A DNA stretch of 64,000 nt from contig NW_008705562.1 in assembly GCF_000186865.1 (NCBI RefSeq), positions 1,024,451 through 1,088,450 on the forward strand. The letters run 5' to 3'. Positions 1 to 64,000 of the stretch are shown here, one piece after another. The DNA comes from Aureococcus anophagefferens (taxonomy: Eukaryota; Sar; Pelagophyceae; Pelagomonadales; Pelagomonadaceae). The position numbers and the translations under genes are program-made. The notes under the pieces were generated by a model, which worked only from the letters and a program-made list of their open reading frames with translations, made no database searches and was not told where the DNA came from. The first letter of the stretch is position 1. Every line of letters starts with the position of its first letter.

Positions 1-2
1 TC

Positions 3-2765
3 GAGCTTCTTGAGCGGCCGCGACGTCCCTAAAATCGCCGCGCGGTCGAGCGTCGCCGCGAGCGCGACGGCGCCGGGGCAGCCGATCTTGTTGTGGGCGA
101 ACTTTAAGACGACGAGGTGCGGCGACGCGTTGATCAACGCCGTGAGCTCCCCGGGGTCGTCGACGCGGTTCCACGCGAGGTCGAGCTCCGTGAGCGAGCA
201 GCGCCACTTCGTCGTGATCGTCGCCACGGGCACGGCCGCGTAGGCGCTCTTCTCCTCGTCATCCTTCAAGGAGCGCTTCCCGGCCTTGGGCGACGTCGGC
301 GGTTCGTCGTCGTCGCCGCCGCCGGAGATCATGCCCCGCATGAGCTTCGTCGCGATCTCGAAACCGGAGCTGTGGTCCGCCGCGTGGAAGACGGAGCTCT
401 TCCAGAGCGCCATGATCAGACGGTCCAAATCGATGGCGACGGGCTCGCCCGCCTCGCGCTCCTCGGGCAGCTCGTCCGTCGCCTCCGCTTCCTTCTTCTT
501 CCGGTGCGACGCCTTTTCGTGCGCCTTGTCCAGCGCCTCCAGGGGCACGTGGCTCCGCTTCTCCGTGAGCTCCTCGTACAATTCCACGGTCTTCTCCTGG
601 CTCAGGTCCGAGTTGAAGTAATCCACAAGATCGACGAACTCGTCCCAGGACAGGTCCGCCTTGTCCTTGACGCCGAGCTCGAAGAGCGCCGCCCGCAGCT
701 CGTCCGTGATCTGCCGCGCGCGCGCGAACATGAAGTTGAGCACGTGGTCCAAGAAGTCGTCCAGGTGGATCATGCCCCGGTGCCGCTTCCCGAGCTGCTC
801 GAGCTGCTCGACGATCTCCAGCAGCTGGATGTCGTTCGCGAGCGGCAACAGCTGCGGGTTGTCCCACGTCGCGGGCACGTTCGGGTCCGCGGAGTCGCCC
901 ATGAGCGCGTTGAGGTAGGCGTAGGTCGGCAGCTGGGGCGTCGTCTCCAACGCCTTGGCCACGTGGTTCGGCTTGAAGAGCCGCCCGAGCAGCAGCACGA
1001 AGACGTCGCCCGTCAGAGGCGTGTAGCACGCGCACGTCGCCGACGCGACGCCCAGCACGTCGAGGAGCTGGGCGATGCGCCGCTTCGTGTCCTGGGGCTG
1101 GACGGCGTGGGGCGCGCCGGGCTTCGCGCCGTGGTGCTGCGCGCTCGCGGCGAGCATCGCGGCCGCGGCGCCGCCCTTGAAGTGCTGCGACACCTTCAGC
1201 AGCGACAGCAGCTCGCGCTGCTTCCGGTGGCCCGACGCCCGGCCGCCGAAGCGCCGCTCGTGCCACGTCGTGACGAACTCGGCGAGGGGCACCGTGGGCG
1301 CGTTCGCACCGTGGTGCGCGCGCTGCGTCGCGTCTTCTTGGGCCTTGGCCTCGATGATCTCGTAGACGCGCCGCACGGCCTGGTTCAGCGTCAGGCCCGG
1401 CGCGTGGTTGCCGCCGTGGCCGCCCTTGGCGTTGCCGTGGCCGCCGCCGTGCGACGGCTCGCGGACCTTGAGCAGCGGGCTCAGGCCCTTGTTCGCGGCG
1501 TTCGGCTGGTGCGCGAGGTCGACGTGGCCCCGGCGCTCGTCCTTCTTCTTCAGCCCGTGGATGCTCCGCTTCTCCGCGTGGCGCTGGCGCGCGACGCGCA
1601 CGCTCTCGCGCACGAAGTCGCTGAGCTCGTTCTCCCGCAGGTTGAGCGCCGCTAAAGTTCGGTTCCGCGTCGCGACCTCGAAGAGCACGTGGACGACCTG
1701 GTCCGTGAGGCCGCAGCGCTGCAGGTCCAAGACCCGTAGCACGCAGGCCTGGCGCGCGAGCACGCGCGCGACCTCGAGCGCCGCGAAGAAGTCGACCGTG
1801 TTGCCCGCGGCGAGGAGCCGCTCGACGCGCGCGCCCGGCGCCGCGGCGACGTTCGCCGTCGCCTTGACGGCCGCCGCCGAGAGCTTGTTCCAGCCGATGT
1901 CGATGGTCTTCACGGGCCGGTCCTTCTCCTCCGTCAGCGCCTTGGACAGCGCGGCCGCGAGGCTCAGCGCGCCCTCGTCCCGGAGGCGGTGCGGCAGCTT
2001 CAGCTCGCCCGACTCGAGGATCTTCGACACGAGCACGGGCCGCGTCAGCGCCGCCGTGTAGCCCGCGTCGCGCCGCGGGCTCCGGTCGCGCGCCGTGCGG
2101 CCCATGGCCACGGCCCACTCGCCGCGGTTCCGGCCCGCGCCGGGCTGTCGCGCGCGCGCGTCCGCGACGGTCGGCAGGTCTTCCGCGACGTCCACGGCCA
2201 GGTCCTTGGTCTTGAGCATGGCCCAGAGGCCGCCCTTCTTCTTCTGCGAGTTCGGGCTCGGCTCGCCGACGGACCGGCCGGGGCTCGGCGGGTAGAGCAG
2301 GTCGTCTGTGCACGCGCTGTCCGGCGTCTCCGGCCGCGGCTCGTCCCGCTCCGCCGGGAGCGCGGGCAGCGGGCTCTCCGGCGCCTCGAGGGGCGACGCG
2401 CCCGTCGCGTCGCCGTCGCTCTCGGAGCCGCTGCCGCTCTCCGAGAAGGTCGCCGTCGGCGTCGGCGTCGACCGCGGCCGCGCGTGCAGCGTCCGCGTCC
2501 GCGGGCCGTCGTACTCGGGCCGGCCGCGGCCGCCGGCGTCGCCGGGCGGCTCCGGCGTGAAGCGCGGCGCCTGGCCGGGCTCGCCGAGCCAGGCCTGCTG
2601 CGTCGCCTTGCTCGGCGACTCGGCGGGCGTCGTCTGCGGCCGCGGCCGGCCGCCCCGGTTCTTCATGGGCCGCCGCCGGCCGGGGCTGCCCACGGTCTTC
2701 GGCCGCGCGCCGAGCGTGTGCCAGTACTGCACATTGCGGCCGGGCAGCTCGTTGAGGCAGAGCAT
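3..2765 (-). CDS. Leucine-rich-repeat protein, partial at the window edge
   Basis: An open frame of 921 codons runs from a possible ATG at 2765 off the left end. Residues 1-230 are proline/arginine-rich and probably disordered. LRR strands follow near residues 283 (KTIDIGWNKL), 343 (RVLDLQRCGL) and 375 (AALNLRENEL), and again near 857 (LTELDLAWNRV) and 885 (LVVLKFAHNKI) just before the edge, so more repeats probably lie outside. Around residues 640-720 is a helical stretch with an EF-hand-like helix (KADLSWDEFVDLVDYF), and a lysine-rich segment follows. This looks like an RNI-type LRR scaffold of the kind common in algae; a specific role cannot be given. The frame stays open upstream of 2765 with no stop nearby, so the start is uncertain and an upstream exon is possible. 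Frame choice rests on G/C third positions and the LRR pattern. Confidence 0.75.
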   Translation of the reverse strand, partial: MLCLNELPGRNVQYWHTLGARPKTVGSPGRRRPMKNRGGRPRPQTTPAESPSKATQQAWLGEPGQAPRFTPEPPGDAGGRGRPEYDGPRTRTLHARPRSTPTPTATFSESGSGSESDGDATGASPLEAPESPLPALPAERDEPRPETPDSACTDDLLYPPSPGRSVGEPSPNSQKKKGGLWAMLKTKDLAVDVAEDLPTVADARARQPGAGRNRGEWAVAMGRTARDRSPRRDAGYTAALTRPVLVSKILESGELKLPHRLRDEGALSLAAALSKALTEEKDRPVKTIDIGWNKLSAAAVKATANVAAAPGARVERLLAAGNTVDFFAALEVARVLARQACVLRVLDLQRCGLTDQVVHVLFEVATRNRTLAALNLRENELSDFVRESVRVARQRHAEKRSIHGLKKKDERRGHVDLAHQPNAANKGLSPLLKVREPSHGGGHGNAKGGHGGNHAPGLTLNQAVRRVYEIIEAKAQEDATQRAHHGANAPTVPLAEFVTTWHERRFGGRASGHRKQRELLSLLKVSQHFKGGAAAAMLAASAQHHGAKPGAPHAVQPQDTKRRIAQLLDVLGVASATCACYTPLTGDVFVLLLGRLFKPNHVAKALETTPQLPTYAYLNALMGDSADPNVPATWDNPQLLPLANDIQLLEIVEQLEQLGKRHRGMIHLDDFLDHVLNFMFARARQITDELRAALFELGVKDKADLSWDEFVDLVDYFNSDLSQEKTVELYEELTEKRSHVPLEALDKAHEKASHRKKKEAEATDELPEEREAGEPVAIDLDRLIMALWKSSVFHAADHSSGFEIATKLMRGMISGGGDDDEPPTSPKAGKRSLKDDEEKSAYAAVPVATITTKWRCSLTELDLAWNRVDDPGELTALINASPHLVVLKFAHNKIGCPGAVALAATLDRAAILGTSRPLKKL

Positions 2766-2929
2766 GCTGAGCGTCAACGCGACGCTGCTCTTATGAGAGC
2801 ATGATGCGCGCGGGCGCCGTTTCGTTTTGTGAGAGGCTTCAAGTCGGCAGCTCCAATGGCACGATCAGTTCACTTGCTATTCAACGATGGACCTCCGAGT
2901 GCTCAGAGCACGACACGCGCGGCCTAACG

Positions 2930-4391
2930 ATGCCGTGGAGCTGCGCCGTTTGTACCGTCATCAACGACGTGGACTCGTGGCTCGCCTGCGGCGTGTGCGG
3001 AAGTCCTCGGGACAGCGCGCCGGCCTCTATTGGCGCGAGCGTACCGGAGGTCTCTCCGAGCGCGAGCGCACCCGAGGCGGCCGACGCACCGGAGGCAGCG
3101 GCCGCCAGCGCGCCGGAGGTCATCGTCGTCGATGACGACGGCGCCGGCGCGTCGGACCAGGCCTCCTCCTCGGGCGCCGACGCGGCGAAGCGTCCGCTCC
3201 CGCCGGCGACCGCGCCGGCGCCGAAGCGCGCCAAGGCGCCCGCGCCCGCGCCGCGACGGCCCGCGCCCCGGCTGCCCGACGCGATGGCGTCGATGATGTC
3301 CGCGGCGCGCGCGCGGCCCGCGGACGGCCGCCAGCCGCCCTGGGGCGACGAGACGCCCGTCTGCGCGATCGGCGACGCCTCGCGCTGCGCCGCGCTCCTG
3401 AAGCGGTTCGGCGTCGTCGTCTTCCGCGGCGTCGTCCCCGCGGACGACCGGTCGCGGCTGGAGTCGCTGTTCTGGGACTGGCTGGAGCGGGAGCACGAGG
3501 GCGTCGACCGCGCGCGGCCGGCGACGCACGCGCCCCGCGTCTTCGACAGCCTCGGCCACAGGAATTCGGGCGTCGTCAACACGGGCAGCATCGGCCAGAG
3601 CGATCTGCTGTGGGCCGCGCGGCAGCACGCCGGCGTCGTCGACGCCTGGCGCACGGTCTGGGGCTTGGACATGACGGAGCCGGCGGCGACGACGCGGCAG
3701 CTCGTCACGTCCTTCGACGGCTGCGGCGTCTGGCGGAACCCGTGCCACCCCGCGCACGCGGGCAAGGCGAACGTGCGCACGGCCCAGAGCTGGTACCATC
3801 TGGTGAGTCGTTTAGAGCGATATCTTTATTTTGTTCATACAAGTTGTTGTTTAGGACCAGAACTTTGCGACGCATCCCGGCTTCGTCGGCTACCAGGGCG
3901 CGCTCACGGTCTGGGGCGCGGACGGCCACACGGGCTCGACGGTCGTCTGCCCCGGGTCCCACAAGCAGTTCGCGGAGAACTGCGCGCGCGGCGGCAAGGC
4001 GGGCCGCGGCTCCTTCGTGCGCATGGCGGGCCGCGGCGACGCGGAGTACTGCGCGCGGACCGCGCGCCAGGTCGCGCCGCTCGGGCCGGGGGACTACGTC
4101 ATCTGGGACTCGCGCGTCGTGCACTGCTCGAACGGCGCGAGCCGGAACCTCGCGCCGCACCACGTCCTCGCGGCGCGCGGCGTCTCCGAGCAGCCGAGCC
4201 TCCTGCGCCTCGCGCTCTACGTGGCCATGATGCCGCGCGAGCGCGCCGGGGCGCACGTCGTCGAGGCGCGGCGACGCGCGGTGCGCCGCGGCGCGACCTC
4301 GGGCCACGACCCGCTGCGCATGCGGAGCGGCGCCGTGTCGCGCCGCCACGCGCCGCCGCCGGACGACAGCCCCATCTTCCGCCTCGTCTAA
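2930..4391 (+). CDS. RanBP2-type zinc finger plus phytanoyl-CoA-dioxygenase-like protein (two exons)
   Basis: Exons are 2930-3802 and 3855-4391, with a 52-bp GT-AG intron (GTGAGT...TTTAG); the product is 469 residues. Residues 2-27 form a RanBP2-type finger, with W-x-C-x2-C, an Asn, and a second C-x2-C. Residues 30-130 are Ala/Pro/Ser-rich with an acidic patch and a basic patch. The C-terminal half resembles the PhyH family of Fe(II)/2-oxoglutarate oxygenases. The spliced junction creates H-L-D (metal-binding HxD), followed by GFVGYQGALTVWGADGHTGS, and VVHCSNGASRN supplies the distal His and a candidate 2-oxoglutarate Arg. Without splicing the frame loses this motif, which supports the intron. 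I chose ATG 2930 because it starts right at the finger; the frame is open upstream to 2801. The substrate is unknown. The gene is divergent from the LRR gene with a 164-bp spacer. Confidence 0.8.
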
Positions 4392-4395
4392 GGTC

Positions 4396-5676
4396 CTAGG
4401 CGTTATCCACGCTCCGTCGATGCGTCGGCGACGTCGACGCGTCGCTCGCGTCCACCAACTTCCGCGCGGCCACGAGCTCGATGCTCGGGCCGGGCTTCGG
4501 GTCCGCGACGACGAGGGGGCTCCGCGACGCCCAGAAGCCGAGGCTCTGCTCGTCGGCGGCCGCGCGGTCGCGCGCGTCGGCCTGCGCGCGCGCGTCGTCG
4601 CTGCGCAGCTCCCGCCGGCGCTTGACGTGGTCCGCGATGGACTGGGAGTAGTAGACCACGAGGCTGCCGCAGCAGATCAAGAGCGCGACGCCGTACTCCA
4701 CATTCGCGGCCAAACCGAAGAACAGGGCCGCGACGACGGCCGAGAAGACCATGGCCACGACGTCCGCGAAGACCTGGCCCACGGCGTCCACGTATTTCAG
4801 GAGGGCCCCGATCATGTAGCCCGACAGCGCCTGCGTGAAGACCGCGGCCCAGGTCCACGCGGTGAAGCCCCGCGTCCACGGCGACGCGTCGTCCTCCAAG
4901 AACCGCCACGCGAGCGCCGTCGCGCCGTTGAACGCCGTGCCGTAGGAATACAGAATCAAATTCTGGCGGCTCAGCGGCAGGTCCCCCGTCGACTTGTAGG
5001 CGTACTCGCAGGCGACCGCGGAGAACGACGTGAGGACGAGCGCCGCGGCGACGATGGCCAGGCCGGACGCGCCGCCCGTGTTCGACTGGCCCTCGGCGTT
5101 CTTCGTGCCCCACTGGCTCAGCTCCGCGAGCGTGCTCCCGGCGACGAGCAGGAAGGCGCCGGCCCACTGGCGCCGCGTGAAGACGCGGCTGAACGGCGGC
5201 GCCGCGTAGAACAAACCGATCGTGACGATCTTCATGTTCCAGACGATGGCCAGCACGCCGGGGTTCACGGCGCGGATCATGCTGTAGCGCATGTTGTTCA
5301 GCACGAAGTAGCCGAAGGCGCCGGGCAGGAACGCGGCCAGCGCCCGCGCGTCCGCGCGGTGCGCCGCCGGCTCGCCGAAGGCCGTGATGCCGCACGCGAG
5401 CAGCAGCTTCACGCTCTCGCTGTAGAGCGTCACGCTCAGCGGGCTGTACGTGATCTCGCCGTCGACCTCGGCCTCGCGCACGGCGAGGCCCGACGACGCG
5501 ATGAGCACGGAGGAGACGAGGATGAGCACGACCTTGGCCGCGAGGTGGTCCGACGCCCGGCGCGCCGGCGCCGGCGGCGCCGCGTCGCCGTCGCGGCGCG
5601 CCTCCTCGACGAGCGACTCGAAGGCCTCCGAGTCCTCGTCCATGGAGGAGGAGGTGCGCGCGCGCATGCGCAGCAC
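4396..5676 (-). CDS. Nucleotide-sugar transporter, SLC35A-like
   Basis: A 426-residue multipass membrane protein. After an acidic cytosolic N-terminus (about 45 residues) there are about ten hydrophobic helices, starting with KVVLILVSSVLIASSGLAV. Family-like features are an early VTLYSESVKLLLAC helix, the FVLNNMRYSMIRAVNPGVLA segment and the NLILYSYGTAFN segment, as in CMP-sialate/UDP-galactose/UDP-GlcNAc transporters of the Golgi and ER. Members exchange a nucleotide sugar for the nucleoside monophosphate to supply lumenal glycosyltransferases. The sugar cannot be read from the sequence. The tail is charged and polar. A second Met 11 residues in (5643) could be the start. The 3' end lies 5 bp from the stop of the convergent dioxygenase gene. 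Confidence 0.88.
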   Translation of the reverse strand: MLRMRARTSSSMDEDSEAFESLVEEARRDGDAAPPAPARRASDHLAAKVVLILVSSVLIASSGLAVREAEVDGEITYSPLSVTLYSESVKLLLACGITAFGEPAAHRADARALAAFLPGAFGYFVLNNMRYSMIRAVNPGVLAIVWNMKIVTIGLFYAAPPFSRVFTRRQWAGAFLLVAGSTLAELSQWGTKNAEGQSNTGGASGLAIVAAALVLTSFSAVACEYAYKSTGDLPLSRQNLILYSYGTAFNGATALAWRFLEDDASPWTRGFTAWTWAAVFTQALSGYMIGALLKYVDAVGQVFADVVAMVFSAVVAALFFGLAANVEYGVALLICCGSLVVYYSQSIADHVKRRRELRSDDARAQADARDRAAADEQSLGFWASRSPLVVADPKPGPSIELVAARKLVDASDASTSPTHRRSVDNA

Positions 5677-5809
5677 GACGCGACGCGACGCCTCGCTGGG
5701 CCGGCAAAAGAGATGGACGACGGCAATCGCGTCACCATCGCGTCACCATTGCCAACTGAGCCGACGGTGAACCACGCGGTTTGGCCCGTGGCTGCCCCGA
5801 AGCATTACG

Positions 5810-8800
5810 ATGGGCGCCCCCATAGCCGCGACCATGCGGCGGGAGAAGGAGCTCCTGCGGCAAAAGTACGGCGCCGCGGACCTCGCGCCGCCGCGGCGCC
5901 GCCGGTCGCCGCCGCCGCCGCCGCAGCCCGTGCCCTACTACTACGCCGTGCGCACCGGCGCCCGCGCGACCGTCGAGAAGGCGTCGCGCGACGCGCGCTT
6001 CGGCGCCCTGCGGCGCGTGCTGCGGGCGCTGCGCGTGCGCCACTGGCGCCGCGGCGTCGCCGCGCTGCGCCGCGCGGCCGCGGCCGTCGCGGAGCGGCGG
6101 CGCGGCGCGGCCGCGCTCGGCGTCGCGCGGCTCCTCGCGGCGCCGCGGCGCCGCGCGTGGCGCGCCCTCGCCGCGGGCGCACCGCCGCGGCGCGCCGTCG
6201 CGGCGGCGGCGACGCAGACGCGGCGCGGCGCGGCGCCGACGGCCGCGCGGCCCTTCGGCGGCGCCGTCGTCGCCGCGCTCGCCGCGGCCGCGGCCGCGCG
6301 GGCCCGGCGCCGCGGGGCGCTGCGGCGCGGGTGGACCGCGCTGGCCGGCGGCAACCGGGCGGCCCTCGTGGCCGTCGCCCTCGCGCTGCGCCGCGCCGCC
6401 GCGGCGGCGCGACGGCGCGCGCGCGCGCGCGCGTTCTGGTCGTCGAGGTCGCGCCGCCGGGGCTCGCGGCGGCGGCCGTCGCCCTCGCGCTCCGGCGCGC
6501 CGGCCGGGCCCTCGACGGCCGCGCGCGGCGCGCGGCCTGGGACGCGTGGCCGCGGGCCTCCGCGCGCCCCGCGGGTCCCCGGGCCGTCGCGCTCGCGCTG
6601 CGCCGCGCCGCGGCGGCCGCCGACGGTCGGCGCACGGGCCGCGCCCTCGGCGCCCTCCGGGCCGCGGCCGCGCGCGGCGGCCGCTGCCGCGCCGTCGCCC
6701 GCGGGCTCGCGCGCGCCGCGTTACGCGCGTCCGCGGCCGCGGCCGCGCGCCGCTTCCGCGCCTGGCGCGTCGCCGCGGAGCGGGCCGCGCGGGACGCCGC
6801 GGCCGCCGCCGCGGCGACGGCGCGCACCGCCGCGCGGAGCCGCGCGATCGCGATCGCCGCGCTGCGGCCCGCGGCGCGCGCGTCGGACGCGCGGCGGCGC
6901 CGCGCGTTCCGCGCGCTGCGCGGGGCCGCGGCGCGATGGCGGCGCCTCGGGGCCGTCGCCGCGGCGCTGGGCCGCGCCGGCCAGCGGCGGCGCAACGTCG
7001 CGCTCCGGCGGGGCCTCCTCGCGCTGCGGCTCTCGCGCGAGGGCGACGCGGCGGCCGCGGCCGCCGCGGCCGCCGTCGCCTCNNNNNNNNNNNNNNNNNN
7101 NNNNNNNNNNNNNNNNNNNNNNNNNNNNNNNNNNNNNNNNNNNNNNNNNNNNNNNNNNNNNNNNNNNNNNNNNNNNNNNNNNNNNNNNNNNNNNNNNNNN
7201 NNNNNNNNNNNNNNNNNNNNNNNNNNNNNNNNNNNNNNNNNNNNNNNNNNNNNNNNNNNNNNNNNNNNNNNNNNNNNNNNNNNNNNNNNNNNNNNNNNNN
7301 NNNNNNNNNNNNNNNNNNNNNNNNNNNNNNNNNNNNNNNNNNNNNNNNNNNNNNNNNNNNNNNNNNNNNNNNNNNNNNNNNNNNNNNNNNNNNNNNNNNN
7401 NNNNNNNNNNNNNNNNNNNNNNNNNNNNNNNNNNNNNNNNNNNNNNNNNNNNNNNNNNNNNNNNNNNNNNNNNNNNNNNNNNNNNNNNNNNNNNNNNNNN
7501 NNNNNNNNNNNNNNNNNNNNNNNNNNNNNNNNNNNNNNNNNNNNNNNNNNNNNNNNNNNNNNNNNNNNNNNNNNNNNNNNNNNNNNNNNNNNNNNNNNNN
7601 NNNNNNNNNNNNNNNNNNNNNNNNNNNNNNNNNNNNNNNNNNNNNNNNNNNNNNNNNNNNNNNNNNNNNNNNNNNNNNNNNNNNNNNNNNNNNNNNNNNN
7701 NNNNNNNNNNNNNNNNNNNNNNNNNNNNNNNNNNNNNNNNNNNNNNNNNNNNNNNNNNNNNNNNNNNNNNNNNNNNNNNNNNNNNNNNNNNNNNNNNNNN
7801 NNNNNNNNNNNNNNNNNNNNNNNNNNNNNNNNNNNNNNNNNNNNNNNNNNNNNNNNNNNNNNNNNNNNNNNNNNNNNNNNNNNNNNNNNNNNNNNNNNNN
7901 NNNNNNNNNNNNNNNNNNNNNNNNNNNNNNNNNNNNNNNNNNNNNNNNNNNNNNNNNNNNNNNNNNNNNNNNNNNNNNNNNNNNNNNNNNNNNNNNNTTC
8001 GGTCCGCCGCGAGCCGCGCGGCGCGCATGTCGCGGAGCGGCGCCTTTGCCGCCTGGCGCCGCGGCGCCGCGACGCTCGCGGCCGCCGCCGCCGCCGCGGA
8101 CCGCGCGGCCGCCGCGACGGCCTCGGCGACGGCCCGCGACGACGCCGCCGCCGCCGCCGCGGCGGCGGCGCGCGCCGCCGCCGCGGCGACGGGCGCGGAC
8201 GCCGCGCGCGCCGCCGCGCGCGCCCACGCGGCCGCGCTCGCCGAGGCGCGGCGCGTCGCGGCCGCGGCCGTCGAGGAGGCCTGCGCGCGGCGCGACGCGG
8301 CCCTCGACGACGCCGGCGCGACGGCCGAGGCCGCCGTCGCGCGCGCGCGCCGCGCCTGGGAGGGCGAGGCGCGGCGGCGGGTCGCCGTCGCCGAGGACGC
8401 GGCGCGCGAGGCGCTGGCCCAGGCCATGGAGGACGACTTCCAGCGCCAGCTCGACGACGCCTTGGTCGCGCGCGACGAGGAGCACGCGCGCGACCGCGAC
8501 GACCTCGCCGCGGCCCTCGAGGGCCGCCACGCGGCCGCGCTCCGCGCGGCGGACGACGCGCGCGAGACGCGCAAGGTCCGCGACCTCGCGGCGCGCGCGA
8601 CGGTGCTCACGCGGGCCCTGCGGCTCCTGCCGGCCCTCGCGAAGAAGCGCGTGCGGCTGTTGGCCCTCGCGCTCCGGAGGCTCCGGCGGCCCCGGAAGGC
8701 CCGGCCGCCGCTCGCGGGCGCGCCGCCGCGGGACCGCGGCGCGCTCCTCGCCAAGCTCTGGGCCCACTGCCAGCTCATCGCCGCCTTCCGCAACTGGCAG

Positions 8801-8890
8801 TGCGTCTGGCTCCTCGCGCCGGACGACGAGCGCCGCGCGCCCCGGCCGCCGCCGGACTGGCTCCCGGCGTCGTTCGCCGCGGTGCACTAA
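5810..8890 (+). CDS. Ala/Arg-rich helical repeat protein, broken by a gap and a frame change
   Basis: ATG 5810 opens a frame rich in Ala and Arg with recurring Trp/Leu units such as RRAWRALAAG, RRGWTALAGG and FGALRRVLRALR. Near 6415-6440, in a run of alternating CG, the repeat pattern passes to the next frame (RRAAWDAWPR, RRFRAWRV, RRAFRALR) and continues to the gap. After the gap the first frame resumes with MSRSGAFAAWRRGAATL, a long Ala-rich coiled coil and a folded end (AKLWAHCQLIAAFRNWQCVW) up to the stop at 8890. A surplus CG unit in the CG run would explain the shift; a small intron would too. The spacing of W/L/R resembles Sfi1-like centrin-binding repeats but is not diagnostic. Function unknown. 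Gap size is nominal, so total length is unknown. Confidence 0.55.
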   Translation: MGAPIAATMRREKELLRQKYGAADLAPPRRRRSPPPPPQPVPYYYAVRTGARATVEKASRDARFGALRRVLRALRVRHWRRGVAALRRAAAAVAERRRGAAALGVARLLAAPRRRAWRALAAGAPPRRAVAAAATQTRRGAAPTAARPFGGAVVAALAAAAAARARRRGALRRGWTALAGGNRAALVAVALALRRAAAAARRRARARAFWSSRSRRRGSRRRPSPSRSGAPAGPSTAARGARPGTRGRGPPRAPRVPGPSRSRCAAPRRPPTVGARAAPSAPSGPRPRAAAAAAPSPAGSRAPRYARPRPRPRAASAPGASPRSGPRGTPRPPPRRRRAPPRGAARSRSPRCGPRRARRTRGGAARSARCAGPRRDGGASGPSPRRWAAPASGGATSRSGGASSRCGSRARATRRPRPPRPPSPXXXXXXXXXXXXXXXXXXXXXXXXXXXXXXXXXXXXXXXXXXXXXXXXXXXXXXXXXXXXXXXXXXXXXXXXXXXXXXXXXXXXXXXXXXXXXXXXXXXXXXXXXXXXXXXXXXXXXXXXXXXXXXXXXXXXXXXXXXXXXXXXXXXXXXXXXXXXXXXXXXXXXXXXXXXXXXXXXXXXXXXXXXXXXXXXXXXXXXXXXXXXXXXXXXXXXXXXXXXXXXXXXXXXXXXXXXXXXXXXXXXXXXXXXXXXXXXXXXXXXXXXXXXXXXXXXXXXXXXXXXXXXXXXXXXXXXXXXXXXXXXXXXRSAASRAARMSRSGAFAAWRRGAATLAAAAAAADRAAAATASATARDDAAAAAAAAARAAAAATGADAARAAARAHAAALAEARRVAAAAVEEACARRDAALDDAGATAEAAVARARRAWEGEARRRVAVAEDAAREALAQAMEDDFQRQLDDALVARDEEHARDRDDLAAALEGRHAAALRAADDARETRKVRDLAARATVLTRALRLLPALAKKRVRLLALALRRLRRPRKARPPLAGAPPRDRGALLAKLWAHCQLIAAFRNWQCVWLLAPDDERRAPRPPPDWLPASFAAVH
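7083..7997. other. Assembly gap
   Basis: There are 915 undetermined bases inside the Ala/Arg-rich repeat gene. The flanks are extremely GC-rich and repetitive, which probably caused the gap. The reading phase across it cannot be trusted. Confidence 0.99.
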
Positions 8891-8931
8891 TATCGTCCAC
8901 GGGAGGTAGCGGGGAGACTAAGGTTGTTTAT

Positions 8932-10052
8932 CTAACGATAATATTCCTCGGGTATTTCACCCGTTGTCAGGTACTTGACTCCTTCTTTGGCTTTCTCTTG
9001 GAACTGAGAGGGCTTGGCGGCCACACGCTTGAGCCATCGCAATGCTTCGTGGTGGTCTTCGTCAACCCCCTTACCGTTCATATACATACACGCGACATTG
9101 AATTCAGCGATTGTCATGCCCTGTTTTGCGGCGAGCAGGTAGAAGGGAAACGCAGCCTTTTTATCTTCGTGAAGGAGTAGAGCGCCGATATTGTTCTGCG
9201 CCACCGCGTCCCCCCGGTCCGATGCCATCTGGAACAGCTGCATCGCCTTCTCCTTGTCCTGCTTGACGCCCTCAGCTTTGATGTACATGTGCCCAAGGTT
9301 CACCATCGCATCCACATTGCCGGCCTCCACGGCGCGTTTGAAGAGCTTCGCGGCTTTCCGCAGATTTATAGCGAGACCTTCCTCGCCTTTTAGGTAGGCG
9401 ACGCCCAAGTCGTTGATCGCCTCCGGCACCCTTTCTCCACGTTGCGACGAATCCGCGCCACAATCTCCGCTTGACTTCTCGCGTACGGCGCCCTACAGAG
9501 AGGACACGGATTGGGGCCAATTTTCATGCTGCACGATCTGCAGATCCTCCGGCAGCAGCAGGAACGAAGGTCGGTGTCACCCAAATTGCGATTCACGTCC
9601 CAGGCCTCGAGGCAAATCGGACAACAGGAGCCGAACCGCTCCGACGTCGGCACCGGCTCCGGGTTCGCCTCGCGTCGCGCCCGGGCGGCCTCGTGCTCCG
9701 CGGCGATGCGCGCGCGGACCTCGTCGGCGTGCGACCGCGGCGCGGGGCCGTAGACCGGGGGCGACGGCAGGGGCGTCGGCGCCTCGGCCCGCGCCGCCTC
9801 CGCCGCGCGCTCGTCTCGGATCTTCTTGCACGCCTTCCGGTGGCCCCTGTCGCGCCAGTCGATGCGTTGGCATTCTGTCGAACAGTATTGCGTCGTGCCG
9901 CAAGGGCAGTTCAGCAAGGTCTTCGGTCGCGCCCCGCAGATCGTGCAGGTGAGCCGGAGCTTGAGCGCTTTCGCCCGGGCCTTGACCTGCTCGAATTCCC
10001 GCTGCTTCCTCTGCCAGTCCTTCATGTCGCCTCGCTCGTCCTCCTGGTCCAT
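8932..10052 (-). CDS. MYND + RING-like + Sel1-repeat protein with a 1-base frameshift
   Basis: From ATG 10052: a MYND finger at about residues 34-76 (CTICGARPKTLLNCPCG, then YCSTEC and HRKAC), an Ala/Arg linker, and a RING-like finger at about 148-196 (CCPICLEAW ... CPLCRAP). The frame then leaves the family pattern at 9429-9431. Shifting by one base continues directly into Sel1 repeats (PEAINDLGVAYLKG, VDAMVNLGHMYIKAEGV, AVAQNNIGALLLHEDKKAA, AEFNVACMYMNGKGV) to the stop at 8932. The break lies in a G run (AAAGGG on the coding strand) where one more G restores the frame, so a sequencing error or a recent mutation is likely. Sel1 repeats make protein-binding solenoids; with MYND and RING-like fingers this suggests an adaptor or E3-like role, but that is inference. 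Confidence 0.72.
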
Positions 10053-10142
10053 CGCGCTCGCGTCGAGGTCTTGTCGGCTTGCCGTCTCTTGAAAGTCGTC
10101 TCAAGCCGTCTTGGCGACTCGACCGCCGCGCGGCATCATGAC

Positions 10143-12262
10143 ATGGTGAAGCGCGACTGCGATGGGGGATCCTGCGCGAAGCTCCACCGTGAGGGGACGA
10201 TGACCCTCGCAAGACGCTGGCGAGCCCTGTCGCTCGTCCTCGGCTCCAGCGCGCTCGTCGTCGAGCTCCCGGCGCGACCGGAGCGGCTCGACGAGGCCCT
10301 CGCGGCGCGCGACGCCGAAACGCTCCTCGAGGTCGACTGGCCTCCGGCGCTCTCCTACGAGGATCGCGGCGCGGCGGCCGTGGACCGCTTCCTCGCGCCG
10401 CGGCCCGACTGGGCCGTGATGTCCGAGCCCTGGACCGGCGGCCGCCTCGCGCTCGCGCGGCGCGTCGACGCGCCGCTGGCCCCGCTCATGGAGAAGTTCG
10501 CGGCGGAGTGGCGCGCGCGGCAGTGGTCGCCGGCGACGTGTGTCACCGCCGGCCTCATCGCGAACAGCGCGCCGTCGGTGCTGGGCCCCGTGGCCCACGC
10601 CTGGGCCGACGAGCTGCTCGACGCGTGGAAGCGCGGGCTCGCGCTCGTGCCCCGGTCGTTGAAGGGCTGGGGCTACGGCATGGCCGACGGCTCCGCGGGC
10701 GCGCTCTGCGGCGGGACATCCGGGGACGCGCCCTTCGACCCGGGCAACCGCTGGTCCTGCGTCTTCCTGCCCATGACGGCGTGCGACGAGGACCGCGAGT
10801 ACTACAAGGACGAGGACCGGCAGATGCGCCACGGCTTCAAGGGCGCCGAGCCGGTCCGCTGCTCGCCGCGCCTCGACAGGCGGTGCGCCGCGGCCGAGTT
10901 CGGCACGCCGCCGACGCCGAGCACCTTCGCGGGCCGCTTCGACGCGTTCCGGGGCGCCGTCGCCGCGCTCCCGGAGTCCGCGCGGCGCGGCGCGGGCGAC
11001 CAGGCGCTCGTGCGCGCGCTGGCCATGGCGACGCTCTTCCGGCCGAGCTTCCGGCTCCGGAAACTCACGCGCGCGTTCGACGCGTCGGCCTTCGAGGACG
11101 GCCCCGACGCGTGCGGCCTCGTGCAGCTCCGGCACCACGCGCGCGTCAACCTCGAGGCGCGGGGCGCGCGCTTCGCGGCGGCGTCCTTCTTCGTCGACCT
11201 CGAGGACGCGCTCCGCGACGTGCTCCCGCTCCTGCGCCTCGACACGGACGCGCCGCCCGTGCTCCACCTCCTCAGCGACGACGGCGACATGGTCGACGAC
11301 GCGGCCAAGGTCGCGCGAGCCCGGCGTCTTTTTTTTATGTCCGCGCGACCCCCGGGCAAATTGCGATCGAGGCGCGACACACCAGATCATCTTTTCTACG
11401 CTTCGCACGTCCAGACACCCGGGGAAGAGCACGAGCGGAACGTTTCGACGGTGGCCGGGACCGCGTCGCTGGCTGAGCCCTCGGTAGACGCTTTCCCCAT
11501 GTATTGGGATGAGACTCTTGCTGAGTCGCGCGATGCTCTACCGAGGCTCGGGTCACGTCGCGGTCCGAACCATCTCGCGGAATCGTCCGCGCGCGGCGCG
11601 CGCGCCCTCCGCGACGGGTTATCCGTCCGGGCGCGCTCGCTTCGTACCGACGCCCTTAAGGCCACCGCTCTCGCATCCTCCGAGCGGCACCGAGTCATAG
11701 CGACGGCACACGCCCCACCGCAGCGCCCGGACGTCGCGACCGTGCTCCCGCTGCCGGCGTCGACGGGCATGGTCTCGTCCGCGGACGGCCTCTTCGGCCA
11801 GGGCGACCTGGACAAGCAGATCCACACGACGGGCCTGAACGAGCTCGCGCGCATCCTGCTCTCCCTGGACCTCAGCGCGAGATGCGCCGTCGCCTACGCG
11901 GGCGCGGCTCCCGCGTCCGCGAGGAAACGGTCGTACGCCAAAAAACGCGCACAGGCGACTGCGCGTCGAACTTCGCGCGCTTCGTGTCGACGTACGTCGC
12001 GGGCCGCGCGCTCGCCGTGCCCTGGACGTTCTCGAGCGGCAACGCGTGCTTCAACGACGCCGCGACGGACCGGGCGCTGAACCGGACCTGCGCCTACGAG
12101 TGCAAGTCCGACGCGGCGCGCTGCAAGGAGTTCGGCACGGGCCCGCGGACCTGCGACCCGCCGCCGCCGCGGCTCGCGGCCGTCTACGCGGAGCCCGCGG
12201 GCGGCCGCTTCGCGAAGCTGTCGAAGGAGCTCGGCCTCGACCGACGACCAGACGACTATTAG
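10143..12262 (+). CDS. Secreted/type II glycosyltransferase-like protein
   Basis: Start candidates are ATG 10143 and ATG 10200; the second begins MTLARRWRALSLVLGSSALV, a signal or signal-anchor segment. The body has GYGMADGSAGALCGG, NRWSCVFLPMTACDED and LVQLRHHARVNLEARG, then LHLLSDDGDMVDDAAKVARA and STGMVSSADGLFGQGDLDKQ before NELARILLSLDL. This order (Arg-rich strand, SDD strand, late S-N-F-x-R) recalls fucosyltransferase-like folds (GT23 type), but the assignment is tentative. The 3' end needs a 53-bp GC-AG intron at 11902-11954, joining AVAYAG to DCASNFARFVSTYV. Residues from 11326-11720 do not look like the rest (see findings) and may be an insert or unrecognised intron. Its stop overlaps that of the convergent MYND/TPR gene. 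Confidence 0.5.
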
Positions 12263-13518
12263 GGGTTCTCCCACGACTTCCGGTAGGCGACGGTCTTCGG
12301 GTGGTCCGGGCCGAGGGTCGCATTGGCGATGGCGAGGGCCTTGGCGCCGTACTTCTTCGCCTGGGGCCACGACTCGGGCGTGCCCTGCTCCGTGAGGACG
12401 CCCGCGAGATTGTTCAGCGCGACGGCGACCTCCGCGTGGGTCTCGCCGTAGACCTCCCGCGCGTCCCGCAGGATCTCCCGGAACAGCTTCTCCGCGGCCT
12501 CGAGGTCGTAGCGCATGCGCATGTTGTCGGCGATCCAGGACTTGACGAGCAACGCGTTCGCGTCCTCGGGCCCGCCGGCCGCGTCCTCGTAGATCTTCAT
12601 CGACCGCTTCAGCAGGGGGTCGCTGTCGTCGTAGCGGCCCCGCTTCGCGAGGAAGGTGCCCAAATTCGCCAGGGCCGCGGCGACGGAGTCGTCGTCGCGG
12701 CCGAACGCGTCCTCCGTCGCCTCCAGCGCGCCGCGGAAGCACGCCTCCGCCCGGTCCCAGTCGCCCGCGGCCGCCGCCTCCTGCGCCTCCGCCGTCAGGC
12801 GCACCTGCTCGTAGCCCCCGTCGTCGTCCTCGGCCTCCGCCGCGGGCGCCTCCCGCGGCTTCGGCGGCGGTTTCGGCGGCTCGACGCGGAACTCGCGGCT
12901 GCACGCGGTCCGGTGGCCCTTGCGCCAGTCGGTCCGCTGGCATTCGGACCCGCAATAGTAGACCTGCCGGCAGAAGCCGCACTTGAGCTTCGCCGGGATG
13001 GGCAGGCCGCAGTGGCCGCAGTCCTCGGGCCGGTCCTCGCACTCGGCCTTGTGGCCGCCGCGCCACGCGTCCTTCTGGCACGCGCGCGAGCAGTAGACGA
13101 CGGACCGGCAGCGGCCGCACTGCTTCTTCGCCCAGCAGGCCTCGCCGCACCAGGCGCAGCCGCCGCCCTCGAAGAGGTCGACCTCGGGCTCCGTCGGCGC
13201 GTTTTCGACGGCGCCCTCGGGCGCGAGGTCCGGATACTTGTGCTTGAACAGGGAGCTAAAGGCCGCGGAGAAGGCCTGGTTCGACTTCTTCTTCTCCTCG
13301 GGCGTCAGCTTCTCCTCGTAGGCGCGCGCCGTCGCCCGCTCCCGCTCCTTCTCCTCGTCGCTGTCCGTGCCGTAGTCGAAGCCGTCGAAGCGCGTGTTGC
13401 GCTCGACGGCGCCCTGGGGCCCGACGACGACCTGCGGTTCGTCGAGGTCCTGCGGCTCCGCCATGTCGAGGGCGTCGCGGTCGGGACGGGCCGGCGCCGC
13501 GTCGGCGCGTGCGACCAT
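12259..13518 (-). CDS. Double MYND finger plus TPR protein
   Basis: A 419-residue protein. Residues 1-120 are charged and variable. MYND-1 spans about 121-160 (CAWCGEACWAKKQCGRC, VYCSRAC, HKAEC) and MYND-2 about 167-206 (CGHCGLPIPAKLKCGFC, YYCGSEC, HRTAC); all zinc ligands of both fingers are present. Residues 245-415 hold TPR helices of the kinesin-light-chain/NPHP3 type, for example VAAALANLGTFLAKRGRYDD, AEVAVALNNLAGVLTEQG and LGPDHPKTVAYRKSWE. MYND fingers bind proline-rich peptides and TPRs bind proteins, so a scaffold role is likely; a function cannot be given. Met19 (13464) is an alternative start. The last bases overlap the stop of the convergent gene, so the two transcripts must overlap. 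Confidence 0.85.
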   Translation of the reverse strand: MVARADAAPARPDRDALDMAEPQDLDEPQVVVGPQGAVERNTRFDGFDYGTDSDEEKERERATARAYEEKLTPEEKKKSNQAFSAAFSSLFKHKYPDLAPEGAVENAPTEPEVDLFEGGGCAWCGEACWAKKQCGRCRSVVYCSRACQKDAWRGGHKAECEDRPEDCGHCGLPIPAKLKCGFCRQVYYCGSECQRTDWRKGHRTACSREFRVEPPKPPPKPREAPAAEAEDDDGGYEQVRLTAEAQEAAAAGDWDRAEACFRGALEATEDAFGRDDDSVAAALANLGTFLAKRGRYDDSDPLLKRSMKIYEDAAGGPEDANALLVKSWIADNMRMRYDLEAAEKLFREILRDAREVYGETHAEVAVALNNLAGVLTEQGTPESWPQAKKYGAKALAIANATLGPDHPKTVAYRKSWENP

Positions 13519-13696
13519 GAGTAGTGGACTTGCGCGAGAGCCCGGGGCAGCTTCGGCACGTTGCCGGCAACGATTCTATGCGAAACCGCGAAGGGGCTGC
13601 TGCGGGGTCCAGGGCGGACGCCTCCAGCGGCGGCGGCGCGCGGCGACGCGCGCGTCTCGGCGCCGGCTCCATGCGCTAGGTCCATCGCCGGCGACC

Positions 13697-16600
13697 ATGG
13701 CCAAGGGCGGCAAGGGCGCCTTCAGCGTCTACGAACACGCGGAGCCGCCGGTGAAGGCCCTGCGGTCGCGGCGGCGCGCCGGCCCCAAGAGCCGCGGCCA
13801 CGGCGGCCGGCGGCCCGTGGCGCCGCCCGACGAACACGCGGACCAGGCGGCGCGCGCCGCCGAGGCCGCGGCGTCGCGGCGGCGCCTCTACGAGGAGGGC
13901 GGCGGCTCGCGCGCGTCGCTCCGCGTCGGCGGCGGCGACGGGCCCGAGGTGCTCCCGGAGCAGCTCGTGGAGGTGCCGGCCATGCAGACGGCCATGGTCA
14001 AGCTCAGCGAGGCCGCGGCGCGCAAGGGCGCGACGGCCATGGACGGCGACGCGCTCCTCGACCCGTCGACGTTCGCGGGGCGGTTGCGGAAGGAGTTCAA
14101 GATCCGGTTGAGCCCCGAGGAGCTCGGCGCGGTGCTCTACCTCTTCGACGCCGCCGACGCCGACGGCGCCGTGAGCTGGCTCCAGTTCATGAAGGTCTTC
14201 GCGCACCTCGGGCGCCGCGAGCGCGAGCGCGCGTTCGAGGCGCGCCGCGACGACGAGGACCGGCGGCGGCGCCGCGCGGAGGACCGGCGCCACGACGAGG
14301 AGGCGCGCTTCGCGCCGCCGACGTCGGACATCGACGCCAACTACGACGACGGCGACCGGCGGCGCGCCATGGACCTGCTCCAGCGCGCCGCGGCGTCGCT
14401 CGCGCAGCACCGCGACGCGAGCTCGACGACGACGTTGCTGAACGGGCTCCGGACGCAGGGCCGCATGAACCACAGCGAGGTCGACCGCTTCCTCAAGCGG
14501 GGCCTGAACGTGAAGCTGTCGCCCCGCGAGCTCGGCGCCATCTACGAGCACCTCGCGGAGCCCACGGGCGGCGGCTTCGTCGTCAGCACGGAGTTCGTCG
14601 CGGAGCTCCTCCGCTTCGGCCGCATCGGCGAGTCGGAGCGGAAGCGCGAGGCGCGGAGCCGCAACCGCCAGCGGTCGCTGAAGAAGGAGCTCAAGGCGAA
14701 GCGCGAGGCCGAGCGCAACCGGGCCAAGGCCGCGGTGAAGTTCGTGCTGCCGAAGATCCCCGCGCGGCCGCCCGCGCCCGCGCCCGAGGCCGACGACGGC
14801 GACGACGCCCCCGACGGCGACGCGCCGGCCGACGAGGCGTCGCGGGCGACGGCGACGACCAAGTCGGCGCCCGCCGCCGCGCCCGCGGGCGGGAGCCGCC
14901 ACAGCGGCCTCGGCTGGAAGCTGCTCTCGCGGCTCCACACGCTCTCCGTGCCGCGCGCGGCGACGGTGCCGAGGCCGCCCAAGCCCGAGGACTTCGACGG
15001 CGTCGCGCCGGGCCCACCGTCGCAGCCGAGCCGCCCGCCGAAGAAGGCGCGCAAGGCGCCGGCGCCCCGCGCCAACGGCCAGGTCGAGCGCCTCAAGCAG
15101 TACCGCCAGGAGAAGAAGGACGAGGAGGCGCGGCTGGCCAACGAGCCGCGGAACTACGTGCCCATCGCCGACAAGCTCGCGACGCACGCCGCGGACCGGG
15201 CGCCCGAGGCCGAGGGCATCGAGAACCACGCCGAGGCCGCGACGCCGGAGCTGCTCAAGCACATCGCGGACGAGCTCGAGCGCGGCCTGCAGCGCGTCAC
15301 GCAGGGCAACTGGATGCGCTTCTTCACGATGATGGACCTCAACTCCTCGGGCAGCATGGAGTTCCACGAGTTCGTGTCCATGGCGCGCAACAAGCAGTAC
15401 GCCCACCCGCCGGGCCTGGAAATTTCCAAGCAGTCCGTGAGCGACGACGACCTGCGGCGCCTCTGGACGTCCGCGGACCGCGACCGGTCCGGGTCCGTCA
15501 ACGCGGTCGAGTTCCGGCGCTTCATCGAGCGCGTCCTCGACGACGACCGGCCGAACAGCGCCGCGCCGGCGCCGCCGTCCTCGGCCGAGGGCGACGCGCG
15601 CGACGCGCCGCCGCGGAGGGACGCGGCCGGCGAGAAGGCGCGCGACTACGCGCCCGTCGACGCCGACGAGGCCGAGACGCTGGCCCGCGTCGCGGCGGCC
15701 ATCGACAAGGCCATGCGGAGCATCCCGGACTGCTCCTGGACGAAGATTTTTATTCTGTGCGACCGCGACCGGAGCGGCCGCATCGAGTGGCCCGAGTTTC
15801 GGAACATCGTGCGGTCGAAGCGCAACGTCTCCGGCACGGGCCTCGAGCTCGGCGCGGCGACGATCTCGCTGGAGGAGATGCGGTTGTTGTGGGCGCGCGC
15901 GGACAACGACAAGCTCGGGCTCATCAACGCGGACGAGTTCGCGCTCTTCCTCCGCATGGCCGTCGCGAAGACGCTCGCGGACTACCCCGCGGCCAAGGCC
16001 GCCATCGCCTACGAGCAGAACATCATTGTGGGCCGGTCCAAGGAGCAGCAGGACAAGCTCGGCCGGCTCAACTTCCAGCAGGCGTCCTCCGAGCACAGCG
16101 GGTCCAACGCGACGACGCCGCGGTCCAACGCGTCGAGCCCGCGGAACGCGCCGAGCCCGCGCCACGGCGCGCCGGCGCGGCCCGCCGCGCCCCAGCTCCT
16201 GGACCCGCCGCGCGAGTTCTTCGCGAGCCCGCCGTCGCCGGAGAAGGAGGTCCGGGGCTACGTCTCCGGCGCGGCGCGGAAGCCGCCGCCGGCGGCGCTC
16301 GACGCCCCGCGGACGACGAAGCAGGCCGAGCGCATGAAGGCGCTGCGAGCGGAGGAGGCGAACGCGACCGACGGTCCGACGCGCGCGGGCTGGAAGGCGC
16401 CCATCGCCGACAGGCTCGCGGGCAACGACAAGCTCGCGGACGGCGCGCACCACGAGAGCGGCGCGTCGCCGGAGCTCCTGCGGTCCATCGCCGCGCGCCT
16501 CGACGCCAAGCTCCAGAAGCACGCCAAGGGCTCCTGGGCGAAATTGTTCTTCGTCGTCGACAACGACGGCTCGGGCCGCGTCGAGTTCCACGAGTTCCGC

Positions 16601-19600
16601 GACCTCATGCGAAACAAGGCGACGCACACGTCGAACCCGGGCCTGGAGATCGGCAGGAAGGAGGTTTCCGACGAGGAACTGAGCATGCTCTGGACGTCGC
16701 TCGACGGCGACAAGTCGGGCTTCGTGACCGCGCCCGAGTTCAAGAAGTTTATGCTGATGATGAAGGCGCAGTACTCGGGCGAGGAGCAGAAGCAGGAGAT
16801 CGTGAAGACGTCCATGGACGCCCCGCGGACGACGAAGCAGGCAGAGCGCATGAAAGAGCTGCGCGCCAAGGAGGCGGCCGCCGACGACGGCCCCGCGCGC
16901 GCGGGCTGGAAGGCGCCGATCAAGGACAAGATGGCCGGCAACAGCAAGATGGCCGACGGCGAGCACCACGACGAGGAGGCGTCGCCCGAGCTCTTGAAAT
17001 CCATCGCCGCGCGCCTCGATGCCAAATTGCAACGGCACGCCAAGGGCTCCTGGGCGAAGCTCTTCTTCGTCATCGACAACGACGGCTCCGGGCGCGTCGA
17101 GTTCCACGAGTTCCGCGATCTGATGCGAAACAAGGTGACGCACACGTCGAACCCGGGCCTCGAGATCGGCAAGAAGGAGATCTCCGACGAGGAGCTGAAC
17201 ATGCTCTGGACGACCGTCGACGCGGACAAGTCCGGCTTCGTGACCGCGCCCGAGTTCAAGCGATTCATGCTGATGATGAAAGAGCAGCACTCCGGCGTCG
17301 AGGAGAAGCAAGCCATCACGAGAACGTCCATGAATGCGCCGCGGACGACGAAGCAAGCCGAGCGCATGAAGGCGTTGCGAGCGGAGGAAGCGAACGCGAC
17401 CGACGGTCCGACGCGCGCGGGCTGGAAGGCGCCCATCAAGGACAAGATGGCCGGCAACAGCAAGATGGCCGACGGCGAACACCACGACGACGAGGCGTCG
17501 CCCGAGCTCCTGAAGTCCATCGCCGCGCGCCTCGATGCCAAGTTGCAACGGCACGCCAAGGGCTCCTGGGCCAAATTGTTCTTCGTGATAGACAACGACG
17601 GCTCCGGGCGCGTCGAGTTCCACGAGTTCCGCGACCTCATGCGCAACAAGGCGACGCACACGTCGAACCCGGGCCTCGAGATTAGCAAGAGCGAGGTGAG
17701 CGATACGGAGCTCAGCATGCTGTGGACGTCGTTGGACAACGACAAATCGGGCTTCGTGACGGCGCCCGAATTCAAGAAGTTCATGCTGATGATGAAAGAG
17801 CAGCACTCCGGCGTTGAGGAGAAGAAGGCGATCACGCGGACGTCCATGAACGCGCCGCGGACGACGAAGCAGGCCGAACGCATGAAGGAGCTCCGGGCCA
17901 AGGAGGCGAACGCGACGGACGGGCCGACGCGCGCGGGCTGGAAGGCCCCGATTAAAGACAAGATGGACGGCAACAGCAAGATGACCGACGGCGAGCACCA
18001 CGACGACGAGGCGTCGCCGGAGCTCCTGAAGTCCATCGCCGCGCGCCTCGATGCCAAATTGCAACGGCACGCGAAGGGCTCGTGGGCCAAATTGTTCTTC
18101 GTGATCGACAACGACGGCTCCGGGCGCGTCGAGTTCCACGAGTTCCGCGACCTGATGAGAAACAAGGCCACGCACACGTCGAATCCTGGACTGGAAATCA
18201 GCAAGAAGGAGGTCTCCGACGACGAGCTGAGCATGCTCTGGACGTCGCTTGATGGCGACAAGTCGGGCTTCGTGACCGCGCCCGAGTTCAAGGTATTCAT
18301 GGAGACGGTCAAGACGCACCATTCGGGCGAGGAGGAGAAGCAGGTCATCACTCGGACGTCGATGAACGCGCCGCGGACGACGAAGCAGGCCGAGCGTATG
18401 AAAGCTCTGCGAGCGGAGCAGGCAAGCGCGACCGACGGGCCGACGCGCGCGGGCTGGAAGGCGCCCATCAAGGACCGCATGGATGGGAATAGCAAGATGG
18501 CCGATGGCGAGCACCACGACGACGAGGCGTCGCCGGAGCTGCTCAAGTCCATCGCCGCGCGGCTCGACGCGAAGCTCCAGAAGCACGCCAAGGGATCGTG
18601 GGCCAAATTATTCTTCGTCATCGACAACGACGGCTCCGGGCGCGTCGAGTTCCACGAATTTAGAGACCTCATGAGAAACAAGGCGACGGACACGGTGAAC
18701 CCCGGGCTCGAGATCAGCAAGAAGGAGGTCTCCGACGACGAGCTGAGCATGCTTTGGACGTGCCTCGACGGCGACAAGTCGGGCTTCGTGACCGCGCCCG
18801 AGTTCAAGCGATTCATGCAGAAGGTCATGGCGCAGCACGCGCCCGGCGAGGAACCGACGGAGGTCGTGCGAACGTCCATGTCCGCGCCGCGCACGACGAA
18901 GCAGGCCGAGCGCATGAAGGAGCTCCGGGCCAAGGAGGCGGCCGCCGACGGCGGCCCCGCGCGCGCGGGCTGGAAGGCGCCCATCAAAGACAAGCTCGAC
19001 AAGAACTCGAACTTTGACGACGGCGCGCACCACGACGACGAGGCGTCGCCGGAGGTCCTCGCCGCCGTCGCGCGGCGGCTCGAGGCCCGGGTCCGCGACG
19101 TCGCGGCCGGCTCGTGGGCGAAGCTCTTCTTCTTCGTCGACAACGACGGCAGCGGCCGCGTCGAGTTCCGCGAGTTCCGCGACCTGATCCGGAACCGGAC
19201 GACGGACACGGTCTTCCCGGGCCTGGAGATGGGCAGGAAGGAGGTCTCCGACGACGAGCTGAGCATGCTGTGGACGACGCTCGACGGCGACAGGTCGGGC
19301 TTCGTCACCGCGCCCGAGTTCAAGGCGTTCCTCGGCAAGCTCACGGCGGCGTCGGGCGGCGCCGAGGAGCTGAAGCAGGAGATCGTCAAGACGTCCATCG
19401 ACGCGCCGCGGACGACGAAGCAGGCCGAGCGCATGAAGGCGCTCCGCGCGGACGAGGCGGCCGCGGCCCCCGCGCGCGCGGGCTCGAAGGCGCCCATCGC
19501 CGACAGGCTCGCGACGAACTCGAATTTTGACGCGGGGACCCACGCCGACGAGGCCGCGTCGCCGCGGCTGCTGCGGCTCGTGGCGAACATGCTCGAGGCC

Positions 19601-20164
19601 GCGGTCGGGAGGCGGTGCAAGGGCTCCTGGGCGAAGCTCTTCTTCGCGACGGACAAGGACGGCAGCGGCCGCATCGAGTTCGACGAGTTCCGCGCCCTCG
19701 TGAGACGGACGCCCGGCGACGCGCTCCACCCGGGCCTCGGCGTCGGCCGCGACGCGATCTCCGACGGCGAGCTCGGCCAGCTCTGGGCCGCGGTCGACGC
19801 GGACCGGAGCGGCTCCGTGCCCGCGCCCGAGTTCAAGGCGTTTTTGGATTCGTGCCGCACCTACCTCACGCCCGAGGAGGCGAGCGTCAACGCGTCGGAC
19901 TTCCTCCGGCTGAGCAAGCGCGCGGCGCCCGCGCCCGCGCCCGCGGCGCCGCGGCGCCGCGACGACGACGACTACGGCGACGACGACTTCGACCCGGAGG
20001 AGAGCGCGGAGGTCGTCGACGACGACGGCGTTTCCGCGCCGAGCATCCTGTCGTCGCTCATGGCCCTCGACGACAAGCGCCGGTCCGACAAGTTCGCCTA
20101 CGCCCCGGCCGGCGACGCGAAGCCGCCGGACGACTACGGCGACGACGACTTCGAGGACGAGTAA
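13697..20164 (+). CDS. Giant tandem EF-hand protein (2155 residues)
   Basis: ATG 13697 follows GCGACC and opens MAKGGKGAFSVYEHAEPP. Residues 1-500 include degenerate EF-hand pairs (for example LYLFDAADADGAVSWLQF) and a basic, Ala/Pro-rich linker. Two divergent double-EF units follow (DLNSSGSMEFHE with DRDRSGSVNAVE; DRDRSGRIEWPE with DNDKLGLINADE). Seven near-identical 172-residue units then run from 16298, each starting D/N/S-APRTTKQAERMK and carrying loops DNDGSGRVEFHE and DGDKSGFVTAPE, with Asp/Asn/Ser at 1, 3 and 5, Gly at 6 and Glu at 12. That gives about 18 likely Ca2+ sites. The tail is acidic with DDYGDDDF repeats. The architecture suggests a large Ca2+ buffer or a cytoskeletal/flagellar Ca2+-responsive scaffold; the exact role is unknown. 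No membrane segment or signal peptide is visible. Confidence 0.88.
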   Translation: MAKGGKGAFSVYEHAEPPVKALRSRRRAGPKSRGHGGRRPVAPPDEHADQAARAAEAAASRRRLYEEGGGSRASLRVGGGDGPEVLPEQLVEVPAMQTAMVKLSEAAARKGATAMDGDALLDPSTFAGRLRKEFKIRLSPEELGAVLYLFDAADADGAVSWLQFMKVFAHLGRRERERAFEARRDDEDRRRRRAEDRRHDEEARFAPPTSDIDANYDDGDRRRAMDLLQRAAASLAQHRDASSTTTLLNGLRTQGRMNHSEVDRFLKRGLNVKLSPRELGAIYEHLAEPTGGGFVVSTEFVAELLRFGRIGESERKREARSRNRQRSLKKELKAKREAERNRAKAAVKFVLPKIPARPPAPAPEADDGDDAPDGDAPADEASRATATTKSAPAAAPAGGSRHSGLGWKLLSRLHTLSVPRAATVPRPPKPEDFDGVAPGPPSQPSRPPKKARKAPAPRANGQVERLKQYRQEKKDEEARLANEPRNYVPIADKLATHAADRAPEAEGIENHAEAATPELLKHIADELERGLQRVTQGNWMRFFTMMDLNSSGSMEFHEFVSMARNKQYAHPPGLEISKQSVSDDDLRRLWTSADRDRSGSVNAVEFRRFIERVLDDDRPNSAAPAPPSSAEGDARDAPPRRDAAGEKARDYAPVDADEAETLARVAAAIDKAMRSIPDCSWTKIFILCDRDRSGRIEWPEFRNIVRSKRNVSGTGLELGAATISLEEMRLLWARADNDKLGLINADEFALFLRMAVAKTLADYPAAKAAIAYEQNIIVGRSKEQQDKLGRLNFQQASSEHSGSNATTPRSNASSPRNAPSPRHGAPARPAAPQLLDPPREFFASPPSPEKEVRGYVSGAARKPPPAALDAPRTTKQAERMKALRAEEANATDGPTRAGWKAPIADRLAGNDKLADGAHHESGASPELLRSIAARLDAKLQKHAKGSWAKLFFVVDNDGSGRVEFHEFRDLMRNKATHTSNPGLEIGRKEVSDEELSMLWTSLDGDKSGFVTAPEFKKFMLMMKAQYSGEEQKQEIVKTSMDAPRTTKQAERMKELRAKEAAADDGPARAGWKAPIKDKMAGNSKMADGEHHDEEASPELLKSIAARLDAKLQRHAKGSWAKLFFVIDNDGSGRVEFHEFRDLMRNKVTHTSNPGLEIGKKEISDEELNMLWTTVDADKSGFVTAPEFKRFMLMMKEQHSGVEEKQAITRTSMNAPRTTKQAERMKALRAEEANATDGPTRAGWKAPIKDKMAGNSKMADGEHHDDEASPELLKSIAARLDAKLQRHAKGSWAKLFFVIDNDGSGRVEFHEFRDLMRNKATHTSNPGLEISKSEVSDTELSMLWTSLDNDKSGFVTAPEFKKFMLMMKEQHSGVEEKKAITRTSMNAPRTTKQAERMKELRAKEANATDGPTRAGWKAPIKDKMDGNSKMTDGEHHDDEASPELLKSIAARLDAKLQRHAKGSWAKLFFVIDNDGSGRVEFHEFRDLMRNKATHTSNPGLEISKKEVSDDELSMLWTSLDGDKSGFVTAPEFKVFMETVKTHHSGEEEKQVITRTSMNAPRTTKQAERMKALRAEQASATDGPTRAGWKAPIKDRMDGNSKMADGEHHDDEASPELLKSIAARLDAKLQKHAKGSWAKLFFVIDNDGSGRVEFHEFRDLMRNKATDTVNPGLEISKKEVSDDELSMLWTCLDGDKSGFVTAPEFKRFMQKVMAQHAPGEEPTEVVRTSMSAPRTTKQAERMKELRAKEAAADGGPARAGWKAPIKDKLDKNSNFDDGAHHDDEASPEVLAAVARRLEARVRDVAAGSWAKLFFFVDNDGSGRVEFREFRDLIRNRTTDTVFPGLEMGRKEVSDDELSMLWTTLDGDRSGFVTAPEFKAFLGKLTAASGGAEELKQEIVKTSIDAPRTTKQAERMKALRADEAAAAPARAGSKAPIADRLATNSNFDAGTHADEAASPRLLRLVANMLEAAVGRRCKGSWAKLFFATDKDGSGRIEFDEFRALVRRTPGDALHPGLGVGRDAISDGELGQLWAAVDADRSGSVPAPEFKAFLDSCRTYLTPEEASVNASDFLRLSKRAAPAPAPAAPRRRDDDDYGDDDFDPEESAEVVDDDGVSAPSILSSLMALDDKRRSDKFAYAPAGDAKPPDDYGDDDFEDE
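16298..19900 (+). repeat. Seven tandem 516-bp coding repeats
   Basis: Units begin at 16298, 16814, 17330, 17846, 18362, 18878 and 19397. The first five steps are exactly 516 bp and the sixth is 519 bp. Units 2-5 are the most alike and the last two drift, consistent with recent in-frame unequal crossing-over in the middle of the array. Confidence 0.95.
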
Positions 20165-20301
20165 GGGGGTGGGTAGTAGGGATGGTGGGTGAGGGGTGCC
20201 GCTCCCAGGAGACTCCCAGGCTCGAGCGTCCGCGAGGCCGTCCCGGTTCGGCGAGTCCCGGACCAGCGGAGTGGACAAAGACCCGAGCTGATCACGACAA
20301 G

Positions 20302-21420
20302 ATGGAGCCGACCAAGCGACAGCGTGGTACGCCGGGGACGTCGGAGGGCGTTTCCGCCTCCCTCGCACTTCAGTGTTCCGACATTTTACGGAACGTGGCG
20401 CTCTCGGAAACGAGCAATCCGGATGTCGAGGCCCTCACCCGGTACGTCGAGCGCCACGCCGTGCCGGCTCTCGCGAAGCACGTTCTGTACAATTTTTACG
20501 GGCGCGTGTCAGAACCGGACGGACAGTATCCCGATAGCGGATACGACAATGACGAGGATGGCTTCGCGAATCGATGGGCGTATCGGAGCGACGACGACGA
20601 CGAGTCCGAAGAGGAAGACGATCCGCTCTTCGCCGACTATCGGCTGCGCAAGGAGATGAAGTGCTCCATCGACATCTCGAAAGAAGGTTATTTAAAAACC
20701 CATGACAATGTTCCTGACCACACGCACTTCACGAGTCGCGAAAATCTCTTTCCAGGGTTCGCTGGATACGCGGTCGATCCCGCGGACGTTACCTTCGAGG
20801 ACTACTGCCGCCGGCTGCCGGGCCGGGTACGCGAGACGCTCATAGCGCTACCTGCGGAGCGCATCCGCAAGATTCGAGTCTATCTCGAGATCGCGCACGG
20901 CGTCGACGTCGACGCGCTACCCGAGAACGTCTCGCCGGCGGTGACGACGCCGGTGGTTCTGGTGGACGTCTACTACACCGTATCGGCAGGAGTGAGCTCC
21001 TCAAAGGTCTGGACGCCTGCCTTTCTGCCGGCCTTCGAGACCGGCGACCCGAAGCCCATCACCGCGAGCATCGGCGCTCCGTGCGACGAGATGAGTCGGG
21101 ATTATCCGCCGAGCATCTCCGATGTCTGTCACTGCCCGCCGGTGTCCAAGGTCGCCTGCTCGAAGATGCTCGAAGATCTCCAGGCCTCGGTGACTGTGGG
21201 CGACTGGTTCCGGGCCCACAAGCACGTCCAGAAGCTTCGAGCCGCCAGTATTACTCTCGACGTGGTGAAGGAGCTCAAGATGTACGAAGTTGTCGCTCAG
21301 CTGTCAAAATTGGACCCAAGAGAAGCGAACAGCTATAACCAGACAAAGGCCAACCTCAAAAGGGAGGCCACCAGTCTGGAAGCGATCTGGAGAGAGGCCA
21401 TCGAGACCGGGCGCCTCTAG
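20302..21420 (+). CDS. Unrecognised acidic protein
   Basis: A 372-residue frame from ATG 20302. There is a strongly acidic stretch at about residues 100-110 (SDDDDESEEEDD), then a folded-looking part with LFPGFAGYAVDPADVTFEDY, helical segments and a C-terminal helical end (LDVVKELKMYEVVAQL). There is no signal peptide, membrane helix or motif I can assign. Third positions are less GC-rich than in the neighbours, so the gene may be under different constraints or of different origin; this is only an impression. A short acidic stretch followed by K/R-rich helices would suit a nuclear protein, but no function is proposed. It lies 137 bp after the EF-hand gene on the same strand and converges on the next gene. 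Confidence 0.7.
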   Translation: MEPTKRQRGTPGTSEGVSASLALQCSDILRNVALSETSNPDVEALTRYVERHAVPALAKHVLYNFYGRVSEPDGQYPDSGYDNDEDGFANRWAYRSDDDDESEEEDDPLFADYRLRKEMKCSIDISKEGYLKTHDNVPDHTHFTSRENLFPGFAGYAVDPADVTFEDYCRRLPGRVRETLIALPAERIRKIRVYLEIAHGVDVDALPENVSPAVTTPVVLVDVYYTVSAGVSSSKVWTPAFLPAFETGDPKPITASIGAPCDEMSRDYPPSISDVCHCPPVSKVACSKMLEDLQASVTVGDWFRAHKHVQKLRAASITLDVVKELKMYEVVAQLSKLDPREANSYNQTKANLKREATSLEAIWREAIETGRL

Positions 21421-21544
21421 ATATTGCGACGCGCGCAACGTAAGATACGAAGTCAGCATTGATCTTTAGCAGCCTCGAGAAGCGGGGGCGGCGGGGGGGG
21501 GCGGGTCGGGTGTCTGTGCTTGGTCTTCTTGGTCTTGGGCGCCC

Positions 21545-23695
21545 CTAGCGCCACTTGGGCTGCCAGAGCTCCTGGCCGATGTTCGTCCACCATCGCTGCT
21601 GCGCGGTGTGGTGCTTGCTGTAGAGGGGCCTCGGGCTGATCTTCGGCGTCTTGCCCTTGTTGAGCTGGATTTGGATGCGGAGCTTGGCCTTTTGGTGCTT
21701 GAGGACCTGGGCGTTGCTGAGGACGGGCCCGTCGCCGTAGTGGCGGAATTTGCCGCTCGCGGTCGCCGCGCGCACGGGCGGCGGCGACGCGCGGCGCGGC
21801 GCGGTCGCGGCGCGCGCCTCGTCGGCGGCGATGGCCTTGGTCGCGGCGCCGACGGCGGCGGCGACGGAGTCGGGCGTCGCGTCGGCCTTCTGGGCCGCGA
21901 GGAGCGCGATGCGCGCGGTGACCTCGGCGGCGATCGCGCCGGACGTCGTCCGCGGCGCGTCGCGCGGCGGGCTCGGCGACCGCTTCCGCGCGAGGGTCCG
22001 GCCGCCGCGGATCGCCGACGCCGACTTGGGCCGCGCCCGGGGCGGCGGCGGCGCGGGCTTCGGCGGCGAGTTGGGCGTCGCCGGGTGGTAGGGACGCTCG
22101 AGCGACGGCCGCGGCTCGTGGTTCGGCGCGGGCGCGCCCCACGCGGGCCGCGGCTCGACGAAGGTCCGCGCCGGCCGCAGCGCCGATGCTGACTTGGGCC
22201 GCGGCCGGCGCCGGGGCTCCGGCGAGCTCGGGGGCGCCGCGGGCGCGGGCGGCGCCGCGTCCGGCGCGTCGGGCGCGTCGACGGCGAAGGGCGGCGGCGA
22301 CGCCGCGGGCCGCGGGGCGGCGGAAGCCCCCCCCGGGGGCCTGTCCGCGGCGGCGACGATCTTGTCGTCGACGGCCGTGTAGCCGAGCTCGACGGCGCGC
22401 CTCTTCGGGATGGACGACACGCCCCACTCGACGCCGGTCGGATCCTTCGCGTCGCCGTCGCCGCCGAAGGCCTTGTCGAAGGCGGCGAAGGGCGCGGCGC
22501 CCGCCGCGTCCTTGGCCATGGCATCGAAGAGCGACGCCAGGCCGTCGTCGTCGACGAAGATCATGAGCTGCGCGAGCAGGCGCGCGAACGTCGCCCTGTC
22601 GACGGCGTCCGCGCGGCCCGTCGCGGGCCCGTCGCGGCTCGCGCCGCGGAACCAGCGGCGCACCTTCTGGGGCCCCGTGGCGTACTTGGCCCGGAGCATG
22701 CGCGCGGCCTCCTCGGCGCCGACGAGGGGCACCTTGGGCGCGCACGCGGCGGACTTTTTGGCCTCGTGCTGGCGGCTCAGCCCCGACTGCACGAAGGCGC
22801 CCATGTGGCCGTCGGCGAGGAGCCGCGGCCAGAAGTCGGCGTCGAAGGCGCCGCCGCCGCCCGACGCGAACTTCTCGAGCCGCGCGCGGTACGGGTCCGA
22901 CGCGTCGCTTCCGTAGCCGGCGACGTCCGGCCCGAAGCCCCGGAGGAAGCCGCCGTAGTCCACGTCGCCGAACGCGCCGGCCCGGACGTCCTCCAAAAAG
23001 GCGGCGAAGTCGTCGTCGTGGAGCTGCAGGTTCAGCTTCGCCAGCGCGCCGCGGAACGCGGCCGGCGACACCGCGCCGCTCGCCGCGGGATCGGCCGCGG
23101 CGAAGAGCTTCCGGAGCGCGCGGACGGCCGCGGGCGCCGCGAGGCGGTGGGCGAGCTGGCTGCGGATCTGCGCCGGCGTCACGCGCGCGAGGCGCGCGCC
23201 CTTGAGCGCCAGCCTGGACCGGTGGCGCTCCTGCGCGGTCCCGTCGAGCGCGAGCGACGTGAGCGCGGGCGCCGCGGGCGCCGCGCCGTCGCCCGCGCAG
23301 CCCGTGCGCGCGAGGAACTTGCGGAAGTCGACGTTGCCCGACGCGTCCTTGTCGAAGGCCGCCCAGAGGGTGGCGAAGTCCGCGTCCGTCGCGACGACGT
23401 TGAACGCCGCGAGCATCCCGCGAAACCGTACCGCGTCGCAGGAGCCCGCGCAGTCGCGGTCGATGGCGCGGAAGGCGCGCCGCGTCGCGGCGAAGTTGCC
23501 CTGGAGCCGCTCGCGCAGCGCGGCGACGACCTTGTCCGGCGTCCAGCGGAAGCGGCGGTCGACGGCGGCGCGGCCCGTGCCGCTCTGCTCCCGCTTGGCG
23601 AGGTAGGCCATGCGCTGCGTGTCCCGGAACTTGAAGATGGGGTCGTCGGCGATCCCGCCGACGGCGGGCCGCGGCAGCTCCGCCGACACGGCCAT
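21545..23695 (-). CDS. EF-hand-like protein with proline-rich C-terminal half
   Basis: ATG 23695 opens MAVSAELPRPAVGGIADDPI and gives 716 residues. The frame is open for 68 more codons up to 23899, but that part runs into the divergent gene's start, so I prefer 23695. The first 430 residues carry several EF-hand-like pairs, some with loop residues kept (FDKDASGNVDFRKF) and others decayed (DRDCAGSCDAVRFRG, DPAASGAVSPAAF), so some no longer bind Ca2+. Residues 450-620 are Pro/Ala-rich with repeated RPKSASA motifs (at least twice), as in axonemal or cytoskeletal proteins. The C-terminus is basic (KHQKAKLRIQIQLNKGKTP). A flagellar or cytoskeletal Ca2+-responsive role is possible but inferred. Confidence 0.8.
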   Translation of the reverse strand: MAVSAELPRPAVGGIADDPIFKFRDTQRMAYLAKREQSGTGRAAVDRRFRWTPDKVVAALRERLQGNFAATRRAFRAIDRDCAGSCDAVRFRGMLAAFNVVATDADFATLWAAFDKDASGNVDFRKFLARTGCAGDGAAPAAPALTSLALDGTAQERHRSRLALKGARLARVTPAQIRSQLAHRLAAPAAVRALRKLFAAADPAASGAVSPAAFRGALAKLNLQLHDDDFAAFLEDVRAGAFGDVDYGGFLRGFGPDVAGYGSDASDPYRARLEKFASGGGGAFDADFWPRLLADGHMGAFVQSGLSRQHEAKKSAACAPKVPLVGAEEAARMLRAKYATGPQKVRRWFRGASRDGPATGRADAVDRATFARLLAQLMIFVDDDGLASLFDAMAKDAAGAAPFAAFDKAFGGDGDAKDPTGVEWGVSSIPKRRAVELGYTAVDDKIVAAADRPPGGASAAPRPAASPPPFAVDAPDAPDAAPPAPAAPPSSPEPRRRPRPKSASALRPARTFVEPRPAWGAPAPNHEPRPSLERPYHPATPNSPPKPAPPPPRARPKSASAIRGGRTLARKRSPSPPRDAPRTTSGAIAAEVTARIALLAAQKADATPDSVAAAVGAATKAIAADEARAATAPRRASPPPVRAATASGKFRHYGDGPVLSNAQVLKHQKAKLRIQIQLNKGKTPKISPRPLYSKHHTAQQRWWTNIGQELWQPKWR

Positions 23696-23897
23696 GGCGC
23701 GGCGCTGCGGGGCTGGAACGACGCGGAGAGCACCCTCGAGCTGCCCAGTCGTTTTTCCTGTGCACTGAAGACATGCGATATCTTCAAGGTGCCGCTTGAA
23801 GAGCCGGCATGAGCCCAGTCCTTGATCTGTCGTCGTCCGCCGCCGCCGCCGCGCCGACCGATTGATCTGACTCGCCACCGCCACCGTCCGCGCCGCC

Positions 23898-24518
23898 ATG
23901 TCGGCCTACACGAAGGACAACAAGGTGACGCACGCCGGCGTCGCCGTCAACAACTGGGCCGGCGACTTCGACTGCTCCGTCTGCCACCGCAAGCGCCTCA
24001 CGGCGTCGGAGTTCAGCAAGAAGATGCAGGAGAAGAAGCGCCGCGGCGAGGGCGGCCTCAAGTGCAAGCCCTGCGTCGAGAAGGCGGCCCAGGCCGAGCG
24101 CGACGCCGCCGCGGCCAAGGCGGCGGCGGCGCCCGCCGCGCCCGCCGCGCCCGCGGCCGCCGCGGCCGCCGCGACGCAGGTCTGCTCGGCGTGCGAGCGG
24201 GCGCTGCCCGAGTCGTCGTTCACGAAGCCCCAGCTCAAGAAGGGCCCGGCGAAGCAGCGGTGCCAGCCGTGCATCGCCGCGGCCGACAGGGGCGAGGCCG
24301 ACGCCGCGGACGCGAAGAAGGCGGCCGCGCTCGCCGAGGCGAAGAAGGCCGTCAAGGTCGCCGAGGCCACGGGCAGCGCCGCGCAGAAGCTCAAGGCCAA
24401 CGCCCAGCTCGCCGCGCTCGAGGGCGAGCTCGTCACGGGCCTGAAGCCCATGGTCATCGGCCGCGGGCGCCGCGGCTCCGGCGGCCGGGGGCGCGGCCGG
24501 GGCCGCGGCCGCGCGTAA
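23898..24518 (+). CDS. Stc1-like double zinc-finger protein with RG-rich tail
   Basis: A 206-residue protein with two similar Cys4 units: FDCSVCHRKRLTASEF then LKCKPC (about residues 24-60), and VCSACERALPESSF then QRCQPC (about 94-125). The spacing C-x2-C...F...C-x2-C resembles the Stc1 domain, named from a fission-yeast protein linking RNAi to chromatin; in algae such fingers occur in varied proteins. An Ala-rich linker separates the units. The tail is RGRRGSGGRGRGRGRGRA, an RG/RGG stretch typical of RNA-binding proteins and arginine methylation. RNA or chromatin association is therefore plausible, by inference. The start follows GCCGCC and lies 202 bp from the divergent EF-hand-like gene, with a shared promoter region. 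Confidence 0.8.
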   Translation: MSAYTKDNKVTHAGVAVNNWAGDFDCSVCHRKRLTASEFSKKMQEKKRRGEGGLKCKPCVEKAAQAERDAAAAKAAAAPAAPAAPAAAAAAATQVCSACERALPESSFTKPQLKKGPAKQRCQPCIAAADRGEADAADAKKAAALAEAKKAVKVAEATGSAAQKLKANAQLAALEGELVTGLKPMVIGRGRRGSGGRGRGRGRGRA

Positions 24519-24608
24519 TTCCTCGGTTTTTACGTTTCGACGGGCCGCGCGCCGTCGTCCGGGGCGTGGTGGGGCTGGCTCGAGTCGAGGAGCCAGGCGA
24601 GCTACTGT

Positions 24609-27185
24609 CTACTTTCCCAGCTCCCGGAGCAGCGCGGAGAACGACGGCCGGACGCGCGGGTCTTCGCTCATCATCCGCGGCAGGAGCCGCTCGAGCCGCG
24701 CGGCCGCGGCCCGGTCTTCCGCGACCGCGATGATGTGCGGCAGGATCCACTCCCGCGCGGCCGCGTCGAAGACGTGGACGCGCCAGTCGAAGGGCGCGCA
24801 AGCGCCGTCGACGCAGTCCGACACCTCCGGGCCGCTCAGCAACCGTTCGCCACACTTGGACAAATCCTTCCGTATGACGTGGTTGCCGCACCCGTTGTGC
24901 GCCGAGTCCGTGCGCAGCGCGCAGACGGCCGCGCCCGCGTCGGCGTCGTCGCTCGGGCAGGGCTGCGCGGCGCCCGGCTGGAGGTAGTAGGTCTTTATGG
25001 GCCGCTCCATGCCGATGCCCTCGATATAGATCCGCGCCCTCTTCAGTTTGTCGGCCTGCTCCGGGTGCCACGTCTTTTTCGTGAAGTGACGGCGCGCGTG
25101 CGCGGCGATCGGCCCGGAGTTCGGCGCCGGGCCGTCGACGAGGTAGATGTCGCCGTTCGCGTCGAGCGTGAACTGCTCCGGCTTAAAATCCGTCAAGACG
25201 AAGCCGCCCCGTTCGCCGAAGCTCCGAAAGCACCGCAGCCACGCCCGCGCGAGGTCGAGGGGCGCGTCACGCGCCCGCGCGTCGTAGACCTCGGAGTACT
25301 TGATCTCGCTCTTCTTGCCGCTGAGATTCAGCGTTCCCCTCCCCGTCGCCACGGGGCCGCCGCCGTTCGACGTCACCCACACCACGTGCGTCGGCGTCTC
25401 GTACGCGCCGAACAGCTTCGGAATGCCCGGCTCGCCCCGGAGGCCCTCGAGGAACAGGAGCTCGAAGTAGGCGATGTCGCTCGCGCGGTTGCCAAATTCG
25501 AACGCGCCTTCGTGGTGGAGCGTCTTGACGACGACGCGTCGGCCGTCGCGCAGACGCGAGAGCCAGACGTCCTTGTAGCCGCTGTGCGAGAGTACGTGGT
25601 CCGTGCGAGTGTCCAGGTCGTCGGGGGAGCGCACGCGCCAGTGGGCGGGAGGAGGAGCGGAGGCGTTCGTGAGCCAGGCATCGAGGCGCTCGAGGTGGTT
25701 TGTGGATTGTCCAGGTCGTCGGGGGAGCGCACGCGCCGGTGCGGATCGCCCGCTGTTTCCGTCGACGGCCGTCGCGTCGAGCGGCTCCGCGGGAAATCCG
25801 CTTCCCAGCAACTCCTCGACGCCGGCGTCGACGGCCGTCGCGTCGAGCGGCTTCACCGGAAGTCCGCGGGGTACGCCCCGCAGCGACAGCTCGCGCGCGA
25901 ACAAGGCCATGTGGCTGCACCGCTTCATAGTCGCAGTTGGTTTCAGGCGACGATGGCCTGGTTTCGGATGGCCTGTGATCGGAACGGCCGGCCAGGGGTT
26001 CCCGCACGTCTCGGGCCAGAGGAGCAGGTCCGCGGCCGCCATGCAGTGGAGCGCGACGAACGGGTGGCCCGCGCCGTGGAAGCTCACGTCGAAGTCGTTT
26101 TCGAGGCCGACCGTGCGGCCGTCGACGAGGTGCGACGCGCCGTCGCGCCGCGCGCCGCCGACGTGTATCCCGACGTCCAAACCCTCGAGGGTCGCGGCGA
26201 CGGTCTCCGCCGGCGAGTCGCTCAGGATGAGCGCGCGGACGCGGCGCTCCGGGAGCCGCGCTCGCAACCCCGCGACGACGCGGAGCGCGTTCCGCAGGTG
26301 CGCGCCCGCCGCCGTCGACGCGCGGAGGGACTTCCATCCGGGGGTGTGGATCAGGTCGCCGAGGCGCGCGTGGACGACGACGCGGAGCTCGCCGTCGGCC
26401 GCGCCGCAGTCGACCCAGGCGTCGCGGTCGACGGCCGCGTAGGCCTCGGCGACCGCGCGCCTCCCCCGCGCGGGGTCGTCCGCCGGCGGGAGCGCGTCGA
26501 AGCCGAACCACTCGTCGAACGGCGGCGCGACGAAGCACTCGAAGTGGTCTCGGAACAGCGCGACGCCCGTGGGATAGAGCCGGAACACCTCCGTACCCAA
26601 TTTTTCTTTTTTTCGAGTCTCCCCGCACCTGTGCTTCTTTTCCTGCCAAGAGCACGTCGCATTTGCCGTGCAATCTTGCTTGCTGTGTCTTCGTCTGCAG
26701 TTTGAAGTAGCAAAAAGATGCGCGTTGAGCCAATCTCGTTCGTGGCAGTAGAGCGACGGCGCGAAGCCGTCGCCGAGGCCGTCGACGCCGCGCAGGTAGA
26801 CGCCGCTGTAGCCCACGTACTGCTGGAAGTAGCGCGCGCCCGGGCCCGGGCTGCGGCGGTCGGCGATCATTTCGACGACGCAGTGTCCGACGTGGCCGAG
26901 GCCGGCGGGTTCGCAATTGAGCTTCTTTGTATATATTTCCTGAAAATTTTTGAACGACATGATGCGTTCGCCGCAGTCGCTCGGAAAGTAGTTTTTTATT
27001 TCGCTGTGTGCGAACGTCGATCCGCGCTCGCAGACGTGCTTCGACACGAGGGTAAAGTCGGGCGAGATCACCGGCGCCGCCAGCGCGAGGCGCCACCATG
27101 ACGTGTTCGACGCGTCTCGCGCGTCCAGCGCGCCGCGCGCCGCCGCCGCCGCCGCGGCGAAGGCGATCGCGCGGATGAGGCGCAT
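24609..27185 (-). CDS. Secreted glycosyltransferase-like/kinase-like fusion protein
   Basis: ATG 27185 opens MRLIRAIAFAAAAAAARG, a signal peptide; length 858 residues. The N-terminal part (to about 400) has Cys-rich segments and VVVHARLGDLIH near residue 273, followed by ALILSDSPAET and a C-terminal LLLWPETCGNPW, a layout seen in fucosyltransferase-like proteins. A duplicated linker (about 400-520, two PLDATAVD copies) follows. The C-terminal part (520-858) resembles secretory-pathway kinases: Lys in RRVVVKTLH (about 551), catalytic-loop-like LTDFKPEQF (about 665), YLVDGPAPN in place of DFG (about 684), many cysteines, and a final MMSEDPRVRPSFSALL helix as in kinase C-lobes. The HRD His/Arg and DFG Phe are replaced, so activity is uncertain. 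It is probably lumenal or secreted. Confidence 0.68.
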   Translation of the reverse strand: MRLIRAIAFAAAAAAARGALDARDASNTSWWRLALAAPVISPDFTLVSKHVCERGSTFAHSEIKNYFPSDCGERIMSFKNFQEIYTKKLNCEPAGLGHVGHCVVEMIADRRSPGPGARYFQQYVGYSGVYLRGVDGLGDGFAPSLYCHERDWLNAHLFATSNCRRRHSKQDCTANATCSWQEKKHRCGETRKKEKLGTEVFRLYPTGVALFRDHFECFVAPPFDEWFGFDALPPADDPARGRRAVAEAYAAVDRDAWVDCGAADGELRVVVHARLGDLIHTPGWKSLRASTAAGAHLRNALRVVAGLRARLPERRVRALILSDSPAETVAATLEGLDVGIHVGGARRDGASHLVDGRTVGLENDFDVSFHGAGHPFVALHCMAAADLLLWPETCGNPWPAVPITGHPKPGHRRLKPTATMKRCSHMALFARELSLRGVPRGLPVKPLDATAVDAGVEELLGSGFPAEPLDATAVDGNSGRSAPARALPRRPGQSTNHLERLDAWLTNASAPPPAHWRVRSPDDLDTRTDHVLSHSGYKDVWLSRLRDGRRVVVKTLHHEGAFEFGNRASDIAYFELLFLEGLRGEPGIPKLFGAYETPTHVVWVTSNGGGPVATGRGTLNLSGKKSEIKYSEVYDARARDAPLDLARAWLRCFRSFGERGGFVLTDFKPEQFTLDANGDIYLVDGPAPNSGPIAAHARRHFTKKTWHPEQADKLKRARIYIEGIGMERPIKTYYLQPGAAQPCPSDDADAGAAVCALRTDSAHNGCGNHVIRKDLSKCGERLLSGPEVSDCVDGACAPFDWRVHVFDAAAREWILPHIIAVAEDRAAAARLERLLPRMMSEDPRVRPSFSALLRELGK
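25611..25852. repeat. Two pairs of short direct repeats in the fusion-gene linker
   Basis: A 29-bp segment at 25611-25639 recurs at 25709-25737, and a segment of about 25 bp at 25761-25785 recurs at 25827-25851. They encode duplicated linker peptides (SPDDLD and PLDATAVD regions) and suggest local slippage or duplication between the two domains. Confidence 0.85.
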
Positions 27186-27853
27186 GGTTGAATCTGCGGG
27201 GGAATCGACGCGATCGGGACGTCGTCTCCGGAGCGAGCGACCTCGTCGTCGAGCGGAAGGGCGGGCGGTCGTACGGTCCGACGCCTCGCCGATCCGATAC
27301 GACTTTCTTCGGCGACGGACGACCGCGGGCCCCCGGCGCCGGGACCGCCTCCCCCGCCGGGCGTTCACGATGGTCGAGGCCATGAGGCGGCCATGCGGGG
27401 AGGGGGCGGCACGGACGCGCCGCGACGAACAGACCATCGAAACGCATCGAGCTCGGTTCGCCGATTTCAGGCGCTCGACGGGCCTCTCTTCGACGGTTGT
27501 CGCCCTCAGAGGGGGGGCGTGGCGGGTCGCGCGGGGGGTGGCAGGGTCTGGGGGCTGGAGTTGGCCCGTTTCGGCACAGGACATCGCGTTAAGCGCTCGG
27601 CGCCTAGGCGCCGCGCCGCAAATCTCCACTACTTAAGTACGACTCCACGGCGTCATTGAGGCGTTCATCCGGCCTGTCCCATGGCCGGGGCGCTGGGTTG
27701 GCGCAGGGGGTCTGGGCGCGCGAGTCTGCCCGTTTGGCGGCCGAAGGCGACCTGGCCCTCGTTGCGCCGGGCGACGAGCACCGCGGGCACGGCCTCGCGC
27801 GCGTCGTCGCGGTCCAACATGTCCCGCCGGCGGGATATGTGGGCGGCGAAATG
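27186..27853. other. Intergenic region, no confident gene
   Basis: This lies between the start of the fusion gene and the 3' end of the DUF4347 gene. On the minus strand about 27690-27810 reads as a plausible 50-codon frame (AVPAVLVARRNEGQVAFGRQ) ending near 27671. It could be a further exon of the DUF4347 gene, because a CA/GTAACA donor-like site sits at that gene's stop, but no splice solution is convincing. Confidence 0.4.
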
Positions 27854-28858
27854 TTACTGGATCGCGCAGCTCGGCGGGTCGTGGTTCTCGTGGTGGAAGC
27901 GCCCCGTCGGCCGGCCGCGGCGGACGCGGACGCGGCGGCCGCGCTTCTCCCGCTCGCGCCGCCGCCGGAGGAACTTGGAGAAGCCGTTGCGGAGCCCCGC
28001 GCGAAGGAGGCCGTCCCAGCGCACGAGGGCCGCGGCGTCGAAGTACGTCTCCGCCGCGTCGACGTCGTCGGTCTCGAGCGTCCAGTCGCCCCCGTGGCGC
28101 AAATTGCCCGTCACGTCCGTGCTCGCCGCGACGTCGACGCCGAGCGCTTTCTCCAACTGCTCCACGAGTGTGACGCCGTTGGGCGTCGCGGCGATGTCGC
28201 ACGCGAGGAGGTCGACGCGCCGCAGGCCCTTCGCCCCCGCGATGGCCCGGAGGAGCGGCGCGGCGGCGCCGCCGGCGTCGAACGGCGCGCCGTCGACGGG
28301 GATCTCGAGCGCCTTCGCTATGGCCCAGGCTCCCGCCTCCGGCGGACCGTGGTTGACGAGGGCGATCGTGTCCACGGCGCCGCCGAGCGCCTCGATCTTC
28401 GCCGCGACGGCCGCCGCGAGGCTCTCGGCGGTCGCCGTCTCCCACTCGTAGCGCAGCACCCACGCTTGGTCCCTCACCGCCGCGACGAGGTCCTCCTGGT
28501 CCGGCACGCGCGACGACACGAGGACGACGCGCGCCGTCGCCGTCGATGCCGACGCGCAGGCGAATTTGTTGGGCAGCGCGACGGCGCGCGCGCGCGCCTC
28601 GCGGAGCTCGGCGTCGAGGGCGGCGACCTCGTCGTCGCGGTCGTGGTAGATCTGGCCCGCGGCCGCCCAGAGCGCCGCCTCGGCGCCGTCGCGCTGATCC
28701 TCGGGCAGCTCGTCGACCACGGGTCGGATGGCCTTGAGGAAGGCCGCCGCCGCCGCGGCGCTCACGTCGTAGTCGTCGTCGCCGCCGGGCACGTGTTCGG
28801 CCTCCTCGTCCGCGCTCGGCGCGTATTTCTCCTCCGACGACGACGCGGCGCTGCCCAT
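27854..28858 (-). CDS. DUF4347-domain protein with N-myristoylation-like start
   Basis: A 334-residue protein starting MGSAASSSEEKYAPSADEEA, which fits an N-myristoylation signal (Gly2, Ser6). After an acidic region and a helical segment, residues 105-265 match the DUF4347 pattern: VVLVSSRVPDQEDL, DTIALVNHGPPEAGAW (His-Gly near 167), RVDLLACDIAATPNG (Cys near 217) and DVAASTDVTGNLRHGGDW. DUF4347 is best known at the N-termini of large bacterial surface proteins. The His-Gly and Cys-Asp placement recalls caspase/CHAT-type folds, but catalysis is not established. The C-terminus is very basic (RRRREREKRGRRVRVRRG), which would suit membrane or nucleic-acid contact. A possible extra 3' exon is noted for 27690-27810. 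Confidence 0.75.
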   Translation of the reverse strand: MGSAASSSEEKYAPSADEEAEHVPGGDDDYDVSAAAAAAFLKAIRPVVDELPEDQRDGAEAALWAAAGQIYHDRDDEVAALDAELREARARAVALPNKFACASASTATARVVLVSSRVPDQEDLVAAVRDQAWVLRYEWETATAESLAAAVAAKIEALGGAVDTIALVNHGPPEAGAWAIAKALEIPVDGAPFDAGGAAAPLLRAIAGAKGLRRVDLLACDIAATPNGVTLVEQLEKALGVDVAASTDVTGNLRHGGDWTLETDDVDAAETYFDAAALVRWDGLLRAGLRNGFSKFLRRRREREKRGRRVRVRRGRPTGRFHHENHDPPSCAIQ

Positions 28859-28863
28859 GGCTC

Positions 28864-28985
28864 GTGCGAGCAGCCGGACTGCGTCGTTCTCGCAGCCGGG
28901 CTGCGTCGTCTCGGGCTGCGTCGTCTCGCAGCCGGGCCGCGTCGTTCTCGCAGCCGGGCTGCGTGTCGTCTCGCAGCGCTGCGTC
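28864..28985. repeat. Minisatellite between two genes
   Basis: About five to six imperfect copies of a 21-22 bp unit based on TCGCAGCCGGGCTGCGTCGT lie just upstream of the DUF4347 start codon. The unit is itself partly palindromic (GCAGCCGGGCTGC). It could affect promoter spacing or simply be unstable GC-rich DNA. Confidence 0.8.
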
Positions 28986-29017
28986 GAGCTCCCGCGCTAG
29001 ATCGATCGAGCCCAGAT

Positions 29018-31038
29018 TTACGGCCGGGGGTCCGGCGGCGGCGGCGCCGGGAGGAAGTGCCAGACGAGGCTCTTGAGGACGACGAGGGCGTAGAGGGCGG
29101 CGCCGAGGAGGGAGAAGCCGTGGGCGGCGACGTGGCCGTAGCCCGCGGCGACGTGGACGATGGCCGCGGCGACGTTCGCGAGCGCGCCCGCGGCGATGGT
29201 CTTGAACGCGCGGTCGCCGAGCGCGCGCCGCAGGGGCAGCGCGGCGACGGCGGCGGCGTAGGAGCCCACGGCGAGGAGCGCCAGGGTCTCCACGGGCACG
29301 TACTTGCCCACGCGGAGCACGGGCGGGTCCGGGTCCGCGCGGCGGCTCGCGTGGAGCGCCGCCGCCGCCGCCGCCGCGAGGCCCGCGGCGCGGACGCGCG
29401 CGGTGGCCCGCGGGTCGAGGTCGAGGAAGGCGGCGAAGGGGTAGTGCGTCGCCACGAGAAGCAGCGCGGGCCCGCAGCGGTCGAGCGCGGACCGCGGCGG
29501 CGGCCGGGGCCGCCGCGGCGGCGCGGCGGCCGCGCCCGGCGGCCGCGGCCCGCGGCCCCGGTGGAGCCGCGCCAAAGCCGCGCCGTAGGACGCCTCGCGC
29601 AGGTGCGTCGCCACGGACGCGGCGAAGTAGGCCGCGTGGGCCAGGCCGTAGACGGCGAGCGCCGTCACGCAGGGCCCGTCCAACTCGAGCCGCTTCGCCT
29701 CGGACACGAGGAACCAGCCGAAGACGGGGAACGCGCCGAGGCCCACGGCGTGCAGGACCCCGCAGGCGACCTCGAGGCCGACGCAGTTGCCCCGCGCCTC
29801 GACCCTCAGCTTCGGCGCCGCGCCGCGCCGCCGCCACGGCGGCCACGCGTCCGCGCGCGCGCCGAGCCGCTTGAACCGCCGCACGGCCTGGGGCCCCAGG
29901 CCGTTGCCGCCGACGTCGAGCCGCTCGAGCCGCGGCGCGCCGGGCTTGCGCAGCGCGTGGAGCAGTCGCGCCGCGCCCTCGTCGCCGATGCCGCAGCCCG
30001 CGACCCTCAGCGCCGCGAGCGACGGCCGGAACGCCTTCGCGAGCCGGTCCGCGCCCGCGGGGCCCAGGGGCGCGCCGACGACGGCGAGGTAGGACAAACC
30101 TTTGCCGCCGCCCGCCGCGTGGAGCGCGTGGCCCAGCGCGCGCGCGCAGCAGCCCGGCGTGAGCCGCGACGCGTCGACGCCTGGGCAGGAAAAGAGTGCG
30201 AAATTTCCAACTTTGGAGGCTCATATCTCGGTCGCTTTCCACTCGTTTCGGCTAATTTTTGGACGAGCGATCATCTCTCGGAGCGCTCTCGACGCGTGGA
30301 TGCTTTTTCCGGAACGCGCGCGCGCGGAACACTTATATTGAAGAGAGCTTGAATCACTCTTTTCCTGCTCCGGTCGACGCCCGCGAGGTCGAGCGCGCGG
30401 ACGACGGACGACGCGTCGCAGACCGCGTCGACGACGGCTAACAAATCCGCGTCCGCGAAGGGCGCGCCGCCGCTCGACTCGTCGCTGGGCTTGACGCACG
30501 CGGAACCGAAGCGGAGCGCGCCGAGCACCGCGCCGTTCGCCGTCGTCGCGTAGCGCGCGCACGCGCGCGCGTAGGCGTCGAGCGCCGCGGCGGCGTCGTA
30601 GGGCTTCTCCGTGGCGTTGGGCGCCGGCGGCGATGGGGCGGCGTCGGACGGCGGCGCAATCGGCGCCGCGAGCGCCCGCGTCGCCGCGGCCGCGAGCCGC
30701 GCGTCCCCGCGCGGCGCGTCGCGCGGGAAGAACGCGGCGACCACGGACCGCAGGAAGCGGGCGACGCCGGCGGCGTAGGCCTCGCGCCGCGCGTAGAGCT
30801 GCTGCGTCTGCCGGACGAGCTGCGCGAGCCAGTCGCGCGGCTCCGGGGCGCTCGTGCGGTTCCACGGCGCCGGGCGCCGCGCGAGCGGCACGAGCAGCGG
30901 CGCCGACCGGTTGTTGGTTTCTATGAGCGGATGGAGGAACGTCGCGGGCGTCGCGGGCGTCGCGGGCGTCGCGTGCGTCTCCGCGCCGGCGTAAGCCGCC
31001 AAGAGGCCCAGCAACTGTAGCGCGATGGGAGCCCTCAT
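29018..31038 (-). CDS. LRR and multipass membrane protein split by an introner
   Basis: Exon 1 is 31038-30381 and exon 2 is 30180-29018; the intron (30380-30181) is 200 bp, GC-AG, and is an introner plus one copy of its target duplication. Joined, it encodes 606 residues. A signal peptide (MRAPIALQLLGLLAAYAGAE) starts it, then a helical region. An LRR block follows whose repeat is restored exactly across the junction (VVRALDLAG joined to VDASRLTPG), then ALRVAGCGIGDEGAARLLHA and LERLDVGGNGLGPQAV. From about residue 325 there are about seven hydrophobic helices (for example VETLALLAVGSYAAAVAAL) up to the stop. Topology suggests a lumenal or extracellular LRR domain anchored by a helical bundle; function unknown. 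Either half alone would lack a sensible end or start. Confidence 0.82.
30181..30372 (+). mobile_element. Introner element, copy A (192 bp, nonautonomous DNA transposon)
   Basis: It is bounded by 8-bp direct repeats GTCGACGC at 30173-30180 and 30373-30380. The ends are inverted repeats of 18 bp with two mismatches (CTGGGCAGGAAAAGAGTG against CGGAGCAGGAAAAGAGTG). It aligns without gaps to copy B (52580-52771), with 26 differences over 192 bases by hand count. It lies antisense to its host gene relative to copy B yet still ends CTGCCCAG in the host direction, giving the 3' splice site; the target duplication supplies the GC 5' splice site. It has no coding capacity. Confidence 0.9.
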
Positions 31039-31737
31039 TGCGCCGGCGCGCCAAGCGGCTTGGAGTCAAACGTTTTTTGTTGACCTGCTCGGTGGCCTCG
31101 TCTTCCCAGCCTCGTGTCAAAGGACAAGGCTGTAGTCGACAAAGGGGCGGTGTCAATCCGGTTCCGCATCGTCAACGAGCTCCTGCCCAAGAGCACGATG
31201 CCGTCAGACGGCGGTCCCAGGTCGCGGACCCGTGAGGTCCCGGCTGCGTACGGACCCCTGAAGCGGTGATCCCCTCTGGGTGGCGGCGAACCGAGAAGGC
31301 CGCTCAAGTGAAAGGCGGGCGCCGGGGGGAGCGTGGGTGCTCTCTGACCCTGACGGCGGCGTCGGCGCGGTGTCTAGAAACCTCGTGCGTTCTGGCCGTG
31401 TCCGGCGCCAATGCTGGATGGAAAACCGGACCCGTCCTGAGTATGGCACGTCCGCGCGGGCCGCGAAGCGAGTCCACGGACTGCGAGTGAGCCCCCGCGC
31501 GCCTGGCCCCTCGGAGCTAGATGCCAGCCCGGCCGCCCGTGGCGGTCGCGGCTAGGCTTGGAGTCCCAGTGCAGCAATGCCTGGTGCCGCAAACCCCCCG
31601 GGTAGGCCCTCTAGCTGTTAACCCTGCCTAGCCTAGCTCCGGTTTCCCTCGGGCTTCCAACCATTCGGCTGCTTCCGACGCTGCGACTCGGCCGCTGCCT
31701 CGTCCAGCCATCTTCCGACCTCGCGCTGCGCTGCGCC
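31039..31737. other. Intergenic region, no confident gene
   Basis: About 700 bp of lower-GC sequence between divergent genes. Short codon-like stretches (around 31070-31130 and 31135-31269, plus strand) lack starts and do not join into a gene. The 31620-31737 part is C/T-rich and leads into the next start codon, so promoter and 5' UTR are likely there. Confidence 0.5.
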
Positions 31738-32415
31738 ATGGCGAACATGGTGGCTCTCGCGATCGGCGCCTGCCTTGCGGCTCTTGGCCTCTTCGCCGCG
31801 ATTAGCGCCGGCCTCCCCGACTGGGCGTACGTCTCACACGACATTAGTTTTGGGGGTTACGGGATCAAGTCCGAGTACACGGTGGGGCTGTACAAGGCCA
31901 ACCACCATTTGGAGATGCACCTCCCTGAAATGAAATCGGAGACTGACGACGATCACGACGTTCCGCAGACGGACGACGACAACGTCTTCGACGACGACGG
32001 CGACGACGACTTCAGCGCTGGAGACGACGACGACACCTATGCCTATTTTTACGTCAATCGCGCGTCGACGATTCTTCAGACCTTGTTCTTATTCTTCCTC
32101 GCCGCTTTCTATTTCTTTCTCGGGTTCACGGGGAAGCGCGTCAAAGGCGTCGAAATTGCAGGCGGCTGTTTGCTGGGAGTCTTGGGCATCTTTGGTCTTG
32201 CGGGAGCGGGCTACTGGAGGAACAAACTGACCGTCGATGATGATGTGCTCGTCGAGGAAAACAACCCTTGCACGGCCGGATGCGGTCTCGAGTTCTTCGT
32301 CGCCGTCTCTGCCGTCGTCATGGGCATCGGCATGTGCGGCGCTGCGTTCAAGGCACCTGCACTCGTGGAGAAGGGCGCCGGCGTCGAAGCCCCGACGGGG
32401 AGCGAGATGGCCTAA
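31738..32415 (+). CDS. Four-helix membrane protein, claudin/tetraspan-like layout
   Basis: A 225-residue protein. Helix 1 (VALAIGACLAALGLFAAISA) is followed by an extracytoplasmic loop with GLPDWAYVS, GLYKANHHLEMHL and a very acidic stretch (DDDNVFDDDGDDDFSAGDDD, about residues 78-97). Helix 2 (TILQTLFLFFLAAFYFFLGF), helix 3 (IAGGCLLGVLGIFGLAGAGYW) and helix 4 (LEFFVAVSAVVMGIGMCGAA) follow, then a short tail. The layout, with W early in loop 1, resembles PMP22/claudin-type proteins, though the G-L-W-C-C signature is not present. The acidic loop could bind cations. No function can be assigned. Confidence 0.75.
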   Translation: MANMVALAIGACLAALGLFAAISAGLPDWAYVSHDISFGGYGIKSEYTVGLYKANHHLEMHLPEMKSETDDDHDVPQTDDDNVFDDDGDDDFSAGDDDDTYAYFYVNRASTILQTLFLFFLAAFYFFLGFTGKRVKGVEIAGGCLLGVLGIFGLAGAGYWRNKLTVDDDVLVEENNPCTAGCGLEFFVAVSAVVMGIGMCGAAFKAPALVEKGAGVEAPTGSEMA

Positions 32416-32797
32416 GCAAAAGAGACGGGCCTGGCCGCCCCGTGACCGGTGAAAGCGGCGGCCAAGAAGACGGCCTCCCCCAGCGCCGCGATGCGAGCGG
32501 TTCCCCCCGCGCGAGAGGACGGCGCAGCTCCCCACCACGCGCGCGCGCCCTCACACTTCCGCCGGGAGCTCTAGACTCATGCTAAAACTGCCGCCGGGAT
32601 ACGAGCGTCGCAGGCTCCGCCTGCCTTCCCGCGCGCGCGCTCCGTCGGCTGGGTGGAATGATGTTCTAGTGGGAAACAACAGCACAGGGGTGCGGGAGCG
32701 GGCGCGGTCCGCGGTGGCTCGGGGCGGCCGGTGTGGTGGTGGCGATGGGGTGGTGGCGACGGCGCGTATCGTGTACAAGCGGGGTGTCGGCCGCGCC
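32416..32797. other. Intergenic region between convergent genes
   Basis: 382 bp between the membrane-protein stop and the end of the HAD-like gene. I see no conserved frame or RNA; it probably holds both 3' ends. Confidence 0.6.
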
Positions 32798-34453
32798 TCA
32801 TATGGCGGCGACCTTGGTGAAGGGCGAGAGCTGGGGGAGGAGCGGCGCGTCCGGCGGCGCGGCGGCCGCGTCGGCGGCGGCGGCGCGGAAGTGCTTGTTC
32901 GCGGGCCGCGAGAAGGGGGAGCGCTCCGTGGGCGTGTTCTCGTCGAGGCAGCGCAGGAGCTTGCGGCCCGCGCGGCCCGACGTGGGCGACCGCGGCGCCG
33001 AGTTGGCGTTCTCCGCGCCCTCGAGCGCCGGGCTCGGCGCCTGGGGCCGCGGCGCGGGGACGACGATGGGCCGGGGCCGCTCCTTGCGCGGCGCGTCGGC
33101 GTCGGGCGAGCCCGGCGCGGCGTCGCGGACGACGGCGACCGTCGCCACCGCGGGCCGGCCCCGGCCCGGCGACGGCGGCGCGGGCCGCTTGAGCTGCGCG
33201 CAGCGGCCGACGGCCGCGGCGCGGGCCGGGGGCCGCGGCGGCAGCGCGACGCCGTCGTCCGCGGAGCCGCGCTCGTCGGCGAGGAGTTGGCGCACGAGCT
33301 CGGTCTCGGCGGCGTCGTCGAGGCGCCGCGCGGCGACGAAGCGGCCGCCGAAGGTGGGGTTCGCCTTGGCCGCGCGCGCGACGGACCGGTACGCGCCGCG
33401 GAGGCCGTCGAGGTCGAGCGCCGCCCACGAGTGGAGCCGCTCGGAGCACGCGAGCCACTGGAGGATCTCGAGCACGCGGCGCTCGCTGTCCGACGCGAGG
33501 CCGCCCAGGGGCACGGCGACGCGCGCGGCGACGCGGAGCCGGTCGCCGAGCGATTCGTAGAGCACCGTCGCGTGCGCGGGCTTCGTCGACGACGCGAGGA
33601 CGACGACGCAGCCCGTCGCCGCGACGACCCGCGCCGCGCGCGCGCCGACGTCCCGCAACGCCCCGAGGTCCGTCGCGTGGCTCCGGAGGTCGAGGAAGAG
33701 CGCGCGGCCGGCGGACGCGGCCGGCGACCCGGGCGCGGACGACGACGGCGTGTGCGCGACGGAGCCCGCGGGCGTCGACGCCGCCGACACGGGCGCGGCG
33801 CGCGGCGCCGGCGCGGGGTCCGCCGCGCGGCGCGCGCAGCCCCGGAGCGTCGCCCCGTCGACGTAGGACAGGCGCAGGCCCGACGCCGTCGACGACGCCG
33901 TCTCCTCGCGCGCCGTGTCGACGACGAGGCCCGCGAAGGAGTCGCGGCTCAGCGCGAGGGACACGCCGCCGGCGACGGGCGGCGGCAGGGCGCGCACGGC
34001 GCCGTAGGCCTGGCGCGGCGCCGGCCAGTTCTCGAAGGCGACGGCGTGCGGCGCGCCCCGGCCCCGCGGCGCCGCGGCCGGCGCGCCGGCCGTCCGCCGC
34101 TGCTGCGACCGCGCGACCGCGGCGGCGGCGACGGCCGACGCGAAGCCGGACTGGGGGCCCGCGGCCTCGCGGCGCGCCCAGGCCGCCGCGGCGCCGCCGA
34201 CCTCGGGGCCCCACGACACGCCCGGCGCCGCGGCCGGCGCCCGGCCGGGCGACGCGCGCTTCCGCCGCGCGCCCCGGGGCTTGGGGTCCGTCGACCCCTG
34301 CGTCACCACCGACGCGAGGTCGTCGGCGTCCGCGATGCACCGCGGGCTCAGCTGCCGCTCGCCCCCGGTGACCCGGCGGAAGAGCGAGAGGCCTTCGACG
34401 GTTCCGGAACCGTCGCCGGCGTCGCCGGCCGCGTCGGGCTCGGGCGCCCGCAT
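32798..34453 (-). CDS. HAD-like protein, probably catalytically inactive, in a disordered frame
   Basis: A 551-residue protein. Residues 1-240 and 370-551 are Pro/Ala/Ser/Arg-rich and probably disordered, with possible phosphorylation clusters (TPSSSAPGSPAAS). The middle (about 248-350) fits a small HAD fold of the type found in RNA-repair-associated proteins: ALFLDLRSHATDL, VVAATGCVVVLASSTKP, VLEILQWLACS, then WAALDLDGL. HAD enzymes need D-x-D in the first motif; here it is D-L-R, and the Ser/Thr of motif II is kept in LASST. The acceptor pair is therefore broken and a binding rather than catalytic role is likely. The final segment ENTPTERSPFSRPANKHF looks like a short docking motif. Confidence 0.6.
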   Translation of the reverse strand: MRAPEPDAAGDAGDGSGTVEGLSLFRRVTGGERQLSPRCIADADDLASVVTQGSTDPKPRGARRKRASPGRAPAAAPGVSWGPEVGGAAAAWARREAAGPQSGFASAVAAAAVARSQQRRTAGAPAAAPRGRGAPHAVAFENWPAPRQAYGAVRALPPPVAGGVSLALSRDSFAGLVVDTAREETASSTASGLRLSYVDGATLRGCARRAADPAPAPRAAPVSAASTPAGSVAHTPSSSAPGSPAASAGRALFLDLRSHATDLGALRDVGARAARVVAATGCVVVLASSTKPAHATVLYESLGDRLRVAARVAVPLGGLASDSERRVLEILQWLACSERLHSWAALDLDGLRGAYRSVARAAKANPTFGGRFVAARRLDDAAETELVRQLLADERGSADDGVALPPRPPARAAAVGRCAQLKRPAPPSPGRGRPAVATVAVVRDAAPGSPDADAPRKERPRPIVVPAPRPQAPSPALEGAENANSAPRSPTSGRAGRKLLRCLDENTPTERSPFSRPANKHFRAAAADAAAAPPDAPLLPQLSPFTKVAAI

Positions 34454-35341
34454 GGAGAGGAGCGTCTTGGCGATGTCAAAGGCGTCCTACGGCGCGGGGG
34501 CGAGGGTCGCGGCGGGGCCGCGAGGGCGGGGATCGGGGAAGGCGCGCGGGCGGGAGAGGCCGCGGCGGCGCGGCGCGCGCGCGGAGCCGCGCCTCTGGGG
34601 AGGCCGGCGCCGGGCGCGTGGGCCCGCGGGCGGGCCGCGGGTGCGCGCGGGATGCGGCGCCGGAGGGTGTGGCGTCGGGGGATTTCGGCAGCCGGGGGGG
34701 CGACGGCAACGCACCATCGTCGAGAATTGTTTCGCTGCTGCCGTGTCGCGGCGCACGGTGGGGCCGCGGCGGGCTCGCGGCGGCGCGCGGGCGAGAGCCG
34801 GATGCGTCGCCCGCTGGTTGGACGAGCGGGTCGGTTTGTCGCGCGGTCGGGGCGCGGCAATGAACGTTGTCGCTCTCGGCGGAGTTTTGTTGCGAGAGCG
34901 GCAGGCCGACTGATAAACTGCTTCAGGTGGAAGCCCATGATATGGTTTGCATGATTAGTGGTAATAAATCGGCGATTGGGTGGCCGTGGGGAGCTTTGAT
35001 ATTGAAATTAGCTCGATTAACGTTCACGCTGGGGGAATTTCTAAAACAGATCCACGTCGTGGCGCCAACGCGCGAGACATACACAGCAGTTTTGAACGAC
35101 CGGTAACAGCGCAGAAGCTTAACATTTTTTGTGTTGATGGCTCTCTCTCTCTCTCTCCTGTCCGGCTCGCCGACGCCCCGGCCCGCACGTCGAACGCCAG
35201 ACGCCGGCCCGCCAGACCCCGCCTTTCTCCCCTCAAGAACCCCCACGCGCCCGCGACACCATACGCAACGCACACGCCGCGGTCCTCGTCGCGTTAGGCG
35301 AGCCCCGCGCGCGTCGCGCGCGCGGCCGGCGGCCCCGGTCC
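34454..35341. other. Intergenic region with CT microsatellite
   Basis: 888 bp upstream of the HAD-like gene and downstream of the PP2C fusion. It contains an AT-richer island (34915-35130) and a CT run of about 14 bases near 35143-35157. Open frames here are arginine/proline-rich and unconvincing. The AT-rich island is a reasonable place for a promoter or terminator signal. Confidence 0.55.
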
Positions 35342-36997
35342 TCAGTCGAAGTTCGCGTCGTCGAGGAGGAAGTCCATGAGGTCGTCGTCGTCCATGATCT
35401 TGGACTTGGAGTTGGCCCGGCCCTCGCCCTGGGGCGCCGGCGGCGCGTAGGGCGACGCGTTGACGCGGCTGGACCCGTGGAGCGCGGACGGCCCGCCGGC
35501 GGCCGCGTCCGCCTCGTTGACCGCGCGGTGGCGCCGGCTCTGGGCCTGCGGCGCGTAGCGCGCGAAGACGCGGTCGTCGACGTCGTCGCCGAGGCTCGAC
35601 GCCGCGAGGTCGAGGTCCGCGAGGAGCGCGTCGGCGTCGTTCGCGTCGAAGGCGCGCGGCGCCGCCGCGGCGCCGCCCCGGAGGTCCGCGGCGGGGCTGA
35701 GCTTGGCGAGGATGACGGAGACGTTGTCCCGCGAGTCGCGGTCGTCGATGGCGTGGTGCACGAGGTTCAGCGCGGCCGCGTCGAGGGGCCGGCCCGCGCG
35801 GAGCTGGTCGCGCGCGAAGTCGACGGCCTCCTCGCTCGTCAGCACGTCGTAGAGGCCGTCGCACCCGATCAGCAGGAAGTCGTCGCCGTCGCGGAGCTGC
35901 ACCTCCGTGATGTCCGGCTCGCAGGACACGGCCGGGGGCGCGTCCGGCGGCGACTTGAACGCAAAGTCGCCGAGCGCGCGACTCACGGCGATCTGGCCGT
36001 TGACGCGGCGGTTCGCGACGAAGCCGCGGGCGGCGACGACGCGCGCGACCTCGTCGGGCCGGTCCGCGCGGCAGTCCGTCGTCAGGTTGCAGTAGCCGTC
36101 GCGCGTCGCGAGCACGCACCGGCAGTCGCCGAGCGACGCGACGTAGAGCCGGTCCGTGCCGTCGAAGAGGCACGCGAGCACGGTCGACCCCGAGGCGTCG
36201 CGCTCCCGGTCCGCGCGCTTGCGCAGCTCCGCGTCCGCGTCGAGGAACGCGTCCCACAACGCGTCGCGCCACGACCGCGCCGGGTCCTTGAGATTCCAGA
36301 GCACGCGCTCCGGCAGCAGCTCGCTCGCCCACTCGGCGCAGCGCTTGCCGCCGTGGCCGTCGAAGACGATGAGCAGGGCCGCGTTCGCCGTGTCGCGCTC
36401 CGGCACGCGGATCCGCGTCCGCACGTGCGCGACGTCCTCCATCGCCGCGCGCTTGCCCTGGTCGCAGCCGTGGCCCGCGACGACGTCCAGGGGCCCGGCG
36501 CTCAGGCCCGGCGCGTCGTCGCGGCCCGCCGCGGGCTCCGGGCGGCGGTCGCCCCGGAGCCGCCGCGCGTCGCGCGGCGGCGGCGGCCCCCGGCAGCCGA
36601 GCCGCGGGTCGCCGCGGTGGAAGAGGCGCCGGAGCGCGTAGAAGACGACGGCGCTCGAGTAGGACCGGCTCCAGCCGCTCCGCGCGTCGAGGAGCGGCAG
36701 CCGCACGCTGCCCATGGGGTCGACGACCTGGCTCCGCTGCACGCGCGGCGGCAGGTGGTCGAGCGGCGCGTTGCAGTGGCACCGCGGGGGCTGCCCCGGG
36801 AAGCCCGCCACGTCCAAATGCACGTCGAAGGTCACGGGGGCTTCCAGGTCCAGGTCCGGCGCGGGCTTGATCTCGAGCACGAACTGGCAGCAGGGCTCGA
36901 CGTCGAGGCCCACGCCGCCGAGCTGGGCCGGGATCATCCGCAGCTGCTTGAACTCGAAGGCGAGGCGGCCCTCGTCGAGGGCGCCCGCCGGCCGCAT
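35342..36997 (-). CDS. UBC-like (E2 variant) fused to PP2C protein phosphatase
   Basis: A 551-residue protein. Residues about 10-135 match an E2 ubiquitin-conjugating fold close to the NEDD8 E2 type: FEFKQLRMIP, VTFDVHLDVAGFPGQPPRCH, then DPMGSVRLPLLDARSGWSRS and VFYALRRLF. The residue that should be the catalytic Cys is not a Cys, so this is an E2 variant. Residues about 170-428 are a PP2C phosphatase with RAAMEDVAH, FDGHGG (about 212), SGSTVLA, ASLGDCRCVLA, ISRALGD-like VSRALGDFAF, LLIGCDGLYDVL and DNVSVILAKL; the metal-binding Asp residues are present. The acidic tail ends MDDDDLMDFLLDDANFD. It could dephosphorylate targets in a ubiquitin or NEDD8 context, by inference only. Confidence 0.85.
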   Translation of the reverse strand: MRPAGALDEGRLAFEFKQLRMIPAQLGGVGLDVEPCCQFVLEIKPAPDLDLEAPVTFDVHLDVAGFPGQPPRCHCNAPLDHLPPRVQRSQVVDPMGSVRLPLLDARSGWSRSYSSAVVFYALRRLFHRGDPRLGCRGPPPPRDARRLRGDRRPEPAAGRDDAPGLSAGPLDVVAGHGCDQGKRAAMEDVAHVRTRIRVPERDTANAALLIVFDGHGGKRCAEWASELLPERVLWNLKDPARSWRDALWDAFLDADAELRKRADRERDASGSTVLACLFDGTDRLYVASLGDCRCVLATRDGYCNLTTDCRADRPDEVARVVAARGFVANRRVNGQIAVSRALGDFAFKSPPDAPPAVSCEPDITEVQLRDGDDFLLIGCDGLYDVLTSEEAVDFARDQLRAGRPLDAAALNLVHHAIDDRDSRDNVSVILAKLSPAADLRGGAAAAPRAFDANDADALLADLDLAASSLGDDVDDRVFARYAPQAQSRRHRAVNEADAAAGGPSALHGSSRVNASPYAPPAPQGEGRANSKSKIMDDDDLMDFLLDDANFD

Positions 36998-37139
36998 GGC
37001 GCACGCGTCGATGTCGCGGCGCGGGAGGCTGGGCTGCCCCGAGACTTTCTCACGGGAGCGGCTGGACGGCCATCGAGCAGCCCGCGTGCCCGTTGATCAG
37101 ACGCCAACGTGTGATGCACCGTTATGAGGTTGCACTTTG

Positions 37140-38519
37140 TTAGCGGTTCACGGCGCCGGCGATGACCGTGCGCGCCTGGCCCGCGAGCTTGACGCGGTCG
37201 CCGGCGACGACGCATCTGACGACGCCGCCGCGGGGCGACGCCTGGTAGCCGACGACGGCGCCGTCGCCGTCTCGGAAGTGGGGCGCGAGCGCGCAGTGCG
37301 CGGAGCCCGTGACGGGGTCCTCGTCGATGCCGATGGCCGGGCCGAAGAAGCGGCTCGAGAAGTCGGCCTCTGTTCCGCCGCGCGCGTCCCCCGCGCAGCA
37401 GAGCACGACGCCGCGGACGTCCTCGATTCGCGCGAGCCTCGCGCCGTCCGGCGCCGCGTTTCTGAAGTCGTCGAGGCTCACGACGACGAGCAGGTCCCGC
37501 GACAGCGGCGACTTGTGGAGCGACGCGATCGCGGGCACGCCGAGCGCGGCCTGTAGCCGCGAAACGAGGTCCGCGTCGCGCGGTACGTCCGCCGGCGCGT
37601 CCTTGGGGAAGTCGAGCTCGATGTAGCCGCCGTCGAGTTTCCGCGCGTTGAGCACGCCGGACCGCGAGTCGAAGGCGACCTCGTCCAAAGCCGCGTCGTC
37701 CTCGAAGAGCGCGTGCGCCGCGGCGAGCGTGCCGTGGCCGCAGAGGTCGACCTCGGCGCCGGACGGCGTGAACCAGCGCAGGCCGTAGCGTCTCCGGGCC
37801 CTGCGCTGGAGGAAGGCCGTCTCCGACAGGTTGAACTCCGCCGCGACCTTGGCCATCCACGCGCCGTCGCCGTGGCGGAAGACGACGGCCGCGGGGTTGC
37901 CCGAGAAGTCCTCCGTCGCGAAGGAATCGCAGACCTTGCAGGCGACGGTCGTGGCGTCGCGCGTGCACTCGAACCAGGGGTCCTTGCCGTGGACGATGGC
38001 GCTCAACCCGTCGACGGCGAAGCCCGCGCGCGCGTAGAGTCCCAGGAGCGGCGCCTTCGCGATGAGCTTCACGGACGCGACGCCGTCGCCGGCGACGGCT
38101 TCGGCGTACTGCCTGAGGCCCTCGAGCGCGACGCCGCGCCGCCGGAACGCCGGCGCCGTCACGACGCTGTGGATCGCGAGCACGGGGCCCGCCGCCGCGT
38201 GCGTCGCCATCGACGCCTCCGTGAACGCCTCGCACCGCGTGCCGCAGATGAAGCCCGCGAGCTCGCCGCCGACCATGCACTTGCGGAAGTAGGCGCCGGC
38301 CTCGCGCTGGCGCAGCACGAACGACTCCAGCGACGCCGCCTCGTCCGCCGGGTAGCTCGCGGCCTCGAGCGAGTGGAGGTGGGCGACCTCCGACGCGCCC
38401 ACGGGGACCAGCTCCACGTCCACCGGCGTGGACTTGAGGCGCTTGGTCGTCGCGGACATGGTGCGCGGCTGCTGGAGAGCGCTCGTGAACGTGAATAGCA
38501 GGCTCAGCAGCGCGCGCAT
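37140..38519 (-). CDS. GNAT acetyltransferase fused to PhzF-family isomerase
   Basis: A 459-residue protein from ATG 38519; the first 20 residues (MRALLSLLFTFTSALQQP) may target an organelle, with Met21 (38459) as an alternative start. Residues about 35-190 are a GNAT acyltransferase like arylalkylamine N-acetyltransferase (LHSLEAASYPADEAAS, VLAIHSVVTAPAFRRRGVA with the acyl-CoA R-R-x-G-x, LGLYARAGFAVDGLS). Residues about 195-455 are PhzF-like: CDSFATEDFSGNPAAVVF, FNLSETAFL with the catalytic Glu, RWFTPSGAEVDLCGHGTLA and DEDPVTGSAHCALAPHF. PhzF enzymes act as isomerases or epimerases of small acids. The fusion suggests two steps on one amine or amino-acid metabolite; the substrate is unknown. 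It is divergent from RRP41 with a 129-bp spacer. Confidence 0.88.
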   Translation of the reverse strand: MRALLSLLFTFTSALQQPRTMSATTKRLKSTPVDVELVPVGASEVAHLHSLEAASYPADEAASLESFVLRQREAGAYFRKCMVGGELAGFICGTRCEAFTEASMATHAAAGPVLAIHSVVTAPAFRRRGVALEGLRQYAEAVAGDGVASVKLIAKAPLLGLYARAGFAVDGLSAIVHGKDPWFECTRDATTVACKVCDSFATEDFSGNPAAVVFRHGDGAWMAKVAAEFNLSETAFLQRRARRRYGLRWFTPSGAEVDLCGHGTLAAAHALFEDDAALDEVAFDSRSGVLNARKLDGGYIELDFPKDAPADVPRDADLVSRLQAALGVPAIASLHKSPLSRDLLVVVSLDDFRNAAPDGARLARIEDVRGVVLCCAGDARGGTEADFSSRFFGPAIGIDEDPVTGSAHCALAPHFRDGDGAVVGYQASPRGGVVRCVVAGDRVKLAGQARTVIAGAVNR

Positions 38520-38648
38520 GCGGCTGACGACGAGGCTGGACGGCGAGGAGAGCTGCCACAAAAGCAAGGCGATGGCTCTCCGCTGAGCCAGAGGCCGCGC
38601 GAGCGCTTTCCACGAGCGCTTTCCACGCTTTCGCACCGGCTGCGCGCG

Positions 38649-39431
38649 ATGGCGGCGAAGGAGCTCGACGCGACGTGGCTCGGCCTGCTGGGCCTGCGGG
38701 GCGACGGGCGCAAGGTGAGCGAGCACCGGCGCCTCGGCGTCGCCTGCGGCGTCGCGCGGAGCCGGTACGTCGACGGGTCCTGCGAGCTGACCATGGGCCT
38801 GACGCGCGTCGTCGCGCACGTCGCCGGGCCGCGCGAGGCGCCGCGGCGGTCCGACGAGGTGCACGACCGCGGCACGCTCGAGGTGACCGCGGCCGTCGCG
38901 CCGTTCGCGGCCGTCGGCGAGCGGAGCGGCGGCTCCCGCGACCGCGCGTCGCGCGAGCTCGCCGCGCACGTCGCCCGGGCCCTCGCGGGCGCCGTCGTCC
39001 TCGAGCGCTACCCGCGGTCGCGCGTCGACGTCCACGTCCACGTGCTCTGCGACGACGGCGGCGCGGCGTCGTGCGCCGTCAACGCCGCGAGCCTGGCCCT
39101 CGTCGACGCGGGCGTCTTCCTCCGCGACGTCGCCGCGGGCGCGACGGTCGCCGTGCACCAGAAGCGGCTCGTCTGGGACCCGACGCGCGACGAGCAGCGG
39201 GGCGCGTCGTCGCTCGACGTCGCCGTGCTGCCCCAGTTCGGCACGGTCCTCTCGGCGCACCTCGACGGCGAGGCGCTGCCCCAGGGCGAGCTCGGCGCGC
39301 TCACGGACGCCGCCGTCGCCGCCGCCTGCGAGATCGGCGACGCGCTCGCCGCGGAGGTCAAGGCGACCGTCGCGCACGCCGTCGACGTGGTAGCAGCGTC
39401 GGCGGCCGCCGCGCGGCGGGACAGCGCGTAA
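38649..39431 (+). CDS. RRP41: Exosome complex component RRP41 (RNase PH fold)
   Basis: A 260-residue protein matching the length of eukaryotic RRP41/EXOSC4. It has the family opening LLGLRGDGRKVSEHRRL, then VDGSCELTMGLTRVVAHVAGPREA and the paired RYPRSRVDVHVHVL with NAASLALVDAGVFLRD. RRP41 is one of six RNase PH-like subunits of the RNA exosome ring that guides RNA to the RRP44 nuclease in nucleus and cytosol; in eukaryotes the ring has lost phosphorolytic activity. The C-terminus is an Ala-rich helix. There is no intron. MTR3 and RRP46 are relatives but the D-G-R-x-x-x-E-x-R opening and the NAA-LALVDAG block suit RRP41 better. Confidence 0.88.
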   Translation: MAAKELDATWLGLLGLRGDGRKVSEHRRLGVACGVARSRYVDGSCELTMGLTRVVAHVAGPREAPRRSDEVHDRGTLEVTAAVAPFAAVGERSGGSRDRASRELAAHVARALAGAVVLERYPRSRVDVHVHVLCDDGGAASCAVNAASLALVDAGVFLRDVAAGATVAVHQKRLVWDPTRDEQRGASSLDVAVLPQFGTVLSAHLDGEALPQGELGALTDAAVAAACEIGDALAAEVKATVAHAVDVVAASAAAARRDSA

Positions 39432-39478
39432 GGGGGAGCTATGTTACGCCGCCGACGGCGCGGCGGGGGGGCGCGCGC

Positions 39479-40282
39479 TCACCTGTAGTGGTGCTCCGCG
39501 GCGAGGTTCTTCGCGATGGCGAACTCCCACTTGTCGCCGTTGTTGAGGAGCTTCTCCTTGTCGTAGATGAGCTCCTCGTGGGTCTCGGCCGTGAACTCGT
39601 AGTTGGGGCCCTCGACGATGGCGTCGACGGGGCAGGCCTCCTGGCAGTAGCCGCAGTAGATGCACTTCGTCATGTCGATGTCGTAGCGCGTCGTCTTCCG
39701 CGACCCGTCCGCGCGCGCCTCGGCCTCGATGGTGATGGCCTGGGCCGGGCACACGGCCTCGCAGAGCTTGCAGGCGATGCACCGCTCCTCGCCCGACGGG
39801 TACCGCCGGAGCGCGTGCTCGCCGCGGAACCGCGGGCTCAGCGGGCCCTTCTCGAAGGGGTAGTTGATCGTCACCTTCGGCTTCGAGACGACCTCGCCCG
39901 TGATCGCGATGCCGCGCCAGATGTCCGTGAGGAAGAGCACCTGGGGGGGGTGCGGGGTGACGCGCGGCCGACGTTTCGGTTTCGGGCGCGCGGGAGCGGG
40001 CGGCCGGCGCGCGCGCGGCNNNNNNNNNNNNNNNNNNNNNNNNNNNNNNNNNNNNNNNNNNNNNNNNNNNNNNNNNNNNNNNNNNGCCGGGCGCCGCACC
40101 CCGGCCATGCGGTCCCCGATCTCCTTCCACGACGTCGCCACGCCGCCGTACTCCGTTTCCGTGCTATCGTTCTTCTCCGGGACCTGGGAGAATGCCCGGG
40201 GCGCCGCCCACCGGTTCGCGCCCACCGCGGGCCGCGCGCACGCGGCGCGGGCGCTCAGCGCTGATCTGCGGAGGAGGAGCAT
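39479..40282 (-). CDS. NDUFS8: Mitochondrial complex I 23-kDa iron-sulfur subunit (two exons)
   Basis: Exon 1 is 40282-40100 and exon 2 is 39940-39479; the intron (40099-39941) begins GTGCGG, ends CCCCAG and contains the 66-base gap. Joined length is 214 residues, typical for the family. The first 35 residues ([20 protein letters not shown]) form a mitochondrial presequence. Exon 2 starts inside [10 protein letters not shown]. Two 4Fe-4S ferredoxin motifs are intact: C-x2-C-x2-C-x3-CP in [12 protein letters not shown] and [12 protein letters not shown]; they carry clusters N6a and N6b that pass electrons to ubiquinone in NADH dehydrogenase. The C-terminal AAEHHYR fits the family end. The start at 40282 is chosen for the presequence; the frame is open to 40336. 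Confidence 0.93.
40020..40085. other. Assembly gap
   Basis: 66 undetermined bases inside the intron of the complex I subunit gene, next to a long G run (39943-39950) and CG repeats. The coding sequence is not affected. Confidence 0.99.
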
Positions 40283-40435
40283 GTCCAAGCGATGGCCTGG
40301 AAATCGACCACCAGCGTTTTGGCAACTTTGCGCCACCGGACGTGAACGCGCGGCGCCTCGAACACCCTCTCGACGCGTCGCATGGGCCCCCTAGGCTCCC
40401 CCTCTCTTCAGACCCCGAAACAAACAAAAACAAAA

Positions 40436-42358
40436 TTACCCGTCGGCGCAGTAGCCGTCGTCGTCGTCGTCCTCCTCCTCCTCCTCCTCGACGGCCTCCT
40501 TCGGGTCCGGGACGGCCGCCGCGTCGCCGCCCGGGCCGTCCGCGTCGGCGACGGCGCCCTCGTACGCGCGGCCGAACTCGTTGGCCCGCGTCTTGTCGAC
40601 GCGGTACGTGTACCACTGGTAGAGGAAGATGAGGAACACGACGTCGTCGCGGAGCGTCATGAGCCGGTGCTTCAGCGGCATGTCGACGACGAACGCGAAC
40701 GCGTCGTCGATGAACGTGTTGAAGATCTTGTACGCGAAGGACTTGACGGGCAGGTGCGCGACGGACTGGAGCTTGTAGTTGATGTAGAGCTGGGGCGTCA
40801 TCATGACGAACCCGAAGTAGTACACCAGGTCCGCGAGCGACGACACGGCCCACGAGTAGTACGCCTTGTGCTTGTCGTGGACGAGCGAGTACCACGCGAC
40901 GCCGAAGAGGAGCGGGTAGGTCGCGAGGTAGAGGTGGCGCGACGCCTCGGCGTCGTACTTGGCCGTGGCCTTGGCCTTGGGCTGCTTCAGCGGCGCGGTC
41001 ACGAACGCCGGGTAGACCAGCAGTCCCGACCGCCGGAGCACGAGCGTCGGCTTCAGCACGCGCTGGATCTTGAAGAAGTCGCCGACCAGGGTCATGAAGA
41101 GGCCCAGGAGCACGATCTTCCCCGCCTCCGCGTCCTGGAGGTACAGGTACAGGATGAGGTCGCGCGCGAGGGCCCAGAGCAGCGTCGACGCCGACACGCC
41201 GTGGAACGTCTCCCGTCCCACGTAGAAGCCGACGTCCTCGGAGAACGCGCAGTAGTCCAGGCCCACGTGCAACACGGCGATGGCCTGGGACACGAAGTAC
41301 CGGAAGACGCGCGCGTCGGAGATCTGGTACCGCAGGTCGTCGACGTCGAGCTCCGGGAGCACCGTCTTCGCCATGCCCAAGAGCTGCGCCGCGACCGTCG
41401 CCCGCAGGCCGAAATGCAGGGGCCCGTGCGTCGCCACCGCGAAGCGCATGGTCGGGTCCGGGTGGCTCACGTTGCGGGACATGGGCCGCGCGTGCTTCTC
41501 GAGCACGAGCGTCTCGTCGAGGAACGCGGCGGGCATGTACGCGAGCGACCCCCGCCGCTCGCGGACGTCGAAGGCCACGCCCAGGTTCGGCAGGCCCTCG
41601 CGCGCGACCCGGCTCGGCAGGGCGCCGTCGCCGCCGACGTCCAGGAGCCGCAGCACGGGGGCGAAGGTCGTGAACTTCCAGTGCGGCCGGATCTGGTCCG
41701 CGTCCTCGTCCTCCTCGCGCTCGCCCTCCAGCAAGCTCCGCGGCCGGTCCCGCCGGCTCGCGACCTTGGCCGGCCGCGTGAGCTCGACGGAGCCGACGCA
41801 GTAGGCCGACGCCGCCAGCGTCGTGTCGTTTCTCGGCTCCCACGTCGCGTTACGCCGCGGCGGCGCGACGAAGACGTGCGCGTGGAGCACAGCGCCGCCG
41901 CGCGTCCGCACGGCGGCGGGCACGGGCACGGCGAAGGACGCGTCCAAAGTTGTAACGTTCCGCGCCGCGTAGACCGGCGCTTTCCCCCGCGACTCCTTGG
42001 GGTCGCCGGACATGGACGCGAAGACGAAGACGTCGACGGCGCCCGCGGCCCAGGGCCGCGCGCAGCGGCCCGCGGCGCGCTCGGCGTCGCCGCAGCTCGG
42101 CACGTGGCCGATGGTCCGCACGACGTGGCAGCAGAGCATCGCGTAGAAGATCAGGAACTTGACGAAGCCGCTCGCCATCTTGTCCGTGAAGGTGATCGTC
42201 GACCGCGCGAAGGCCGTCATCTGGTCGTCGACGGTGTCGAGCAGCGCGATCTCGTTGGACGTCGTCGTCGTGAGCGCGCTGGACGGCATTGCGTCGTCGT
42301 GCGGCGGCCAAGGCGCGGCGGCGTCGCCGCTGCTGGGCTCGCTGGGCTCGTCCATCAT
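40436..42358 (-). CDS. CLPTM1: CLPTM1-family multipass membrane protein
   Basis: A 640-residue protein, near the family's usual length. A membrane helix near residues 65-85 (FVKFLIFYAMLCCHVVRTIG) is followed by a large lumenal domain with family features (LAYMPAAFLDE, PTMRFAVATHGPLHF) and Asn-glycosylation sites (NVT, NAT, NDT, NVS). C-terminal helices follow, with the signature PQLYINYKLQSVAHLP and the DDVVFLIFLYQWYTYRVDKT block. The tail is very acidic (EEEEEEDDDDDG). CLPTM1 proteins are ER/Golgi membrane proteins; in animals they influence receptor surface delivery and lipid scrambling. I chose ATG 42358 because the preceding in-frame codon is TTG. The gene is convergent with no other gene; its 3' end faces the complex I gene's 5' side with 153 bp between. 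Confidence 0.93.
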   Translation of the reverse strand: MMDEPSEPSSGDAAAPWPPHDDAMPSSALTTTTSNEIALLDTVDDQMTAFARSTITFTDKMASGFVKFLIFYAMLCCHVVRTIGHVPSCGDAERAAGRCARPWAAGAVDVFVFASMSGDPKESRGKAPVYAARNVTTLDASFAVPVPAAVRTRGGAVLHAHVFVAPPRRNATWEPRNDTTLAASAYCVGSVELTRPAKVASRRDRPRSLLEGEREEDEDADQIRPHWKFTTFAPVLRLLDVGGDGALPSRVAREGLPNLGVAFDVRERRGSLAYMPAAFLDETLVLEKHARPMSRNVSHPDPTMRFAVATHGPLHFGLRATVAAQLLGMAKTVLPELDVDDLRYQISDARVFRYFVSQAIAVLHVGLDYCAFSEDVGFYVGRETFHGVSASTLLWALARDLILYLYLQDAEAGKIVLLGLFMTLVGDFFKIQRVLKPTLVLRRSGLLVYPAFVTAPLKQPKAKATAKYDAEASRHLYLATYPLLFGVAWYSLVHDKHKAYYSWAVSSLADLVYYFGFVMMTPQLYINYKLQSVAHLPVKSFAYKIFNTFIDDAFAFVVDMPLKHRLMTLRDDVVFLIFLYQWYTYRVDKTRANEFGRAYEGAVADADGPGGDAAAVPDPKEAVEEEEEEDDDDDGYCADG

Positions 42359-42729
42359 TGCCAAAGAGCTTTGCGAGTCGCTATGGGGGGTCTTGCTCCG
42401 GCGACGGCGTCCGATGGCCGACGCGTCGGACGCCCGAACGTGCGGTTTTTGGCTAGCGGCCAGGGACGCCCGGTGGCTATACGTGACAAAAACAAGCGCT
42501 CGGATTGGGACGAATGGCTAGCCGTTTCGCTGGCTTGAGTACCAAACACGTACGCGCGGGCCGGGAGCGGAGACCTCTGAGCCCAAGCTTCCGACGCACG
42601 GCAGCCCGCTCTGGTGGTCGGAGTGGCCTTCCATGACCCCTAGGCGTAAGCCTGACCGTCGGTGCCCCCATCGGAGGTGGTTCTGGCGTCGACCAAATTC
42701 CACCGCGCGGGCCTCGTCTCCGCGGGGCT

Positions 42730-43020
42730 GCCGCGGCGTACACGTAGTGCCGGTGGATTCGGTCGCGCCAGAGGCAGCTCCCGTGCTCCGTGGCGCGGAA
42801 GAACTCGATTCGGGGCGTCTTGCCAGGTACCTTCGGCACGTAGCCGATGGCGGCCATGAGCTTGTCGAACTCGGGGCCCATGAGGGCCCTCTCGTGCTTG
42901 TGGTAATTTTCTTCGGCGAGCCACTCGGCCTTGGCGATGGCGTGAGAGAAAGGGACTCCGGCTCGATCCGTCGGGAGAGAGATCCATCGCCCGAGCCTGA
43001 GGAGGGCCCGCCGGCGAGGT
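42730..43020 (-). pseudogene. Coding remnant of an unrecognised protein
   Basis: The minus strand reads about 97 codons with G/C third positions and good protein character (LLRLGRWISLPTDRAGVPFS, AIAKAEWLAEENYHKHERAL, GPEFDKLMAAIGYVPKVPGK, RIEFFRATEHGSCLWRDRI), then decays into Arg/Pro-rich sequence after HYVYAAAA. There is no clear start or stop that would make a whole gene. I do not recognise the family. It could be an exon of an unresolved gene or a relic. Confidence 0.45.
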
Positions 43021-43052
43021 ATCCGCTGGGCACCCGTGGGCGCCCGCCCCTA

Positions 43053-43330
43053 ATGCGAGCGGGCTCAGTGCCTAAGCAGAAGGGCGAGAAGTACTACACC
43101 GTCCTCAAGGCCAAGGGGGAAGACCAGGAGGCCCGCGACATTCTTCTCATCGTCCTGGCCAAGCACGACGAAGTCCGCCGGCCCTACGGACAGGGCTTCA
43201 AGAAGTTCGCGGCGTCCGAGTTCAGCCGGTCGCACGGGCCAATTCGTCTTCAAGGGCGACAAGCTCCTCGCGGACGCGACGACGCGCGCGTGCGCCGCCG
43301 CGGAGTTTGGGGGGGGGGGCGACGCCGCAG
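43053..43330 (+). pseudogene. Coding remnant with frameshift, divergent from the previous one
   Basis: From ATG 43053 the plus strand reads EKYYTVLKAKGEDQEARDIL and VLAKHDEVRRPYGQGFKKFA, then at about 43235 the protein-like signal passes to another frame (QFVFKGDKLLADATTRACAA) and ends in a run of G at 43311-43320. Codon use is typical of real genes here. The break suggests a decayed copy; the family is not recognised. Confidence 0.45.
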
Positions 43331-43453
43331 GAGTCCAGGGCGGCCCTCGGTAACTTGCCATCAAGTTGATGCTCGTCTTCGGCGAGCGGAAGCTTATGGA
43401 GGCCTAACCAGCGCAGCAAAGGAGGCCTTCTAACCAGCGCAGCTAAAACAACC

Positions 43454-45115
43454 ATGGACGCCTCTCGCCGCTCCCAGCTCGTCGCCATGGAGGAGGAGCA
43501 GAAGCACGACGACGCGCAGCCCGCGCCGCCGCCGCCGCCGCAGCCCAGCGCGCCGACCCTCGCGTCGTGCCTCGCGCTGCTCGCGGGCGCCAGCGACGAG
43601 CACAAGGTCGCGGGCCTGCTGCTCCTGGCGCGCCAGGACGGCGCGGCGCTCGCGAGCGTCGCGGCGGACGTGTCCGCGAAGCTCGCGGGCTTCCTCGCGC
43701 GGCTCCTGCGCACCGGCGGCGACGGCGACGCGTTGACGGCCGCGCAGCGCGCGGGCCTCCACGTGACCGCGAAGCTCGCGTCCAGCGCCGACGGCGCGCG
43801 GGCCGCGCTCCGCGCCGACGTGCTGCCCGCGGTGGGCGAGCTCGCGGGCCGGGCCGCGGACGCGGCGACGGTCGCGGAGCGCGGCGACGGCGGCGGCGGC
43901 GACGGCGGCGACGGCGAGGCGGACGGCGGCGACGCGGACGGCGCGGACGGCGCGAGCGCCGCGACGGACGGCGCGGACGGCGCCGCGGCGGTCGGCTGCC
44001 TGGCGGCGCTCGTCGCCGGCGACCCGGAGGCCCTCGCGGCGTCGGGCGTCCACGGGTCGTCCGTCGTCGCGCTCGCGGCGGCGAGCGACGACGGCGGCTG
44101 GGCGGACGTCGCGGCGCTGCTGCGCGTCGCCGCGGCGGGCGGCCTCCTGGGCACGCCCGAGCTCGCGCGCGTCGCGGCGCTCGCCGAGGCCGTGCGCGGC
44201 GACGCGCGGTTCTGGGCCCGCGAGGCGCGCCTCATCGAGGCGGCGGCGCTCGGCGCGAGCACGCTCGCGGGCCCCGCGCGGCCGGCCGCGCTGAGCTCCG
44301 AGAGCGCGGCGGCGCTCGGCGCCGCGCGGGCGGCGGTCTGCGCGGCGCTGCCGCGCCTGCTCCTTCGGGGCGGCGCGGCGGAGGCGGACCGGGACGCGGC
44401 GCTCGGCGCGGCCGCCGTCGCCGCGGCGGGCTTCGGCGACGACTGGCTCGCGGAGAAGGAGGGCGCCGTGCTCCGCCTCGTCGCGCGGTCCGCGGCCGCG
44501 GAGGCGCGGCTCGCGCTCGACGAGGCCGTCGCGCTCTTCGAGGCCGACGCGGCCTGGGCCTCCGGGCGCCTCGAGCGCGCGGCGAACGTCGCGCCGCTGT
44601 GCCTGGGCCTCCTCGAGCGCCTCGCGCGGACGCTCGTCGGCGAGCGCGGCGGCGACTCGGGCAGCGACGACGACAGCGACGGCGGCGGCGGCGACCTCGC
44701 GGCGCGCTGCGCGCCGGACGCGCTCCTCGACGTGCGGGCCGCGCTCTACGACGCCGCCGACGCGGCGCTGGGCTTCGCCGTCGAGGCGCGGCTCCTCCGC
44801 GACGCGCTCGCGTCGGGCGTGCGGCCCCGCGACGCCAAGGGCGACGCGGCGCTCGCCTTCGCGCTCGGCCTCTGCCGCGCGGCCTTCTCCTTCCTGGGCC
44901 TCCTCGCGGCGGAGGACGAGGACGGCGGCGGCGCGGGCGACGACCTCTCGCTCCGCGCGCGGCTCGACGACCTCCGGCCCTTCGTCGCCGACCTCATCGC
45001 CCTCGACCGCGCGCCGCCCCTCGCGCCGGCCGCGGCCGCGCCCGCGGCGGCGCCCGCGGGCGACTCCGACGACGGCCCCGACTCCGACGACGACGACATG
45101 GACTTTGGCACCTAA
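43454..45115 (+). CDS. Neurochondrin-like armadillo-repeat protein
   Basis: A 553-residue, Ala/Asp/Gly-rich helical protein. The opening LASCLALLAGASDEHKVAGLLLLARQ matches the neurochondrin N-terminal signature (a CL-x-LL helix and a D-E-K-x-A-x-LL helix), and the remainder is a run of HEAT/ARM-like helices (ARLLRTG, GELAGRAADAAT, LLERLARTLVGERG). Acidic low-complexity inserts (GDGGGGDGGDGEADGGDADG; GSDDDSDGGGGD) sit between helices and the C-terminus ends DSDDDDMDFGT. Neurochondrin is conserved in eukaryotes; animal forms bind signalling proteins and SMN, but a role in algae is not known. Met12 is an alternative start. The length is shorter than the human protein (about 730). Confidence 0.7.
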   Translation: MDASRRSQLVAMEEEQKHDDAQPAPPPPPQPSAPTLASCLALLAGASDEHKVAGLLLLARQDGAALASVAADVSAKLAGFLARLLRTGGDGDALTAAQRAGLHVTAKLASSADGARAALRADVLPAVGELAGRAADAATVAERGDGGGGDGGDGEADGGDADGADGASAATDGADGAAAVGCLAALVAGDPEALAASGVHGSSVVALAAASDDGGWADVAALLRVAAAGGLLGTPELARVAALAEAVRGDARFWAREARLIEAAALGASTLAGPARPAALSSESAAALGAARAAVCAALPRLLLRGGAAEADRDAALGAAAVAAAGFGDDWLAEKEGAVLRLVARSAAAEARLALDEAVALFEADAAWASGRLERAANVAPLCLGLLERLARTLVGERGGDSGSDDDSDGGGGDLAARCAPDALLDVRAALYDAADAALGFAVEARLLRDALASGVRPRDAKGDAALAFALGLCRAAFSFLGLLAAEDEDGGGAGDDLSLRARLDDLRPFVADLIALDRAPPLAPAAAAPAAAPAGDSDDGPDSDDDDMDFGT

Positions 45116-45364
45116 GTCGCTTCGACCGCGAGCTTGCCTTTCGACGCCGGGTGGAGCAACGTTGGTGCAAGTTGAACCTCAACTTCGCTCGTTGATTGAT
45201 CGTATGTGCTGGTTGCTACTTCCGTCGCCGTCGCTGCGCGAGCATAAGTAGCTCGCACGCCCGCGTCAAACTTCTAGCCGCAGCGCGCGTCGGAGCTCTC
45301 GGAGATCCAGTTGCAAGAATTTCTTGGGCTTGCCGTTGGCGTCCCAGCTCTCGCCGTCGCAGCG

Positions 45365-46225
45365 ATGAACGCCTATGCGACGCTGAAGCAGTTCGGCCTG
45401 CCGGCCGTCGCCGGGTCGCTGGCCGTCTGCGTGAGCCACCCGCTCGAGCTGACGAAGGTGCGGCTCCAGCTCGACAACGAGCTCCAGGCGCGCGGCTCCG
45501 CGGGCCGCTACGGCGGCTGGCTCGACTGCGTGCGCGAGTCCTGGCGGGCCGGCGGCGTCGGCAACCTGTGGTCCGGCCTGCGCTTCGGCGTCGCGCGCGA
45601 GTTCGCCTTCAACTGCGCGCGCATCGGCTCCTTCGAGCCCGCGCTCGCGGTCGTCGGGCACCCGATGGCCGCGGGCTTTCTCTGCGGGTCGCTCGGCGGC
45701 TGCGTGGCGAACCCCGTCGAGGTGCTCAAGGTGCGCTTCCAGGCCCTCGGCGGCGCGACGGGCCACCAGCACGCCGCGTTCTCGAACGCGGGCTTCTGGG
45801 CGTCGCTCCGGCGCCTCGTCGCCGACGAGGGCTGGCGCGCGTGCGCCAAGGGCCTCGGCGTGTCGACGCTCCGCGGCGCGCTCGGCCCGGGCACGCAGCT
45901 GCCGGCCTACTACGAGCTGAAGCGGCGCTGCGCCGCCGCGGGCCTCGACGCGGACTCGCCGGCCGTCCACGGGTGTTGCTCCGCGGCGTCCGCGGGCGTG
46001 TCCATCGCGTTCTGCAACCCGGCGGACGTCGTCCGCACGCGCGTCTACAACGGGCCCGCGGGCAACGCGCGCTACGCCGACGCCGTCGACGCCTTCCGCA
46101 AGATCCTCGCCGCGGAGGGGCCGACGGCGTTCTACAAGGGCGCGGGCTCCCACTTCCTCCGCCTCGGGCCCCACATGGTCCTCGTCTTCGTCATCTTGGA
46201 GCAGCTCCGCCTCGTAGCGCCCTAA
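45365..46225 (+). CDS. Mitochondrial carrier (SLC25), dicarboxylate/oxaloacetate-carrier-like
   Basis: A 286-residue protein from ATG 45365, the standard carrier length. Three homologous units each carry the carrier signature: HPLELTKVRLQ (about residue 24), NPVEVLKVRFQ (about 120) and NPADVVRTRVY (about 218), each followed by helices and G-x-x-x-G motifs. The segment LQLDNELQARGS after the first signature resembles the SLC25A34/35 and yeast Oac1 branch (LQLQGELQARG type), so a dicarboxylate or oxaloacetate substrate is plausible. It sits in the inner mitochondrial membrane. The frame is open upstream to 45311, but only with TTG. The upstream 250 bp has no other gene. Confidence 0.88.
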   Translation: MNAYATLKQFGLPAVAGSLAVCVSHPLELTKVRLQLDNELQARGSAGRYGGWLDCVRESWRAGGVGNLWSGLRFGVAREFAFNCARIGSFEPALAVVGHPMAAGFLCGSLGGCVANPVEVLKVRFQALGGATGHQHAAFSNAGFWASLRRLVADEGWRACAKGLGVSTLRGALGPGTQLPAYYELKRRCAAAGLDADSPAVHGCCSAASAGVSIAFCNPADVVRTRVYNGPAGNARYADAVDAFRKILAAEGPTAFYKGAGSHFLRLGPHMVLVFVILEQLRLVAP

Positions 46226-46264
46226 GGGCTGTTTTTCTTCGATGCGAACGGGGACGTTAGGAGC

Positions 46265-47794
46265 TCAGCTGCCCCGGCGCTTCTTCTTCCGCGGGGGCCC
46301 GCGGTGCCGCGCCGCGCGGTCGAGGTCCTTCGCGGCCTTGCGCCGCCGCGAGTTCGGGTCGGCCTTGGGCGCGTGGGAGCCGCCGGGCTGGTAGGCCTTT
46401 TTGTCCGAGGAGAGCTCGTGGAGGGGCTCGCCGTTGGCGATGGCGCGCGATATGGCCGCGGCGAGGACGCGGTCGGGCTTGGCGACGAGCGCGGTGACGA
46501 CGCCCTTGGAGCCCGCGCGCGCGGTGCGGCCCGCGCGGTGGATGTAGTCGACGGAGTTGCGCGGGAAGTCGAACATGACGACGCGGGGCACGTCGGGCAC
46601 GTCGAGGCCCCGCGCGGCCAGGTCCGTGCAGACGAGCGTCGCCGCGCCGCCGGCGGCCGCCGCGGCGCGAAAGTCCGCGAGCGACGCCTCCCGCTCCAGC
46701 GAGTTCATCTCGCCGTGGTAGCAGAAGAGGTCGCCGTCGCCGCCGCGCTCGCGCAGGCCGTGCTCGACGGCGCGGCAGGCGCCCACGGTGTTGCAGAAGA
46801 CGAGCGCCGCGCCCTTGCCGCCCTGTAAAGAAGTCGAAAGGGCCGCGAGCTTGTCCTTGCCGACGACGTCGACGGTGTCCAACCGCGCCGTCGCGATGGC
46901 GCGGTGGAGCTGGGACGACTCGACGAACCCGAGCTCCGGGAGGAAGGCCCAGTTCTCCGCGCGCGCGCCCCTGGGGCCGAGCGCCTTGTTGACGGCTTTC
47001 GTCATCGTCGCCGTCGTCGCGACGAGCTGCGCGGGCTTGGCGTCGCCGCCCTCGGCCTTGGCGCGGCTCTTGGCGATGCGCTTCGTCGCCTTGAGGATCT
47101 TCTCGAGGTCCGCGCCGAAGCCCTGGCTCAGCATCGTGTCGACCTCGTCGACGACGACGGTCGACACGCGCGACACGTGGACGTCGCCGAGCTCCCAGAG
47201 CTTCACGAAGCGGCCCGGCGTCGCAACCAGAATATCGTAGGGGGCGCTGCCGAGCTTCGCGCGCTGCTTGCCGACGCCGTCGCTGCCGCCGAAGCAGCCC
47301 CGGCACGACGCCTTGCAGACGTGCGCGACGGATTTCGCGACCTGGAGCACCTGCGCCGCGAGCTCGCGCGTGGGCACGAGCACGACGGCCCGCGGCCGCC
47401 GCGGCTGGCGCAGGTCGCCGAGGCCGTCGCCGGCGCTCAGGGCCGCGAACTCCTCGGCCTTGAGCCGGCTCAGGACCGGCAGCAGGTACGCGAGCGTCTT
47501 CCCGCTCCCCGTCTCGGCCGCGAACATGACGTCCTCGCGCCCGAGCACGCGCGGGATCGCGAGCTTCTGGATCTCCGACGGCGCCGTGAGCTCCAGCGTC
47601 TCCACGGCGTCGACGAGGCCCTCGTAGAGCCCGAGGGCGCCCCAGCCCTCGCGCTGGATCTCCGACGCCGCCAGCGACCGCAGGGGCGCCGCGGGCCGCG
47701 TCGACGCCTTGAGCGACGACGCGAGGCCACCGCGGAGGCCCGGGACGGACCGCAGCGCGCGGACGCACGCGAGCATGGCGAGGAAGAGCCGCAT
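46265..47794 (-). CDS. DEAD-box RNA helicase with DEVD motif, organelle-targeted by appearance
   Basis: A 509-residue protein from ATG 47794 (Met at 47776 also possible). The first 45 residues are hydrophobic and Arg-rich without acids (MLACVRALRSVPGLRGGLAS), suiting a mitochondrial or plastid presequence. Helicase motifs follow: Q-motif-like TAPSEIQKLAIPR, AETGSGKT (about 92-99), PTRELA (about 137), TPGR (about 192), DEVD in place of DEAD (about 213), TAT in place of SAT (about 258), ARGLD (about 398) and HRAGRTAR (about 418). The tail is strongly basic (RRKAAKDLDRAARHRGPPRK). It should unwind short RNA duplexes, for instance in organelle ribosome assembly, but this is inferred. It is divergent from the next gene with only 70 bp between. 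Confidence 0.88.
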   Translation of the reverse strand: MRLFLAMLACVRALRSVPGLRGGLASSLKASTRPAAPLRSLAASEIQREGWGALGLYEGLVDAVETLELTAPSEIQKLAIPRVLGREDVMFAAETGSGKTLAYLLPVLSRLKAEEFAALSAGDGLGDLRQPRRPRAVVLVPTRELAAQVLQVAKSVAHVCKASCRGCFGGSDGVGKQRAKLGSAPYDILVATPGRFVKLWELGDVHVSRVSTVVVDEVDTMLSQGFGADLEKILKATKRIAKSRAKAEGGDAKPAQLVATTATMTKAVNKALGPRGARAENWAFLPELGFVESSQLHRAIATARLDTVDVVGKDKLAALSTSLQGGKGAALVFCNTVGACRAVEHGLRERGGDGDLFCYHGEMNSLEREASLADFRAAAAAGGAATLVCTDLAARGLDVPDVPRVVMFDFPRNSVDYIHRAGRTARAGSKGVVTALVAKPDRVLAAAISRAIANGEPLHELSSDKKAYQPGGSHAPKADPNSRRRKAAKDLDRAARHRGPPRKKKRRGS

Positions 47795-47864
47795 CAACAG
47801 CGCGCAGGCGATGAGCTCTCTTCGGCAAGCTTCCGCAACTACTAGTAGAATTCGTCGGCACTGC

Positions 47865-48935
47865 ATGTTTCCCTTCAACCCGTCGGCCGCGGCTAAAATG
47901 GCTGCCCATCCGGGGCACGCCGCTCCTTTGTCCGAGATGGGTACCAACCCTGGGCATGCCACCCGAACGATCGACCCCAAGGAGGCCCTGCTCGCGGCGC
48001 TCCAGCCCTTCATCGAGTCCGTCGGCGAGGCCCTCGTCGGCGAGACCGTCGAGCGCCTGCTGCGCCAGACCTGCGCGCTGTCGCTGCAGCTCGCGGCGCG
48101 CGAGCAGCTGCGCGCGGAGCAGACGCACCTGCTGCCGCGGATCCTGGACGAGCTGGTCGCCGAGGAGGTGCGGGCCATGGCGCCGGCGATCGCGCGCGAG
48201 TTCGTCCGCGAGGAGACGGCGCGCTACATGTTCGAGCGGCGCGTCGAGACGGTCTACGGCGGCGCGTACCTCGAGGTCGCGCCGGACCTGATCGCGGGCG
48301 CGGCGGCCGCGGCGCTGGCCGAGGCGCGCGAGGCCGCGCTCCTCGGCGCCGTGGTCGAGGCCGCGGTCGCCGCGGAGTGCCGCGCGGCGGCCGCGGCGGA
48401 GCTCGCGGCCGCGGCGGCCGCCGCGCGCGAGGCCGAGGCGGCGGCGGCCGCGCGCGCGGTCCGCGACGCCGCCGAGGCGCGGGCCCTCGCCGGCGCCTGC
48501 CTGCGCCACCTCGCGGGCCTCCTCGGGAGCGGGTCGACGTCGCTTTTGGCGCACCGCGCGGCGACGCTCCGGGCGACGAAGATCGCCGTCGCGCGGCTCG
48601 ACGGCGCGCTGCGGGCCGCGGCGGGGCCCCGGGACCGCCTCGCGGCCGAGCCGGGCCTCGCCGACGCCTTCCGCGCGTCCTGCGCGGACGCGGGCGCGGA
48701 CCTCCTCTCCGCGGACCTCCTCGCGGCCATCGCGGCCGCGGAGGCGGCGGCCCAGCGGCGCGAGGACGCGGCCTACGGCCGGCCGCCGCCGCCGCCGCCG
48801 CCGCTGCGGTCCCCCGGCGCGTCGTCGCGCCTCGCGTCGACGGGCTCGCCGGCCGGCCGCGCGCGGAAGCGGCCGGCGGCCGCGCGGCCGCCGGCCGCGG
48901 GCCCGCCCCGCCCCGCCCGCGGGAGCCCCGGCTAG
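47865..48935 (+). CDS. Ala-rich coiled-coil protein of unknown function
   Basis: A 356-residue protein from ATG 47865. The first 35 residues repeat a short motif (HPGHAAPLSEMG, NPGHATRTIDP). Residues 40-150 are regular amphipathic helices (ALLAALQPFIESVGEALVGE, LLPRILDELVAEEVRAMAPA). An almost pure Ala/Glu/Arg coiled coil follows to about 230, then a short helical region and a proline-rich, basic tail (YGRPPPPPPPLRSPGASS). No signal peptide, membrane helix or family is recognised. Its start lies 70 bp from the divergent helicase gene. It could be a cytoskeletal or scaffold protein; that is a guess. Confidence 0.65.
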   Translation: MFPFNPSAAAKMAAHPGHAAPLSEMGTNPGHATRTIDPKEALLAALQPFIESVGEALVGETVERLLRQTCALSLQLAAREQLRAEQTHLLPRILDELVAEEVRAMAPAIAREFVREETARYMFERRVETVYGGAYLEVAPDLIAGAAAAALAEAREAALLGAVVEAAVAAECRAAAAAELAAAAAAAREAEAAAAARAVRDAAEARALAGACLRHLAGLLGSGSTSLLAHRAATLRATKIAVARLDGALRAAAGPRDRLAAEPGLADAFRASCADAGADLLSADLLAAIAAAEAAAQRREDAAYGRPPPPPPPLRSPGASSRLASTGSPAGRARKRPAAARPPAAGPPRPARGSPG

Positions 48936-48936
48936 G

Positions 48937-49334
48937 TTACGCGGCCATGGGGCCCTTGAGCGCCGAGTAGGTCGGCATGGTCGGGCACGGCTCGTCGACG
49001 GTGAGCGCCTTGAGCCGCTTCACCTTCTCGACCTTGGCCTGCGTCGAGATGCTCGTGTCCTTGAGCGCCTCCTTCATGAAGGCGCTCGCGTACCTGCGGC
49101 GCCGCGTCCGGGGAGCGCCGCGACGGCGGGAAAGACGCGGCGACCGCGCTGGGCCTCGTAGTCGGGCTTCGGCGCCGCGCCGTGCTGCTTCATGTAGGCC
49201 TGGGCGTCTGCGCGGGCGGCCGCGTCGCTCTCTTTGGCGAATCACGGGGGCGCGGGGGACGCGCAGGTGTCGACGGTCTCGCCGCTCGTCTCGCGCTCCA
49301 CGGCGGACATCTCGGCCCGCTGGAACGACGACAT
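48937..49334 (-). CDS. Small three-exon gene, 95 residues, unknown function
   Basis: Proposed exons are 49334-49286, 49231-49150 and 49093-48937, with two GC-AG introns of 54 and 56 bp (49285-49232, starting GCGGCG and ending CAAAG; 49149-49094, starting GCGCGG and ending CCGCAG). Joined phases match exactly and give one 95-residue protein opening MSSFQRAEMSAVERET, with ARADAQAYMKQHGAAPKPDY in the middle and KVEKVKRLKALTVDEPCPTM near the end. The middle exon has a family-like YMKQHG helix and the last a C-terminal ending LKGPMAA. I do not recognise the family. Unspliced, the first exon meets TGA after 14 further codons and the second runs into another frame, which supports the introns. Confidence 0.6.
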
Positions 49335-49521
49335 CGGTCTTTCTGGGTGGTCCACCTCGAAGAGAGAGACGTAGAGGGGCTGCTCCTCAAACGTTGATGC
49401 TGCATGTTGCAGCTCTCCGATGGTGATGATCGCCTCAAAAGCGGCCGTGCAGGGCCCGCCGCTCGCGCCTAATTAAGGCCTTGCTACCGCGCTCGCGCCG
49501 ACGACCGCATCCGCGCCGACG

Positions 49522-49773
49522 ATGTCGGACTTCCTGAGCGGCTGGAACACGGAGAGCGGCCTCGACCTCGACAACATCTGCTTCGGCTCGCGGAAGCGTA
49601 AGACGCAGCAGCAGTTCGTCGCCGAGCCGGCGCGGGGCAGCAAGTCGCCGCGCAAGGCGCCGGCGAAGAAGGCGCCGCGGAAGGCGCCGGCCAAGGGCGG
49701 CGGGCGGCCCGCGAAGGCCCCCGCGCCGAAGAGGAACGCCAAGGCGCCGTCGCCCGCGATCCGCCCGGCGGTC

Positions 49774-49809
<36 letters not shown>

Positions 49810-50665
49810 GTCGAGCGGCCCTGCGGCTGCTCGCACTGCGAGCTCTTCCGCGCGCGCGACGCGGCGGCCGCCGCGGCCCGGCGCGCGGCGCAGCCGCCGA
49901 AGGCGGCGGCGCCCAAGGCGCCGCGGACGATGACGGAGGCCATCTTCGGCGAGTCGGACAGCGAGTCGGACTCGGACTCGGACGGCGAGCGCGAGCCGTC
50001 GGCGCGGTGCCGGCCCTGGCCGCCGAAGTCGCCGGCCGCCGCCGCGCCGGTCGCGGCCGCGCCGGCGCGCCGGCGCCTCGCCGCCGCGCCGAAGAAGGCG
50101 ACGCGGGCGGCCGCCGGCTCCGCGGAGGCGCTCGCGCGGGCGTCCGCGAGCCGCGGCCGCGCATACCGGAGCGAGCGGCGGTCCATGGCGCGGCTCGGGG
50201 GCCTCGGCGGCTCGGAGCACGAGCCGTTCGGAGGCGGCGTCTACGCGGAGACGCGGCGGCTCCGGCTGCGGTTCGCGCGGTCGAAGATCCACGCGTGGGG
50301 CGTCTTCGCGGACGAGCCCGTCGCCGCGGGCACCTTCGTCCTCGAGTACCGCGGCGAGGAGGTCGGCGCCGCCGTCGCGGAGGCGCGCGCGGCGCGCTAC
50401 GAGGCCGAGGGCCGCATCGACTACCTCTTCCGCGTCGACGACGAGACGACGCGTCGGGTCGCTCGCGCGCTTCGTGAACCACTCCTGCGCGCCCAACTGC
50501 GTCACGCAGATCGTCGTCCACGCGAAGCGGAAGAAGATCGCCCTCTACGCGAAGCGCGACATCCTCCCCGGCGAGGAGCTCTGCTACGACTACAAGTTCG
50601 AGCTCGAGGACGACAAGATCCCCTGCCACTGCGGCGCGCCGACCTGCCGCGGGAGCCTGAACTGA
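49522..50665 (+). CDS. SET1/MLL-type histone methyltransferase with a frameshift in the SET domain
   Basis: From ATG 49522: MSDFLSGWNTESGLDLDNIC, then a basic Lys/Ala/Pro-rich tract (APAKKAPRKAPAKGGG), a long proline run, a Cys/His patch (CGCSHCELF), and acidic Ser/Asp repeats. The SET domain starts at about residue 250 (LRFARSKIHAWGVFADEPVA, VLEYRGEEVG, IDYLFRVDDET). At about 50445-50465 the frame must change: the same family pattern continues one frame over with GSLARFVNHSCAPNC, AKRDILPGEELCYDYKFELE and the post-SET CHCGAPTCRGSLN. The stretch that normally holds I-D-A-T is missing, so about 11 bases are absent relative to the family. This could be a real inactivating change or an assembly error in GC-rich DNA. 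SET1-type enzymes methylate histone H3 Lys4. Confidence 0.75.
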
Positions 50666-50762
50666 CGCGGCGGCGGGAGGCGAATCGGGGTTCCTGCGGC
50701 AATATTAGGCCTACAGGCCGTGTGTGCTCTTGGGCATGCGGCTCCTCCGACGCTAAATCACC

Positions 50763-50784
50763 AATAATAATAATAATAATAATA
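50763..50784. repeat. AAT microsatellite
   Basis: About seven AAT units in the spacer between the SET gene and the GH36 gene, unusual in a genome this GC-rich. It lies about 75 bp upstream of the next start codon and could influence its promoter. Confidence 0.9.
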
Positions 50785-50859
50785 CTAATCGGCGACCCGT
50801 TTGAGGTACACGCTGAACTCGATTGAAGCTGTGCCTGTAACAGAGCGTCGAGAGGCACG

Positions 50860-53857
50860 ATGACATCAGGTTTTGCGCACGTGTGGATGGCCTGGCTCTG
50901 CGTCGGCGGTGCCTTGCAGATCCCGTCGCGCCACACGAGCCATCGCGCCCTCTACGCGGCGTCCGTGGCCGTGCCGGCGCCGCGGGCGCCGGCCGGCGGC
51001 GGCGCCGCCGTGCGGGGCGACGGCAGCGTCGTCGTCGGCGGCGCGACGGTGCTCGAGCCGGGCGCGCGGCGCCTGCGGCGCGCCGTGGCCCTCGGCGACG
51101 CCGAGGTCGGGCGCGAGGCCGAGGCGGGCGGCGGCGTCTTCCTGAGCTTCGGCCTCCGGCGGCCGCGCGCGCGCGTCGACGTCGATTTGGGCTACCTGCC
51201 CCAAGGCCGGCTCCTGAGCGTCGCGCGGAACAAGCGCTGGTGGATGGCGCCGGCCTTCGGGGACGTGCCCCTGGAGACGCAGCTCGTCGTCGTCGAGGGC
51301 GCGGACGCGGACGCGGCGGGCCGGCGGACGTACGCCGCGTTCCTCCCGCTCCTCACGGGCGGCGGCCGGCTCCGGGGCACGCTCCGCGGCGCCGTCGAGG
51401 CGCGCGGCGGCGAAAAGCGCACGCGCCTCATCCTGCGCTGCGAGAGCGGCGACGGCGCCGTCGCCGCGGCGGACCTCGACGGCGCCGTCCACGTGTCGGC
51501 GACGCGGTCCGGTGACGCGGGCTGCGTCCGCGGCTGAGCAGGAAACAAAACTATGCAACGCGACTTCAAAATGCATGTATTCGAACGGTTCCGACGTATT
51601 TCTTCACCGTCTCAAGGGAACTCGCCGAGAGAAAACGATCCGTCCAAAAATCGGCCGAAACGACTTCGACGCGACCGAGCGAGAGAGCTGTGAAGTTTTC
51701 GCCGGACAGGGCGTTCCACTGGTTGTTTCCGGCACAGGTCCACGGCCTCGTGGAGCGCGCCGTCGAGGCCGCGGCGGCGCGGACGGGGACCTTCGCGCCG
51801 CGGCGCGCCAAGGCCGTGCCGCGGCGCATGGTCGACGGTTTAGGCTGGTGCACCTGGGACGCGTTCTACAGCTCCGTTTCCGCAAAAAAGGTCGAGGCGG
51901 GCCTCGAGGCGCTCGGCGCCGCGGGCGTCAAGTGCCGGCGCCTCATCATCGACGACGGCTGGATGGCCCTGGACCGCGACACGGACGACGCCCTCAACCT
52001 CAGCGGCGAGATCCTCACGGCCGCGAACTCCGCGGGGAACGCCGCGGAGAAGATGTACGACGGCCCCGCGGCGCGCGCGCAGCGCAAGTTCGCGGAGCTC
52101 GTCGGCGCGGCCTACGCGCGCTACGTCGAGCGCGCGCCGCCGAACTCCGCGGGCGTGCTCTTATGGCGCCTCGCGGCGACGACGGTGCTCCGCGCGCCCC
52201 TCTGCCACTTCTTCGACGAGTCGACGGACTTCACGAAGGCGCTCGCGTGGCCGCCGCGGCCCCACGCGGCCAAGTTCGGCGGCGAGGCGGGCCTCGCGGC
52301 CTTCGTGCGCGACGTCGCCAAGGGGACCCACGGCGTGGACCACGTCGCCTGCTGGCACGCGTCCGCGGGCTACTGGGGCGGCGCGGCGACGCCGGCCGCG
52401 AGCCGCGTCCGCGCGCGCGCGACGCCGCACCTCGCGGCCGTCGAGCCGGCCATCGGCTGGGACCCGGCGACGCTCAAGGGGGCGCTGACGCCGACGACGC
52501 CGAAAGCCATCGCCGAGCTCTACGGCGGGCTCTACGGCGCCCTCGCGCGCTGCGGCGTCGACGGCGTCAAGGCGGACGCCAGGGCAGCAAAAGAAAGCGA
52601 AATTCCCAACTTCAAAGGCTCATATCTCGGCCGTTTTCCACTCGTTTCGGCTGATTTTTGGACGAGCGATCATCTCTCGGAACGGTCTCGAAGCGTGGAT
52701 GCTTCTTCCGGAACGCGCGCGCGCGGAACACTCACGTTGAAGCGACGTTGAATCACCCTTGTGCTGCCCAGGCGGACGCGCAGTCCGGCGTCGGCGCCTT
52801 AGGCGGCGGCCGCGGCGGCGGCCCCGAGGCCGCGCGGCTCTTCGTCGAGGCCATGGAGGGCGCCGGGGCGGCGCACTTCGGCGACGGCGGCGCCGTGGCC
52901 GTGTCGAACTGCATGTGCCACTGCACGGAGCAGCTCTACCGCTACGCGTCGACGGCGCTCGCGCGCGCGTCCGACGACTTCTACCCGCGCGAGGCGCCGT
53001 CCTGGCGCTGGCACCTCACGGCCTGCGCCTACAACTCGCTCCTGTTGTCGCCCATCGTGCTGCCGGACTGGGACATGTTCCAGAGCGACCACCCCGCCGC
53101 GTGGCTCCACGCGGCCGCGCGCGCCAACTCCGGCGGGCCCGTGACCGTGTCCGACAAGCCCGGCGCCCACGACGACGCCGTGCTCCGGGCGTTGGCCCTG
53201 CCCGACGGCGCGACGCTCGTCGCGACGGCGCCCGCGCGCGTCGGCGCGTCGGCGCTCTTCGCGGACGTCGCGCGCGACGGCGCGAGCCACCTCGCGCTCG
53301 CGGCGCCCAACGGCGACGACGGCGCCGTCGTCGGCCTCTACAACGTCCAGGGCTCGGCCTGGTCCTGGGACGAGCGCCGCTTCGTCGCCGGCGACGCGGC
53401 GCCCGTCGACGCGGCGCTCGCGCGCGCCGACGCGGCGCTCGCGTGGCGCGAGCGCGACGACGGCGCGCCCCTCGCGGCCTACGCCTTCCGCGCGAAGACC
53501 CTCGAGATCCTCCGCGGGCCCGGCGCCGCGGCGACGCCCCGGGCCCTCGACCCGGGCGCCTTCGAGCTCTACGCCGTCCGCCGGGTCCTCGCGACGCCGG
53601 CCGGCGTCGAGTTCGCGCCGCTCGGCCTCTCCGCCATGCTCAACGGCGGCGGCGCCGTGAGGGCCGCCGCCGTCGACGGCGAGGCCGCGGACGTCGCGGC
53701 CCTCGGCCCGGGCGCCTTCGCGGCCTACGCGTCCGCGGAGCCGCGGTCCCTCGCCGTCGACGGCGCGGCCGCGGCCTTCGCCTACGACGCCGCGGCGCGC
53801 CTCCTCACCGTCGACCTCGCCCCGGGGGACCACGCGCTCCGCGTCGTCTGGGACTAG
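50860..53857 (+). CDS. Raffinose-synthase/alkaline alpha-galactosidase-like GH36 enzyme, three exons split by introners
   Basis: Exons are 50860-51525, 51738-52571 and 52772-53857; both introns are introners that leave the frame intact. Joined length is 861 residues, in the usual range for plant raffinose synthases. The N-terminus MTSGFAHVWMAWLCVGGAL suggests a signal peptide. Domain marks are LGWCTWDAFYSSVSAKKVEA (about 257), LIIDDGWM (about 292), DGVK/ADAQ holding the expected nucleophile Asp (about 502, exactly at the second junction), ACAYNSLLLSPIVLPDWDMF (about 590-605) and NSGGPVTVSD with the likely acid/base Asp (about 628). C-terminal beta segments follow. Enzymes of this group move or release galactose on raffinose-family sugars; which reaction applies cannot be read. 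Divergence from plant sequences is large. Confidence 0.85.
51534..51737 (-). mobile_element. Introner element, copy C (204 bp, diverged)
   Basis: It is flanked by near-identical 8-bp repeats GTCCGCGG (51526-51533) and GTCCACGG (51738-51745). The ends are inverted repeats (CTGAGCAGGAAACA against CTGTGCCGGAAACA). The internal block TCCAAAAATCGGCCGAAACG is the reverse complement of the matching block of copies A and B, so it is the same family in reverse orientation. The intron it forms (51526-51737, 212 bp) is GT-AG: the 5' site comes from the target duplication, the 3' site CACAG from the element end. Exon join: DAGC to VHGLVERA. Confidence 0.85.
52580..52771 (+). mobile_element. Introner element, copy B (192 bp)
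   Basis: It is flanked by perfect 8-bp repeats GCGGACGC at 52572-52579 and 52772-52779. Terminal inverted repeats are CAGGGCAGCAAAAG and CTGGGCAGCACAAG. It is the same length as copy A with about 86% identity, no gaps. It forms a 200-bp GC-AG intron (52572-52771). The target duplication encodes Ala-Asp, so the element landed on the codon of the presumed catalytic Asp. Confidence 0.92.
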
Positions 53858-54401
53858 TCGGGGTCTCGCGGGGGGGTGGGGCGGAGCGCCGCGTCGCGCG
53901 TCGAGACGGCCGGGTCGCGGGGGTTCGCGCGCGGTCCGCACTGAAGCTCCGCTCCTCCACACCAAAATCGGGGAGAGAGAGATCAGCAGAATCAAGCTTA
54001 CGCGCTCACCCACACGCTCACAGACCTCGCCCTTCGGCCCCAAAACTCTCTCGTGGCCGCCCGGCGTCCCAATCGTGCCCCCAAAAAAAACTCCCCGACT
54101 TTACGACTCGTTTTCGCGACGCCCGAGTCAAAACCGTTCCCCACTCGTCGCGTCGGTGATGCGGGATGGTACGAAGACGAGGGGAAGTTAGCGCGCGCGC
54201 CCGGTGGATCTGGCGGGCGCGGCGGGGCGTCTGTTCGCGGATGGTTTCTTTTTTTTTGGCGTCGTCTCCGTCGGGCTCGTGCGAAGTGGGGAGTTGGGGG
54301 GGGCGCCGACGGGCGTGGGGTGGTGGCGGCGCCCGCGCGGCGGCCGGCGCCGGGCCCGCGGGCCGCCGGCGCGCCGGGCTCCGCGCGCGCGCGCGGCGCG
54401 A
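53858..54401. other. Intergenic region between convergent genes
   Basis: 544 bp between the stop of the GH36 gene and the stop of the channel gene. It holds A and T runs (54080-54090, 54245-54257) that may serve as 3' end signals. The plus strand is open from 54053 but its peptide is Arg/Gly-rich and lacks conserved pattern. Confidence 0.6.
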
Positions 54402-57400
54402 TCATGCCGAGGGGGCGGGCTCGGCGTGGTCGTCGTCGTGGTCCTCGCCGATGGGTTCGATGCGGGTGCGGTGGGCGAACATGGACGCGCGCGGCGGCGG
54501 GTGGCTGTCGGCGGCGTGCTTGACGCCGATGACGGACGGCGGGCGCTGGATGGTCTGGCCGATGCCGTGGCGCATGGACGTGCGGGGCGCGACGCGCCCG
54601 ACGTTGGACGCGCGGCGCGGGCTCGCCGCGGCGCCGCCGGAGGCCGCGGCCGCGGCCGCGGCCGCGCCGGCCTGCGACGCGCGGCCGGCCTGCGACGCGC
54701 GGCCGCCGGCCATCGACGCGCGGCCCGTGATGGTCCGGCGCATGGTCGCCCGCAGGGCGCCCTGGGTGATCTTGATGGTCTCGGAGTCGGCGCCCGCGCC
54801 CAGGCCCGTGATGGAGCTCTGCTCGGCGGTCTCGACGTTGGTCTTGAACATCGAGTTCGCGAGCGCGTTGATCTCGTCCGCCTCCTGGTCCGGCGCCTCG
54901 AGGATGGGCTCGTCGTCGTCGAGCTCCTCGTCGTCGCCGGGCGGCGCGTCGCCGGGCGCCGCGGCGCCGCCGGGCGCGGCCGCGCCGTCGCCGGCCTTGT
55001 CCTTGATGACCTCGACCGCGCTCGACGTCGCCGGCGCCTTGTCCTTGAGCACCTCGACGACGACGTTCTCGTCCTCCTTCTGCTCGGGCTTGGACGACGG
55101 CGGCGGCGCCGCCGCGGCCTTGGGCGGCGGCGACGCCGCGGCCTCGGGCGCGGGCTCCTGCGCGGGCTTGGGCATGATGCCCATCTTGATCGCGCGGCCG
55201 AGGTTCCGCGCCTTGGCGAGCGCGCGCTCGCGCTTCTTCGCGACGGACACGCGGAGCTCCTCGGGGAGGCGCTTGATCAGGGGCAGGCGCATGGCCTTCA
55301 TGTAGCGCTTGAGGTCGTCCTGGGACTTGGAGTCGAGGCTGTAGAAGTGGCAGAACGTGTCCGCGACGATGGACACCTCCGCGTTCTTCGCGATGGACTC
55401 GGGCGGCAGGTCCTCGGGCGTCGCGCGTATCCTGATCTCGCCGACGAGCTGCTCCTTCTCGTTCTTGAGCTTGTGCCACTGGCGCTTGCAGGAGCCGTCG
55501 TCCATGAGGTCGATCGTGACCTTGCCCATGAACTGGCCGTTGAGGCCCCGGCGGTAGTGCATGAGGTTGATCTCGGCCTCCTCCGTGTTCTTGTAGATCT
55601 TCACGGAGAAGGACTCGTTGAACTCGGGCGTCCGCGTGAACTTGCGCACGGACGTCGACGCCTGCTTGTAGCTCACGCCGAAGGACGTCTGGGTCTTGAC
55701 GACGGCCATCACGTAGGGGTGCGTCGCGCCCATCATGCCCATGGACGTGAGGTTCCTGCCCCGGAAGACGTCGATGGTCAGCTTGCGCTTGGGCACGCCG
55801 ACGCGCTTCGCGGCCTGGAGGTACTCGACGTTGCTCAGGATCGCGCCGCTCGGCACGGCCTCCGCGTCGCCGCACGCGTCGACGGCGGACGCGCGGCCGA
55901 CCTGGAGGATGAAGTAGGTCTCGTCGTTCGTGCCCGCCTCGAGCACGCGCTCGCCGGGCACGGCCGTGTAGGGGATCATGAGGTTCACGAGCGACGCGAC
56001 GATGCCCTCCTGGAACGCGCCGAACTTGATCGAGTCGCAGAGCTTCTTGTGCGCGAAGTGGAAGAGGATGGCGCTGTTGAGCGACCGGTTGATCTCGTTG
56101 AGGAACTGGGCCTCGTCCAAATTCTGGAGCTCGTTGTCCGCGTACTCGAAGAAGTCGAGCACGCGGCGCCGGAGCTCCGGGTCCAGGTCGAGGCGGCCCA
56201 TGAAGTTCCGCGCGCAGATCGTCCGCCGGTGGTTCTTGTGCTGCTGGAGCGCCGCGAGCTCGACGATGGACGCGAGCATGGCGAGGAGGTTCACGTCGCT
56301 CAGGAGCACGCCGAAGATCATGATCGCGATCTGGTAGAGCCGCTCGACGCGCGTCACGGGGTCCACCCCCAGGTCCCCAAAGGACGTGAACGTCGCGAAG
56401 GCCCAGGTGAAGGACGCGCGGTACCAGAACTTCCAACTCCCGTTGTACTGGATGTCCTGGTAGCGCATCTCGTAGGAGTCGACGCCGAACTTCCAGTACG
56501 TGTCGATCCAGTTCGTCTTGCCGTTCGACCGCTCGAGCCGCGCGAGCGCGAACCAGCAGCACGAGCACCAGTGGATCGTCAGGCAGAAGAGCATGAACAT
56601 CTGGAGCGCCTTGCCCACGCCCGCCATGCCCAGGAACTTGATCTTGAGCTCCTCGACGAGCAGCCGGATGATGTCGTCGACGTAGCGCGTACTGTGGCGG
56701 AGCCGCGACAGCTGGACGACGCGGAGGCAGACGCAGGTCGACCGCTCGGCGCCGCTCAGGTGGCCGATGATGGCCAACGGAATCAACGACACCGTGTCGT
56801 AGGGCAGGTGGTGCTTCATGTAGATCATGCGGAACTCCTCGACCTTGACGACCATCTGGCCCTCGAAGCGCGTCACGAACATCTGGAGGTGCAGCGGGAT
56901 GTCGGCGATGTAGAAGAGCGTGAGCAGCGCGTCGATGATGAGCACCGTCGACGGCAGGCCCTTGCTGCCGTCCATGTTGTTCTTCGTGCCGAACGCGACG
57001 AGGAACGGGATCGTCGTGCTGTACCACATGAGTCCCAACATGGAGACGACGAGCCAGACGACGCGGAAGGGGTCGTTGGGCATGATGACCTTCTGCTTCT
57101 TCTTGCCGCGCTTCGACTTCTTGCCCGCGCCGTCGCCCAACCCCTGGATGTAGCGGTCGCCCGTCCGGAGCTCCGCGAGCTTCTGGCCCTCCTTGGCCAT
57201 GTACGCGCGGTACTCGCCGATGAGCATCGTGAGCTCCAGGGACGACTCGAAGGCCTCGTAGGTGAGCTGGATCGTGTGCGTCGTGTGCGCGGCCTGCACG
57301 GAGATGGAGTAGAGCATGCGCTCGAAGAACTCGCCCTCGCCCAGGATGATGGGCTCGGACTTGGTCTTCTGGCCCTTGGTCGACTTGTCGCTCTGGGTCT

Positions 57401-60400
57401 TGAGCCGGAGCCGCTCCTTGCCCTTGTAGTCGAGCGTCGCCTGGACGACCTGGTCGCTGCCCACGAGCTCCACGCGGCCGTCGGTGACGCAGTAGACCGT
57501 CGTCGCGCACTCGCCGTCGCGGAAGAGCATGTCGCTGGGCATGTAGAACTCGAAGCCGACGCGCTTGACGAGCTCGGCGACGAGCGTCGCCGTGTAGGGC
57601 TTGACGCCGTGGAGCGACGCGATCATGTCGCCCGCGACCTCGACGATGAAGTCCGCGCGGAGGTTCATGGGCAGCATCTCGAGCACCTCGGACCCGCCGA
57701 TGCCGCGCTGCTGGACCCAGAGGCGCTCGTAGTAGGCGAGCACGGACCGCCGCAGGGCGCCGGGCAGGTGCTGCTGGTCGCAGTACTGCGTCGCCTTGTT
57801 CACCTTGCGGAGGAAGAACGACCGCGACAGGCCCGTCTGCGAGAGCGCGTCCTCGACGATGGCGACGATGAGGGCGTAGAAGCCCGTGGCCAGCAGGAGG
57901 GCGAAGATGGAGAAGCGGAACTCGCGGTCGCCCGTCGCGCCGAAGTTCTGGTCGCGCGCCGTGAGCGTGCCGAACGCCCAGAGGAGCGCGGCCGTGTACG
58001 CGTCCGTGATGCCGTCGCCGGAGAACTTCTTCGTCGTGCCGAGCTGGGGCTGCTTCAGGGGCTTGCCCGCCCAGAGGCCGTCGTCGGGCACGCGCGCGTA
58101 GGGGTCGATGTTGTCGCAGCCGTCGAGGCCGCCGAGCGAGCAGTGGCGGAGGAGGCCGCTGTCGTAGGCCCACGTGTTCTCGTTGCCGTTGAGGTGGACG
58201 CTGTTGGCGCACCAGAAGAAGCCCGTCGCCGTGAGGTGGGCCGTGAAGAGGAAGCCCGTGATGAGCACCGCGACGTTCCGCGCGTCCTCGCTCACCTTGA
58301 CGCCCGCGTGCTCGATGGCCGCCTCGAGCGCGAAGACGAGGGAGCCCACGTCCATGACCCGGAGCATCTTGTTGAGGCGGCAGGACGCGAGGCGCTGGGC
58401 CGAGCCCATGTTCTTGCCGGGGATCGCGAAGTAGAGCACGTCGAGCGGGAGCGCGGCGAGGATCGCGAGCGGCGCGGCGAGGCCGCTGCGGTAGCGCTTC
58501 GAGTTGGACCAAAAGTAGGTGACGCAGTGCGAGTGCCAGACGAGGGCGTCGATGACGAGGACGATGTCGCCGACGTAGTAGGGCAGCACGTCGACGGGCG
58601 AGATGTCGTGGCCCTCGCGGAAGACCGCGTTGAAGGGCACGATGGCGATGTTCCAGAGCACGAAGAACAGCACGACGCAGTTCCAGGCGTGGCCCAGGGA
58701 CCCCGCGTTCTTGTAGCGCGACGACGCCAGCTTGAGCGTGTCCGCGCCCTTCTTGAGCGCCGTCGACTCGTCGGCCGTGAGGAGCGCGTTGCGCTGCGTC
58801 GTGCGCTGGATGAGCTGCGACATCTTCGTCTTGGACTTCTTGCCCGCGTCGCCCGCGAGCTGGAAGTTGCCGTTGTTGTCGATGATCTTGACGCAGCCCT
58901 GCTCGCGGTCGATCTCGTAGCGCACGGGCCGCTTCTCGAGCTCGCGCTGGTTGTAGCGCACCGCGGGGAAGTGGAAGAGGAGCTCCGTGAAGCGGTGGTG
59001 CTGGAGGTGCCAGGTCTCCGTGACCTCCTTCGTCGTCGCGGAGTAGCGACTGTAGGTGACGTGCTTGAGCAGCGCCTCCTCGCAGAACGTGTCGTTCGTC
59101 CGCAGGTTCCGCGCGTGGTACGCGCCCACGGTGATCTCGACGACGCCCGTCTGGATGATGTAGAGGCCCGGCGCCGGCAGCGTGTACTCGACGATCTCCT
59201 CGTCCACCCCGAAGAAGTGGAGCTCCATGCGCACGATGAGCTCGTAGAGGAAGAGGTGGTCCTGGTCGTGGAGCGTCGGCGACTTGCGGAACGCGGGCTC
59301 CAGCATGGACGCGATGAGGTCCTGGCGCAAATTGAGCGGTAAACGCTTGTTGAGCATGGCCATCTCGTCGGTGCCGTCGCGCTCCTCGGCTAAAAAGTCG
59401 ATGTAGAAGTTGATCTTCTCCTTGAGCGCGGGCGACACGTAGTTCGTGCGCATGAACGCGTTGAGCACGTTCGACTTGTGCGTCGTGTTCGCCTCCGTGA
59501 GGTCGACGAAGCGGATCATCATGGAGAAGTTGGAGACGACGGTCGTGAAGTAGGCCACCAAGATGATGTTGAGCCCGAGCGTCTGGAAGTCGGAGCCGAC
59601 GGCCGTGTCGACGACGGCCGCGTAGTCGACGGTCATCAAGGCCGCGAGCGAGTCGTGGATGAGGTAGAGCATGTTGCCCGTGTAGTTGTCGCCGGCGATG
59701 GCCGTGTCCGTCATGCCGCAGACGCTGGACACCGTGAGCACGATGAAGATGAGCTGGCACGTCATGATCCACGCGCGGATCGTGTTCGGCGACACGACGT
59801 AGTACTCCTCGATGAAGTCCGTGATGTTCGTGATGTAGAACTTGATGTTCCAGAAGCGGAGCACGTGGGGCACGCGGAGGTAGGACCAGTGGCCCACGAA
59901 GAGGCCCACGAGGTCGATGGGCACGCAGCTCAGGAAGTCGACGCGGAACCGCTTGCTCTCCATGTGGTGCGCGGTGATCGCGGACCGCTCCACCAACAGC
60001 AGGTCGCGGCCGTCGACGACCGTGTTGATGCCGAAGAAGAAGAGGCGGAAGATCATGTCCACGTCGAAGCAGATGTCGAAGAAGTAGTCGAGCACGAGCG
60101 TCGCCTCCATGCCGGACTGCCAGCCGCGGTTGCGCATGTAGCGCGCCGTGAGCTTGCCCTCGCGGTACTGGCGGAAGAGGCGGAGCTGGGGCGTCACGCA
60201 GGTGAACATGAGCGCGAAGAAGAGGAAGATGTCCCAGCCGAAGCGCGCGAACGAGCCGGGCAGGATCACGAGGCCCGACGCGGCCGCGCGGTCCATGAGC
60301 ATCGCGTTGTCCTCGCCGGCGCCCATGTCCATGTTCGGCAGGGGCACGACGGCGCCGACGGCGGCGCTGTCGGCGGCGGAGATGCCCGCGCCCGCCGTCG

Positions 60401-62100
60401 ACACGATCGTCGCGCGCGACCGCCGCGCGGCGACCTGGTCGTTGAGGCTCGCGGACTTGGGCGCCGCGGGCGCCGCGCCGCCGTTGCCCGCGCCCCAGGC
60501 CGCCGCGGGCTTCGAGGGCACCTTGTCCTCGCCCTGCATGGCGCCGAGCGTCGCCGCGGAGGACCGCGGCGGCGGCATCGCGCCCGACGCGGACCCCCAC
60601 GCCGCGATGGTCTCGCGGTAGAGCCGCTTCGTCTCGACGATGCCCGCGTCCGTGTCGAGCATGGACACGGTGGGCACCTTGGCCTTCTCCGCGTCCTTCT
60701 TGCTCTTCTTCTTGTTGGGCGTGTCGCTGATGTCGTCCTCCTTGGGCGCGAAGCGCCGCACCGTCGACTTGAGCGACTCGTACGTGAGCACGAGCGTCTC
60801 GACGAAGCCCGCGCCCGCGCGGAGGCCCACGGGGTACTTGCCGCCGAGCACGCACTGGTAGTCCCCAAAGTAGTCGCCCACCGTCACCGCCGCGAGCTGG
60901 ACGCCGTTGTGCATGATGTAGGCCTCGCCCTCGCGGAGAATCAGCATCTCCCGCTTCGCCTCCTGCGCCTTGATGAGCCACTGGTCCGGCAGGTAGACGC
61001 GGCCGTACAAGGTGTCGACGACGGAGTTGAGGAACTCCGGCGGCCGCATGTCGGGCTTGAAGAAGGGCACGCCGCTCAGCAGGCCCAAAGACCGGTTCGC
61101 GATGCCGCGCCGGAGCGCCTTCGGCAGCTCACTCAGGATCTGGTCGTCCGTCATGCCGCTCTGGCGGATGTAGAGGTAGTCGAAGAAGATGGTGATGCGG
61201 CTCTTGAGGATGGGCTCGATGCGGTTCACCTTCATGAACTGCTTCACGGGGTCGATGTCGGCCTTGAAGCCGTTGAGCACGACGTTGTTCGTCTCGACCG
61301 TACTCGCCAAATTCGCAAAGACGATGGCGTAGAACATGAGGGACACGGTCATGATGATGGCGTTGGACGCCAGCTCGTGGGCGTTCATGGGCAGCGACGG
61401 CCCCCACTGGATGGAGCACAGGATCAGCGTCATGATGATGAGGTAGTTGAGGCTGTCGACCATCTGGATCATCGCGACGGCGACCTCGATGTCGTACTTG
61501 TGGACGAGGACCGTGCGCAGCACCATCATCGTCGACTTGAAGTGGGACACGCGCGTGATGCGCAGCACGTCCGTCGCGATCTTCACGTAGGGCACGCTGT
61601 ACGCGAAGGACGTCACGAGCGGCACGGCCGCTAAAATGTTCGTGCAGAAGAGCAGGCTGTGCGTGTAGCGATCCTTGATCGCCTTGTGGTCGTCGACGAT
61701 CTCGCGCGCGTCCTGCGGGCGGCGGGGGCGTCGCGCGGGCGGGGGGGGGGCGCGGGGGGGGGGAGTATCCGGCCGTCTCCCGGGCGCGGCGCCGCGCGGT
61801 GTCGTAGATGGGGAAGACGAAGCGCATGAAGAGCTCGATGAGGAAGATGAGGTCCACGAGGTGGTTGACGAAGTTGAGGAGCTCCGTGCAGGACTCCCCG
61901 CAGCGGAACGAGACCCCGTGCCCCGACTTGTCCCAGTTCGTCGACCGTCCCACGGAGAGCGGAGCGTTGACGCAGCTCCAGATCACCGCGGCCATGAGGA
62001 TGATGTTCCAGATGATGTAGACCGCGCTGTCCTCATCGAAGATGGGCAGCTTGATCTTGCACGGGCACTTGATCACGAGCTTCAGCTTCTTCTTCGCCAT
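54402..62100 (-). CDS. Single-chain four-module cyclic-nucleotide-gated-like channel with C2 domain
   Basis: Exon 1 is 62100-61798 and exon 2 is 61712-54402, with an inferred 85-bp GC-AG intron rich in G runs; about 2537 residues. Four similar modules follow one another, each a set of membrane helices with an S4-like Arg/Lys helix and then a C-linker and cyclic-nucleotide-binding-like fold: I about 1-412, II 585-1022, III 1105-1593, IV 1643-2055. S4-like helices are VLRITRVSHFK, VLRFWNIKF, RLNKMLRVMD and CLRVVQLSRLRH. Pore segments differ: IV FATFTSFGDLG, III LLWAFGTLTARDQNF, II AALMTVDYAAV, I much reduced. No GYG filter is seen. A C2 domain lies at about 2075-2180 (KLTIDVFRGRNLTSMG, TPEFNESFSVKIY). 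The tail is Ala/Pro-rich with SQAG-type repeats. It probably conducts cations under nucleotide or voltage control; selectivity is unknown. Confidence 0.8.
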
Positions 62101-63371
62101 GGCGCCTGCCCGGGCCCGCCCCGACCGGGGAGGAGCGCGTCGACCACCGCCGCCCCCGGCCGCGCCCGCCTCACCGTCCCGCGACCGGGGAGCTGATGCC
62201 TATCGACGGCGGAGCGACGTCCGCGCCCCCGGCGGCCAAGCACCCAGACCAACCCTGCCAACCACCGGAGATGGTCTCCAGCGCCTGTGGCTGGGAGAAA
62301 CGAGCGCGGGTGGTTGGCAGATATATACGGATACGCACTGCCGCGGATCGGTTGAGGTCACGACTCGGAGGAGGTGGAAGTGCCGGCCAATGGCGGGGGC
62401 GCGCCGCACGTAAACCTCGCGCCTCATCGCGCGCGAGGCCTCGGACGCCGCGCCGCGAGCCGCCGCGAGCCCGGCCGCCGCGCGCGGCGACGCCGCGGAG
62501 CGACGGCGGGGGTACTGCCGCGCGCCGTTGCGCCTCGACCCAGGCCAGCGGCGAGGCGGCTCTCTCTCGTGCGGACGTGACGGAGACGGCGCCCCGGGCC
62601 CACGGCGTCCGTCGCGGGCGGTAGGCGCACGGCCGCGCGAGGCCCGACGCGTCGCCGCAACGACGCGACGATGGTTACTAGGAACGGCGCGCGGCGCGAT
62701 CCCGACGTTGGCCGCGCGGCGCCGAGACGGTGCGCGAGGCGCCGCGCGCGCGTCGCGTCGAGTGGCGGTCGGCGACCATCGCACATCGATTCGAGCCGCG
62801 CGCGGCCGCGGCGAGCCCCCGCGCGGGCTGCTCGCTCTCGACGGCGGTCCGTCCGCGGCCTCTGCCAAGTCGACGCACTCGCCGGACCGTGGCGGCGTCG
62901 CCCCTGGTGGCCGCGACGGCGCGAGGCCGCCGGCTGCGCAGGGGCCTGCGTGCTCGTTCCGGGCGTGCGCTCGCGCGATCCCACGCGTCGCAGGACGATC
63001 TCTTAGCTGGGCTGCCTTGTGCCAGCTCGAGCAGGCGCTCGCAGCCGTCCGCTGCCCCAACCGCTCGGGCAGCCGATCCTGTCTTGGCAGCCCTGTCTTG
63101 GCAGCCCTGCGACGCCCGACCTGTCGCCTCGCACCCGCGCGCCGCCACTGGCGCCGGCAACAACTTCGGTCTCCGAAACAACCAGCCTCCAATTGATACA
63201 TTTCCCTATTCACAATTGAGGCACTGGCAACCTGAGAACGCGCGAGCCAAAAAAAACGCAAAAAGAATTTGGCAGCCCGCTTCTGAGCATGGAGAGGCAT
63301 CAAAAAGCCCAACCACACCGGTTGCACCGCTCTCACTTTCCGCCACCCGAGCCACCCGACCACCTACCACC
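62101..63371. other. Long intergenic region, no confident gene
   Basis: 1271 bp between the divergent channel and PT-rich genes. Frames here are Arg/Ala-rich on both strands without domain pattern. A short direct repeat of CCTGTCTTGGCAG sits at about 63078-63104, and an A/T-richer part at 63170-63280 precedes the next start. Promoters for both genes are expected here. Confidence 0.55.
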
Positions 63372-64000
63372 ATGTCTTCCACGACCATCCTCGCGCTCCT
63401 CGCCCTCGCGCGCACGATCAGCGCCGACGACGGCACGATCTCCTCCGCCTCGAGCGTCTCCACGGACGTGACGGCGGTCCCGACGGCCCAGTGCGCCTCG
63501 ACGCTCTCGACCTGCGACGAGTTCGTCGAGATCGACGCGCTGCCCTACCTGAACTCCGACGAGCAGCTGACGGTCCAGACGCACTACGACGACACGTACG
63601 GCTGCGAGATGGACGTCGTGTCGACGCTGCGCAACTGCTGGATCTGCGAGGACATCCCGACGAGCCTGCCCGTGCCCGCGCCCACCGCCATCCCGACGTC
63701 CCTGCCGACGCCCGTGCCGACGCCGAAGCCGACGCGCGCGCCGACGACGGCGACGCCGTCCGCCGCGCCGACGACGGCCCCGACGACGACGACCTGGACG
63801 CCGACGACGACGCCGACGACGGCCGCCCCGACGACCTGCACGGAGACCGTCGTCTCGACGAAGACGCTCGAGTGCGACGTCGAGGACTGCCCCCAGAGCT
63901 TCACGTTTTCCACGTACGCGCCCGACGCGGCGTTCCCGTTCCGCGCGGAGGCGCGCGCGGGCTGCTCCATCCTCGCGGCGACGCTGACCATGTCGACGCG
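63372..64000 (+). CDS. Secreted PT-rich protein, partial at the window edge
   Basis: ATG 63372 follows CACCACC and opens MSSTTILALLALARTISADD, a signal peptide. At least 209 residues are in the window. A Cys-containing globular part (about 45-95: QCASTLSTCDEF, CEMDVVSTLRNCWICED) is followed by a Pro/Thr linker of P-T-x-x-P-T repeats (PVPTPKPTRAPTTATPSAAP), then another Cys-rich part (CTETVVSTKTLECDVEDC). Such PT-rich stalks are common in stramenopile cell-surface and secreted proteins and are usually O-glycosylated. Domain and function beyond that cannot be given because the gene runs off the edge. Confidence 0.82.
   Translation, partial: MSSTTILALLALARTISADDGTISSASSVSTDVTAVPTAQCASTLSTCDEFVEIDALPYLNSDEQLTVQTHYDDTYGCEMDVVSTLRNCWICEDIPTSLPVPAPTAIPTSLPTPVPTPKPTRAPTTATPSAAPTTAPTTTTWTPTTTPTTAAPTTCTETVVSTKTLECDVEDCPQSFTFSTYAPDAAFPFRAEARAGCSILAATLTMST

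Follow-up and report, generated by a model that had tools for sequence, protein, structure and literature searches.

Documented sources of mass intron gain include introners. The hAT-type MITEs have an 8-bp target duplication and ends of the form CAG.... For the introners of Aureococcus anophagefferens that Huff, Zilberman and Roy described in 2016 (Nature), one splice site is said to come from the duplicated target. In the portions of the published accounts available here, the introners of A. anophagefferens are reported to have terminal inverted repeats and direct repeats of constant length together with canonical splice motifs (PMC7789003), and a characteristic intron length of about 210 bp (PMC9481584). 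For other introner families, the available text of PMC9860276 describes a plan in which the element bears the 3' splice site and the target provides the 5' one.

The 64,000-nucleotide stretch of A. anophagefferens DNA analysed here (the window) contains two copies, A and B, of a repeated element, each interrupting a protein-coding gene. It is highly probable that A and B belong to a non-autonomous DNA transposon family of introners with two mirror-image classes, P and M, that a copy of either class forms an intron in a single orientation, and that insertions in which class and gene match are kept by selection.

Copies A and B in the window

The features of the two copies are listed in Table 1. 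A preliminary description of this DNA had recognized copy A as a 192-bp introner in a minus-strand gene, and this is borne out; the element is flanked by an 8-bp target duplication. It had also aligned A and B as collinear on the plus strand with 26 differences in 192 positions, a hand count that a recount reproduces exactly. Its assignment of the A host to the minus strand and of the B host to the plus strand agrees with the codon model described below. Taking out the element together with one target duplication leaves an open frame at both sites, and the two predicted introns both end CTGCCCAG in the host direction, as had been noted. The reason given for this shared end, that the two ends are inverted repeats, is mistaken: the far end of copy A is CTGCTCCG and that of copy B is CAGGGCAG, and neither offers a second AG acceptor.

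Table 1. Coordinates of copies A and B, their target duplications and the predicted introns, numbered from the first base of the window.
Feature	Position	Strand	Remarks
Copy A, class M introner element, 192 bp	30181..30372	-	Acceptor AG at left (plus-strand) end, for a minus-strand reading
Copy A target duplication, 8 bp, left, GTCGACGC	30173..30180	.	In the host, start of the exon after the acceptor
Copy A target duplication, 8 bp, right, GTCGACGC	30373..30380	.	In host direction, GCGTCGAC would give a GC 5' splice site
Predicted GC-AG intron, 200 bp, LRR-like host gene	30181..30380	-	From sequence; P0091 uninterrupted here
Copy B, class P introner element, 192 bp	52580..52771	+	Acceptor AG at right end
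Copy B target duplication, 8 bp, left, GCGGACGC	52572..52579	.	Would give a GC 5' splice site
Copy B target duplication, 8 bp, right, GCGGACGC	52772..52779	.	Recount of sequence
Predicted GC-AG intron, 200 bp, raffinose synthase-like host gene	52572..52771	+	Pfam Raffinose_syn across junction; P0001 uninterrupted

Among the other features of the window, we note seven tandem coding-like repeats of 513-516 bp at positions 16287-19861, which are 62-87% alike to a reference copy. There are also short low-GC islands at 39941-40180, 34851-35170 and 50661-50900, as well as other dips; these three fall to 35-44% GC at their lowest, and the window as a whole has 71%. The islands are possibly other introns or members of other introner families. 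A search of the window against Rfam at gathering scores gave 0 matches.

Copy number and sampling

A 22-mer from the interior of the element occurs in 1261 exact copies in the genome (49 Mb in 86 contigs), with 621 and 640 on the two strands; the reversed control has 0, which rules out chance, and there are 0 matches to the same 22-mer in viral contigs. The copies used for comparison were drawn in several ways. A first set of 91 matches, 79 of which have readable ends, gave 81 rows past the length and duplication filters for tree construction and host-strand analysis, and these include loci fetched by likeness to copy A and by exact left end. A sample picked by the interior 22-mer alone consists of the first 40 loci on one contig, with two lying close together skipped, and contributes 39 rows, of which two are second copies. 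A second set of 100 loci was taken by the exact left end of either class, with one batch favouring unusual end variants, and the 138 rows used for linkage comprise these 100, the 39 and copy B, after filters. Because part of the copies were chosen by exact end patterns, variation at that end is restricted.

Three loci (L042, L057 and L077) were dropped because the script did not resolve their ends or the copy was partial. No class was assigned to a 90-bp fragment in L032 or to the diverged second copy in L010. L154, in which a 1-base deletion shifts the AG, was put in class P by eye, and the right end of L095 is degraded. The 8-bp target duplication is exact in 85 of 100 copies, and the arms of the element are largely complementary over positions 3-16. 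Several loci, L005, L006, L007, L028 and L032 among them, contain at least two family members within about 0.3-1.4 kb, some of these being partial.

AG at one end only in the classified copies

AG is present at exactly one end in 176 of the 177 copies with readable ends (L154 by eye) and at both ends in none, the remaining copy being the 90-bp fragment. The copies fall into class P (CAG...CAG), which in element orientation has the ends CAGGGCAG...CTGCCCAG with minor variants and is read on the element plus strand, and class M (CTG...CTG), which has CTGGGCAG...CTGCCCTG, also with minor variants, and is read on the element minus strand. The second letters at the left and right ends are AA in 30, GA in 14, CA in 1, TT in 21, TC in 10, TG in 2 and CC in 1 (the 90-bp fragment) of a group of 79 copies, and AA in 46, TT in 39, TC in 9 and TG in 3 of 98 further copies that also include L154. 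Genome-wide, the end patterns used count 758 for left-A, 448 for left-T, 651 for right-A and 335 for right-T. When 100 of the left-A, 79 of the right-T, 100 of the left-T and 84 of the right-A matches were joined, there were, among the matches listed, 61 P and 62 M joins, 0 with AG at both ends and 0 with AG at neither; one of the 62 M joins spans 82 bases and not the usual approximately 167. In 132 copies not picked on that base, position 2 of the host-direction 5' end is A in 93, G in 32, C in 7 and T in 0.

The preliminary description had proposed that the element has a working 3' splice site at each of its ends, so that insertion in either direction can create an intron. Copies do lie on either strand relative to genes and share the end CTGCCCAG on each, which would fit a single element with a usable acceptor at each end, but the absence of AG at both ends, in the 177 copies and in the listed joins alike, and of the T needed for a second acceptor at the host-direction 5' end make such an element very improbable. 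What stands of the earlier reading is the recognition of an introner, its occurrence in both orientations relative to genes and the open frame left on its removal; two-way use does not. Judged by the terminal sequences, the two orientations stem from two end classes and not from one two-way element. According to two further accounts, the target duplication is longer and takes in the terminal CA/AG, or the target dictates the terminal bases; both are ruled out by the composition of the flanks, in which no such bases are seen.

The missing T could alternatively reflect pairing in the RNA, with the arms forming a stem in the intron in which U is not tolerated opposite the acceptor A; double-AG copies would then be forbidden. 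This would account for the 0 of 132 unselected copies with T at that place and for the lower variation of the arms (3 of 418 and 9 of 418 cells) compared with the interior (185 of 4180). However, folding relative to shuffled sequences is no better for copy B (z 0.23) and only modestly better for copy A (z -1.76), A.C mismatches are frequent at position 15 (41 of 179), and the missing T is only weakly surprising given the share of A-to-T among interior changes. We therefore regard a constraint from RNA pairing as improbable.

Host strand and predicted splice sites

The class of a copy is closely tied to the strand of its host gene. A codon model trained on 24 open reading frames of the window, with the element unused, called the host strand from the emptied site, and its calls agree with the end that carries AG in 80 of 81 rows, A and B among them. 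Oriented by host gene in this way, as the preliminary description had suggested, the genomic copies are found in both orientations, the host lying on the element plus strand for 44 of 45 P copies and on the element minus strand for all 36 M copies. Agreement is also found in 38 of the 39 rows picked by the interior 22-mer alone. Reading into the predicted intron meets an in-frame stop in 69 of the 81 rows. At the one exception, L058, a P copy, the surroundings score as coding on the opposite strand, and the duplication begins CG, not GC or GT (GY).

Read in the host direction, the target duplication opens with GY in 160 of 163 copies (82 of 84 in class P and 78 of 79 in class M, all counts being rebuilt from rounded percentages), and no comparable rule is seen at its far end. 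Because the rule is one-sided and follows the gene, it looks like a filter imposed by splicing and not like a site preference on the part of a symmetric transposase. The use of GC and GT at the putative 5' splice site differs between P and M (Fisher p 0.0014, on rows of mixed origin and with counts recovered from rounded percentages), evidence against frequent in-place flipping of inserted copies.

The most probable account is that insertion duplicates 8 bp of target, and that a duplication opening with GC or GT in the direction of the gene would become the 5' splice site. The 3' splice site, in most cases CTGCCCAG, would come from just one end of the element, the right in P and the left in M; the opposite end, in the host direction, has A, G or C at the matching place, with T in none of the copies seen. 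A copy landing the wrong way would be left without an acceptor, so orientation is probably filtered by selection, which would retain those insertions that happen to match. The end classes, the target duplications, the tie to host strand and the open frames after removal can be read directly from the DNA, and from them we infer both splicing of the copies and the selective filter. Since each copy seems to work in one direction, insertion into genes would be filtered: flank composition suggests that about one target in five starts with GY, and with half of the orientations fitting, perhaps one random insertion in ten would yield a clean intron.

Transposition was presumably by a DDE transposase, and the 8-bp duplication and CAG ends of the family resemble those of hAT elements. 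Searches for a transposase with the Pfam hAT (PF05699, PF14372) and KDZ domains gave no match, and the controls were silent as well.

Host genes and their protein relatives

The spliced protein predicted for the A host aligns without gaps across the junction with the uninterrupted relative P0091, and the B-host relative P0001 likewise continues uninterrupted across the B junction. The species' own annotated proteins confirm neither junction: P0090 (A. anophagefferens, JL722_10755), which matches the A host, diverges from the spliced reading around the junction, and P0045 (A. anophagefferens) matches the B host in identical stretches and ends before B. The sole Pfam match of the A host is LRR_6, just under the cut-off and not spanning the junction; the B host matches Raffinose_syn across the junction with an E value of 6e-62. 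Ten spliced proteins, picked by eye out of 20, were scanned in total, and in four the match extends across the junction (B, L061 and L072 in class P and L048 in class M, that of L072 being below the cut-off); three match elsewhere or merely touch the junction, and three have no Pfam match. Protein relatives and domains fit the predicted exact removal of the element from the mRNA.

Near window position 51888, the B-host query is matched over 27% of its length, at 100% identity, by P0037 (ENA). The start of P0037 resembles a translation of the 3' end of a P-type introner, followed at once by VEAGLEALG, and the window gene has no introner there. As judged from these sequences, a presence/absence difference between strains at the GTCGAGGC site is likely.

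Relationship of the two classes

Ten of 61 interior haplotypes, holding 78 of 138 copies, are common to both classes, and in interior trees the class label changes 12 times with 81 rows and 25 times with 179 rows, at least six and at least five of these changes, respectively, being forced by well-supported branches. These repeated changes rule out P and M as two clean clades. No duplicated locus carrying both classes was found among 183 rows, in which the closest flanks differ at 11 of 40 bases.

The arms show linkage between some mirror positions. In the 138 rows, r2 is 1.00 for positions 2 and 191, 0.48 for 9 and 184, and 0.43 for 11 and 182; the mirror pairs 15/178 (0.08) and 17/176 (0.07) are not linked. 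Within an arm, r2 is 0.03 for 9 and 11 and 0.07 for 2 and 9, and it reaches 0.64 for the neighbours 15 and 17 and 0.42 for 176 and 178; bases 15 and 17 also go with class (0.37 and 0.52). Compared with L043, L065 and L069, which are M, the P copy L176 has changes at just 2, 191 and a single further base; its differences from L167 are limited to the mirror pairs 2/191 and 9/184. The few P/M pairs that differ at 2, 191 and one further base suggest that a switch of class can involve the two end bases at once. In a set of 42 disjoint close pairs, both arms are altered in two and one arm in four at 9/184, both in none and one in six at 11/182, and both in one and one in six at 2/191. L143 and L176 differ at 178, 182 and 184, an exchange confined to the right arm.

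One explanation, to which we give about an even chance, is that P and M each arose once from a symmetric CAG...CTG ancestor by a single change, at opposite ends in the two classes, and that ectopic gene conversion later shuffled the interiors, with the terminal bases escaping beside their unique flanks. The continued association of bases 15 and 17 with class, the linkage of neighbouring arm sites that conversion tracts would leave, the class difference in GC and GT use at the 5' splice site and the right-arm exchange between L143 and L176 are all consistent with this history, but tracts with independent ends leave unexplained how 9 and 184, or 11 and 182, can be linked when 9 and 11, or 2 and 9, are not.

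A class switch in two steps would require an intermediate that has either two acceptors, a form presumably viable and never seen, or none. A single step from P to M is conceivable if the ends are joined and the 4-bp spacer AGCA between them is inverted to TGCT by template switching, the arms being kept complementary. TGCT is exactly the M form, the right-end letters of M (T, C and G) are the complements of the left-end letters of P (A, G and C), and the near-identity of L176 to M copies would also be accounted for. According to the available text of PMC8604942, template switching at inverted repeats both homogenises the arms and inverts short spacers, spacer inversion being seen only with arms longer than 9 bp and with 2-5 changed bases. 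Against a single step, the assembly has 0 exact matches to a joined-end junction, single-arm exchange is visible in L143, and both arms changed in just 2 of 6, 0 of 6 and 1 of 7 of the close pairs that differ at 9/184, 11/182 and 2/191; the lack of linkage at 15/178 and 17/176, contrary to the rule, lowers its odds further, and we consider it fairly unlikely. The more specific version, in which joined ends such as those of an excision circle allow the spacer change to re-aim splicing in one step with no two-acceptor or acceptorless form, and arm changes are copied (as at 9/184 and 11/182 but not at 15/178 and 17/176), is somewhat more doubtful still. A pair of old lineages, with interiors since mixed by gene conversion, is a likelier explanation than a one-step switch. 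Were the switch real, it would show how a mobile element can redirect its splice signal by simple mutation, and it would point to a joined-end intermediate.

Comparison with described introners

The family has many near-identical copies, which form predicted introns by host strand and open frame in 81 copies, and one splice site (AG) would come from the element and the other (GY in 160 of 163) from the duplicated target, as in introners. The 8-bp target duplication is shared with hAT-type MITEs; these have CAG-type sequence at both ends, whereas one end is CTG-type in each of the 176 classified copies here. The introners of A. anophagefferens described previously are in the same host species and likewise have terminal inverted repeats and direct repeats, with an intron of about 210 bp in the printed accounts available and 200 bp here. 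Those of Symbiodinium microadriaticum are alike in having a target duplication and terminal inverted repeats, but the duplication is 4 bp and not 8 bp, and end classes are not mentioned in the available text (PMC9860276). The family 4 introner of Aureococcus sp., from a related host, has an 8-bp duplication as well; according to the same text it provides the 5' as well as the 3' splice site and lengthens the transcript by 12 bp, whereas the element here is apparently removed without a change in length (PMC9860276).

Among the papers listed by the literature searches, no title or abstract opening mentions mirror-image end classes, and the literature search found no paper on introners working in 'either orientation'. 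The element is therefore of a known kind, an introner, and its mirror-image classes and the partial linkage of mirror pairs would be a new detail of such elements.
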